Source: Cystobacterineae bacterium (lineage in GTDB: Bacteria; Myxococcota; Myxococcia; Myxococcales; Myxococcaceae). From it: DNA of 44,434 nucleotides. Numbering within the stretch: position 1 is the first letter of the stretch; every line of letters begins with the position of its first letter. The notes below the pieces were generated by a model. It was not told the origin of the DNA and searched no databases. It was given only the letters and a program-made list of their open reading frames with translations. Below are positions 1 to 44,434 of the stretch, piece after piece. Where the stretch lies: positions 1-44,434 of the forward strand of contig WRKR01000023.1 in assembly GCA_009782175.1 (NCBI GenBank), given 5' to 3'. The translations under genes and the position numbers were made by a program.

Positions 1-22
1 TTGAGAAAGCGTGCTTTCTCAA
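1..22. repeat. Perfect 10-bp inverted repeat
   Basis: TTGAGAAAGC and GCTTTCTCAA form a perfect stem around a GT centre, at the left edge of the window. No T-run follows, so it is not a standard terminator. It may end a transcript from outside the window. Confidence 0.5.
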
Positions 23-426
23 ATAATTCCCGGAGCGGAATAGACGAGCGAAGCGAGTCTCACGAAGAGATCATGTCAAAGTGGAAGCGGTCTAGTGCTG
101 TGGCCTCCAGTTGCTGTGTTGTGTTTCCTCTTGGGTTTTACCCTGGGCTATAAAGGTTGTTAGGCGGCCCAACTGCGCTCCTATATGGAGGGCGCAGCTG
201 GGCAGCCGCAACAAGGCAAGCTTAAGCTCGCCTCGCAAAGCGAGACTCACACACAGCGGAGGGAATAAAGTGAGAGCGCTTTCTCTCGTGCTTCATATAT
301 GGTGTGGAGTGCAGACAAACTTGGGTGCCGGTTGCATACATGAGGGAGGAATATTAGGTTGCCGACGACGCCCGCTGCCATGGCTTGAAAAAGCCGCCAC
401 CCGCCTCTGTTGTTGTGAGAATTTAC
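23..426. other. Intergenic leader with imperfect hairpins, no gene supported
   Basis: About 400 bases with no convincing coding region. An imperfect hairpin lies at 168-202: CTGCGC at 173-178 pairs with GCGCAG at 192-197, extended by CCCA/TGGG across one mismatch. A small hairpin, CTCGC-AAA-GCGAG, lies at 232-244. The open frames here overlap on both strands and lack recognisable motifs or ribosome sites. Confidence 0.4.
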
Positions 427-2646
427 ATGTGCAAGCTGCACCCTCTGCTTTATGGCCTCTTCCTTTGCATTCCCTTTGTTGTTTTTTCCTGCTCCACGCT
501 GAAGGCCCCCATGCGGCCAGATGAAAGCTCCACCCATGACAAATGCTTTGAGGCTGATGGCCTGCAAAATAGCCACCAGAATACAAAGAGCGAGCTAGAG
601 CAGATGTTGAGGGCATGGGAGGCCAGCGGGCGAGGGCGCTCGGACATAGAGCAGGTTCCGCCCATGCCCATAGGCGTCGACCTAACGCCCATATTGAAAG
701 GTTTTGTAGACTCAGCTGAACGGGGGGATGCGTTTTCTCAATTCCAACTGGGCTTCCTCTATGAGGGGGAGGCGTGGTTTTGGAGCAGAGACGACGAGAA
801 GGCCGTGGAGTGGTATAAAAAGGCAGCGGCACAAGAGGAGCTTGTCGCTGCGCAATACCGTTTGGGGCTGCTTTATTTTAAAGGGCGTGGGGTTGTGCAG
901 GACGAGGTGGAGGCGGCGAGGTGGTTTGAGAAGGCGGCAGAGAAGGGACACCTGGGGGCGCAGTGTTATTTGGGCTTTATATATGAGTTGGGGCACGGTG
1001 TTTGCCGAAATGAGGCCAAGGCCGTGGAGTGGTATAAAAAGGCAGCGGCACAAGGGGAGGCTTTTGCGGAGTTGCAGCTGGGAAGGCTTTATGCGTCCGG
1101 CCGCGGCGTTGCCCAAAACCAGCCCAAGGCGATGGAGTTGTTTTTGAAGGCGGCGTCGCCACGAGGACATACAAAAACCTATGCGGATGGCAGTGAGTTT
1201 TCCTGGAATAGCAACGGGGATGTTTTTGCGCAGCGCCATTTGGGAAAAATATATGAAGAGGGGCGAGGCCTCCCGAAGGACGAGGAGAAGGCATTGGAGT
1301 GGTTTGAGAAGGCGGTGGGGCAAGGGAGCATTTTTGCGGGGACAGATTTAGGAAAAATGTATGCCGAGGGGCGTGGTGTTGCCCGGGACGACAAGAAGGC
1401 GGTGGAGCACCTGAAGAAGGCGGCGGAAAAAGGGAATGCCGAGGCGCAGTTTCAACTGGGAAAGCTTTATGAGGAGAAGCGTGTTGAGGTGGATAGGGAG
1501 AGAGACGCTCAATGGTACCTGGAGAGTGCCGCATACCACTATAGAGTGGCGGCAGCGCAGGGGCATATGGAGGCGCAGTTTCGCCTGGGAGTGCTTTGTC
1601 TGGAAGGGCGCGGCATGGCCAGAAACGAGCGCAAGGCCCTTGTTTGGCTGCAAGAGGCGGCGGAGCGTGGGCATGCCGAGGCGCAAAGCCGTTTTGAAGC
1701 GGCCTACAGAGAAGGGTTGGGTATACCCAGGGAGTTTGGCAAGGCGCTGCAACTGCAGCTGAAGGCCGCGCAGAGAGGGGGTGTTGAGGCGCAATACCAG
1801 CTGGGGTTGTTTTATGCAGAGAGGCTGTGGATGTATGAGAGGGAGGTGAAGGAGTGGTTCCAAACAGAGAGGCTGGAAGCATATGGGGGTGAGGCGAAGA
1901 AGTGGCTGAGGAAGGCGGCGGAGCAGGGGCATATGAGGGCGCAACTCAACCTTGGGAAGGTGCTCTACCATGACTATAACCAGCACCCGCGAGGGCATAG
2001 TGGCGAAGATGAGTCCATCAGGTGGCTGAGGAAGGCGGCGGCACATGCGGATGCGGCGACGCTATATGAGTTATATGAGTTGCTTCAGGAAATTTGGCTA
2101 ACCGACAACGAGAGGATGGGGTTTTTGAAGAAGGCGGCAGAGGGGGGGCATGCCCAGGCGCAGTTGGCGCTTGCGCAGCTTTATTTTTTCGGCAGGGACG
2201 GCGTAGAACAAAACATGCCGGAAGCGCAGAAGTGGTTGAGCAAGCTGGCAGCGCAGGGGCATGTGGAGGCACAATATTCCCTTGGAGAAATGTTTTCCTG
2301 GGAGGAGGAGCCGGATGCAGAAAAGTGGTATAAAAAAGCGGCGGAACAGGGGCATGCCGAGGCGCAGCGCAAGCTTATTAAAATGTATTTCCAAGGCAGC
2401 CACGGCATTGGGAGGAACATAGGGGAGGCAATAAAATGGCTCAGAAAGGTAGCAGAGCAAGGGGATGCGGATGCACAATTTATGCTTGCGCGGATATATG
2501 CCGAGGGCAAGGGTGAGGTGGCCACGGACCAGGCGGAGGCGAAGAAGTGGTTGGAGCAGGCGGCAGCTGGGGGGCATGTGGAGGCACAATCCGCCCTGCG
2601 GGAAATAGAGCGGTTAAAACCTATTGTTTTGAGCGAGCCTCAATAA
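427..2646 (+). CDS. Sel1-repeat (SLR) lipoprotein
   Basis: A 739-residue protein built almost entirely of about 16 Sel1-like helix-turn-helix repeats, with recurring patterns such as AEAQFQLGKLYEEG and KAVEWYKKAA. Sel1 repeats stack into a superhelix and usually act as protein-binding scaffolds. The N-terminus has a hydrophobic stretch ending in VFSC, a plausible lipobox, so it is probably anchored in the envelope. I chose ATG 427 because the signal peptide starts there; a TTG at 385 in the same frame would add 14 residues ahead of it. Neither has a strong ribosome site. There is no catalytic domain, so the partner is unknown. It stands alone and converges on the nlpD-like gene. The coding strand is very G-rich. 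Confidence 0.85.
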   Translation: MCKLHPLLYGLFLCIPFVVFSCSTLKAPMRPDESSTHDKCFEADGLQNSHQNTKSELEQMLRAWEASGRGRSDIEQVPPMPIGVDLTPILKGFVDSAERGDAFSQFQLGFLYEGEAWFWSRDDEKAVEWYKKAAAQEELVAAQYRLGLLYFKGRGVVQDEVEAARWFEKAAEKGHLGAQCYLGFIYELGHGVCRNEAKAVEWYKKAAAQGEAFAELQLGRLYASGRGVAQNQPKAMELFLKAASPRGHTKTYADGSEFSWNSNGDVFAQRHLGKIYEEGRGLPKDEEKALEWFEKAVGQGSIFAGTDLGKMYAEGRGVARDDKKAVEHLKKAAEKGNAEAQFQLGKLYEEKRVEVDRERDAQWYLESAAYHYRVAAAQGHMEAQFRLGVLCLEGRGMARNERKALVWLQEAAERGHAEAQSRFEAAYREGLGIPREFGKALQLQLKAAQRGGVEAQYQLGLFYAERLWMYEREVKEWFQTERLEAYGGEAKKWLRKAAEQGHMRAQLNLGKVLYHDYNQHPRGHSGEDESIRWLRKAAAHADAATLYELYELLQEIWLTDNERMGFLKKAAEGGHAQAQLALAQLYFFGRDGVEQNMPEAQKWLSKLAAQGHVEAQYSLGEMFSWEEEPDAEKWYKKAAEQGHAEAQRKLIKMYFQGSHGIGRNIGEAIKWLRKVAEQGDADAQFMLARIYAEGKGEVATDQAEAKKWLEQAAAGGHVEAQSALREIERLKPIVLSEPQ
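799..1054 (+). repeat. 37-bp perfect direct repeat inside the Sel1 gene
   Basis: Positions 799-835 and 1018-1054 are identical, encoding KAVEWYKKAAAQ in two different Sel1 repeats 219 bases apart. Other repeats in the gene have diverged at the DNA level, so this pair looks like a recent internal duplication or gene conversion. Confidence 0.8.
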
Positions 2647-2661
2647 CCCCACCGCCCACTT

Positions 2662-2685
2662 GAAAAAACCTCCCTTTAGGGGAGG
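2662..2685 (-). terminator. Rho-independent terminator overlapping the nlpD-like stop codon
   Basis: Read on the minus strand, CCTCCC and GGGAGG pair around a five-base loop and are followed by TTTTTT. The TAA stop of the LysM/LytM gene (2676-2678) lies within the loop and stem. The downstream Sel1 gene converges from the other side. Confidence 0.7.
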
Positions 2686-3407
2686 GGCTTAAAATAGGGG
2701 AGTGGATCCACAGGAATGCCGTTTTTGCGCAACTCAAAATACAGGTAGGGGCCGCGGCTTCTGCCGGATTGGCCGACCGTCGCAATAGTGGCTCCGGCCA
2801 CAACGGCTTCTCCTGCTTTGACGCGCAGCTCATGGGTGTGCGCATAAAGCGTTATAATCCCCACTGAGTGCTCGAGGATGACTATTTTTCCATAGCCCTT
2901 TTCCTCCCCCGCATGGATTACTTTGCCGGCCGCTGCTGCCTTTATGGGCGTCCCCAATGGCGCCGCCAGCGCTATGCCCTCGTGCAGCTGCGTCCCCTGC
3001 TTCCCAAAGCGCGCATAAAGCATTCCCCTCAACGGCCACTCGAGCACCAGGCCTGCCATGGCTTTTGCCCTCACCTCAGGGCTTGCAGACCCTCTGGCAT
3101 GTGGAGTTTGAGAGGCCAGGGGAATAAACAACTCCTGCCCAATGTGCAAAATGTCTGTCTCTTTCAACCCATTGGCAGCCAACAACTCCGCCAGAGCTAC
3201 GCCATAATGCCTCGCAATGCCATAGAGGGTTTCGCCTTTGCTCACCCTATGGCTGGAGGTAGCCTTGGCCGCTGGTGCCTGTGTTGTGAGGCTATGAGCT
3301 ATAGGCCTTGCCTTGGGGCAAGCCACGAGGGCCGCACAGGCTGCACCCAACAAGAGGGGAGCCAGCCGCCCAAACCGTTTTTTCTTGTTGTACCCTATGC
3401 CTAACAT
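2676..3407 (-). CDS. nlpD: NlpD/EnvC-like LysM + degenerate LytM lipoprotein
   Basis: 243 residues: lipoprotein signal (KKKR, hydrophobic core, LVAC), one LysM domain for peptidoglycan binding (HRVSKGETLYGIARHYGV... to IGQELFIP), then an M23/LytM domain. The zinc site is lost. The usual HxGxD reads HEGIA and the usual HLHFE reads YLYFE, much as in E. coli EnvC (SLYFE). Family knowledge says such LytM proteins do not cut the wall but activate amidases at the septum. The gene lies downstream of surE, as nlpD does in the E. coli surE-pcm-nlpD-rpoS order, which supports the name. ATG 3407 gives a clean lipoprotein signal; an upstream ATG at 3458 has a GGAAG-like ribosome site and would add 17 residues. 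A tandem repeat fills the upstream leader. Confidence 0.8.
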   Translation of the reverse strand: MLGIGYNKKKRFGRLAPLLLGAACAALVACPKARPIAHSLTTQAPAAKATSSHRVSKGETLYGIARHYGVALAELLAANGLKETDILHIGQELFIPLASQTPHARGSASPEVRAKAMAGLVLEWPLRGMLYARFGKQGTQLHEGIALAAPLGTPIKAAAAGKVIHAGEEKGYGKIVILEHSVGIITLYAHTHELRVKAGEAVVAGATIATVGQSGRSRGPYLYFELRKNGIPVDPLPYFKPLP

Positions 3408-3482
3408 CCACCGCGCTTCTACCGGGGTTTCTCGTATGCTTCCCGTTGCGTTTCCCATGCTGCTTCCCGGTGTTTGTGCTTC

Positions 3483-3653
3483 TCCGTTTGTACTTCTCAG
3501 TTTGTGTTTCTCAGTTGTTTGTTTCTCAGTTGTTTGTTTCTCAGTTGTTTGTTTCTCAGTTGTTTGTTTCTCAGTTGTTTGTACTTTTCAGTTTGTGCTT
3601 CTCGGTTTGTATTTCTCAGTTTTTGTTTCTCGCTGTGTTTTCCAGCTGTGTTT
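3483..3653. repeat. 15-bp tandem repeat between surE and the nlpD-like gene
   Basis: The core at 3511-3585 has five head-to-tail copies of TCAGTTGTTTGTTTC, the last one degenerate. Diverged copies (TTTGTGCTTCTCGG, TTTGTATTTCTCAG and similar) flank it from about 3483 to 3653. It occupies nearly all of the noncoding space between the surE stop and the next gene. Confidence 0.9.
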
Positions 3654-3654
3654 T

Positions 3655-4440
3655 TCAGTTTGTGTTCTTGGTGTTTTTCCAGTGTGTTTCCAGCTGTATT
3701 TTTAAAGAGGCCATGGCCTGCTCGTCATTGGCGTCCACGGAGAGGGGCGTAATGCTGATCTGGTTATGCTCATAAACGGCAACGCAGTCTGTCCCTGGTG
3801 TGGGCTCATGCCTATAGTGCAGCTCTCCTCTGAGGCCCAACCAATAATGGGGGGGTGCCTCTGCTTCTTTTTTTTCGACAATTTCAAAACGGTAGTGGTG
3901 GACGCCCAGGCGTGTCAACGCTTCACCTTCGGGTGGGGTTCCATTGTCCGGTATATTCACATTCAACAAAAGGCCGGGGGCGGCATTTTCCAGTGCCCAT
4001 GCGGAAAGCCGGCGTGCGGTGGGGAGGGCATATTCAAAGTGTGTACCCACCTTGGAGGCGAGGGAAAGGGCAATGCCCGGCACACCGCGCAGGGCGGCCT
4101 CGCGTGCAATGGCCACGGTGCCGGAATAAAAAACATCGCTGGCCAAGTTGGCACCGTGGTTAATGCCGGACACCACCACATGGGGAGGCGTCTCTTTCAT
4201 CAACTTGAGGAAGGCCATAAAAACACAATCCACAGGCGTGCCGCTGAGTTTAAACCAGCGGGGCCTTAGCTGTGTCACCCTCATGGGGCGGTGCAGGGAG
4301 AGGGCATGGGAGTTGCCGCTGCGCTCTCCTTCAGGGGCAACCACCCAAACTTCGGCCACCTCTTCCAGGGCTGCTGCCAACACCTGCAAACCCTCTGCCT
4401 CTATACCATCGTCATTGGAAACTAAAATTCTCTTTCTCAA
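3655..4440 (-). CDS. surE: 5'/3'-nucleotidase SurE
   Basis: 261 residues. SurE is a metal-dependent phosphatase that removes phosphate from nucleoside monophosphates, in the cytoplasm, linked to stationary-phase survival. It opens with RILVSNDDG, carrying the two metal-binding Asp residues. It continues with ERSGNSHALSL, GTPVDCV and VSGINHGANL, all typical of the family. I chose TTG 4440 because SurE normally starts a few residues before RILVSNDDG and a GAGG lies about nine bases upstream. A TTG at 4455 overlapping the enolase TGA as TTTTGA is also possible. No ATG exists near the conserved start. It is coupled tightly behind eno. Confidence 0.93.
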   Translation of the reverse strand: MRKRILVSNDDGIEAEGLQVLAAALEEVAEVWVVAPEGERSGNSHALSLHRPMRVTQLRPRWFKLSGTPVDCVFMAFLKLMKETPPHVVVSGINHGANLASDVFYSGTVAIAREAALRGVPGIALSLASKVGTHFEYALPTARRLSAWALENAAPGLLLNVNIPDNGTPPEGEALTRLGVHHYRFEIVEKKEAEAPPHYWLGLRGELHYRHEPTPGTDCVAVYEHNQISITPLSVDANDEQAMASLKIQLETHWKNTKNTN

Positions 4441-4451
4441 ACCCTTTTGCC

Positions 4452-7071
<2,620 letters not shown>

Positions 7072-7094
7072 ACCCAACATATGCGTTTTCCGCC

Positions 7095-7134
7095 TGCCCT
7101 TAAGGGCAAAAAACCTGCCTGGCAGGGCAAAAAG
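7095..7134. terminator. Bidirectional terminator between converging genes
   Basis: TGCCCTTAAGGGCA (7095-7108) is a perfect palindrome followed by A6. CCTGCC-T-GGCAGG (7114-7126) follows and ends in GGCAAAAA. Read on the minus strand both are followed by T-rich tracts, so they most likely terminate the OPT gene transcript. Confidence 0.6.
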
Positions 7135-7140
7135 AAATGT

Positions 7141-7174
7141 TTTTAAATAAAAGCCCGCCGCGAAGGCGAAAAAA
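7141..7174 (-). repeat. T-flanked GC palindrome, dispersed element copy
   Basis: On the minus strand, directly after the OPT stop codon: TTTTTTCGCCTTCGCGGCGG, then GCTTTTATTT. CGCC and GGCG can pair. Similar elements occur at 16585-16623, 42855-42893 and 44025-44063. Confidence 0.5.
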
Positions 7175-9583
7175 TCAGCTGTTGGAGTTGCTTTGAAAAG
7201 CTGTTTTGGCAAGCAGCGCGACCAACACAGCAAATGCGAGCAATGCCCACAGTGCCGAGGGCAGAGTTGTGGCGCCGCTGGTGGGGCTGAGTTTTTCCAA
7301 AAGGCCGCCCCATTGTAGGGGGAGGTTGAGTTGTTTGAGCCAGGCACCATCCCGGGGAATGTTGAGCAAGGCCACAACAACGCCGGCAATGGCGCCCCCG
7401 GCAATATAGCCGGAGGCCAAAAAAGTGCCTGGTGAAAACGCGGCATTGTTTTTTTCTCGGCGCCATGTGTCGGTTGCCCAGCGCACCAGGCCGCCGACAA
7501 AAATGGGGGCGCTGGTAGAAATGGGCAAATAGACGCCGACGGCGAAGGGGAGGCTTGGGACACCACAAAGCTCCAACATGAGTGCGAGGAAAATGCCAAT
7601 AAGCACCAAAGTCCACGGGAGTTGTTGGTTGAGGATGCCGTCAATAATGAGGGAGAAGAGGCGCGCCTTGGGCGCATCATAGCGGGTGAGTTTTTGCCCA
7701 AGGTATTCATGGATGCGCCCCCCAATGCCTGGATCTACCACATATTCAATGTCGCCTTCTGGAGAGGCCAAATATTTGCCATCCGGCAGCCCGGGGACTT
7801 TGCGTGCATAGCCTACAGACAGGTGGCGCTCTGTGGCTTGGCCCAGCTGCCCAAGCTCCCCCAGCGTGTGTGGGGTGCCCTCCAGTGTCAGCTGGGTGTG
7901 GGCCAAAGCTTCTGCGTTTAACGCCTTAAAGCCGCGCAGGCTGTGGTTGTGGAGGGAGAGGCCAAGCTCATTCCAGAGTGCTCTTTCAAGAGGGGCGAGG
8001 AGGGCATTGTGCTGGGGGTGCAGCTGAAAGGACATTTCATGCAGAAGCACTTTTTCCCCACTCAACTCGCTTAAGTGTTTTCCGGTGTGCTGCTCTGGAA
8101 TGCGCATGGTACCGCCCGCGTTGAGCGTCACCAAGGTGAGGCCGATGAGCAGTGCGCTGCTCAAAACGCCGACGAAGAGGGCGAGTTGTTGGTGAGAGGG
8201 GGTGCCGCCAACGAGGTAGGCTGTTTTCAAGTCCTGCGCGGTGGTTCCGCCATTGGAGGCGGCAATGCCTACAATGGCAGCTGCGGTGAGGGCCACAAAA
8301 CGGTCCTCGGTGGAAGTCCACCCCAGCAACATGAAGAGGAAGCAGATGGCCAACAAGGTGGCGACCACCATGCCTGAAATGGGGTTGGAGGAGGAGCCAA
8401 TTTCACCCGTAATCCGTGCGCTGACGGTGACGAAGAAAAAGCTGAAAAGGAGGATCAGCACGGCCGAGAGGGCATTCATTTTCAAAGGCGGGGCCACAAC
8501 AATGGCCACAAGCACGAGGAGGGAGCCGATGAGGACGACACTCATGGGTAGATCTGCCTCTGTCCTCAAGGGGGCACTGGGGGAGCTCTTGCGTGAGAAA
8601 GACAAGCTTTGGATGCCGCGCCTAAAAGCGCCAAGCAAAGTGGGCACAGAGCGAAGCAAACTCAAAAGCCCCCCCATGGCCACGGCGCCTGCGCCTATAT
8701 AAAGCACAAAAGCATTGCGCACCTGCCCTGGCGACATTTCTGCAATGGGCATATCCGCACCCATGCCCAACTCCCCAAAAGCTGCGGCGGTGCTGCCCTG
8801 GGCAAAAAACTGAATGGCCGGAATAAGCACCAAATAGGACAGCACACCGCCGGCAAAAGTAATACCGGCCACGCGGGGGCCAATAATATAGCCCACGCCC
8901 AGGAGCTCCGGGCTGACTTCAATGGCGATAGAGCCACCCACATAGCCTTTGGCGGCAGCGAGTTTGCGCGAAAGGGGCTCCACCACATGGCGGGACAAAG
9001 GCACTTCGACGACTTCATGCCACAGGTGCATGAGTGCATAGAGGAATTTATAGCCAGCACCCACCAAAGCCCCCTTCACCACCGTTTTGGCGTTTGAGCC
9101 ACCTTGCTCCCCGGCAATCAACACCTCTGCACAGGCCGTCCCCTCTGGATAGCTGAGCCTCCCATGCTCCTGGACAATGAGGCCGTGGCGCAGAGGGATC
9201 ATCAACAGCACGCCCAAAATGCCGCCCAAGGAAGCCACCAGCAGGGCATGCAGCAATTTAATTTCATAACCCATGAAGAGCAAAGCAGGGAGGGCTGCGG
9301 CGACGCCGAAGGCGAGGGACTCACCGGCGGAGCCTGTGGTTTGCACAATGGTATTTTCGAGAATGTTGGATTTTCCCAGGGCGCGAAAGAAGGCAATGGA
9401 CAAGACGGCGATGGGGATGGAGGCAGAAACCGTCATCCCCACCTTAATGGCCAAATAAACGGAGGAGGCGGCAAAGAGGATGCCGAGGGCAGCTCCCAGG
9501 AGAAGGGCGCGCAGCCTCAATTCCCTGGGGGACTGAGAGGCGGGGACAAAGGGAGAATGAGGAGGAGCAGGCGTTTTGGACAT
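7175..9583 (-). CDS. OPT-family oligopeptide transporter
   Basis: 802 residues, a polytopic inner-membrane protein. The N-terminal part (LGILFAASSVYLAIKVGMT, then NILENTIVQTTGSAGES) is the signature of the prokaryotic OPT (oligopeptide/metal-chelate) family. Later features include SSNPISGMVVATLL, the TTAQDLKTAYLVGGTP motif, and a soluble loop around residues 500-640 before the C-terminal membrane part (DAPKARLFSLIIDGILN). It probably imports small peptides with protons. The substrate cannot be read from sequence. It follows the M23 peptidase gene by three bases (TAA-AGC-ATG), so the two are co-translated, which could link wall-peptide release with uptake. Confidence 0.93.
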   Translation of the reverse strand: MSKTPAPPHSPFVPASQSPRELRLRALLLGAALGILFAASSVYLAIKVGMTVSASIPIAVLSIAFFRALGKSNILENTIVQTTGSAGESLAFGVAAALPALLFMGYEIKLLHALLVASLGGILGVLLMIPLRHGLIVQEHGRLSYPEGTACAEVLIAGEQGGSNAKTVVKGALVGAGYKFLYALMHLWHEVVEVPLSRHVVEPLSRKLAAAKGYVGGSIAIEVSPELLGVGYIIGPRVAGITFAGGVLSYLVLIPAIQFFAQGSTAAAFGELGMGADMPIAEMSPGQVRNAFVLYIGAGAVAMGGLLSLLRSVPTLLGAFRRGIQSLSFSRKSSPSAPLRTEADLPMSVVLIGSLLVLVAIVVAPPLKMNALSAVLILLFSFFFVTVSARITGEIGSSSNPISGMVVATLLAICFLFMLLGWTSTEDRFVALTAAAIVGIAASNGGTTAQDLKTAYLVGGTPSHQQLALFVGVLSSALLIGLTLVTLNAGGTMRIPEQHTGKHLSELSGEKVLLHEMSFQLHPQHNALLAPLERALWNELGLSLHNHSLRGFKALNAEALAHTQLTLEGTPHTLGELGQLGQATERHLSVGYARKVPGLPDGKYLASPEGDIEYVVDPGIGGRIHEYLGQKLTRYDAPKARLFSLIIDGILNQQLPWTLVLIGIFLALMLELCGVPSLPFAVGVYLPISTSAPIFVGGLVRWATDTWRREKNNAAFSPGTFLASGYIAGGAIAGVVVALLNIPRDGAWLKQLNLPLQWGGLLEKLSPTSGATTLPSALWALLAFAVLVALLAKTAFQSNSNS

Positions 9584-9586
9584 GCT

Positions 9587-10624
9587 TTAGGGAGAAGGCG
9601 CAGGTGGGGGAGCAGCGGGAGCAGCGGAGCCAAGTCCAGTTTCCAGGAGTTGTTTGAGGCGCTCACGCTCTTTCTCGAAGGCGGCGAGGTTTTCGCCGCT
9701 GAGTTTGCGTTGAAAGGTTTTGTGCTCCTTAAAGGGGTTGAGGACGCGGTTGTTGTCATCCATAAGCTGATAGTGGAGGTGGGGGGCGAAGGAGCGTCCG
9801 GAGTTTCCCGAGTGGGCGACAACTTGCCCTTTGCGCACGGCTTGCCCCGGGCGTATTGTTGAGGGCAAGTCATCCAGGTGGAGAAAAATGCAGCGCCTTC
9901 GCCCACCTGTTTCGAGTATTTCAAGGGAGTTGCCGTTGACGCGGAAATTCCAGTTTTTGCGGACAACCATTCCCTCAAAAGGCGCCTTGACGGGGGTACC
10001 AGCGGGGACTTTAAAATCCACGCCCTGGTGGCGGCGGCCGTCATTCAGGAGGGACGTAATCTGCTCCCACTCCTCCAAAGGCCCATCGACCAGGCGAGAC
10101 TCGAGCTCCGTTCCGTCGGGGAGATAGAAGCGGGCATAGGTTTCTCCCTGGGGGTGGAACAAAAAAGCCTCATGGGTTTTTCCTGTTTTTTTGCTTGCAA
10201 AGCGCACGGCATGGAGCAGCGGATCCGCATTCTCTCGCACCTCATAAACAGCCCACAACTCATCTCCGCGGATGAGGTGTTGGGGGATAGAAATCCACCA
10301 CACGAGAGTACGGACAATAACCTGGGTGAGCGGGGGCCCTGTTTTTTCACCACTGGCAGCAACAATAGCGGACTCGAAGGGGCCATTTAAAACAACATGA
10401 AAGTGGCGCATAGGAGAAGGCGCCGTGGGCTCATCTGCTTTGTCAGCATGGTTTTCAGCAAGCTCCACAGGCGAAGGCGCAGGAGGGGCTTCAGGTTTTG
10501 CGCTGCCCCGGACGAAGAAGAAAATGGCAAGCGCCGCTAAGCCGGCAACAACGCCGACGGAGAGCAACAGTTTAAGGCGACGAGGTTGTGTCCCTGAGTT
10601 GAGTTGAGGATATTTGAGAGACAT
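9587..10624 (-). CDS. Membrane-anchored M23 endopeptidase
   Basis: 345 residues. A single membrane segment (about 19-38, LLLSVGVVAGLAALAIFFFV) is followed by a Pro-rich linker, a middle domain, and a C-terminal LytM/M23 domain. Here the zinc site is intact, with HQGVDF, FLHLDDL and HLHY. This contrasts with the degenerate LytM gene at 2.7 kb. It should cut peptidoglycan cross-bridges in the periplasm. The ATG at 10624 has a clear AAAGGA ribosome site five bases upstream. The C-terminus is Ala/Pro-rich. It is first in an operon with the OPT transporter and divergent from murJ. Confidence 0.9.
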   Translation of the reverse strand: MSLKYPQLNSGTQPRRLKLLLSVGVVAGLAALAIFFFVRGSAKPEAPPAPSPVELAENHADKADEPTAPSPMRHFHVVLNGPFESAIVAASGEKTGPPLTQVIVRTLVWWISIPQHLIRGDELWAVYEVRENADPLLHAVRFASKKTGKTHEAFLFHPQGETYARFYLPDGTELESRLVDGPLEEWEQITSLLNDGRRHQGVDFKVPAGTPVKAPFEGMVVRKNWNFRVNGNSLEILETGGRRRCIFLHLDDLPSTIRPGQAVRKGQVVAHSGNSGRSFAPHLHYQLMDDNNRVLNPFKEHKTFQRKLSGENLAAFEKERERLKQLLETGLGSAAPAAPPPAPSP

Positions 10625-10878
10625 AATTTTCCTTTGGGCCTAAATATTTTTGAGGCTTTACACATTTTTGTGGAGGTGGTGGTTATATTTTTTCATGAAG
10701 TGCCTAACGGGGCCTGGGCTCAGCTGGGTTGGGCTCAGCGGGCCTGGGCTCAGCGAATGGGAAATGCCTTCTTTCCTTAGAAGGCATAGGGGCCACCTCC
10801 CCCCTGGGTTGAAACACCTCTTGCATTTGGACAGCGTTGCCCCTAAGGGCTGGAGGACATAGCCACCCACCTGAGTAT
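10625..10878. promoter_or_regulatory. Divergent control region of the M23 gene and murJ
   Basis: The 254-base gap holds three 15-base tandem units at 10710-10754 (GGGCCTGGGCTCAGC, TGGGTTGGGCTCAGC, GGGCCTGGGCTCAGC). A perfect 9-bp hairpin follows: ATGCCTTCT (10764-10772) with AGAAGGCAT (10779-10787). No T-tract follows the hairpin, so it may be an operator or attenuator rather than a terminator. I could not assign confident -35/-10 boxes. Confidence 0.5.
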
Positions 10879-12540
10879 ATGTCCACTAAACACAAAGGGC
10901 CCACTCAACATAAAGGAGCCGTTGCTGTTGGGGCGGGAATTTTGCTTTCCCGTTTGTCAGGCCTGTTGAGGCAGAAGCTTTTGGCGCATTTTTTGGGGGT
11001 TGGGCCTGTTGCAGCTGCTTTTGCGGCGGCCATGCGCATACCGAATTTTTTGCAAAACCTGTTTGGAGAAGGGGCATTGTCCGCAGCCTTCATTCCCATA
11101 TATGCGAGGTTGCGCGCACGCAAGCAGGACGAGGAAGCCGACAAGTTGGCCTTTGGTTTGTTTTCCATTTTGTTGTTGCTCATTTCCGTATTGGTGGTTT
11201 TGGGCATTGAGTTTGCGGAGGTTTTGGTAAGTTTGTTTGCACCTGGCTTTGTGGGCGAGCAGAGGGTGCTGACGGTGGAGTTAACGCGCATTCTCTTCCC
11301 CAGCACAGGCATTTTGGTTTTATCCGCCTGGTGTTTGGGGATTTTAAATAGCCACCGTCAATTTTTCTTGTCCTACGCTGCGCCTGTTGTTTGGAATGGC
11401 TGCATTATTGCGGCCTTGCTTTTGGGTGGAGAGGGGATGGAGCTGGTTATATTGGTACGGTGGACATGTTGGGGGGTATTGGCAGGGAGTTTGGCGCAAT
11501 TTTTAATACAATGGCCTTTTATATGGCGGTGGATTGGAAGGCCAAAGCTGGAAAAAATGCGGATGAAGGGGGAGCCTTTAAAGGAGGTTTTGAAGAATGC
11601 GGGGCCAGCGGTGGCCTCTCGTGGCGTGGTACAAATAAACGCGCTTATAGACAGTGCTTTGTCCTCCCTGGTGGGTGAAAGGGCCGTGGCGGCTTTGGCC
11701 AATGCCCACATATTTTCCCTGCTCCCCTTGAGTTTGTTTGGGGTTGCTGTTTCGGCTGCTGAGTTGCCGGCTTTGTCCGAGGAGGCTGATCAGCTGGGGG
11801 AGCAAGCCCAAACGGCGTTGAAGCAACGCCTGGCGGGGGGGGTGGAGAGGATGGCTTTTTTCGTCATTCCCTCTGCGGTGGCTTTGTTTTTTCTGGGGGA
11901 TTTTATTGCTTCTGTTTTTGAGTCAGGCCGCGTCAGCGCTGCGGACACACGTTATATATGGTATATGCTGGCCGCCTCCTCCCTGGGCCTGTGGGCCCAG
12001 ACGCGCGCGCGCCTCTATAGCTCCGCCTTTTTCGCCCTCAAGGACACCCGGACGCCTTTTAAAATTTCCATGCTCCGCCTGGCCGTTTCGGCCCTCGTTG
12101 GCTTTTTTGCGGCCCTCTATGTTGCCGGCTGGCTGGGTTGGCCGCCCCACATGGGCGCTGTGGGCTTGTGTTTAACTTCCTCGCTGGTTGCCTGGCTGGA
12201 ATATATGGTATTGAGAAGGAGCCTGGCGCTCCGCATAGGCAACATATGCACAGGCGCAAAATTTCCTGGGCAGCTGAAATTGTGGTGTGCTGCTGTGTGC
12301 GCGGCCCTGCTGACATTGGCCATAAAATATGGGTTGAGTTTGAAGTTTGGGGTTGCCGTTGGTGTGGCGGAGGAGTTTGGAGGTTGGTGGTTGGCCCCTC
12401 CCCAGTTGCCTCATGCATGGTGGCTCTCCTTGTTGCTGTTGCTCTACGGAGGAATTTATTTTCTAATGGCGGCTTTGCTGGGGGACTTGCGGGCCAGGGT
12501 TTGGTTGGCAAGGCTTGGCAAGAGGTTGCCCTTGCGCTAG
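10879..12540 (+). CDS. murJ: Lipid II flippase MurJ
   Basis: 553 residues, polytopic (about 14 membrane helices) MOP-superfamily protein. It flips lipid II across the inner membrane for peptidoglycan synthesis. The N-terminus is diagnostic: ILLSRLSGLLRQKLLAHFLG, then AFAAAMRIPNFLQNLFGEGA and LSAAFIPIYARL. Later, ARLYSSAFFALKDTRTPFK is also typical. I chose ATG 10879, shortly before the conserved core; a TTG at 10837 would add 14 residues without membrane or family support. A GGAGG sits 22 bases upstream of the ATG, too far to be a normal ribosome site. The divergent M23 peptidase also works on the cell wall. Confidence 0.95.
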   Translation: MSTKHKGPTQHKGAVAVGAGILLSRLSGLLRQKLLAHFLGVGPVAAAFAAAMRIPNFLQNLFGEGALSAAFIPIYARLRARKQDEEADKLAFGLFSILLLLISVLVVLGIEFAEVLVSLFAPGFVGEQRVLTVELTRILFPSTGILVLSAWCLGILNSHRQFFLSYAAPVVWNGCIIAALLLGGEGMELVILVRWTCWGVLAGSLAQFLIQWPFIWRWIGRPKLEKMRMKGEPLKEVLKNAGPAVASRGVVQINALIDSALSSLVGERAVAALANAHIFSLLPLSLFGVAVSAAELPALSEEADQLGEQAQTALKQRLAGGVERMAFFVIPSAVALFFLGDFIASVFESGRVSAADTRYIWYMLAASSLGLWAQTRARLYSSAFFALKDTRTPFKISMLRLAVSALVGFFAALYVAGWLGWPPHMGAVGLCLTSSLVAWLEYMVLRRSLALRIGNICTGAKFPGQLKLWCAAVCAALLTLAIKYGLSLKFGVAVGVAEEFGGWWLAPPQLPHAWWLSLLLLLYGGIYFLMAALLGDLRARVWLARLGKRLPLR

Positions 12541-12620
12541 CTGTTGTTTCGCGTCAAGCTTATGCTCCATTGGCGAATGGGAGGCTTGGTGGTTTTTTTC
12601 AAGAAGTGAGGTTTTAAAAA

Positions 12621-14348
12621 GTGGCCGAAATTGAAAGCAACGTTGAGAGCAACGTTGAGGAGAAGGTTTTAGACGTCCATGGGGAAAAAGAGGCGCAACC
12701 CGAGCTAGCCCTTGCAGAAGAGGCGGGGGCAGTGGTGCCCATGGTTGTTGTCCGCCGTGCGAGTGCACCCGTTATTACGCAGGCTGAGCCGGAGTTGCTC
12801 AAACAAGTTTCTTCTGCGGCACCCTCTATGCGCAAAGCACTGCATATGGGCGATCAGGTGCATGGAAAAATTTTGCAACTCAATGCGCAAGTGGCTTTGG
12901 TGGCCTTGGATGAGCCCCATGTAGAGGCGATGGTGGAGTTGACGGAGCTGCATGACGAGGAGGGGATTTTGCGTTTTGGCATAGGGGATGAGTTGGATGC
13001 CTATGTTGTGGAAATGGGGGCCAAAGGCATTATTCTGTCTCGCCAGCTGCCAGAAAAATTTCAAAACTTGGCCAAGCTGAAACAAGCACAAGAGACGAAG
13101 ACGCCCATAGAGGGTTTGGTATTGGCGGCGAAGAAAGGTGGCCTGGAGGTTGCGGTTGAGCAGACGCGGGCTTTTTGCCCTGTGAGCCAGTTGGAATTAA
13201 GCCCCCCCAAAAGTTTAGAGGGGTTTATAGGAGAAAAGCTTTGCTTCCATATAATGAAGGTGAAGGGGCAGCGTGTGCTTTTGTCTCGTCGGGCTTTGCT
13301 TGAAGAAGCCTTGCAAGCGAAGGCGGAGGCATTGCGCAGTGAGTTGGAAGAAGGAAAAATTTTCAAGGGTGTGGTGACGCACCTGCGCGAGTTTGGTGCT
13401 TTTGTGGATTTGGGTGGCCTGGAGGGTTTGGTGCCCACTTTGGAGTTAAGCCACCGCCGCATCCACCACCCTTCGGAAGCCATACGCTCCGGAGAGGTTG
13501 TGGAGGTGAAGGTTTTGCGCATTGAGCCCCCCAACCCTCCCGAGAGGACGAAGGAGCGCATAACGCTTTCTGTCAAACAATGCCAGGAGGAGCCTTGGAG
13601 CCAAGCGGCCTCCCAATTGAAGGCGGGGGGGGAATATAAAGGCAAAGTAGTGCGTTTTGCCGCTTTTGGTGCTTTTGTGGAGTTGTTGCCAGGCGTGGAC
13701 GGTTTGCTGCACATTTCAGAGTTGGGCACCAAACGTATACTCCACCCCAAGGAAGTGCTTTCCCTAGGGCAAGAGCTTCAAGTTGTGCTGGAATCCTTCT
13801 CCCTGAGTGAGCGCCGGGCAAGTTTGCGCCTGGCCAAAAACACAGCAGACATGCAAGAATTCCCCACACTCAACAGCCTGACACAGGAGCAGCAGGAAAC
13901 ACCTCCTGCAACCCCAACACCTTTGCCACCTTCCGCCGAGGAAAGGCCTCCTTGGAAAGCAAAGTCAGTGGTTATTGTTAAAGAGCCGCGAGAGCCCAGA
14001 GAGCCCAGAGAGCCGCGAGAGCCACGGCTGCGCATAGGCGAGTCCGTGGCAGCCAAAATAGAGCGCATAGAGCCTTCTGGGCTTTGGGTGGTTTTTGGCC
14101 AAAAACAAGGCTTCATCCCCGCCAGTGAAACGGCCACCGCGCGTGGAGCTGACTTAAAGCGAGCCTTCCAATTGGGGCAGGAAGTACAAGCAGAGGTTTT
14201 GAATGTTTCTGCTGATGAGGTGCGTCTCTCCATTGCGAAGGCCCAAAAAACAGAAGAGCGCAAAAGCCTAGAGGCCTTTCGTCAGCAGCAAAAAGGCTCC
14301 ATCGGCTTTGGTACCTTGGCCGACAAGCTGAAAAACCTAAAAGTATAG
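12621..14348 (+). CDS. S1-domain RNA-binding protein (RpsA-like, five domains)
   Basis: 575 residues with five S1 (OB-fold) RNA-binding domains: roughly 76-142, 162-223, 244-320, 335-405 and 471-541. Domains 3 and 4 are the best conserved (HLREFGAFVDLGGLEGLVP and RFAAFGAFVELLPGVDGLLH). It resembles ribosomal protein S1, which brings mRNA to the 30S subunit, but has an acidic N-terminal tail and a charged linker at 455-469 made of five EPR repeats. Whether it is the main S1 or a second S1-like protein cannot be settled here. GTG 12621 has GAGG ten bases upstream. The N-terminus has a 12-base duplication (12633-12656, ESNV twice). Confidence 0.85.
   Translation: MAEIESNVESNVEEKVLDVHGEKEAQPELALAEEAGAVVPMVVVRRASAPVITQAEPELLKQVSSAAPSMRKALHMGDQVHGKILQLNAQVALVALDEPHVEAMVELTELHDEEGILRFGIGDELDAYVVEMGAKGIILSRQLPEKFQNLAKLKQAQETKTPIEGLVLAAKKGGLEVAVEQTRAFCPVSQLELSPPKSLEGFIGEKLCFHIMKVKGQRVLLSRRALLEEALQAKAEALRSELEEGKIFKGVVTHLREFGAFVDLGGLEGLVPTLELSHRRIHHPSEAIRSGEVVEVKVLRIEPPNPPERTKERITLSVKQCQEEPWSQAASQLKAGGEYKGKVVRFAAFGAFVELLPGVDGLLHISELGTKRILHPKEVLSLGQELQVVLESFSLSERRASLRLAKNTADMQEFPTLNSLTQEQQETPPATPTPLPPSAEERPPWKAKSVVIVKEPREPREPREPREPRLRIGESVAAKIERIEPSGLWVVFGQKQGFIPASETATARGADLKRAFQLGQEVQAEVLNVSADEVRLSIAKAQKTEERKSLEAFRQQQKGSIGFGTLADKLKNLKV
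13984..14028 (+). repeat. 9-bp tandem repeat encoding (EPR)5
   Basis: Five units (GAGCCGCGA or GAGCCCAGA, last GAGCCACGG) in frame, making a charged linker between S1 domains 4 and 5. Copy-number change would lengthen or shorten the linker without a frameshift. Confidence 0.85.
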
Positions 14349-14397
14349 TGCCTCTCTCTATTTTGAAGGGCATAAATAAGTTTTAGCAACTCTATGC

Positions 14398-14435
14398 TTG
14401 ACGTGGCAGCCCTTAGGCGCTAGGAAAGCTGCCAC
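14398..14435 (+). promoter_or_regulatory. Likely tRNA-fMet promoter overlapped by an inverted repeat
   Basis: TTGACG (14398-14403), a 17-base spacer, then TAGGAA (14421-14426), placing the start near 14433, just before the tRNA at 14440. An 8-bp perfect inverted repeat, GTGGCAGC (14403-14410) and GCTGCCAC (14428-14435), brackets the spacer and start site. The -10 match is only moderate. Confidence 0.45.
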
Positions 14436-14439
14436 TTGC

Positions 14440-14513
<74 letters not shown>

Positions 14514-14522
14514 AGCAGCAGT

Positions 14523-14554
14523 CCCCACAAGCCCCAAAGCCTTGTGGGGTTTTG
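14523..14554 (+). terminator. Rho-independent terminator after tRNA-fMet
   Basis: CCCCACAAG (14523-14531) pairs perfectly with CTTGTGGGG (14541-14549) around a nine-base loop, followed by TTTTG. It lies ten bases after the tRNA. Confidence 0.85.
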
Positions 14555-14711
14555 CTTTTGAGGCGTGTACCCGCCCATTTGTACCTGCCCATATATGCCA
14601 CCCCCAAAGCACATGGCGTCTGGCTTTGGCGTCTTTTCCCTACACCCTGTGTTGGGATTGTGTTAAACAACCTGGGCTATTATGGCCGGAACCACGCAAG
14701 AAGAGTCCACA

Positions 14712-16460
14712 ATGAAACCCACTGGAAACATCAAACTCAATGTCTCAAAGGTAAATGTCTCAAAGGCAAATGCCTCAAAGGAATTTTCTGTGAAACGTTT
14801 TGCCCTGGGCACACTGTGTGTGTTGCTGGCGATGGCTTTGGGGGCCTGCTCTGAAGAGTCTTCTCCTTCTTCTCCTTCTTCTTCTTCTTCTCCAGGGGGA
14901 AGGGACAACACCATAGAGTGGGACGGTGAGGGCTTTCTAGTTATTTTTGACGAAAATGGTGGGGACACCCTGGCAAACCCGCAAGACAAAATAGTGCTGC
15001 AACCTGAAACAACCGTGGACGCTTTGCCTGAGCCCCCCACACGAGAGGGCCATAACTTTCTGGGGTGGAATATGGAAGAGGATGGGAGTGGAATGCCTTT
15101 CACCGCCAACACTCCAGTGAGTGAGAACCTCAGGGTTTATGCACAGTGGGAGCTTTCTTCTTCTTCAGGGCTCCCTCGGTTGAGTGTTTCCATTAACCCC
15201 AGTGCGGACATACTCACGCCTATGGTCAATGGTACTTATAGTGAGCGCTCCACCACCTTGGGTGTGGTGGTTTCAGGCTTTGCCAATGCTGCCGAGGCCA
15301 ACAACGCAAGGCTCAGCGTCAGTGTTACCAATGGCTTGTCCTTCACCGTTGAAAGCAACCCCTCGGGAAATGTTCAAAATTTCAGCGTTGTTGTGGAATA
15401 TAATGGCCAGACAGCATTTCCTTCAGGCGTGGCCACCTTCACCCTGAGCCTCATCCAGGTACCGGGCTATGAGCCTGAAAGCAGAACCACAAACGTCAAC
15501 ATCAGAGATGGCTTGGCTGCAGACAGTGCCATTCCGCTGGATAGGGGAAACATCCTCCATTTTAACAGCTATGCGAGGACGGCCGAGGGCCTGGCTAGGC
15601 ATTATAGGTTGACAGCAAATGTTAACCTCGACACCTCCTCCACAAACAACTGGACGGCCATAGGCACCGATACGGCCCCCTTTATGGGCAGCTTCAATGG
15701 CGACGGCCACACCCTCTATGGCCTTCGCATCAGCAACAGCAGCAACCACCAGGGCTTGTTTGGCTATATAGGCCAAGGTGCCTTGGTAGAAAACCTGGGG
15801 GTGACGGATGTGAACGTCTCCAGCTCCAACCAATATATCGGCGGCCTGGTGGGCTTTTCCAACGGCACGGTGCAAAACTGCTATGCCACGGGAGCTGTCA
15901 GCAGCACCCACTATAGCAGCCACGTCGGCGGCCTGGTGGGCAGCAACGGCACCGGCAGCCACGTGCAAAACAGCTATGCCACGACCACCGTCAGCGGCCG
16001 CAACTATGCCGGTGGCCTGGTGGGCTATAACAACGGCACCATAGAGCATGTCTATGCCACGGGAAGTATAGGCGGCACCCTCCATAGCTATGCCGGCGGC
16101 CTGGTGGGGGGAAACGACGGCACGCTGCGAAACAGCCTGGCGCTCAACCCAAGGATTGACAGTTCTTATTATGTCAGTGGCACCGCCTATTGCAGCACCA
16201 CCAACATTGGGCGTGTAGCGGGCAGCGCCGGCACCTTGTCCAGCAACGCTGCATATAGCGGCATGCTCAACTGCTTGGGCGCCATATGGACTTCAAACCT
16301 AGGCCCAGGCAGCATCCACGGCGAAAACAGGGCCTTTTCCGCTCTGCAAGTAGAAGGCGGCTTCCCAGAGGCATTGCGCACCACCCCGTGGACATATCAG
16401 GAAGGAAGGCTCCCCGGCCTCTTCGGGCAAACGGTGCTTATGCCTTCACATATACAGTGA
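14712..16460 (+). CDS. GLUG/InlB-repeat surface lipoprotein 1
   Basis: 582 residues. The signal is a lipoprotein type ending in LGAC, followed by a Ser/Pro-rich linker. Next comes one InlB-type (Listeria-Bacteroides) repeat, VIFDENGGDT to FLGWNMEEDGSG and RVYAQWE. A beta-sandwich-like region follows, then a beta-solenoid with about four GLUG repeats (GGLVGFSNGTVQNCYATG and similar) ending in ALNPRI. Such proteins are exported and often mediate surface binding; the ligand is unknown. ATG 14712 has AGAAGAG seven bases upstream; ATG 14682 lacks a site. The n-region of the signal peptide is unusually long because of a tandem repeat. A paralogue lies at 40.7-42.6 kb on the other strand. Confidence 0.85.
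   Translation: MKPTGNIKLNVSKVNVSKANASKEFSVKRFALGTLCVLLAMALGACSEESSPSSPSSSSSPGGRDNTIEWDGEGFLVIFDENGGDTLANPQDKIVLQPETTVDALPEPPTREGHNFLGWNMEEDGSGMPFTANTPVSENLRVYAQWELSSSSGLPRLSVSINPSADILTPMVNGTYSERSTTLGVVVSGFANAAEANNARLSVSVTNGLSFTVESNPSGNVQNFSVVVEYNGQTAFPSGVATFTLSLIQVPGYEPESRTTNVNIRDGLAADSAIPLDRGNILHFNSYARTAEGLARHYRLTANVNLDTSSTNNWTAIGTDTAPFMGSFNGDGHTLYGLRISNSSNHQGLFGYIGQGALVENLGVTDVNVSSSNQYIGGLVGFSNGTVQNCYATGAVSSTHYSSHVGGLVGSNGTGSHVQNSYATTTVSGRNYAGGLVGYNNGTIEHVYATGSIGGTLHSYAGGLVGGNDGTLRNSLALNPRIDSSYYVSGTAYCSTTNIGRVAGSAGTLSSNAAYSGMLNCLGAIWTSNLGPGSIHGENRAFSALQVEGGFPEALRTTPWTYQEGRLPGLFGQTVLMPSHIQ
14739..14783 (+). repeat. Three 15-bp units lengthening a signal peptide n-region
   Basis: AATGTCTCAAAGGTA, AATGTCTCAAAGGCA and AATGCCTCAAAGGAA in tandem, encoding NVSKV, NVSKA and NASKE just before the signal-peptide core. 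Each unit stays in frame and adds one lysine. Confidence 0.9.
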
Positions 16461-16554
16461 GGGTGTGTCAGTGAGGGTGTGTCAGTGAGGGTGTGTCAGT
16501 GAGGGTGTGTCAGTGAGGGTGTGTCAGTGAGGGTGTGTCAGTGAGGGTGTGTTT
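16457..16554 (+). repeat. Seven 14-bp tandem units starting at the stop codon
   Basis: Six perfect copies of GTGAGGGTGTGTCA (16457-16540) and a seventh that changes at its end (16541-16554). The TGA stop of the GLUG lipoprotein gene (16458-16460) is inside the first copy. Since 14 is not a multiple of 3, the TGA appears in all frames across the array. Confidence 0.95.
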
Positions 16555-16684
16555 TTGGCCCTGCCAGGCGGGGGTGCAGAGTGTTTTTTCGCCTGCACGG
16601 CGGGGCTAAAAAAGGTTTTTTTGTGAGAGGCGAGTTTAGGCTCGCCTCAAGTGAAACCGGTCTGGAGTTCAAACCAAAACCGGT
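16555..16684. other. Palindrome-rich gap between converging genes
   Basis: Holds a copy of the T-flanked GC element (16585-16623), a perfect 8-bp hairpin (GAGGCGAG 16627-16634 with CTCGCCTC 16641-16648), and AAACCGG (16654-16660) pairing with CCGGTTT (16680-16686), the last overlapping the stop of the next minus-strand gene. These probably terminate both converging transcripts. Confidence 0.5.
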
Positions 16685-17374
16685 TTAGCGCCTGTATTGC
16701 CTGGCTAAAGAAATAAAATTTCGAAAAATAAGCGCTTGGCATGGGACTGATTCCAGCAAAAACTCAGGGTTCCACCGCAGCCCCACAACTTTGCCCTTGC
16801 GCCCTTCTATGGCCTCCGTCGTCCCATCCAAAGCTTTGGCGGCAATGCTGGCGTGCTCATTGCCCAGCCAACACTCAGGCTTGTGCATGGAGTTAACCAT
16901 CAGCTGCCCCAAGCCTAAACACGCTTCCAACCAGCTTTCCTTCTGAAGGGCTATGGGGTGAAAAGGCTGAGTTTTTGTCAAAGTCTGCTGGTGCTCAAAC
17001 ACGGTTTCAGGTAGCCGCTTGTCCACCGTTATTCCCCAAAAAGAAGCCAAAAACTCACAAGCCCTCCCGCAAGCCAAAATGGGAAGCCCCTTTTTTATGG
17101 CCTGCTGCAACCCAAAATGCATCAGCATTTCACCACCTTTTCTCTCACCGCCTCCTTCATGCAGCCCGGAGAGCAACCACCCACTCACTCTCCCTAAAGT
17201 TGCCGCCATCAACTTCTCGTCATTAACCGGCGGCAACAACAAAGGGACGCCCCCTGCCTTCCAAATAGCACGCGCACATGCAGACAGCACTTCCTCCTCA
17301 GCGGAAAGCTCCGAAGAAAACAGGCCCGCTGAAACCATCAACATGGGTTTTTTTCCTCTATAACCCGCACTCAC
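16685..17374 (-). CDS. PuuD-like class I glutamine amidotransferase fold, catalytic residues lost
   Basis: 229 residues. It aligns with the peptidase C26 family (PuuD, gamma-glutamyl-GABA hydrolase): KKPMLMVSAGLFSSE start, AGGVPLLLPP, LPILACGRACEFL, VNSMHKPE and VVGLRWNPEFL. In PuuD the nucleophile block is ALCRG and the base block is WHPE. Here they read ACGRA and WNPE, so the nucleophile Cys is Gly and the catalytic His is Asn. It is probably not a hydrolase. GTG 17374 overlaps the thiE stop as GTGA, with AAAGG nine bases upstream; ATG 17344 with a GAGG upstream is an alternative. The overlap suggests co-translation with thiE. Confidence 0.7.
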   Translation of the reverse strand: MSAGYRGKKPMLMVSAGLFSSELSAEEEVLSACARAIWKAGGVPLLLPPVNDEKLMAATLGRVSGWLLSGLHEGGGERKGGEMLMHFGLQQAIKKGLPILACGRACEFLASFWGITVDKRLPETVFEHQQTLTKTQPFHPIALQKESWLEACLGLGQLMVNSMHKPECWLGNEHASIAAKALDGTTEAIEGRKGKVVGLRWNPEFLLESVPCQALIFRNFISLARQYRR

Positions 17375-18024
17375 GCGTATAGGGCCTTTGCAAATAATTG
17401 CCGCAATTTCAATGCCTCTTGCCCAGGATCCACCGCTTGCCATATGCCGGAAATGACAGCGGCGGCATGTACGCCCGTTCCGGCTATTTCAGCAATGTTG
17501 GAGGCCGAAATGCCGCCAATGGCTACCACAGGCAGAGGGCTGTGCTTCACCACTTGAGAAAGCGCCTCTATGCCCAAAGCAGCCATGGGCAAAAACTTGG
17601 TCTGCGTTCCAAAAACAGGGCCCAGCCCTACATAGTCTGCCCCCTCCTCCTTGGCCCGTTGCGCTTGCTCTATATTGCGAATGGTTTTTCCTATGAGTAT
17701 GCCTGAGCCCAAAAGCCCCCTGGCTATGGGTACAGGCATGTCTTCTTCACCCAAATGTATGCCCGGCGCCCATTTAAGCAGTGCCAGATCCGAGCGATCG
17801 TTCACAATGCACATGGCTCCTTGCCTCTCGCAACGCTCAACAACCTGTGCCGTCTGCTCCAAGGCATCGGCGTCTAAAGTCGCCTTTAGGCGCATTTGTA
17901 TGCACTTTATGCCGGCGGCCAACAGGGTGTCAAGCTGCTCTAGCACAGACAATTTCACATGGAGCGTATCCCCAACAAAAGCATAAATTCCTCTCGGAAG
18001 CTTTGCGGGGCTCTTGTCGTTCAT
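17371..18024 (-). CDS. thiE: Thiamine-phosphate synthase ThiE
   Basis: 217 residues, normal length. It joins HMP-diphosphate and thiazole phosphate to make thiamine phosphate in the cytoplasm. Motifs: CIQMRLK, CIVNDRSDLAL, GIHLGEEDMP (family GQED, here GEED), YVGLGPVFGTQTK, LPVVAIGGI and AAVISGIW. It is a TIM barrel. No other thiamine gene is nearby, and the 50-base gap to the divergent unit is too short for a TPP riboswitch. The ATG at 18024 lacks a strong ribosome site. Confidence 0.93.
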   Translation of the reverse strand: MNDKSPAKLPRGIYAFVGDTLHVKLSVLEQLDTLLAAGIKCIQMRLKATLDADALEQTAQVVERCERQGAMCIVNDRSDLALLKWAPGIHLGEEDMPVPIARGLLGSGILIGKTIRNIEQAQRAKEEGADYVGLGPVFGTQTKFLPMAALGIEALSQVVKHSPLPVVAIGGISASNIAEIAGTGVHAAAVISGIWQAVDPGQEALKLRQLFAKALYA

Positions 18025-18074
18025 TCAAAAGCTGTTATATCCATTCCACAAAAAATTTGCCCGTGGAGAATCTC

Positions 18075-18293
18075 GTGTCAGAAAATCGCTTCTTCGACAA
18101 GCGTTGTGCCAAACATTATATCTCAACCGGCGTCCTGAGCCCGGAAGCTTTTCAGCAACACCTGGAGGCTTTGCCGGATCTCTTCGAAAAAGCTTGCCCC
18201 ATAGAAGCAAGCATGGACGAAGAGGCGCCTATGGAAATACCTGAAACACCTCAGGCGGCCCCACCTGAAATACCACCTGCGGAAACACCATGA
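18075..18293 (+). CDS. Small conserved-looking protein, unknown function
   Basis: 72 residues, soluble. An N-terminal basic helical part (RFFDKRCAKHYISTGVLS) leads into PEAFQQHLEALPDLFEKA, then a Pro/Glu-rich tail. The GTG at 18075 has GGAG seven bases upstream, good support for this start. The gene overlaps the next one by four bases (ATGA). I do not recognise a named family. The overlap chain with the next two genes suggests a shared task. Confidence 0.65.
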   Translation: MSENRFFDKRCAKHYISTGVLSPEAFQQHLEALPDLFEKACPIEASMDEEAPMEIPETPQAAPPEIPPAETP

Positions 18294-18601
18294 GTCCACA
18301 AACAGGAAAGGGCTTCATCTGGCAAACGGCAACCACCTCCCTGGAAGCAGCAACCTTCTCCACTTTCATTCTGGGGCTCGCCTCCACCATCCTCGTCCAC
18401 TTGGGCGAAATGGAGGAGCCTCAAACCCAAAAAAGAGAAATTCAACTGCCTCTCGCAAGGCAATGCCTGGACTTTCTCGGCATCCTCTATGACAAAACCC
18501 AAGGGAACCTCAGCACAGAAGAGTCTCATTTGTTGCACCAAATATTGACTGATTTGCGCCTGCTTTATGTGCGCGTCCAGCAAAACCCCACACCACCGTG
18601 A
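18290..18601 (+). CDS. DUF1844 family protein
   Basis: 103 residues. The pattern ATFSTFILGLASTILVHLGE, then LPLARQCLDFLGILYDKTQG and LSTEESHLLHQILTDLRLLY, matches DUF1844, a short bacterial family without a known role. It is mostly helical, with a semi-hydrophobic first helix. It overlaps the upstream gene (ATGA) and the downstream gene (GTGA), so all three are likely translated as one unit. Confidence 0.85.
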   Translation: MSPQTGKGFIWQTATTSLEAATFSTFILGLASTILVHLGEMEEPQTQKREIQLPLARQCLDFLGILYDKTQGNLSTEESHLLHQILTDLRLLYVRVQQNPTPP

Positions 18602-19227
18602 GCTCCCCTCTGCCTTCACCTCTGCGCCTCATCAGCATAGGCGCCATGGGCTTGGCCGCCTTCGTCGTCCTCGCTTCCTGGTTGGATCTCCTGCAAAGCT
18701 TTTCACCTATCAACACTTCTGAAATACGCCACGTCGCCCTCCAACAGGAGTCCCTCTTTTCAAAGCTTTATAAAAAAGAAGCGCCTGTCTCCGCAGAAGC
18801 TCTCGTTTCTTTTTTTGAAGCTTATCAGTCCGGCCTTAACGAAATGCGTCTCCTGCGTGCCTTCATCCTGTTTGGCTTGTCCATATGTGCCACCTCGCTG
18901 TTTATGTCAGGCTGGCGCTTGGTGTTTAAAAGGGGGCCCCCACGGCCGCCAATGGCACGCAGGCTCTCGAAAATGGCATTGGCCTGCGCCATTTTCCGTA
19001 CATTGGATGGTGCTCAATCCGCAGCTCTGGCTCGACGCTCAGGTGCCGCATTTGATGCTCTCTTTAAAGCCAATGCTTCGCAAAGCATGGAAACAAGCCT
19101 GGCTACTTTCTCTGTTGTTTTTACGTTTTTTGTCGTCGCCCTCTTCTTGTGGATTTGGCGCTATTTCCAAGCCCCCAAAACCCTGGCCTCGCTGGAAACA
19201 CCTCCTTTGCCACCTCCTCCCACTTAA
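18598..19227 (+). CDS. Membrane protein of unknown function
   Basis: 209 residues with about three membrane helices: near 13-31 (ISIGAMGLAAFVVLASWL), near 83-105 (LRAFILFGLSICATSLFMSGW), and near 166-187 (ATFSVVFTFFVVALFLWIW). A soluble helical loop lies between the first two. Starts at GTG 18598, overlapping the DUF1844 stop. I recognise no family. It is 63 bases upstream of clpB. Confidence 0.7.
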   Translation: MSSPLPSPLRLISIGAMGLAAFVVLASWLDLLQSFSPINTSEIRHVALQQESLFSKLYKKEAPVSAEALVSFFEAYQSGLNEMRLLRAFILFGLSICATSLFMSGWRLVFKRGPPRPPMARRLSKMALACAIFRTLDGAQSAALARRSGAAFDALFKANASQSMETSLATFSVVFTFFVVALFLWIWRYFQAPKTLASLETPPLPPPPT

Positions 19228-19290
19228 ATTTTTGGCCAGCATAACCAGCATAAGGCTTGCGCAAACGCGAAGCACCCTTAGGTTCTAAGC

Positions 19291-21891
19291 ATGCGCGTCG
19301 ATAACTTCACCGTAAAAGCCCAAGAAGCCCTGCACAACGGGCAAAGCCTGGCCCGTCGTCAAGACAACCCCAATTATGAGCCGGAACATTTGGCCGCCGC
19401 CTTGCTCGAGCAAACAGATGGAATTGCCACGCCCATTCTGCGCCGCATCGGCACAGACACCAAACTCCTTAAACAACGCCTCGACGAAGCCCTGGGAAGG
19501 CTCCCTACTATACAAGGCGGGGCAGGCTCAACCCTCTCACAACGCCTCCTCAAACTTTTGGACAAAGCCGAAGACGAAGCCAAAAGCATGCAAGACGAAT
19601 TCGTCAGCTCAGAGCATCTGCTGTTGGCGCTTGCTCAAGACAAAGAAAACATCGGCGAGTTGCTCAAAAGCTCCGGCGTCACCAAAGAGCGCATTTTGGC
19701 TGCACTCAAAGAAGTTCGCGGCTCCGCGCGCGTCGTCAGCCAGGACGCGGAAAGCACCTATCAAGCCTTGGAAAAATATGGCAGGGACTTGACTCAGGCA
19801 GCCAAGGCAGGAAAGTTGGATCCTGTCATCGGCCGCGATGAAGAAATCCGCCGCACCATCCAAGTCCTCTCCAGGCGCACAAAAAACAACCCCGTCCTCA
19901 TCGGCGAGCCAGGCGTAGGGAAAACAGCCATTATTGAGGGCCTCGCCCGCAGAATGGTGGATGGAGATGTGCCCGAAAATTTAAAACGAAAACGTCTCAT
20001 CTCCCTGGATTTGGGGGCGATGATTGCTGGAGCCAAATTCCGCGGCGAGTTTGAAGAGCGCCTCAAAGCTGTCCTTAAAGAAGTGGCCACTGCCAGCGGT
20101 GAAATTATTCTGTTTATAGATGAGCTGCACACCATTGTCGGCGCAGGCAAGGCAGAGGGTGCCATGGACGCAGGCAACATGCTCAAACCCGCTCTCGCTC
20201 GCGGCGAATTGCATTGCATCGGCGCTACCACTTTGGATGAATATCGAAAACACATTGAGAAAGATGCCGCCCTCGAGCGCCGCTTCCAACCTGTGCTCGT
20301 CAAGGAGCCCACTGTCCAGGATACCATCAGCATTTTAAGAGGCCTCAAAGAGCGCTATGAAGTCCACCACGGCGTCCACATCCAGGACTCCGCCATCATC
20401 TCCGCCGCCACCCTTTCAAACCGCTATATTTCAGATCGCTTCTTGCCCGACAAAGCCATTGATCTGCTCGACGAAGCCAGCGCTAAACTCCGCATCGAAA
20501 TAGACTCCATGCCCATGGAAATTGACGATGTGCGCAGAAAACTCATGCAACTTGAAATTGAACGCGAAGGCCTCAAAAAAGAGTCCGACGCCCACTCCCT
20601 TGAGCGCTTAGGCCTTCTTGAAGCCGAAATTTCAAACCTCAATGAAAAATTCTCCACACTCAAAGCACACTGGGAAACAGAAAAATCTCTCATTTTGAGC
20701 ATCCGAGAAATTAAAGAAAACATTGAGCGCACTCGAAATGAGCAAGCCAATGCAGAGCGCCAAGGCAACCTCAACAAAGCAGCTGAGCTCAAATATGGAG
20801 CCCTTCCAAGCTTTGAAAAAGAGCTGCACACGCAAACAGGAAAACTCAATGAGCTGCAAAAAAACCAACGCTTCCTCAAAGAGGAGGTGGATGCGGAAGA
20901 CATTGCAGCCGTTGTGGCCAAGTGGACCAACATCCCCGTCTCAAAACTTTTAGAGGGTGAAATACAAAAACTTGTGAGCATGGAAGAGCGTCTTGCAACA
21001 CGCGTCATCGGACAACACGGCGCGCTTGAAGCTGTCTCCAACGCCGTCAGGCGGGCAAGGAGTGGTTTGAGCGACACCGAGCGCCCCATCGGCTCTTTTA
21101 TTTTCCTGGGCTCCACGGGTGTAGGAAAAACCGAGACGGCCGTTGCTCTCGCAGAGTTTTTGTTTGATGATGAGAAGGCTGTTATTCGCATTGATATGTC
21201 AGAATATATGGAAAAACACTCCATCTCCCGCCTCATCGGCGCCCCCCCCGGTTATGTGGGCTATGACGAAGGCGGACAACTCACCGAAGTCGTCCGCCGC
21301 CGCCCTTATGCCGTCATCTTGTTTGACGAAATTGAAAAAGCCCATTCAGATGTTTTTAACTTGCTCTTGCAAATTCTGGATGTGGGCCGCCTCACAGACA
21401 GCCAGGGGAGAACGGTGGATTTTAAAAACACTGTCCTCATTATGACTTCCAATATTGGAGCCCAACTCATCCAGGAAGCCATTTCAGAACAAAACCCCAC
21501 TTTAGACGCAAAAACACGAGCCCAAATCCAAGAGATGTTAAAGCTGCACTTCAAACCTGAATTCCTCAACCGCATTGATGAGCTCATTATCTTCGAGCCA
21601 CTCAAAGCTGAAGACATGTCCAAAATTATCGACTTGCAGCTTATGCGTACAGATAAACTCTTGTCCGACAAACGCTTGCGGCTTGTCATCTCTCAAAACG
21701 CACGCCAGTTTTTGACGCAACGTGGATATGATCTCAACTATGGAGCAAGGCCACTGAAACGCGCCATTCAAAAACACCTGCTCAACCCCCTGGCCATCCA
21801 AATCCTCAACGGGGAATTTATCCCCGGGGACTCCATAGAAGTGGATGTCCAACACGAGCAGCTTTTTTTCAAAGCTCAGGCTCGCGCTTAG
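19291..21891 (+). CDS. clpB: Disaggregase ClpB (Hsp100)
   Basis: 866 residues, the standard ClpB length. It unfolds aggregated proteins together with DnaK. Order: N-domain (two Clp_N repeats), first AAA+ with Walker A GEPGVGKT (near 205) and Walker B IILFIDE, the long coiled-coil middle domain (about 400-525), second AAA+ with GSTGVGKT (near 607) and [11 protein letters not shown], then the C-terminal domain. The GAPPGYVGY pore loop is present. No ClpP-binding loop is evident, as expected. No clear heat-shock promoter or CIRCE repeat is visible in the 63-base gap. Its last 23 bases overlap the converging membrane-protein gene. Confidence 0.98.
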
Positions 21892-22621
21892 CTTCTTCCG
21901 TTGCTTCAGTTTCGCTCGAAGCTTCTGTTGCTTCACCCACAACCTCCGCTTGCCGGGCTTGCTCTGCAAGGTGCTCAGCGGAAAAAGCACCTCTGTTGAT
22001 GTTGCCGACGTTGATGTTGTCGGTGTTGATGTCGTTGGCGTTGATGTTGTCGGTGTTTATGTTGTGGGTGTTTATGTTGTCGGTATTTATATTGTCTATG
22101 TTGCTCTCATCGGTGTTTGCAGAAGTAGAAAGCCATTGCACATAATAACGTTCATTGGCCTTTGAAAAGGCCTGGGCTTTCTCTTGGGCTTTGCGAAAGA
22201 AATATTCTCCGCACCGGGCAAAGCCCCATGCCCAAAACAACCCCGTTATAAACCAAAACAGACAGGACAATGCATAAAATGGAAGCTCTGAAAACCTTTC
22301 AAAACCAAACAAAGCGGTATGCAAAATAAGCCAAAAGAAGAAAGCACATGTTCCTCCCATCAAAACAAATGAGGTTGTTTGGATGGGAAAAATTCTGGCC
22401 ACAACCCAAGCAATGGGAGCAAACACAATCCACAGCCACGCATTCCAGGCCCAACCCCCTAAAACATTTGCAATGAGTGGCGAAGGGCTTGAAAAAACCA
22501 TTTCCACTATCCAAGCGCTTATCCAACTTCCTATAACGGTAGAAGCTACACCAAGCCCACAAGCCAGGGTTCCATGCCTTGCTTTCATCTCCCATGAGGA
22601 CCAGACGGAAGGTTTTTTCAT
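21869..22621 (-). CDS. Four-helix membrane protein with Asn-rich pentad tail
   Basis: 250 residues. Four membrane helices in about 15-137 (for example [20 protein letters not shown] and [20 protein letters not shown]) are followed by a soluble tail. The tail holds eight five-residue units around [15 protein letters not shown] (about 170-209), then an acidic Glu/Ala-rich end. No family recognised. The ATG at 22621 is three bases after the truA stop, so it is in the kinase-truA unit. It overlaps clpB tail-to-tail by 23 bases. Confidence 0.7.
21995..22114 (-). repeat. Eight 15-bp in-frame tandem units
   Basis: Units based on GTTGATGTTGTCGGT (plus strand) run head to tail and code for pentads IN-TDN/THN/ANDIN on the minus strand. 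Units 2 and 4 are identical; others differ by one to seven bases. Confidence 0.9.
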
Positions 22622-22624
22622 CGC

Positions 22625-23422
22625 TTATTCCTCTTCTGCGTCAGCATTGTTAAGCAACACGGTGTGGCTCCCATGCGCTCTCTCACCAAAAACAATTTCT
22701 TCCAAAACCAAACCATGGGGCGGTGCCGTTGGGCCGGCCGCACAACGGTTTTTTTGGGCAAGCACGCTCCCTATCCATTCAGGTGGACGACGGCCTTTGC
22801 CAACCTCCACGAGGCTTCCCACCATGCTGCGGATCATATGCTTTAAAAATGCCGTTCCTTTGAAGGTGCATATAACCTCGTCTCCACTTTTTCCCTCTAT
22901 GTGGGAAAGCTCCAGCCTCCTTATGGGGTGACGCGCTTCGCAGTCCGAGGCACGGAAAGAGGAGAAGTCGTGGCTGCCGAGCAAAAATTCTGCGCCTTTT
23001 TGCATTGCCTCCACCTCAAGCGGTTTAAAAATTTGCCAGTGAGTGAAGCGTCGCAAAGGGGAGCGACAGGGGCGGTTGGAAATATAATAAGCATAGCGTT
23101 TGTTTTTGGACATGTGGCGAGGGTGAAAATCATCCGCAACCACACAAGCATCCACAACAGCAATGTCTAAGGGCAAACGTGCATTGACACCTTTAATAAA
23201 AGCCCGAAGAGGCAACTCCTTCAGCGCATCAAACACCGCCACTTGCCGCCGCGCATGCACCCCTGCATCTGTTCTGCCGCCCACCCAAAGCGATACGGGC
23301 GCTCCCAACAAATCGGCCAACGCAGTTTGTATGCAAGCTTGAATGCTCAGCCCATTGGCTTGCGTCTGCCAACCGACATAATTCGTTCCTTCATATTCCA
23401 GGTATAGCTGGATGCGGGCCAT
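22625..23422 (-). CDS. truA: tRNA pseudouridine(38-40) synthase TruA
   Basis: 265 residues, standard length. It converts uridines 38-40 of many tRNAs to pseudouridine. The catalytic Asp lies in GGRTDAGVHA. Other motifs: LEYEGTNYVGWQ, YAYYISN, LLGSHDFSSFR and FLKHMIRSMVGSLVEVG. It lies three bases behind the kinase gene, hence co-translated. Confidence 0.96.
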   Translation of the reverse strand: MARIQLYLEYEGTNYVGWQTQANGLSIQACIQTALADLLGAPVSLWVGGRTDAGVHARRQVAVFDALKELPLRAFIKGVNARLPLDIAVVDACVVADDFHPRHMSKNKRYAYYISNRPCRSPLRRFTHWQIFKPLEVEAMQKGAEFLLGSHDFSSFRASDCEARHPIRRLELSHIEGKSGDEVICTFKGTAFLKHMIRSMVGSLVEVGKGRRPPEWIGSVLAQKNRCAAGPTAPPHGLVLEEIVFGERAHGSHTVLLNNADAEEE

Positions 23423-23425
23423 GAG

Positions 23426-24613
23426 TTAGCGATATTTCGCCCAGTCCTCAACAATGCGTTTGGTCAACTCTGCAACACCCATTCTATGTTGCCTGGCAGC
23501 TTTTTCAATTTTCACAAACACCTCTGCCGCAAGCTCAATGCTCACCAGAGGGCTTCTTCCTTCTTCTTCTCCAAATGTTTCGAATGGCCAAATATCCATT
23601 TCACCCGTAACAATGTCGTGCTCTGCTTCCATTGAGCCAACAGAAGGCATAAATTGCGCAGAAGGCGTCGGCTGGGAAGAGGGGTTTGTTTTTAACTCAT
23701 CCCCAAACAACTGCTTGAGGAAATTGGCCAAATGCGTGTTAGTGGGGTTGAATTCGTGCTGCGACAAAAACTGGTTAATGGCTGACTGCATTTCCCAAGC
23801 GCTCTGGTAGCGGTTTTCGCGGTTTTTCTCCAGGGCCTTCATCAATATCTCTTCAACAGCCTGAGGAATATCCGCCATAAAATAAGAGGGGGAATAAATT
23901 TTCCCATCAATAATGGAGCGCACAACGGCCGCTTCAGACTCTCCCGTAAACAACCTGAACCCCGTCATGCATTCATAGAGCACAACACCCAATGAAAAAA
24001 TATCATTGCGACCATCCAAAACATGGCCGCAACATTGCTCCGGGCTCATATAGCTGAGCTTGCCTTTCACCTCGCCAACATCGGTTTGAACAATTTGGTT
24101 GGAAGCTTTGGCAATCCCAAAATCCAAAATCTTCACCGTCCCATCAAAAGAAACAAAAATGTTTTCCGGCGTAATATCCCTGTGGACAATGTTTAAATGC
24201 GCACCATTGGCATCCGCTTTTTGGTGGGCATAATAAAGCCCTTCGCAAACGGAGCTTGCAATTTTGAGTGCATATTCCATGGGGAAACCAATGCCTTTGG
24301 CTTGCGCCTTCGCCATAATCTTCCGCATGTCGCGACCAAAAATATATTCCATCGCGATGAAATAGGAGTCGTTGATTTTTCCTAAGTCATAAATTTGGAC
24401 AATGTTGGGGTGTGAGAGCTGCGCCGCCAACTTCGCCTCATTCAAAAACATGCGGACAAAATTCTGCTGCGACGAGAGATGGGGGCGGATCCGTTTAATA
24501 ACTATTGTCTTCTGAAAACCTTCCATCCCTTCTTGGCGCGCAAGAAAAATTTCTGCCATCCCACCTATGGCAAGCTTATCCAATAAGGTATATTTTCCAA
24601 ATCCCACAGACAT
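23426..24613 (-). CDS. Soluble Hanks-type Ser/Thr protein kinase
   Basis: 395 residues. The kinase domain (about 5-270) has a glycine loop LAIGGMAEIF, the VIKRI lysine, HRDITPEN catalytic loop, DFGIAKA and MSPEQCC activation segment. The style (AIGGMAEIFLA, HRDITPEN) is common in Myxococcota. No membrane helix or extracellular sensor is present, so it acts in the cytoplasm. About 120 C-terminal residues are non-kinase; the end (MGVAELTKRIVEDWAKYR) looks like a small helical element. ATG 24613 is the family-like start; TTG 24622 is also open. Operon partners are truA and a membrane protein, an unusual grouping. Confidence 0.93.
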   Translation of the reverse strand: MSVGFGKYTLLDKLAIGGMAEIFLARQEGMEGFQKTIVIKRIRPHLSSQQNFVRMFLNEAKLAAQLSHPNIVQIYDLGKINDSYFIAMEYIFGRDMRKIMAKAQAKGIGFPMEYALKIASSVCEGLYYAHQKADANGAHLNIVHRDITPENIFVSFDGTVKILDFGIAKASNQIVQTDVGEVKGKLSYMSPEQCCGHVLDGRNDIFSLGVVLYECMTGFRLFTGESEAAVVRSIIDGKIYSPSYFMADIPQAVEEILMKALEKNRENRYQSAWEMQSAINQFLSQHEFNPTNTHLANFLKQLFGDELKTNPSSQPTPSAQFMPSVGSMEAEHDIVTGEMDIWPFETFGEEEGRSPLVSIELAAEVFVKIEKAARQHRMGVAELTKRIVEDWAKYR

Positions 24614-24660
24614 GTCGGCCAACTTAAGTCATGCATTCTAGCGACGAAGCTTAGGCAAAC

Positions 24661-27525
24661 CTAGCAAGAATTGGTTGTGCCTCCATTTTGCTCGTTCGCA
24701 AGCCAAACACAGCACAAATTTCTATCCCCATGGCTGTTATTCACCCGGGACACCGGAGGCCAAAACTTCTTGCTCGCCACACAAGCCAAAGGAAAAACAG
24801 CACGCTGCCGGGAATATGGGTGCGGCCAGGGCTCCTCTGTAAGTGCCAACGCTGTATGCGGTGCCCCCTTAAGTAGGTTGTCATTGGGCGGTTGCTTGCC
24901 TTCTTCTATTTCTCGAATTTCCCTTCGGATCTCCACCATCGCGTCGCAAAACCTGTCCAGCTCCTCTTTGCTTTCACTCTCTGTGGGCTCCACCATCAAC
25001 GTGCCCGCTACAGGAAAGGACACTGTGGGCGCGTGAAACCCATAGTCCATGAGGCGCTTGGCAACGTCCTCTACTTCCACCCCAATGGATTTGAAGCCGC
25101 GCAAATCCAAAATACACTCGTGGGCCACCCAGCCGCGCGCACCTATAAACACCACAGGGAAATGCTCCCGCAAACGCCTGGCAATATAGTTGGCATTCAC
25201 AATGGCCACCTTCGTCGCCTGCGTCAGGCCCTTCGCCCCCATCAACTTTACATAGGCCCAGGAAATCAGAAGAATGCTCGCACTCCCCAAAGGCGCCGCG
25301 GACACAGGGCCCAAGTCCCCACGCTCTATGCGCTCTGTCATCGGGTGCTTGGGCAAAAAGGGAATCAGGTGTGGCGCCACACAAATGGGGCCCGCCCCAG
25401 GGCCACCACCCCCATGCGGTATGGCAAAGGTTTTGTGCAAATTTAAATGGCAAACATCCGCCCCCAACTCCGCCGGACGGCAAATGCCAACCAAAGCATT
25501 CATGTTCGCCCCATCCATGTATACCTGTGCGCCGGCCTCGTGTACCCGCTTGCATATTTCAACAATCCGGTCATCAAATACGCCATAGGTGGAGGGGTAT
25601 GTCACCATCAGCGCGGCAACACGCCCAGCATGCGCATGGAGTTTTTTTTGCAAATCCTCCATGTCCACGTTCCCCTTCCCGTCACAACGCACAGGGCTTA
25701 TGCGAAAGCCAGCCATTTTTGCAGAAGCCGGGTTGGTTCCATGCGCAGACTCCGGAATCAAACAAATGTCGCGCTGCTGCTCAGCACAACTTTCATGGTA
25801 TTGGCGAATCGCCATCAGCCCCGCAAACTCCCCCTGGGCCCCTGAGTTGGGCATGAAAGAAACGCCCGAAAACCCCGTCACCTCCTTCAGCACTGCTGAC
25901 AGCTCCTCCACAAGCTCTGCATAGCCTTGCCATTGCTCTTTGGGGGCAAAGGGGTGGAGGTTTGCAAAGGCAGGCCAACTCAACGGCTCCATCTGGCTTG
26001 CCGCCGTCAACTTCATGGTGCATGAGCCTAAAGGAATCATCGCATCCGCCAGAGACAAGTCCTTGGCCTCCAGAGAATGCATATAGCGAAGCATTTGCGT
26101 TTCACTTCGGCATTGGCGAAACACAGGGTGGCTTAAAAACGGCGTCTGCCGCTTGAGTGCCTCCGGCAAATAAACCGAAGGCGACTGAAACCAGGCTTCG
26201 CTGTGGCCTTTCAAACTACCCTCTGCGAAAATGCCTAAAACCTGCAAAACCTCCGCCTGCGTCGTCAACTCGTCCAGGGAAATGCCAATGCCTGTCTCCC
26301 CCAGGCTTCTTAAGTTTATGTGCGCGGCATGCGCCCTTTGCAAAACAGCCTCCGCTTGCGCTTTGCTGCTGCAACACACATGCAAGGTGTCAAAGAAGAA
26401 AGCGTGCTTGAGGGAAAACCCCGCATGCTTGAGTCCTTCTGCCAAAGCAGAGGCAAACTGGTGAATTCGGCTTGCAATGGCTTTGAGGCCGTCGGGGCCG
26501 TGGTAGACGGCATACATGCTGGCCATCACCGCCAACAACACCTGAGCGGTGCAAATGTTGCTGGTCGCTTTTTCGCGGCGTATATGCTGCTCGCGCGTCT
26601 GCAATGCCATGCGAAGCGCGCTGTTTCCTTTGGCGTCTATGGAGCGCCCAATCAGCCGGCCGGGCATGTGCCTGGCATGGCTTTGCCTGGTTGCGAAAAA
26701 CGCGGCATGCGGCCCCCCCAAACCCATGGGTATGCCAAAGCGCTGGGTGGAGCCCACCACCACATCGGCCCCCCACTCTCCCGGGGGCGTCAGCAAACAC
26801 AACGCCAACAAATCGGCTGCAACAACCAGCTGAATGCCTTGCTTTCGCAAGTCGCTTGCAAACGCGCGCATGTCCACCACCGCGCCGTCTGTCGCAGGGT
26901 ATTGCGTCAGCACACCAAAAAAGTCCGCCCCCAAGGGGGTGGAAAATTCGTCCCCAACCACCACCTCTATGCCCAAAGGTTTGGCGCGCGTCTGCACCAC
27001 GGCAATGGTTTGGGGGTGGCACTTCTCACTCACAAAAAAACGCGTCGCCTGGCTTTTGGAGGCCGCCAGCAACATTGTCATCCCTTCGGCTGCAGCGGTG
27101 CCTTCGTCAAGCAATGAGGCATTGGCTATTTCCATGCCCGTCAACTCCACCACCATCGTCTGAAAATTCATTAAAGCTTCCAGACGTCCCTGGGCCAATT
27201 CCGCCTGGTAGGGGGTATAGTGGGTATACCAGCAGGGGTTTTCAAAAATGTTGCGCAAAATAACCCGGGGGCAATGGTTTCCATGGTAGCCCATGCCCAT
27301 CAGCGAGCGCCATACCTTGTTTTTCGCTGCCAACTGAGACAGCTCCTTTAGCAACTCGGCTTCCGTCTTCGGCTCCTCCAAATGCAAGGGAGTTTGAAGC
27401 CGAAGCTCTTCAAGCACCACCTCCTCCATGAGTTGCTCAGCAGAATCCACACCCAACAGCTCCAACATTTCCTGAAGTTGTTGGGGAGAAGGGCCTATGT
27501 GACGCTCTGAAAAAAAACCTTGCAT
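24661..27525 (-). CDS. gcvP: Glycine dehydrogenase (decarboxylating), P-protein
   Basis: 954 residues, a full-length single-chain P-protein. It decarboxylates glycine with PLP and passes the aminomethyl group to GcvH. SERHIGPS marks the start, and the PLP lysine is in HLNLHKTFAIPHGGGGPG. SAHGTNPASA is another landmark. The C-terminus extends past the usual TYSRQRAVFP by about 40 residues ending in TTNSC. I chose ATG 27525; GTG 27537 upstream is in frame. It ends the gcvT-gcvH-gcvP unit, 33 bases after gcvH. Confidence 0.97.
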   Translation of the reverse strand: MQGFFSERHIGPSPQQLQEMLELLGVDSAEQLMEEVVLEELRLQTPLHLEEPKTEAELLKELSQLAAKNKVWRSLMGMGYHGNHCPRVILRNIFENPCWYTHYTPYQAELAQGRLEALMNFQTMVVELTGMEIANASLLDEGTAAAEGMTMLLAASKSQATRFFVSEKCHPQTIAVVQTRAKPLGIEVVVGDEFSTPLGADFFGVLTQYPATDGAVVDMRAFASDLRKQGIQLVVAADLLALCLLTPPGEWGADVVVGSTQRFGIPMGLGGPHAAFFATRQSHARHMPGRLIGRSIDAKGNSALRMALQTREQHIRREKATSNICTAQVLLAVMASMYAVYHGPDGLKAIASRIHQFASALAEGLKHAGFSLKHAFFFDTLHVCCSSKAQAEAVLQRAHAAHINLRSLGETGIGISLDELTTQAEVLQVLGIFAEGSLKGHSEAWFQSPSVYLPEALKRQTPFLSHPVFRQCRSETQMLRYMHSLEAKDLSLADAMIPLGSCTMKLTAASQMEPLSWPAFANLHPFAPKEQWQGYAELVEELSAVLKEVTGFSGVSFMPNSGAQGEFAGLMAIRQYHESCAEQQRDICLIPESAHGTNPASAKMAGFRISPVRCDGKGNVDMEDLQKKLHAHAGRVAALMVTYPSTYGVFDDRIVEICKRVHEAGAQVYMDGANMNALVGICRPAELGADVCHLNLHKTFAIPHGGGGPGAGPICVAPHLIPFLPKHPMTERIERGDLGPVSAAPLGSASILLISWAYVKLMGAKGLTQATKVAIVNANYIARRLREHFPVVFIGARGWVAHECILDLRGFKSIGVEVEDVAKRLMDYGFHAPTVSFPVAGTLMVEPTESESKEELDRFCDAMVEIRREIREIEEGKQPPNDNLLKGAPHTALALTEEPWPHPYSRQRAVFPLACVASKKFWPPVSRVNNSHGDRNLCCVWLANEQNGGTTNSC

Positions 27526-27558
27526 ATCATTCTTCACTTTGGGGTTTCGGGGGAGAGG

Positions 27559-27954
27559 TTATTGCCCAAGAAGAAAGTCCTTGTAGGCCGAAGCCCCCAT
27601 CAACGCCTCCATCTCTTCGGGTTGGCTCATCTCTATCTCTATCATCCAACCTTTCTCATAGGGCTCTGCATTCACCAACTGCGGACTTGTCGCAAGCGCT
27701 TCATTCACGCGCAACACCTTGCCGCTTATGGGTGCAAACAATTCACTGACGGCTTTTGTTGACTCCACAACACCAAAAGCTTTGCCCGCCACCACCATGC
27801 TTCCCACCTCGGGCAACTCCACAAAAACAATGTCGCCCAGCGTGTCCTGCGCATGAAAAGAAATGCCCACAACCGCAATATGGCCATTTCTTCTAACCCA
27901 CTCGTGGTCTTGCGTATATTTGAGTCCCTCAGGAATTTGTCCTTCCATTTTCAT
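27559..27954 (-). CDS. gcvH: Glycine cleavage system H-protein
   Basis: 131 residues, the usual size. It carries the aminomethyl group on a lipoyl-lysine, which here is the Lys in VESTKAVSEL. Other motifs: YTQDHEWVRR, LGDIVFVELPEVG and NEALATSPQLVN. The ATG overlaps the gcvT stop as ATGA, with AAAGG four bases upstream. The lipoate-attachment enzymes are not in the window. Confidence 0.97.
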   Translation of the reverse strand: MKMEGQIPEGLKYTQDHEWVRRNGHIAVVGISFHAQDTLGDIVFVELPEVGSMVVAGKAFGVVESTKAVSELFAPISGKVLRVNEALATSPQLVNAEPYEKGWMIEIEMSQPEEMEALMGASAYKDFLLGQ

Positions 27955-29045
27955 GCGCCTTTCTTCCAAAACGGGGTTTTCACTATTTGAGCTTTTGCTT
28001 TTCGCTCTCGAATTTCAATGTCCAACACAGTTCCTTCCTTTGCGCAAAGGGGCTCCACATAGGCCATGCCTATGGCACGCTTGAGGCTCGGGCCAAAGTT
28101 TCCGCTGGTTACTACCCCTACCTGCCGGCCTTCGCTGAAAACCCTGTAGCCCGCCCGCGCAATCCCCGGTTCTACCATCTCAAAACCTATCCATGTCTTC
28201 TCCACACCCCTCTCCTTCTGCTTTTCCAGGGCTTCCTTCCCTATAAAAGCCTCTTTCTTCATCTTCACTATCCAATTTAGCTTCGCTTCGAATGGCGTGT
28301 GCTGCTCGTCTATGTCCTGCCCATAGAGGGGGTATTTCATCTCCAGACGAAGCGTGTCCCTCGCCCCAAGGCCGCAAGGCATTATTCCCCAGGGCTTTCC
28401 CGCCTCTAATAATGCCCACCACAACGCCTCCGCCTTCTCCGAAGGACAATAAAGCTCAAACCCGTCTTCCCCCGTATAGCCCGTGCGCGAAATGGTGCAC
28501 AAAACCCCCGCGGCCTCGCCATCTATAAAATAATAGCGCTTTAACTTCTCCAGCGGCAGCGGGCACAGCAGGCTTAATACCTCAAGGGCCCTGGGGCCTT
28601 GCAATGCCAACATGCCTGTCTGCGCGCTTAAGTCGTTAGCCTCTATGCCGGACATGCCGCGTGTGTGCGCCAAAACCCATTCCCAGTCCTTGGCAATGTT
28701 CGCGGCATTCACACACAAAAAAACCCGCTCTTCACTGTGGCGGAAAACAACAACATCATCGACAAAACCGCCCGCTTCGTTCAAAAGCCCCGTATACATG
28801 GCTTGGCCATTGACACAAAGCGACAAGTCGTTGCAAACAAGGTGGTTGACGGCTTCAACGGCTTTCTTCCCCCGCAACTCAAACTCACCCATATGCGAAG
28901 CATCAAACAGCCCCACCGCTTCCCTCACTGCCGCATGCTCCTTCAGCGAAGAAATATATTGCACAGGCATTGTCCAACCGGAATAGTCAACCAGCTTGGC
29001 TCCAAGCCGCTGGTGTGCTTCAAACAAAGGCGTCTTTTCAGACAT
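27951..29045 (-). CDS. gcvT: Aminomethyltransferase, glycine cleavage T-protein
   Basis: 364 residues, normal length. It releases ammonia and makes 5,10-methylene-tetrahydrofolate from the GcvH-bound group. Landmarks: YSGWTMPVQY, LFDASHMGEF, DLSAQTGMLALQGP, SRTGYTGEDGFELY, GLGARDTLRLE and TSGNFGPSL. It has the best ribosome site in the cluster, AGGAG at 29051-29055, five bases from the ATG. The gap to metF is about 75 bases, too short for a tandem glycine riboswitch. Confidence 0.97.
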   Translation of the reverse strand: MSEKTPLFEAHQRLGAKLVDYSGWTMPVQYISSLKEHAAVREAVGLFDASHMGEFELRGKKAVEAVNHLVCNDLSLCVNGQAMYTGLLNEAGGFVDDVVVFRHSEERVFLCVNAANIAKDWEWVLAHTRGMSGIEANDLSAQTGMLALQGPRALEVLSLLCPLPLEKLKRYYFIDGEAAGVLCTISRTGYTGEDGFELYCPSEKAEALWWALLEAGKPWGIMPCGLGARDTLRLEMKYPLYGQDIDEQHTPFEAKLNWIVKMKKEAFIGKEALEKQKERGVEKTWIGFEMVEPGIARAGYRVFSEGRQVGVVTSGNFGPSLKRAIGMAYVEPLCAKEGTVLDIEIRERKAKAQIVKTPFWKKGA

Positions 29046-29120
29046 GGTGGCTCCTATGGAAAGGGAGCCGAATATAACGCTGGCGCATAGAGGCGCAAGC
29101 AGAACTCACCGGAGTTGTTT

Positions 29121-30005
29121 ATGCAAGTCTCCAAGCTTCTTCTCGCACCCGGCCCCCTCTTCTCTTTTGAGTTTTTCCCACCCAAAACAGCGGCCGCGGA
29201 GCTCGACTTCTGGAAAGCCATAGAGGACGTCTCCAGTTTGGAGCCTGCTTTTGTTTCCCTTACCTATGGGGCCGCCGGAAGCTCCCGTGAGTCCAACTTC
29301 GCATGCTTGGAGCGCCTTCGAAAAAAAACACGCCTGGAGATTGTTGCCCACCTCGCACTGGCTAACCACTCAAAAACAGAGCTTTTGGAGTGTGTTGACC
29401 GCATCGTCCAGCTGGGCATTGACAATATACTCGCGCTGCGCGGGGATGGTGCCCACACCACCTGCGACGGGCTTCGCTTTGCCGCGGACTTCATTGGCCT
29501 CATCCGAAAACACCATCCCCAGCTGTGCATAGGCGCGGCTTGCTATCCTGAAATACACCCCGAGGCCAAAAATGCCGAAGAGGATTTGCTCCACTTGAAG
29601 CATAAAGTCGAAGCGGGTGCCCACTTCCTCGTCTCACAACTCTTTTTTGACAACCGCACTTTCTTTGAATTCATCCAACGCGCGCGCGCCATCGGCATTG
29701 AGGTGCCCATTGTCCCCGGAATTCTGCCGGTGACGCGCTTGGAGCAAGCACAGCGCATCAGCAAACTGTGCGGGGCCAAACCACACCCTCCCCTCTTTCA
29801 ACGTCTGGAGGCCCTCAAAGAAAGCCCTGCCGAAATGGAAACCCTGGGCATTGCCTTTGCTACTGCCCAATGCGCACAGCTCCTTTCCCAGGGGACATAT
29901 GGCATTCATTTTTATACGCTCAATCGCTCCTCGGCTACGCGCACCGTCGTCAAGGCCATCCGCGCCGCCCAACACCTGCCCTTCCTCCCGGGGACTTCTC
30001 CTTAA
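29121..30005 (+). CDS. metF: Methylenetetrahydrofolate reductase
   Basis: 294 residues, the bacterial length. It reduces 5,10-methylene-THF to 5-methyl-THF with FAD for methionine synthesis. Motifs: FSFEFFPPKT, FVSLTYGAAGSS, LALRGDG (folate/FAD Asp), GAACYPEIHPEA, LVSQLFFDN and VPGILPV. ATG 29121 has GGAG six bases upstream. It is divergent from gcvT and convergent with folD, all using the same folate pool. Confidence 0.96.
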   Translation: MQVSKLLLAPGPLFSFEFFPPKTAAAELDFWKAIEDVSSLEPAFVSLTYGAAGSSRESNFACLERLRKKTRLEIVAHLALANHSKTELLECVDRIVQLGIDNILALRGDGAHTTCDGLRFAADFIGLIRKHHPQLCIGAACYPEIHPEAKNAEEDLLHLKHKVEAGAHFLVSQLFFDNRTFFEFIQRARAIGIEVPIVPGILPVTRLEQAQRISKLCGAKPHPPLFQRLEALKESPAEMETLGIAFATAQCAQLLSQGTYGIHFYTLNRSSATRTVVKAIRAAQHLPFLPGTSP

Positions 30006-30018
30006 GCCCTCCTTCCCC

Positions 30019-30894
30019 CTATCCCCGTTCCCCCTGCCCCTCGTGGCGGAGCTTCGCCGCCTGTACTGTGTTATACATCAGCATGGCAATGGTCATCGGA
30101 CCCACGCCGCCGGGTACGGGCGTTATCCACCCCGCTTTCTCGCGCACTTCTTCAAAAACAACGTCGCCACATAGCTTGCCGGCAGCGTCGCGGTTCATCC
30201 CCACGTCCACCACCACCGCGCCCTCCCTCACCCAGTCCGCTTTCACCAGGCCCGCTGTCCCCACGGCCGAAATGACAATGTCCGCCCGCAAAGCCTCTGC
30301 CTTTACGTCGCTTTTGGAGTGGCATAACACCACCGTCGCGCTGGCATTCAACAAAAGCGCTGCCATGGGCCGCCCTACAATGTTGCTGCGGCCAATAACC
30401 ACCGCCCGCTTCCCCGCAACGCTATAGCCCATTTCTTCCAGCATCTTCATCACCCCCAATGGCGTGCAGGGTACCAGTGTCGGCACCCCTTGAAACAGGC
30501 TTCCGGCATTCACCGGGTGAAAACCGTCTATGTCCTTTCCCGGGGAAATGGCCCTCAACACCTCATGCGCATCCAAATGCTTCGGCAACGGAAGCTGCAC
30601 CAATATGCCGTCGACGCACGCGTCTTCGTTCAGCCGCGCAATGAGGCCAAGCAGCTCAGCCTGCTTCGTGTGCTCCGGCAAAGCATGCTCCCATGAGTTT
30701 AGCCCCAGGGCCTGCGCCGTGCGCTTTTTGGAGGCCACATATGTTTTGCTGGCGGGGTCCTCCCCTACCCTCACGACGGCAATGCCGGGCGGGCGCCCCA
30801 CCGCATTCGCAAAACGCGAAACCTCAGGAATCAGCAAAGCACGCTGTTTTTCCGCAATCGCCTTTCCGTCAATTAACTTCGCTACCATAGCCAT
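30019..30894 (-). CDS. folD: Methylenetetrahydrofolate dehydrogenase / cyclohydrolase
   Basis: 291 residues. Bifunctional enzyme interconverting 5,10-methylene-THF, methenyl-THF and 10-formyl-THF with NADP. Family motifs: SKTYVASKKRTAQALG (active Lys), ILVQLPLPKHLD, SPGKDIDGFHPVNAG, VPCTPLGVM, VVIGRSNIVGRPMAALLL and TPVPGGVGPMTIAML. An internal ATG at 30888 is nearly equal as a start. Its stop is 13 bases from that of metF. Confidence 0.96.
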   Translation of the reverse strand: MAMVAKLIDGKAIAEKQRALLIPEVSRFANAVGRPPGIAVVRVGEDPASKTYVASKKRTAQALGLNSWEHALPEHTKQAELLGLIARLNEDACVDGILVQLPLPKHLDAHEVLRAISPGKDIDGFHPVNAGSLFQGVPTLVPCTPLGVMKMLEEMGYSVAGKRAVVIGRSNIVGRPMAALLLNASATVVLCHSKSDVKAEALRADIVISAVGTAGLVKADWVREGAVVVDVGMNRDAAGKLCGDVVFEEVREKAGWITPVPGGVGPMTIAMLMYNTVQAAKLRHEGQGERG

Positions 30895-30930
30895 CCAATA
30901 TGCAGTATGCTAGGCCAGCTGCAAGGACTT

Positions 30931-31821
30931 ATGCTTGGAAAGTGGCTCGGCGTTTTAGCGGGGTTTTTGGTAGGCATCTTGCTCATGCCTTGGCCATGGT
31001 TCCTGGTGTCGGCAATCCTCGGCCTCCTGTTGGGGCATGCCTGGGATATGCATATTCAACCTGTGGAAATCCCCTCTGAAACTCCCCAAACACAGCAAGA
31101 GCTTTTGGGGGAACACTTCGAGGCTGCGCCTTCTGGCCACCACCTTCGAGCCCATGCCCCTTTAAGCCAAAAAAACCCAAAGGCCCCCTCTTTTTCTGCT
31201 GAGCTAAACCTGGATACCCCCTCCAAGGAAGAGCTGTACGAATCTCGCATGGCCAGGCTGCTGTGCCCCATTCTCATCCACGTGGCCATGGCGGATGGCC
31301 CCGTCAACCAAAAAGAAATTCGCCACATTCGCCTCTATTTTGAAGAAAATTTAGGGTTTTCAGAGTGGGGCCTCAGCGCAGTGCGCGCAGAGTTAAAAGT
31401 ATGTCTTCAAAAAACCGCGGAAATGAACGCGTTGCTTTCTAAGGCACGCCCTGAAATACCTCCGGCCATGCGCCCAGGCTTTGTTTCAACCCTCTATGCG
31501 TTGGCCATGGCGGATGGTGAGTTGCAACGCGCAGAGAGGGAGTTGCTGCAGCGCATTGTCAAATATTTAAACCTCTCTGACGAGCAACTGCAATCCATCA
31601 CCTCCACCTTCTTCGGAGATGGAAGCGAGCACTATAAAGCCCTGGAGCTTGAGCCCCACGCCTCTGACGAAGACATAAAAACAGCCTATCGCAAACTGGC
31701 CGCCACCTATCACCCCGACAGCAATGTGGGAATGTCCCCCAAGCAACTCCAAAAAGCCACAGAAACCTTTCATCAAATTAAAGAAGCTTATGAGGCACTC
31801 AAAAAAATCCGCGGGTTTTGA
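30931..31821 (+). CDS. djlA: DjlA-like membrane co-chaperone (TerB + J domain)
   Basis: 296 residues. An N-terminal membrane hairpin rich in Gly/Leu (GKWLGVLAGFLVGILL to GLLLGHAWD) matches DjlA. The middle TerB-like region is helical (HVAMADGPVNQKE and ALAMADGELQRAE). The C-terminal J domain has TAYRKLAATYHPD, whose HPD stimulates DnaK. I prefer ATG 30931, with AAGGA four bases upstream and the DjlA-like start; ATG 30907 adds eight residues. The end overlaps pyrD by 32 bases. The gene starts 36 bases from divergent folD. Confidence 0.9.
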   Translation: MLGKWLGVLAGFLVGILLMPWPWFLVSAILGLLLGHAWDMHIQPVEIPSETPQTQQELLGEHFEAAPSGHHLRAHAPLSQKNPKAPSFSAELNLDTPSKEELYESRMARLLCPILIHVAMADGPVNQKEIRHIRLYFEENLGFSEWGLSAVRAELKVCLQKTAEMNALLSKARPEIPPAMRPGFVSTLYALAMADGELQRAERELLQRIVKYLNLSDEQLQSITSTFFGDGSEHYKALELEPHASDEDIKTAYRKLAATYHPDSNVGMSPKQLQKATETFHQIKEAYEALKKIRGF

Positions 31822-32881
31822 AAAGCATTGGCGTTGGCTTCAACCTCTCTTGTTCTCTCTGCCTGCGGAATTTGCCCATGGGCTCGGCATGCGCTCCCTG
31901 CAAATGTTGGGGGCCCTCAGGCCCATGGCCAACCACCTGCGTAAAAAAAACCGACCCTGCCGTCCTCAGCTGTCCATGCGCCTTTTCGGCGTTGATTTTC
32001 CAAACCCTCTAGGCGTGGCTGCCGGGTTGGACAAAAATGCCATCGCCATCCCCGGGTTGTCTGCACTGGGTTTTGGTTTTGTTGAAGTAGGGACGCTCAC
32101 CCCCAAACCTCAAGCTGGCAACCCTAAACCACGCCTGTTCCGCCTCGTGGAGCATGGCGCCATCATCAACCGCATGGGGTTTAACAACCGCGGGGCGCAG
32201 CGTGCAGCCTCCACTTTGGAAAAACTCAAACACCGCCCCCTTCCTATAGGCATTAACCTTGGCAAAAACAAATGGACAGAGTTGGAAAATGCTGCCGAAG
32301 ACTATGTCTCCGCAGCACAAACCCTCGCCCCTTTTGCGGACTATCTCGCCATCAACCTCTCTTCTCCTAATACGCCTGGGTTGCGCTCCCTGCAGTCCCC
32401 CAAAGCCTTGGAAGCTCTCCTGCTGCAACTCAAAAAACTTCAATGCACAAAACCTCTCCTCGTCAAACTTGCACCGGACTTGCACGAAGAGGAGTTGCAA
32501 AAAATAAGCGAAGTCGCCTTGTCCTGCGCCATCGACGGAATTATTGCCACCAATACAACACTCCAGCGAAATATTGCACACGCACTGGCTTCACAATCCG
32601 GAGGGCTTTCGGGAAAACCCCTGTGTGCTTTGTCTACGCAATGCATTCGACAAATTTATAAGGCAACACAGGGGCGCATTCCCATCATCGGCGTGGGCGG
32701 TGTTTTTTCTGCTGAAGACGCCTATGAGAAAATAAAAGCCGGTGCCAGCCTCATTCAGCTCTATTCAGGGCTTATTTATGGAGGCCCCGGCATCGCTCGC
32801 CATATTTTGGATGGGCTTGAAGCTTGTCTGCTTCGGGACAAAGTGGAGTTGCTGAGCGAGGTGGTAGGCCAGCAAAGCTGA
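31790..32881 (+). CDS. pyrD: Dihydroorotate dehydrogenase (quinone), class 2
   Basis: 363 residues. It oxidises dihydroorotate with quinone at the inner membrane, the fourth step of UMP synthesis. The N-terminal helical extension and LPAEFAHGLGM are class 2 features. FMN and catalytic motifs: GVAAGLDKNA, EVGTLTPKPQAGN, INRMGFNN, INLSSPNTPGLR (the class 2 Ser), LVKLAPDL, GIIATNTT and LIQLYSGLIYGGP. ATG 31790 lies inside djlA and has AAAGAAG upstream. Confidence 0.95.
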   Translation: MRHSKKSAGFEKHWRWLQPLLFSLPAEFAHGLGMRSLQMLGALRPMANHLRKKNRPCRPQLSMRLFGVDFPNPLGVAAGLDKNAIAIPGLSALGFGFVEVGTLTPKPQAGNPKPRLFRLVEHGAIINRMGFNNRGAQRAASTLEKLKHRPLPIGINLGKNKWTELENAAEDYVSAAQTLAPFADYLAINLSSPNTPGLRSLQSPKALEALLLQLKKLQCTKPLLVKLAPDLHEEELQKISEVALSCAIDGIIATNTTLQRNIAHALASQSGGLSGKPLCALSTQCIRQIYKATQGRIPIIGVGGVFSAEDAYEKIKAGASLIQLYSGLIYGGPGIARHILDGLEACLLRDKVELLSEVVGQQS

Positions 32882-32886
32882 AGGCT

Positions 32887-33501
32887 TCAGGCTGCGCCGG
32901 GGTTGGCGGCGCTCTCTCTTTCTTCTTTCGCGGCTTGCTCGAGTTGCTCTCTTTTGGACTGCAATGTTTTGAGCAACTCTCCATAGCTGCGCTTGGCAAG
33001 AAATTTTCGGAACTGCTCCTCATAGGTTTGGACGAGGGAAACCTCATCCGTCACAATGTCAAAAACCCTCCAGCCGGCTTTTGTTTTATAAAGGCGGTAT
33101 TCCACCGGAATGCGGTTTTTGCCGCTTTGCAGTGTTGCGTATACGGAGGCATCCGTTGAATGAAGCTCCTCTCGCTCAAGTTGTGCATTGCTTAAATTGG
33201 CAGAGCCTCCAGCGGTTTTCTGCACATAAGAGGCCTTCAACAGGCCCTTCATTGTCTCGGCAAATTCCACTTGCTGTTTTTTTGAAAGCTCTTTCCATTT
33301 GCCCCCCAAGGAGCGTTTGGCCAACTCCCCAAAGTCAACAAAACTCTCTATGCTTTTTGCCAAAGCTTCAGCATCCGCCTTGGCGTTGAGCAATTTTTCA
33401 ACCTCCGCATTCCCTTGCCTCACCACCTCTGAAGGGCTTTGAGCCCACGCCAAAAACGGCATCCACACTAAACACAGCACGGCTCTTCCCAAAAAACTCA
33501 T
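32887..33501 (-). CDS. MlaC-like periplasmic phospholipid-binding protein
   Basis: 204 residues with a signal peptide (LCLVWMPFLAWAQ). The mature part matches the MlaC/Ttg2D family: SIESFVDFGELAKRSLGGKW, LSKKQQVEFAETMKGLL, IPVEYRLYKTKAGWRVFDIVTDEVSLVQTYEEQF. MlaC carries phospholipids between membranes. The other Mla genes are not next to it; a TolC-like gene precedes it instead. ATG 33501 has GGAA upstream; ATG 33507 is also possible. Its C-terminus adds a charged helix. Confidence 0.88.
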   Translation of the reverse strand: MSFLGRAVLCLVWMPFLAWAQSPSEVVRQGNAEVEKLLNAKADAEALAKSIESFVDFGELAKRSLGGKWKELSKKQQVEFAETMKGLLKASYVQKTAGGSANLSNAQLEREELHSTDASVYATLQSGKNRIPVEYRLYKTKAGWRVFDIVTDEVSLVQTYEEQFRKFLAKRSYGELLKTLQSKREQLEQAAKEERESAANPGAA

Positions 33502-33569
33502 AAGCATTTCCAAATGTTTCACACCTCTTCCGGCTTTTATTCTCTGGGCACACCCAAAACTCAACCTTT

Positions 33570-34919
33570 TTATCCGCTGCCTAAGCTTGCTCCTGCAGCT
33601 CTCTCCAACACGGCAAGCCCCAACTGAAATTCAGCCCATGCCTTCAACTTCTCCGAAGAAACCGACAACCATGCAAGGTAGGCATCAAAAACCTCTCTGG
33701 CTTCCCCTGTGCCCAACTCAAAAGCCGCTGTGGAAGCTGTTGCCCATTTGCGAGCTTCCCTCTCGGACTGGGCCAAACTCTTCGCCCGCACCTGAATGCC
33801 ATGCAACTCCCCCAGAAGTTTTGCAAGCTCCACCTTCAGCCCCGCCTCTGCCGCTTCACGCTCAAACTGTATTTTCCGAAGCTCACCACGGGCTTGTTGG
33901 AAGCGTGCCATTTTTTGAGGAATGTCAAATGTCACGCGGAGCATAAGGCCAATGCCCGCTGAAGTTTCATGGTAAGGATCATAAGCAAAAGGTGAATATT
34001 GGCGCGTGGTATTGCTCGTCCACGCCCAACGCACAAAACCAAAAACCCCAATGTCTGGCCAAAACTGGCTTTCAGCCAGCTTCACTTCAGCCTTGCGCAA
34101 AGCTATCCCCTCCTCCAGCGTGCGCAACTCCACTCGAGCTCCCAAAGCCAACTCCACACATTTTTCCACAGAAGGAAGCTCTGTCTCTGGCTCGGCTATG
34201 TCCTCCTTCATGGGCATAACAAAGCTCCCCGTCATCGCCTCCAGGGCCGCCAGGGCAAATTGTTCCCCGGCCTCTAAATCGCCCAAGCGAGACTCCAACA
34301 CATGGCGATAATATTTGAGTTTGAAAAAATCCACCTGTGATACTTGGATAGAGCCCGCCTTCTCCATTTGACGCAACAAACGCTCCACCTCATCAAGACG
34401 CTTTTGCCCTTCTTGCACTGTGGCTTTGGCCTGACGGGCAACCTGAAAACCCCAATAGGCTTGCAAGGTTTGAAGCCTTATTTCTTCTTTGGTTTTCAAC
34501 TCCAAAGTGTGCCCCAAACCAACGGCATGCGCAGCCATCTCCCGCAAAGCGGACAATTTCCCAAAAGTATAAACCGGAAGCACTGTGCCCATATTTGCAC
34601 GCAAAGAAATGCCCAACTTTCCCCAGTCCCAGCTATATAAATAGGAAGACGCTGTTGTGGGAGGGCCCCCCAACCCATCATTTCTCGCTTCGGGAACAGG
34701 CCCCGCAACGGCAAATGTGGACTCAAACTTCGGAAACCAAGCCCAACGCGCTTCTTGTTGCTTGGCCTCCAATATAGAGAGCTGCTCTCGTATAACCCGA
34801 GCACGCTTGTCATTCTTCTGCGCCAACTCCATAATCTCATCCCGAGAAATGGGCGATATTGTCTCAGCTTGGGGCACAAACAAGACAAAAACTGAAATTA
34901 ATGAAATAAAAACTTCCAC
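33570..34919 (-). CDS. TolC-family outer-membrane channel
   Basis: 449 residues with two outer-membrane efflux (OEP) repeats. It has a signal-like hydrophobic start (VFISLISVFVLFVPQAETI, short of positive charge), then long alpha-barrel helices such as IREQLSILEAKQQEARWAWFPKFES and GIALRKAEVKLAESQFWPDIGVFG. Beta-strand segments rich in Tyr/Trp lie between. It would form a trimeric tunnel for export with an ABC or RND partner not present here. GTG 34919 is the only sensible start. It shares an apparent unit with the MlaC-like gene, which may point to a lipid-export pump. Confidence 0.88.
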   Translation of the reverse strand: MEVFISLISVFVLFVPQAETISPISRDEIMELAQKNDKRARVIREQLSILEAKQQEARWAWFPKFESTFAVAGPVPEARNDGLGGPPTTASSYLYSWDWGKLGISLRANMGTVLPVYTFGKLSALREMAAHAVGLGHTLELKTKEEIRLQTLQAYWGFQVARQAKATVQEGQKRLDEVERLLRQMEKAGSIQVSQVDFFKLKYYRHVLESRLGDLEAGEQFALAALEAMTGSFVMPMKEDIAEPETELPSVEKCVELALGARVELRTLEEGIALRKAEVKLAESQFWPDIGVFGFVRWAWTSNTTRQYSPFAYDPYHETSAGIGLMLRVTFDIPQKMARFQQARGELRKIQFEREAAEAGLKVELAKLLGELHGIQVRAKSLAQSEREARKWATASTAAFELGTGEAREVFDAYLAWLSVSSEKLKAWAEFQLGLAVLERAAGASLGSG

Positions 34920-34984
34920 ATCACACCCACAGGTTGGCCATTGGCCCGTGTCGTCATCTTTTTTTGCTTCTTAGTCTACGAAAG

Positions 34985-35015
34985 TGGTTGTTTATTTGTT
35001 ATAAGGAAACAACCA
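34985..35015 (+). promoter_or_regulatory. 9-bp inverted repeat in the aldolase leader
   Basis: TGGTTGTTT (34985-34993) and AAACAACCA (35007-35015) are perfect arms around 13 bases (ATTTGTTATAAGG). It lies 50 bases before the aldolase ATG and 66 bases from the divergent TolC-like start, a suitable spot for an operator or an mRNA stem. Confidence 0.5.
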
Positions 35016-35065
35016 ACACCAAAACTTCTGAATCCCAAAAAACCACAAAAGGAGAAAAGGCGTCT

Positions 35066-35986
35066 ATGGCTTACTCTCAGCGCGTCCGTGAAATCCTCTC
35101 TTGGTACCCATCCGACAACCCTGGAACTTTAACCAATATTGCCAAACTGCTTAACACAGGAACTTTGGCAGGCACGGGAAAAATGGTCATCCTCCCCGTG
35201 GACCAAGGGTTTGAGCATGGGCCTGCGCGCTCATTTGCTCCCAACCCACAGGGGTATGATCCGGATTACCATGCTCAATTGGCCATCGAGTCCGGCTGCA
35301 ACGCCTATGCGGCTCCTCTGGGCTTTATGGAGGCTGTCGCCGGAAAACTGGCGGGGGAAATTCCTCTCATCCTCAAAGTCAACAACTCGGACACCCTGGC
35401 GAAGGTTGACCAACCCTGCTCAGCGTTGACAAGCTCCGTCAAAGACGCTGTCCGCCTGGGTTGCACGGCCATTGGCTATACCATTTATCCGGGCTCCGGC
35501 GCTCGCAATACGCAATACCAAATGCTCAGCGAGCTTATTGCACAGGCCAAAGAATATGGCTTGCCCTCTGTCGTTTGGGCCTATCCTCGAGGAAGTGGCC
35601 TCTCTAAGGCCGGCGAAACAGCTGTGGATATTGCCGCTTATGCCGCACAAATCGCCGCGCAGCTGGGCGCCCACATCATCAAAGTCAAACCTCCAACTTC
35701 TCATGTGGAGCAACCCGAAGCTCAAAAAGTATTCGACAAATATTCTATTCCCAAAGGCAACTTGGCTGAGTGCGTGCGCCATGTCGTCCAAAGCGCTTTC
35801 AATGGCAAACGCATTGTCATCTTCTCTGGTGGCGAGGCCAAGGACACTCAAGCTTTGCTTGACGACGTTCGTCAAATCGCCAAAGGTGGCGGCATGGGCT
35901 CCATTATGGGCCGCAATGCTTTCCAGCGCCCCAAAGCAGAAGCCCTTTCTCTGTTGAAAGAAGTGATGAATATTTTCCGCAGTTAA
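35066..35986 (+). CDS. fbaB: Class I fructose-bisphosphate aldolase (DhnA/FbaB type)
   Basis: 306 residues. It cleaves fructose 1,6-bisphosphate by a Schiff base, without metal. DhnA-type motifs: MVILPVDQGFEHGP, LILKVNNSDTL, SALTSSVKDAVRLGCTAIGYTIYPGS, VVWAYPRGSG, and IIKVKPPTSH with the likely Schiff-base Lys. GGGMGSIMGRNAFQRP binds phosphate. ATG 35066 has AAGG five bases upstream and GGAG just before. The leader has an inverted repeat and one unit like the eno-region tandem repeat. Confidence 0.95.
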   Translation: MAYSQRVREILSWYPSDNPGTLTNIAKLLNTGTLAGTGKMVILPVDQGFEHGPARSFAPNPQGYDPDYHAQLAIESGCNAYAAPLGFMEAVAGKLAGEIPLILKVNNSDTLAKVDQPCSALTSSVKDAVRLGCTAIGYTIYPGSGARNTQYQMLSELIAQAKEYGLPSVVWAYPRGSGLSKAGETAVDIAAYAAQIAAQLGAHIIKVKPPTSHVEQPEAQKVFDKYSIPKGNLAECVRHVVQSAFNGKRIVIFSGGEAKDTQALLDDVRQIAKGGGMGSIMGRNAFQRPKAEALSLLKEVMNIFRS

Positions 35987-36011
35987 TTTTTTCTCAACCC
36001 CATTTGGAACA

Positions 36012-36806
36012 ATGAACTTGATAGCTCTTCGTCGTCTTTTTGCTCTGCTCTTCTCTCTCGCTTCTCTTGTTGCCTTTGCTCAACCCAAGGGAATGCCTCC
36101 TCCACCCGCTCCCGTCAAACCCCTCTCTGAGGCGGATAAAAAAATGGTATGCCATATCATCGGCTCCCAATTGGGTGAAGCCCTGGTCAAAGACTTCACT
36201 CCAGCCGAAATTGCCGACATCCAAAAAGGACTGAATGAGGCCCTTGCCCATAAAAAACCCAAATATGCCTCGGAGAAATATACGGAGCAAATACAGGCTT
36301 TCTCTGCTCTGAAAATGCAGCAAGCACAGGAGCGCTATCAGAAAGAGCAAGAAAAGAAAGAAGCCGAATTCAAAACCAAAGGCGCAGAGCAAGCCGCAAA
36401 AGCTCCCGCCTTCCTGGAAAAAGCAGCCAAGGAGCCTTCTGCTCAAAAAACAGCTTCTGGCCTCATTTATACCTCTCTTCTCGAAGGCAAAGGCGAAAGC
36501 CCTCAGCCTACCAGCCAAGTGAAAGTCAAATATGAAGGGAAACTCATGGATGGAACGGTGTTTGACAGCAGCGCCTCTGCCACCATGCTGCTGGGCAACA
36601 CCGTCTCCTGCTGGCAAGAAGCTTTGCCCAAAATGAAGGTGGGCGGAAAAGCAAAAATTGTCTGCCCCGCTCAACTCGCTTATGCTGAGCGCGGCGCCCC
36701 ACCTGTTATTCCCCCCAATGCCCCCTTGCAATTTGAAATTGAGTTGCTGGAAATTCCGGCTCCACCTCCAACACCTGCAGCCAATATGACGCCTGCCAAC
36801 CCTTAA
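36012..36806 (+). CDS. Secreted FKBP-type prolyl isomerase (FkpA/Mip-like)
   Basis: 264 residues: signal peptide (LFALLFSLASLVAFA), Pro-rich linker, helical dimerisation part with a charged coiled coil (about 80-145), and a C-terminal FKBP domain with VKVKYEGKLMDGTVFDSS, and PAQLAYAERGAPPVIPPNAPLQFEIELLEI. It should assist folding of exported proteins in the periplasm. A proline-rich tail follows. It is 25 bases after the aldolase stop and ends in a strong terminator, so the two may be co-transcribed. Confidence 0.92.
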   Translation: MNLIALRRLFALLFSLASLVAFAQPKGMPPPPAPVKPLSEADKKMVCHIIGSQLGEALVKDFTPAEIADIQKGLNEALAHKKPKYASEKYTEQIQAFSALKMQQAQERYQKEQEKKEAEFKTKGAEQAAKAPAFLEKAAKEPSAQKTASGLIYTSLLEGKGESPQPTSQVKVKYEGKLMDGTVFDSSASATMLLGNTVSCWQEALPKMKVGGKAKIVCPAQLAYAERGAPPVIPPNAPLQFEIELLEIPAPPPTPAANMTPANP

Positions 36807-36818
36807 CCTTTTTTCCCA

Positions 36819-36845
36819 AGTCCCTCTCCGGAGGGACTTTTTTTT
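36819..36845 (+). terminator. Strong rho-independent terminator
   Basis: AGTCCCTC and GAGGGACT form an 8-bp stem around a TCCG loop, followed by a run of T residues to 36845. It closes the aldolase-FKBP unit. Confidence 0.95.
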
Positions 36846-36859
36846 GGGGAGTTTTGGAT

Positions 36860-38962
36860 ATGCATAAAACCACGCTACCTGCCTGTTGCTCGCTCTTGTT
36901 TCTGGGCGTGTTGCTGAGCTCTTGCAAAGAAGAATCTCTGCCAAAAGAAAACTTCCCTCGCTTCAACCAACGCCTTTCTGCTGCACTCCAACTCTCCCCC
37001 TCATGTACAGAGCTTGAAACGCAAGCACGCAACGCAGCTTTTTTGCGCATTCAGGAGCGTTATTCTTCCTTTTTGGAAAACACGCTTGGGCTCTTGTCCA
37101 CCGTAGAGTCGGAATTTTGCCAATATAAAAACCATTATGACACTCTTGCCCTGCCTGCTTCTGCTGAAAGTGCTGCCTCTCGTGACTCAACCTCTGCTTC
37201 TCAAGTGTCCGGCACCAACAACCAAATTGCTGAAGTAGACGAAGCAGATGTTATTAAAGCCGACACACAACACATTTATGTCGCCAAAGGCAACCAGCTG
37301 ATTGTTTTCAAGTCTTGGCCGCCTGACGAGCTAGAAAAGCTTTCTTCCGCTGAAATTGAAGGCCAGGCCAAGCGTTTGTTGAAGGTGGATAACAAACTTC
37401 TCGTCATCTCCTTTGTCGATGAAAACCCCTATGAAAAAAACACTGAGCTTTATGGGTCTGAGCCTTATGGGGGTGCCAACTTAGATCCATGGCCTCCCAC
37501 TTTCAGCAAAACCATTCTCACGCTGTTTGAGCTCAACACGCCAACCTCTCTAAAGCAAACGCGCAAGCTCAGCTTCAAAGCCCGTTTTGAAACCGCTCGC
37601 TCCATTGGTGACGCTGCCATCCTCGTCCTCTCTCAGCCAGAGCAGCTTTGGATAAACCACTATTGGTATCCCGACATGTGCAACGGCACAAAATTGGCCT
37701 CTGAGAAAAAACTTCGCGCGGATTATATACGCGCACTCAACGAAGCCTATGAGGAAATCCTCCGCCTCCCTACGCCGCAGTTTGGCCTCCATATAGAAGA
37801 CAGCGAAACGGGCCCCTCAACCTTGTGCAACAACCTCTTCCTCAACCCCATTTCTGATGGAACTGAGCAAACCACGGTTGTGCGGTTGGACTTGTCTAAA
37901 AACAGCCCTCCCGAAAGCGCTAGCCTCTTAAGCCGCCCAGGAGAGGTTTTTGTCTCAGAAAACAACGTCTATATGGCTGTCTCTCACTGGCATAGCCCCA
38001 ACAGCCCATGGCTCGAAAATTGGGGTGACCAATACCAAATTTCCCTCATCCACAAGTTTGCGCTCAACCCCTCCCCTGCCTATGTCGCCAGCGGCATTGT
38101 CAAAGGCCATGTGCTCAACTCCTTTTCCATGGATGAGGCCAGCCCTAAGGCCCATGAAGCCAACGCCAAGGCCGATGTGTTTTTGCGCATCGCCACCACC
38201 ACCTCACCCACTTGGTGGACAAACACAACCAACCCTCAAGAAAATATCCTCAGCGTCCTCAAACAAGAAGGCTCCACTTTGGAGCTGCATGGGCAGCTGA
38301 GTGGCCTTGCTTATAATGAGCAAATCCGCTCCGCGCGCTTTGCGGGCAACCGCGCCTATATCGTCACTTTCAGGCAGGTAGATCCTCTCTTTGCTATTGA
38401 CTTGAGCGAGCCTTCTCACCCTCGGCTGTTGGGGGAGCTCAAAATACCGGGCTTTTCTACTTATATTCATCCGCTGAATGACGAGCGCCTGCTGACGGTG
38501 GGCTATGATGCTGACGAAAACACCGGGTTGATTCAAGGCATTCAAATACAGCTGTTTGATGTTTCCAAGCCCGAGGCCCTCAGGCGCATCGCCTTTGAGA
38601 CTTTGAGCCGCTATAGCTCCAGCGAAGCGGCCCAAACCCATTTGGGCTTTTCCTATTATGCCCCTCTTAACTTGCTGGCCTTGCCTGTCACCGAGTGGGA
38701 CCCTTATTATTATGCCACCCACTTTGAGGGCATACGCCTCTTCCACGTCAACCCCGAGACGGGCTTTCAGCTGCGCGGCAGCATTCCCCACCCTCAGCAC
38801 CCCACCCTGCCTTTTGACCCCTATAGCTCCTCCGTGCTGCGAAACATTTTCATGCAAGGAGAGGCTGGCGATTTCCTCTATAGCTTGTCCAACAATGCAC
38901 TCTTCGCCACGCAACTCAACTCGGCAACGCCACAACCCGTTAGCCAGGTTTTTTTTGAATAG
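36860..38962 (+). CDS. Beta-propeller lipoprotein (Beta_propel family)
   Basis: 700 residues. Lipoprotein signal ends in LLSSC. The family hallmark TNNQIAEVDEADVIKADTQHIYVAKGN follows a helical N-terminal part; the rest is a propeller with strand motifs such as PLFAIDLSEPSHPRLLGELKIPGFSTYIHPL. Proteins of this secreted family are common in archaea and bacteria, function unknown. ATG 36860 has GGAG nine bases upstream. It follows the FKBP terminator and its stop is next to a 12-bp palindrome (GGCCCTAGGGCC, 38962-38973). Confidence 0.88.
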   Translation: MHKTTLPACCSLLFLGVLLSSCKEESLPKENFPRFNQRLSAALQLSPSCTELETQARNAAFLRIQERYSSFLENTLGLLSTVESEFCQYKNHYDTLALPASAESAASRDSTSASQVSGTNNQIAEVDEADVIKADTQHIYVAKGNQLIVFKSWPPDELEKLSSAEIEGQAKRLLKVDNKLLVISFVDENPYEKNTELYGSEPYGGANLDPWPPTFSKTILTLFELNTPTSLKQTRKLSFKARFETARSIGDAAILVLSQPEQLWINHYWYPDMCNGTKLASEKKLRADYIRALNEAYEEILRLPTPQFGLHIEDSETGPSTLCNNLFLNPISDGTEQTTVVRLDLSKNSPPESASLLSRPGEVFVSENNVYMAVSHWHSPNSPWLENWGDQYQISLIHKFALNPSPAYVASGIVKGHVLNSFSMDEASPKAHEANAKADVFLRIATTTSPTWWTNTTNPQENILSVLKQEGSTLELHGQLSGLAYNEQIRSARFAGNRAYIVTFRQVDPLFAIDLSEPSHPRLLGELKIPGFSTYIHPLNDERLLTVGYDADENTGLIQGIQIQLFDVSKPEALRRIAFETLSRYSSSEAAQTHLGFSYYAPLNLLALPVTEWDPYYYATHFEGIRLFHVNPETGFQLRGSIPHPQHPTLPFDPYSSSVLRNIFMQGEAGDFLYSLSNNALFATQLNSATPQPVSQVFFE

Positions 38963-39356
38963 GCCCTAGGGCCGGCAGCAGGCACAAAACAAACTCCCCT
39001 GTCCTCCAGCCTGGGCTGTAGACAAGGGGTGCCTTTAAGCCATGGAGCGGATTTCAACAAAAAAGCCACAAAAATGCCTCAACCCCAAAGTCAACTCTCC
39101 CACACAATAGCAGCACCTCATGCCACCATAAGTGGACAGTTTTCTGCTCCTCCAGGAAATTTATGCCCGCCTAAACAAGAGTTTTCCACAGCTTGGCACG
39201 ATGGCTTTTTTCTCCGTTTTTTTGGGGACTTGTGCTTACACGCATATAATATATTGAATTTAATGAGTTATTTCAGGCATGCCCCTTATGTTTCCTTCTC
39301 CAAGGCATGGGGGTTTTGGCCTCTCAGGGGGAGTTGTGGAAAAAGTTGTGGAAAAC
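38963..39356. other. 394-bp convergent gap with DnaA-box-like repeats and AT-rich core
   Basis: No gene seen. TTTTCCACA occurs at 39182-39190, and its complement TGTGGAAAA at 39335-39343 and 39347-39355. Each is one mismatch from the DnaA-box consensus TTATCCACA. Between them lies an AT-rich stretch (39243-39274) containing TATAAT. A promoter-like pair, TTGGGG (39222-39227) and TATAAT (39245-39250) spaced by 17, points right. The segment 39237-39264 also partly resembles a dif site. Both flanking genes end here. Confidence 0.45.
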
Positions 39357-40538
39357 TTATTTGTTCCAATTCCGCAAGAGTTGAGAAAGGGCTTCTTTGG
39401 AGTTAAGGCTTGGGTTTTCGAGCACCTTCTTTAAGAGGAAGCGAGAGGCTTTTCCTATATGTGGCCCTGGGCGACTTCCTAAAATAAGTCCTATCTCTTT
39501 CCCGCGTAAGGCCAACTTATCTACGCTGAGTGCGGGGTTTTGAGCAAGCAGGGCTTCTATGCGTTGAGCCAAGCTTTCTTCTCTTGCTTCTAGGGCTTCG
39601 CCTGTGGCCAAGGCCTCTTTCCAGTGTGGGAGTTTGGTTTGGGAGAGCCATCGCCTCAAGCATGCGTCGTTGGCATGGGGAGGAGGGAGGGGTTGGGCCT
39701 CAATGAGTTGGAGGACGGTTGCTGTTGTTTTGTTGGAAAATTTCAGGCGCTGCAAAACAGTTTGGGGGTTAGGTGTTTTCATCAGCAGCAAGGCCAAGCG
39801 TGGCAAGAGTTGTGCTGGGCGTGTTGCGGTGGCAAAGTCGGCATGCATGGCTTCTGGCAGAAAAATTTCCAGCAAGCCTGTGTGCAAAAGCAATTCCATG
39901 CCGCGTTGGGCTTGTGGGGCGGCAAGCAGCTTTAAAAACTCTTCGCGTATGCGCTCAATGGCTATTTTGGCAAACACATTCAGGCGTTGGGGAATGGCCT
40001 TTTGGGTATTTTCTTCCAATTCAAAATTCAGTGTGGTTGCAAAGCGTATAGCGCGAATGGCCCTCAGTCCATCTTCGGAAAAGCGCTGCAAGGCGTCGCC
40101 TACGCAGCGCACGCAGCCTTTTTGCAGATCTACCTTGCCCCCAAAGGGGTCTACCCAACAATTTTCCAAGGGGTTATAAGCCATTGCATTAATGGTGAAG
40201 TCCCTGCGGGATAGATCTTCCTCAATGGAGGACTCAAAGTGCACGGCAAGGGGCCTTCTCCCATCCACATAGTCCCCCTCGCTGCGGTATGTTGTCACCT
40301 CAAAAGACATTCCTCCTAAGAGCACCGTCACCGTGCCATGTTGTATACCTGTGGGGATGACTTTGCGAAAGCAAGCGCGCACCTCTTCAGGCCTGGCGCG
40401 CGTCGCCAGATCATAATCCCCTGGAGCCTTGCCACGCAGGAGATCTCTCACACAGCCCCCTACGAGAAAGGCCTCATGTCCTGCGGCCTTCAGGGTGTGC
40501 AGCAATTGCAATGCAGCTTTGGGTATAGGAAAATGCAT
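39357..40538 (-). CDS. cca: CCA tRNA nucleotidyltransferase / poly(A) polymerase family
   Basis: 393 residues, class II nucleotidyltransferase. Head motifs: FLVGGCVRDLLRGKAPGDYDL (GG..RD and the DxD metal pair) and RRDFTINAMAYNP, then RAIRAIRFAT. The length, and the tRNA in this window lacking CCA, favour a CCA-adding role; poly(A) polymerase cannot be excluded by motifs alone. ATG 40538 is preferred; the frame opens at GTG 40565. No HD domain is seen. It follows the GLUG gene's terminator. Confidence 0.9.
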   Translation of the reverse strand: MHFPIPKAALQLLHTLKAAGHEAFLVGGCVRDLLRGKAPGDYDLATRARPEEVRACFRKVIPTGIQHGTVTVLLGGMSFEVTTYRSEGDYVDGRRPLAVHFESSIEEDLSRRDFTINAMAYNPLENCWVDPFGGKVDLQKGCVRCVGDALQRFSEDGLRAIRAIRFATTLNFELEENTQKAIPQRLNVFAKIAIERIREEFLKLLAAPQAQRGMELLLHTGLLEIFLPEAMHADFATATRPAQLLPRLALLLMKTPNPQTVLQRLKFSNKTTATVLQLIEAQPLPPPHANDACLRRWLSQTKLPHWKEALATGEALEAREESLAQRIEALLAQNPALSVDKLALRGKEIGLILGSRPGPHIGKASRFLLKKVLENPSLNSKEALSQLLRNWNK

Positions 40539-40578
40539 TTGAGGCCAAAGCCTATGACGGCTCACGCCCTTCGCCCAT

Positions 40579-40620
40579 TAAAAAAAGAGGAGAATTCTTC
40601 TTCAGGAAGAATCCTCCTCT
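40579..40620 (-). terminator. Rho-independent terminator for GLUG lipoprotein 2
   Basis: On the minus strand, a 15-bp stem (40606-40620 with 40586-40600, one mismatch, loop 40601-40605) is followed by a seven-T run. It is about 95 bases after the stop of the GLUG gene and just ahead of cca. Confidence 0.92.
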
Positions 40621-40713
40621 GAGGCAGGGGAAGGCTTTCTGTGCACAGCGTTAAGAGAAAGCCCTCCTTGCCAGGGAATATGTCAGGCTGGGCAAAGCAT
40701 TATGCCAGGTCCT

Positions 40714-42576
40714 CTATGGTACAATGGGCGTCTGCTCTCCGCCAACATTTCTCAATATGGGCAAGTTACCATTCCTCCACTCCCAAACATTGTCAAAGTC
40801 CCACGCGTTGGCGCCTGCATCCGTCAACCAATTGCTGGGGGTATTCCACCAATTGAGGTCGGTGACGGATTGGGTGCCTGCAAGGGCTATGTCCTGGCCG
40901 TGTATACTGAAAAGTCCTGTCTCCAAACTCGTTGGATCCACGAGGAGGTCAGCCACCTCTATACGCATATTCTCGTTGGCATAATTCATGCTGAACGCAT
41001 CGGCTCTGGCCACGCGTCCAAGGATTGCGCTGGGGTTGGCAAATTTAATCCGTGGGTTCAACGCCACGCAGTTTCTCACGGTGCCGCCGGTTCCGGAGAC
41101 GCCGCCTACGCTGCTATATTCAGCCTCGATGGTGCCTGTGGCATAGCAGTTTTCCACCGTGCCACCATTCGACCCCACCACGCCACCGGCCACATAGCTG
41201 CCGTTAACGCTACCTGTGGCATAGCTGTTTTTGACGGTGCCGTTGTTGTCTCCCACCACGCCACCGGCCACAGAGCGGCTGTCAACGCTGTTGGGGGCAT
41301 AGCAGTTTTCCACGGTACCCGCATTATTGACCCCCACCACGCCACCGGCTGTTGTGTTGTTGGTGGAGACGCTGCCCATGGCATAGCAGCTTTGCACGCT
41401 ACCGCCGTTATTGGTTCCCACCACGCCACCCACGGGGCCACCGGGGCCGCGAATATTGCCCACCATATGGCAGTTTCGCACGAGGCCGCCCTCATTGGCT
41501 CCCACCACGCCGCCGGCTATGCTATAATTGTCGAAAGCCCCAATAACATAGCAGTTTTGCACTGTTCCGCCCTCATTTTTCCCCACCAAGCCACCGGCGG
41601 TGAAATTGTGGACGATGTTGGCACCCAGCAGTCCAAGGTTTTCAATGACGGCGCTTGAGCTGATGACGCCAAACAACCCTTGGTAGTCGTTGTGAGGCGG
41701 ATAAATGCGAAGGCCGGAGATGGTGTTGTTGTTGCCATCAAAGCTTCCTTCAAAGGAGGCCGTGCTTGAGCCTATGGGCATCCAGTTTTGTGCATTGCCC
41801 TGAGGCAAAGGCAGCGTCACATTTTCAACAAGCTGATAGTGCTGTGTCCGTCCGCCTTCGGCATTTGCATAGAGGTTGAAGGCCTCAAGGTTGCTCTGGT
41901 CTACAGGAATGGGGCGGTCTTTGCTTTGGCCGTCCATCAGAGGAAGCTGGATGGTTTGTGTTCCTTCGGTATATTCATAGCCCTCGGGTATAGAGGCAAG
42001 GCTCAGTTGGAGGGTGACAAAGCCTTCGCTAAAGGTTGTTTCACCGTCATACTCAACGGTGAGGACAAAATGTTTGGCGCCCTCTTCGAGGCTGCTTTGC
42101 ACTTCAACCGGCAAGAGGGAGTTTATGTCCAGCTCCACACTGTCAGCGTCGTTGTTGTTGTCAAACCCGGTAACGGTGACAGAAATGCGGGTGGAGCGCT
42201 CAAGCGGGGAGAGTGTTTGGGTGGCGGGGCTTATTTCAACGCTGAGGGCAGGAAGGGTGGGGCCGGCTTGTCGCCACTGAGCGTAGACGGTGAGATCATC
42301 TCCCACAGGCGTATTCGCATCAAAGGGTTCTCCGCTTCCATCAGCCTCCACGTTCCAACCTATAAACAGATGGCCCGGTCGCGTTGGTTCAGCAGGCAGC
42401 ATGCCCAAGCTTGTGGAAGGCATCCAGACTCTCTGAATTTTCGGGGTTGCCTCAGTGCTGCCCGGATCGTTATTGTTCTTGTCAAAAATAACGATAGAAT
42501 CTGGCAAGCAAGAGAACGCGCTCAAGCACGTGCCCAACGCTAGAATACACAGTGTATTAAAGGTAAATCGCTTCAT
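40714..42576 (-). CDS. GLUG/InlB-repeat surface lipoprotein 2
   Basis: 620 residues. Signal peptide MKRFTFNTLCILALGTCLSA leads to FSC, a lipobox-like site. Then one InlB-type repeat (SIVIFDKNNND, FIGWNVEADGSG, TVYAQWRQ), a sandwich-like region (VEYDGETTFSEGFVTLQLSL), and a beta-solenoid with about seven GLUG repeats (AGGVVGANEGGLVRNCHMVG and similar) ending in ALNPRI like its paralogue. Successive repeats carry Cys at one position (NCY, NCH, SCY, NCY, NSY, NCY, NCV). ATG 42576 has AAGGA eight bases upstream; ATG 42618 is in frame but less likely. The segment before the end is Trp/Asn-rich. Confidence 0.87.
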   Translation of the reverse strand: MKRFTFNTLCILALGTCLSAFSCLPDSIVIFDKNNNDPGSTEATPKIQRVWMPSTSLGMLPAEPTRPGHLFIGWNVEADGSGEPFDANTPVGDDLTVYAQWRQAGPTLPALSVEISPATQTLSPLERSTRISVTVTGFDNNNDADSVELDINSLLPVEVQSSLEEGAKHFVLTVEYDGETTFSEGFVTLQLSLASIPEGYEYTEGTQTIQLPLMDGQSKDRPIPVDQSNLEAFNLYANAEGGRTQHYQLVENVTLPLPQGNAQNWMPIGSSTASFEGSFDGNNNTISGLRIYPPHNDYQGLFGVISSSAVIENLGLLGANIVHNFTAGGLVGKNEGGTVQNCYVIGAFDNYSIAGGVVGANEGGLVRNCHMVGNIRGPGGPVGGVVGTNNGGSVQSCYAMGSVSTNNTTAGGVVGVNNAGTVENCYAPNSVDSRSVAGGVVGDNNGTVKNSYATGSVNGSYVAGGVVGSNGGTVENCYATGTIEAEYSSVGGVSGTGGTVRNCVALNPRIKFANPSAILGRVARADAFSMNYANENMRIEVADLLVDPTSLETGLFSIHGQDIALAGTQSVTDLNWWNTPSNWLTDAGANAWDFDNVWEWRNGNLPILRNVGGEQTPIVP

Positions 42577-43252
42577 AATAAGTTCCTTCTTAAGGAGATT
42601 CTCTTTTCGTCGCTTCATTTGTTCCGGCCCTGTTAGTTCTACATATTTGCAGCTACCAGAACCATTGTGCTATATTATGCTTCGTATATGTATCTACGGA
42701 TTGGGTGGTGCATACGTTTGTGCACACGGTATGGCTAACCTGTAGTTTCACCTACACTTTTTGTATGCGGTGAAGTGGGCATTTGCCCCACGGTGACATT
42801 GGTCTATTGAATGGATGGGCCTATATCTTTGTTTATTTCAAAAAAAAGGGGGAAGGGGCCTGCGCGGCGGGGCTTAAAACAAGTTTTCTTTTTCCCTGCG
42901 GGGCGAGTTTTGTTGGCTTCTCAGGGCCTGTGGCTCAGCGCCCAGAGGGAAAAAACAAAAAAACTCCCCCGCAAGCGCCCCAGCATACACAACAAGTGGA
43001 CCGCCCCCCTATTCCACCGGATTTTTCCCATATAAAAGTGTTGTTTTTTGGGGCCTGGGCTCTTCTGTAGTTGAGGGGAAAATTGCGGGTGAAATGGGAG
43101 TTGAAGCTAAAGCTGCAGCGCCCTCAAAGCCTCTATTTTGGAGGCGCCTTAGCATGCCTATGCTGGCTTCCCCTTTTTCATTCTCGGTTTTGTGCATGGT
43201 GCCCTCGGCGCAAGAGGAAAAAACAACTCACGTTGCCTCTGAAAAAAAAGTT
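42577..43252. other. 676-bp intergenic region, no supported gene
   Basis: The left part is the leader of GLUG gene 2, with AT-rich stretches near 42670-42690. Around 42855-42893 there is a T-flanked GC element. Short open frames on the plus strand overlap repeats and the 3' end of the next gene, and have no clear motifs. GTGGG and CCCAC near 42775-42795 can pair. Confidence 0.4.
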
Positions 43253-43675
43253 TCAACTCCAGTGAGGGGAGCCCTGAAAAGTTTCTGCAGCTCCCCCTTG
43301 TTTGGATTCGTTTAAGCGTTCTGTGAGCTCGGCCCACATGGCGTCCATTTTCTCTTTGGGTATTTCCGCGCTTTGTGTTTGGGCTTGCTCAAGCGCTTTG
43401 AGAAAGCGCTGCAGCTCGTGGCTGAAAACCGCCAAATACTTCCTGAGGCCAAGGTGGCCTTGCACGGCGTCCAAGCTTGCCTCAGCAACCAAAGCGGCCA
43501 TGCTGTGCAAATGGTTTTTTCCCCCGGGCAGCTGAATTATATGCATCGCCTGGCAATAAACACTCGCCGCATCCCCATAGCGGCACATGCACAGCTCCAT
43601 AAGCTGTTGCTCAAGGGTCTTCAAAACCTCCCCTTCCTCGGCGTTGAGGAGCGGCACCGTTTTTTTTGCACTCAT
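43253..43675 (-). CDS. Small helical protein of unknown function
   Basis: 140 residues, soluble, mostly helical, with a charged end (TQSAEIPKEKMDAMWAELTERLNE). Start is well supported: ATG 43675 has GGAGGAGGG five bases upstream. No signal peptide or membrane segment. I do not recognise a family. It stands alone; its leader contains a chain of hairpins. Confidence 0.65.
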   Translation of the reverse strand: MSAKKTVPLLNAEEGEVLKTLEQQLMELCMCRYGDAASVYCQAMHIIQLPGGKNHLHSMAALVAEASLDAVQGHLGLRKYLAVFSHELQRFLKALEQAQTQSAEIPKEKMDAMWAELTERLNESKQGGAAETFQGSPHWS

Positions 43676-43751
43676 AAAACCCTCCTCCCTCTGCAAAAAC
43701 GTAGAACAGCAACGCTGCTCTCCGAGGGAGAAGCTGGGCAAACTCGCGCAA

Positions 43752-43923
43752 CCACCCACAGGGTGGCCTAAACGAGTTAGCAACCGGCAAATTTAAAGGA
43801 AAATCCGGCAGGCCTTGCGGCCCTCCCGCCCAGGCCACCGGGGAAACCGGGGACTCAAAAGCAATGAGCCACTCGGCTTTCCCGGTGGCTCCCGCCACCT
43901 TTAAATTTAACCTGGGTTGCTAA
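43752..43923. repeat. Hairpin and nested ~147-bp imperfect inverted repeat
   Basis: A perfect hairpin CCACCC-ACA-GGGTGG (43752-43766) is followed by long arms: TTAGCAACC..AAATTTAAAGG (43777-43799) and CCTTTAAATTT..GGTTGCTAA (43898-43923). Inside, GCCACCGGGGAAA (43834-43846) pairs with TTTCCCGGTGGC (43878-43889). The whole could fold into one long hairpin. No coding region supported. Confidence 0.75.
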
Positions 43924-44434
43924 GCCCAGCTGCGTTTTCTGCGCAGCAAAAGCAATATAACATTCTCCGTTTTTTTGAGGAAACAAAATATTTCAGGAGA
44001 GTTTTTTTCGCTGTTGGTTTTGTTTTTTCGCCTGGCGGCGGGCATTTTAAATAGGGTTTTTTTTGTCGCCTCCGGCGAAGGGTTTTTGGCAAGGTTGTTT
44101 TTCAGAGGGGGCCTGCGGCCCGGCTCATTTCAAAGGAAAAAGTTTTTTGTCGCCTCCGGCGAAGGTTTTTTTCGCTTTTAGTTTTGTTTTTTTTCCTTCC
44201 GGGGGGGGAGTGGGCCTGCGGCCCGGCTATTTTCGCCCTGCGGGCGCAGCTTGCCTTCGGCAAGTCACTTTTTTTTGCGTGGGCAAAAAAAAGTAACCAA
44301 AAAAAACCCACTCTCCGAGGGCCCTGCGGGGCTCATCGTCGGTTGCTTCCTAGCTCCTTCCTTGCTGCACCAACTACTTTTGCCCCGTCGGCGGCGGCGA
44401 ATATTAGTGTCTAGAAACACTTTCGCAAACACCC
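43924..44434. other. Palindrome-rich noncoding region
   Basis: No gene supported. A 17-base block GTCGCCTCCGGCGAAGG occurs at 44065-44081 and 44149-44165, and GGGCCTGCGGCCCGGCT at 44109-44125 and 44212-44228. Hairpins follow: CGCCC-TGC-GGGCG (44234-44246), CTTGCC-TTC-GGCAAG (44250-44264), a perfect 12-bp pair ACTTTTTTTTGC/GCAAAAAAAAGT (44267-44294), and AGTGT/ACACT near the end (44406-44421). Confidence 0.7.

Follow-up and report, generated by a model that had tools for sequence, protein, structure and literature searches.

A putative Peptidase_C26 pseudoenzyme coupled to ThiE in one genus of Myxococcaceae

Introduction

What becomes of a glutamine amidotransferase (GATase)-fold protein that has lost its catalytic residues and yet stays translationally coupled to thiamine phosphate synthase? 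This question is raised by a gene that adjoins thiE in the window, by which we mean the whole stretch of 44,434 nucleotides that was analysed. The original prediction, made from the sequence alone, described a GATase fold that is non-catalytic and linked to thiE, with the nucleophile Cys changed to Gly, the His of the WHPE motif changed to Asn, the surrounding fold motifs kept and a four-base overlap with thiE. Peptidase_C26 proteins and pseudoenzymes are both already known kinds. In the literature searched, we found no description of a C26 or GATase protein linked to thiE, whether catalytic or dead; as coverage of that literature was partial, the absence is weak evidence of novelty.

Results

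The C26 protein encoded next to thiE lacks the catalytic Cys and His

The sole Pfam match of the 229-aa open reading frame is PF07722, Peptidase_C26 (1e-19, 71.7 bits against a cut-off of 20.5), while its best NCBIfam match, the PuuD equivalog NF008471, reaches 25.7 bits, far below the cut-off of 266. The Myxococcus xanthus orthologue also falls under this equivalog cut-off, at 127 bits. The segment ILACGRACEFL aligns without gaps to VLGICGGMQLL, placing Gly103 at the position of the nucleophile Cys, and the alignment of GLRWNPE with GVQWHPE places Asn202 at that of the catalytic His, with the triad Glu204 kept (Table 1). Alignment, Pfam and the structural model described below all bear out the predicted substitutions and the retention of the GATase fold motifs. 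Changes extend beyond the dyad: the GGAFDIPPEAYGE loop is mostly deleted in the C26 proteins of the genus, and the HHQ motif has become H(K/R)P. By its profile score and its class I GATase fold the protein belongs to PF07722 as a sequence and fold family; of the residues that mark PF07722 as an enzyme family, the elbow Cys and the WHPE His are missing and the WHPE Glu is present, in three of three species. On these sequence grounds, the C26 protein of this genus probably has no hydrolase activity.

Table 1. Features of the thiE-C26 unit, with positions in the window
Feature	Position	Strand	Details
Catalytically degenerate Peptidase_C26 / PuuD-type GATase gene	16685..17374	(-)	GTG start, 229 aa
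Gly103 codon GGG, nucleophile-Cys position, motif ILACGRACEFL	17066..17068	(-)	
Asn202 codon AAC, catalytic-His position, motif GLRWNPEFLL	16769..16771	(-)	
Glu204 codon GAG, third triad member	16763..16765	(-)	retained in 50/50 sequences, alignment A2
thiE, thiamine phosphate synthase, active-site motifs kept	17371..18024	(-)	TIGR00693 173 bits, cut-off 145
GTGA, C26 start codon / thiE stop codon overlap, 4 bp	17371..17374	(-)	
Terminator-like stem-loop, directly 3' of the thiE-C26 unit	16657..16677	(-)	consensus match only

Both losses are common to one genus and absent from its sampled relatives

The genus was sampled through three species (G000, G001 and G002), all of them draft genomes and at least two of them metagenome assemblies. 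The proposed search of related genomes for thiE neighbours with the same mutations turned up two further species that carry the same substitutions at 73-80% identity, so neither the Gly nor the Asn is a chance or private mutation. Both losses are common to all three species, within the motifs ILACG(R/K)ACEFL and RWNPEF. The sister assemblies are WQYA01 (Emb289P3bin65) and WQTM01 (Co191P4bin16); Emb289 denotes Embiratermes neotenicus and Co191 Cornitermes sp. (PMC7024585). These sources are termites and the sister genomes are thus those of termite-gut bacteria, from which we infer the same origin for the source genome. Genomes of the genus measure 2.1-2.7 Mb, and those of the other Myxococcaceae about 4-13 Mb.

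Outside the genus, Cys and His are kept in 44 of 44 relatives (27 from the family and 17 from the wider order; loci L007-L033 and L114-L130), which were chosen by whole-protein search with no motif filter. Loci L036-L113 also keep both residues, but they are a biased sample, partly of the same genes, because the search patterns included CGGMQL. Canonical residues in orthologues had been set beforehand as the mark of a private mutation; the orthologues outside the genus do keep them, but those of all three species within it do not, so the losses are not private and the prediction survives this test. A C26 match at 1e-20 or better was present in 90 of 96 family genomes and 25 of 26 genera. Match values across these 96 genomes were split, with the genus below 1e-110 and the others at about 1e-21 to 1e-28, and no form intermediate between catalytic and dead was found among them. 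Given losses throughout the genus and intact residues in all 44 relatives, it appears that one genus converted an operon partner that looks catalytic across the order into a pseudoenzyme.

The link to thiE is older than the catalytic losses

We counted thiE linkage in 33 other genomes of the family and 24 other genomes of the order. In 24 of the 33, thiE lies directly upstream of C26 (within a few hundred bases); the remaining nine comprise two with about 1-1.5 kb between the genes, one contig-end fragment, five with thiE elsewhere and one without C26. The pair also occurs in 16 of the 24 other genomes of the order. The thiE-operon C26 genes of myxobacteria (e.g., M. xanthus, L063:5908-6669) are orthologues by synteny, with thiE upstream and stop and start codons often overlapping; they keep CGGMQ and QWHPE. 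The four-base overlap recurs across many genera and is GTGA or ATGA in all three species of the genus, where C26 adjoins thiE on the same strand as in the rest of the linked group; the overlap that was predicted is thus both real and widely conserved, and the prediction survives this second test as well.

A ThiD-like kinase gene often follows C26 on its 3' side (in M. xanthus PF08543, 8.5e-44, with a GTGC motif). None of the three species of the genus has this neighbour, common but not universal, next to C26, and in each of their genomes only the canonical ThiD scores above cut-off. In M. xanthus a convergent dnaB comes after the ThiD-like gene, and in two species of the genus it comes directly after C26, a layout which identifies the dead gene as the orthologue and indicates that the genus lost the ThiD-like gene from the interval between C26 and dnaB. 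The link between thiE and C26 is an old operon feature, not special to the dead form. The predicted tie of a non-catalytic GATase fold to thiE is therefore supported, but the association with thiamine was there while the enzyme still looked catalytic. The operon of thiE, C26 hydrolase and ThiD-like kinase is found in many Myxococcales across the order (M. xanthus locus L063:5231-7409), and no described role for its C26 or its second ThiD-like kinase was found in the literature searched.

ThiC, ThiD, ThiG and ThiL are present in the genus, so thiamine synthesis is still used there. The ThiE of the source genome looks active: it passes the thiE equivalog cut-off (Table 1), and alignment to the B. 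subtilis enzyme, whose structure is solved, shows that it retains the R-x-K, ND, ED, TxTK and GGI motifs. A search of the window and of ten related loci for a TPP riboswitch on the operon found none.

The pseudoenzyme might serve ThiE as an allosteric or accessory subunit, binding it and changing its stability or activity. This is a specific version of the explanation that we prefer (see Discussion), and we regard it as possible while expecting it to be wrong. It fits the conservation of the overlap, both inside the genus and across many other genera, and that of the former active-site face, and dead paralogues that activate enzymes offer a precedent: prozyme of AdoMetDC is one such (PMC5201418), and PDX1.2 of vitamin B6 synthesis is a pseudoenzyme regulator of a metabolic enzyme (PMC6829848). 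Like the C26 protein of the genus, both are enzyme folds that are dead yet maintained by selection within a metabolic pathway; however, both act on an active paralogue, which the C26 protein would not do. The only other PF07722-like matches in the source genome are TrpG and CTP synthase, and hence no active C26 copy is left in it. Furthermore, C26 is not beside thiE in five Myxococcaceae genomes, in at least three of which it is kept beside the thiD-like gene, so its connection with ThiE is not necessarily a physical one.

The model places Gly103 at the nucleophile elbow

An AlphaFold2 model built from 50 sequences has a mean pLDDT of 89.1 and predicts an intact fold, with lin1909 (Z 24.8), SpuA (23.8) and PuuD (23.7) as the nearest solved structures. 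Strand 99-102 and helix 104-112 flank residue 103, which puts Gly103 on the nucleophile elbow, with Cys102 at the end of the strand and Cys106 inside the helix. These two cysteines, which the original prediction had thought worth noting, raise the alternative that the protein is still an enzyme, its mechanism changed to use Cys102, Cys106 or another conserved residue. Both are fixed in three of three species, and the corresponding positions are not Cys elsewhere. But with Gly103 at the elbow Cys102 and Cys106 probably do not act as relocated nucleophiles, the triad position is without His and the substrate loop is deleted; catalysis by them is unsupported, and we consider a changed mechanism improbable.

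The comparison with solved relatives is instructive for what such a pocket might do. PuuD, the gamma-glutamyl-GABA hydrolase of E. coli (6vtv), shares the fold (Z 23.7 over 222 residues), whereas the protein of the genus has neither the Cys nor the His, has had the substrate loop deleted and has thiE as its neighbour. SpuA of P. aeruginosa (7d4r; H221N mutants 7d50 and 7d53) likewise has the same fold (Z 23-24), and its laboratory H221N change is the natural His-to-Asn change of the genus; SpuA, however, keeps its Cys, and by PDB title the mutant was solved as a glutamyl-thioester, where the protein of the genus has Gly. Gamma-glutamyl hydrolase (GGH; 1l9x, 4l8f C108A, 4l8w H218N) has the same C26 fold at Z about 19 but is a eukaryotic folate enzyme and naturally catalytic. 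The two kinds of change made in these laboratory mutants, Cys loss and His-to-Asn, are combined naturally in the genus. SpuA H221N, like the H218N and C108A forms of zebrafish GGH, was solved with ligand bound according to the PDB titles, and so pockets of this kind can hold a ligand without turnover. With the GGAFDIPPEAYGE loop missing from the protein of the genus, any such ligand is probably something other than the former substrate.

A burst of change was followed by constraint

Within the genus, dN/dS (Nei-Gojobori, NG86, three species) was 0.09, 0.11 and 0.14 for C26 and 0.19-0.23 for thiE, values that are approximate because dS is near or above 1, close to saturation. In the closest pair to the source gene, changes were found at 58 of 450 first and second codon positions and at 96 of 225 third positions (Fisher p = 3e-17). 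On the stem branch of the genus, C26 accumulated 2.22 substitutions per site against 0.66 for ThiE (LG+G4, same 36 taxa), while tips within the genus span 0.02-0.29 for C26 and 0.18-0.30 for ThiE in LG+G4 trees. C26 of the genus thus went through a burst on the stem and then came under constraint, with purifying selection acting after the catalytic residues had been lost, as is expected of a pseudoenzyme.

Of the positions in C26, 71 are at least 90% invariant among the relatives; the genus retains the residue at 31 of them, has replaced it at 20, varies at 15 and lacks 5 through deletion. At each of the 20 replaced sites one new residue is fixed across all three species. The HHQ motif, the WHPE strand and the one-time elbow (G-x-C-G-G-M-Q-L) hold many of these sites, and the three segments belong to the best conserved parts of the protein inside the genus. 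Given such strong conservation, the protein has probably been put to a new, non-catalytic use and is not decaying.

Decay would mean a gene in a shrinking genome that has not yet been erased, and the small genomes and the lost thiD-like neighbour would suit it. Against this, the frame is open and full-length in three species, dN/dS is tighter than that of thiE and the altered site is conserved at the motif level, all of which makes decay very unlikely; three species and dN/dS together led us to reject a private mutation or a pseudogene. An assembly or sequencing artefact, to which metagenome assemblies might be prone, or a non-orthologous replacement is scarcely credible, given that the same changes occur in three separately assembled genomes and that the gene holds the same place by thiE, with convergent dnaB alongside in two species as in Myxococcus.

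Discussion

The explanation that we favour, and hold to be likely, is that in a termite-gut genus the thiamine-operon C26 protein lost catalysis in the ancestor and was re-specialised as a non-catalytic protein, probably one that binds a ligand or a partner, coupled to ThiE. The starting point would have been a C26 enzyme of the gamma-glutamyl-hydrolase type in the old myxobacterial thiamine operon (thiE - C26 - thiD-like), which, judging by its family, probably acted on a gamma-glutamyl compound or glutamine. In the genome-reduced genus this hydrolase may have become unnecessary, and catalysis would then have been lost in the ancestor of the genus, with Cys, His and substrate loop all gone. 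The protein would have stayed translationally coupled to ThiE, and the remodelled face of the former active site would most likely bind a small ligand or a protein partner. Such a protein would presumably have a binding or regulatory role in thiamine metabolism; ThiE itself or a metabolite of its pathway is our guess for the partner. A more ambitious proposal is that this GATase-fold pseudoenzyme is a dedicated regulator or ligand-binding subunit of thiamine phosphate synthase, or of its HMP/thiazole supply, born when a thiamine-operon gamma-glutamyl hydrolase lost catalysis; this we put forward only as a speculative idea that is unlikely as it stands.

That the genus has lost the ThiD-like gene and has no strong glutamine-synthetase-type ligase fits a hydrolase that became unnecessary, though in a single clade only. 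Glutamine synthetase (PF00120) gave one weak match in two of the three genus genomes and none in the third, against two strong genes in each of two comparison Myxococcaceae, a pattern that would fit loss of a gamma-glutamylation step, again in one clade. Perhaps only a GSIII-type enzyme remains in the genus. TenA was dropped as a clue to the substrate, since it is absent in the genus.

Two consequences follow from the comparison. A natural conversion of an enzyme to a pseudoenzyme has been dated and localised, with catalytic-looking orthologues in about 25 genera of the family and the dead form in one, at the same operon position. In addition, from the order-wide thiE - C26 hydrolase - thiD-like operon one would expect thiamine metabolism in myxobacteria to include a gamma-glutamyl (or glutaminase) step.

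Other features of the window

The place that dnaB holds in the two other species of the genus is occupied in the window by a 592-aa open reading frame (14682-16460, +) that bears a Listeria-Bacteroides repeat as well as GLUG motifs. A perfect tandem repeat of 14 bp in seven copies (CAGTGAGGGTGTGT, 16455-16552) lies at the 3' end of this convergent frame. A 209-aa open reading frame (18598-19227, +) that adjoins clpB is without a Pfam match.
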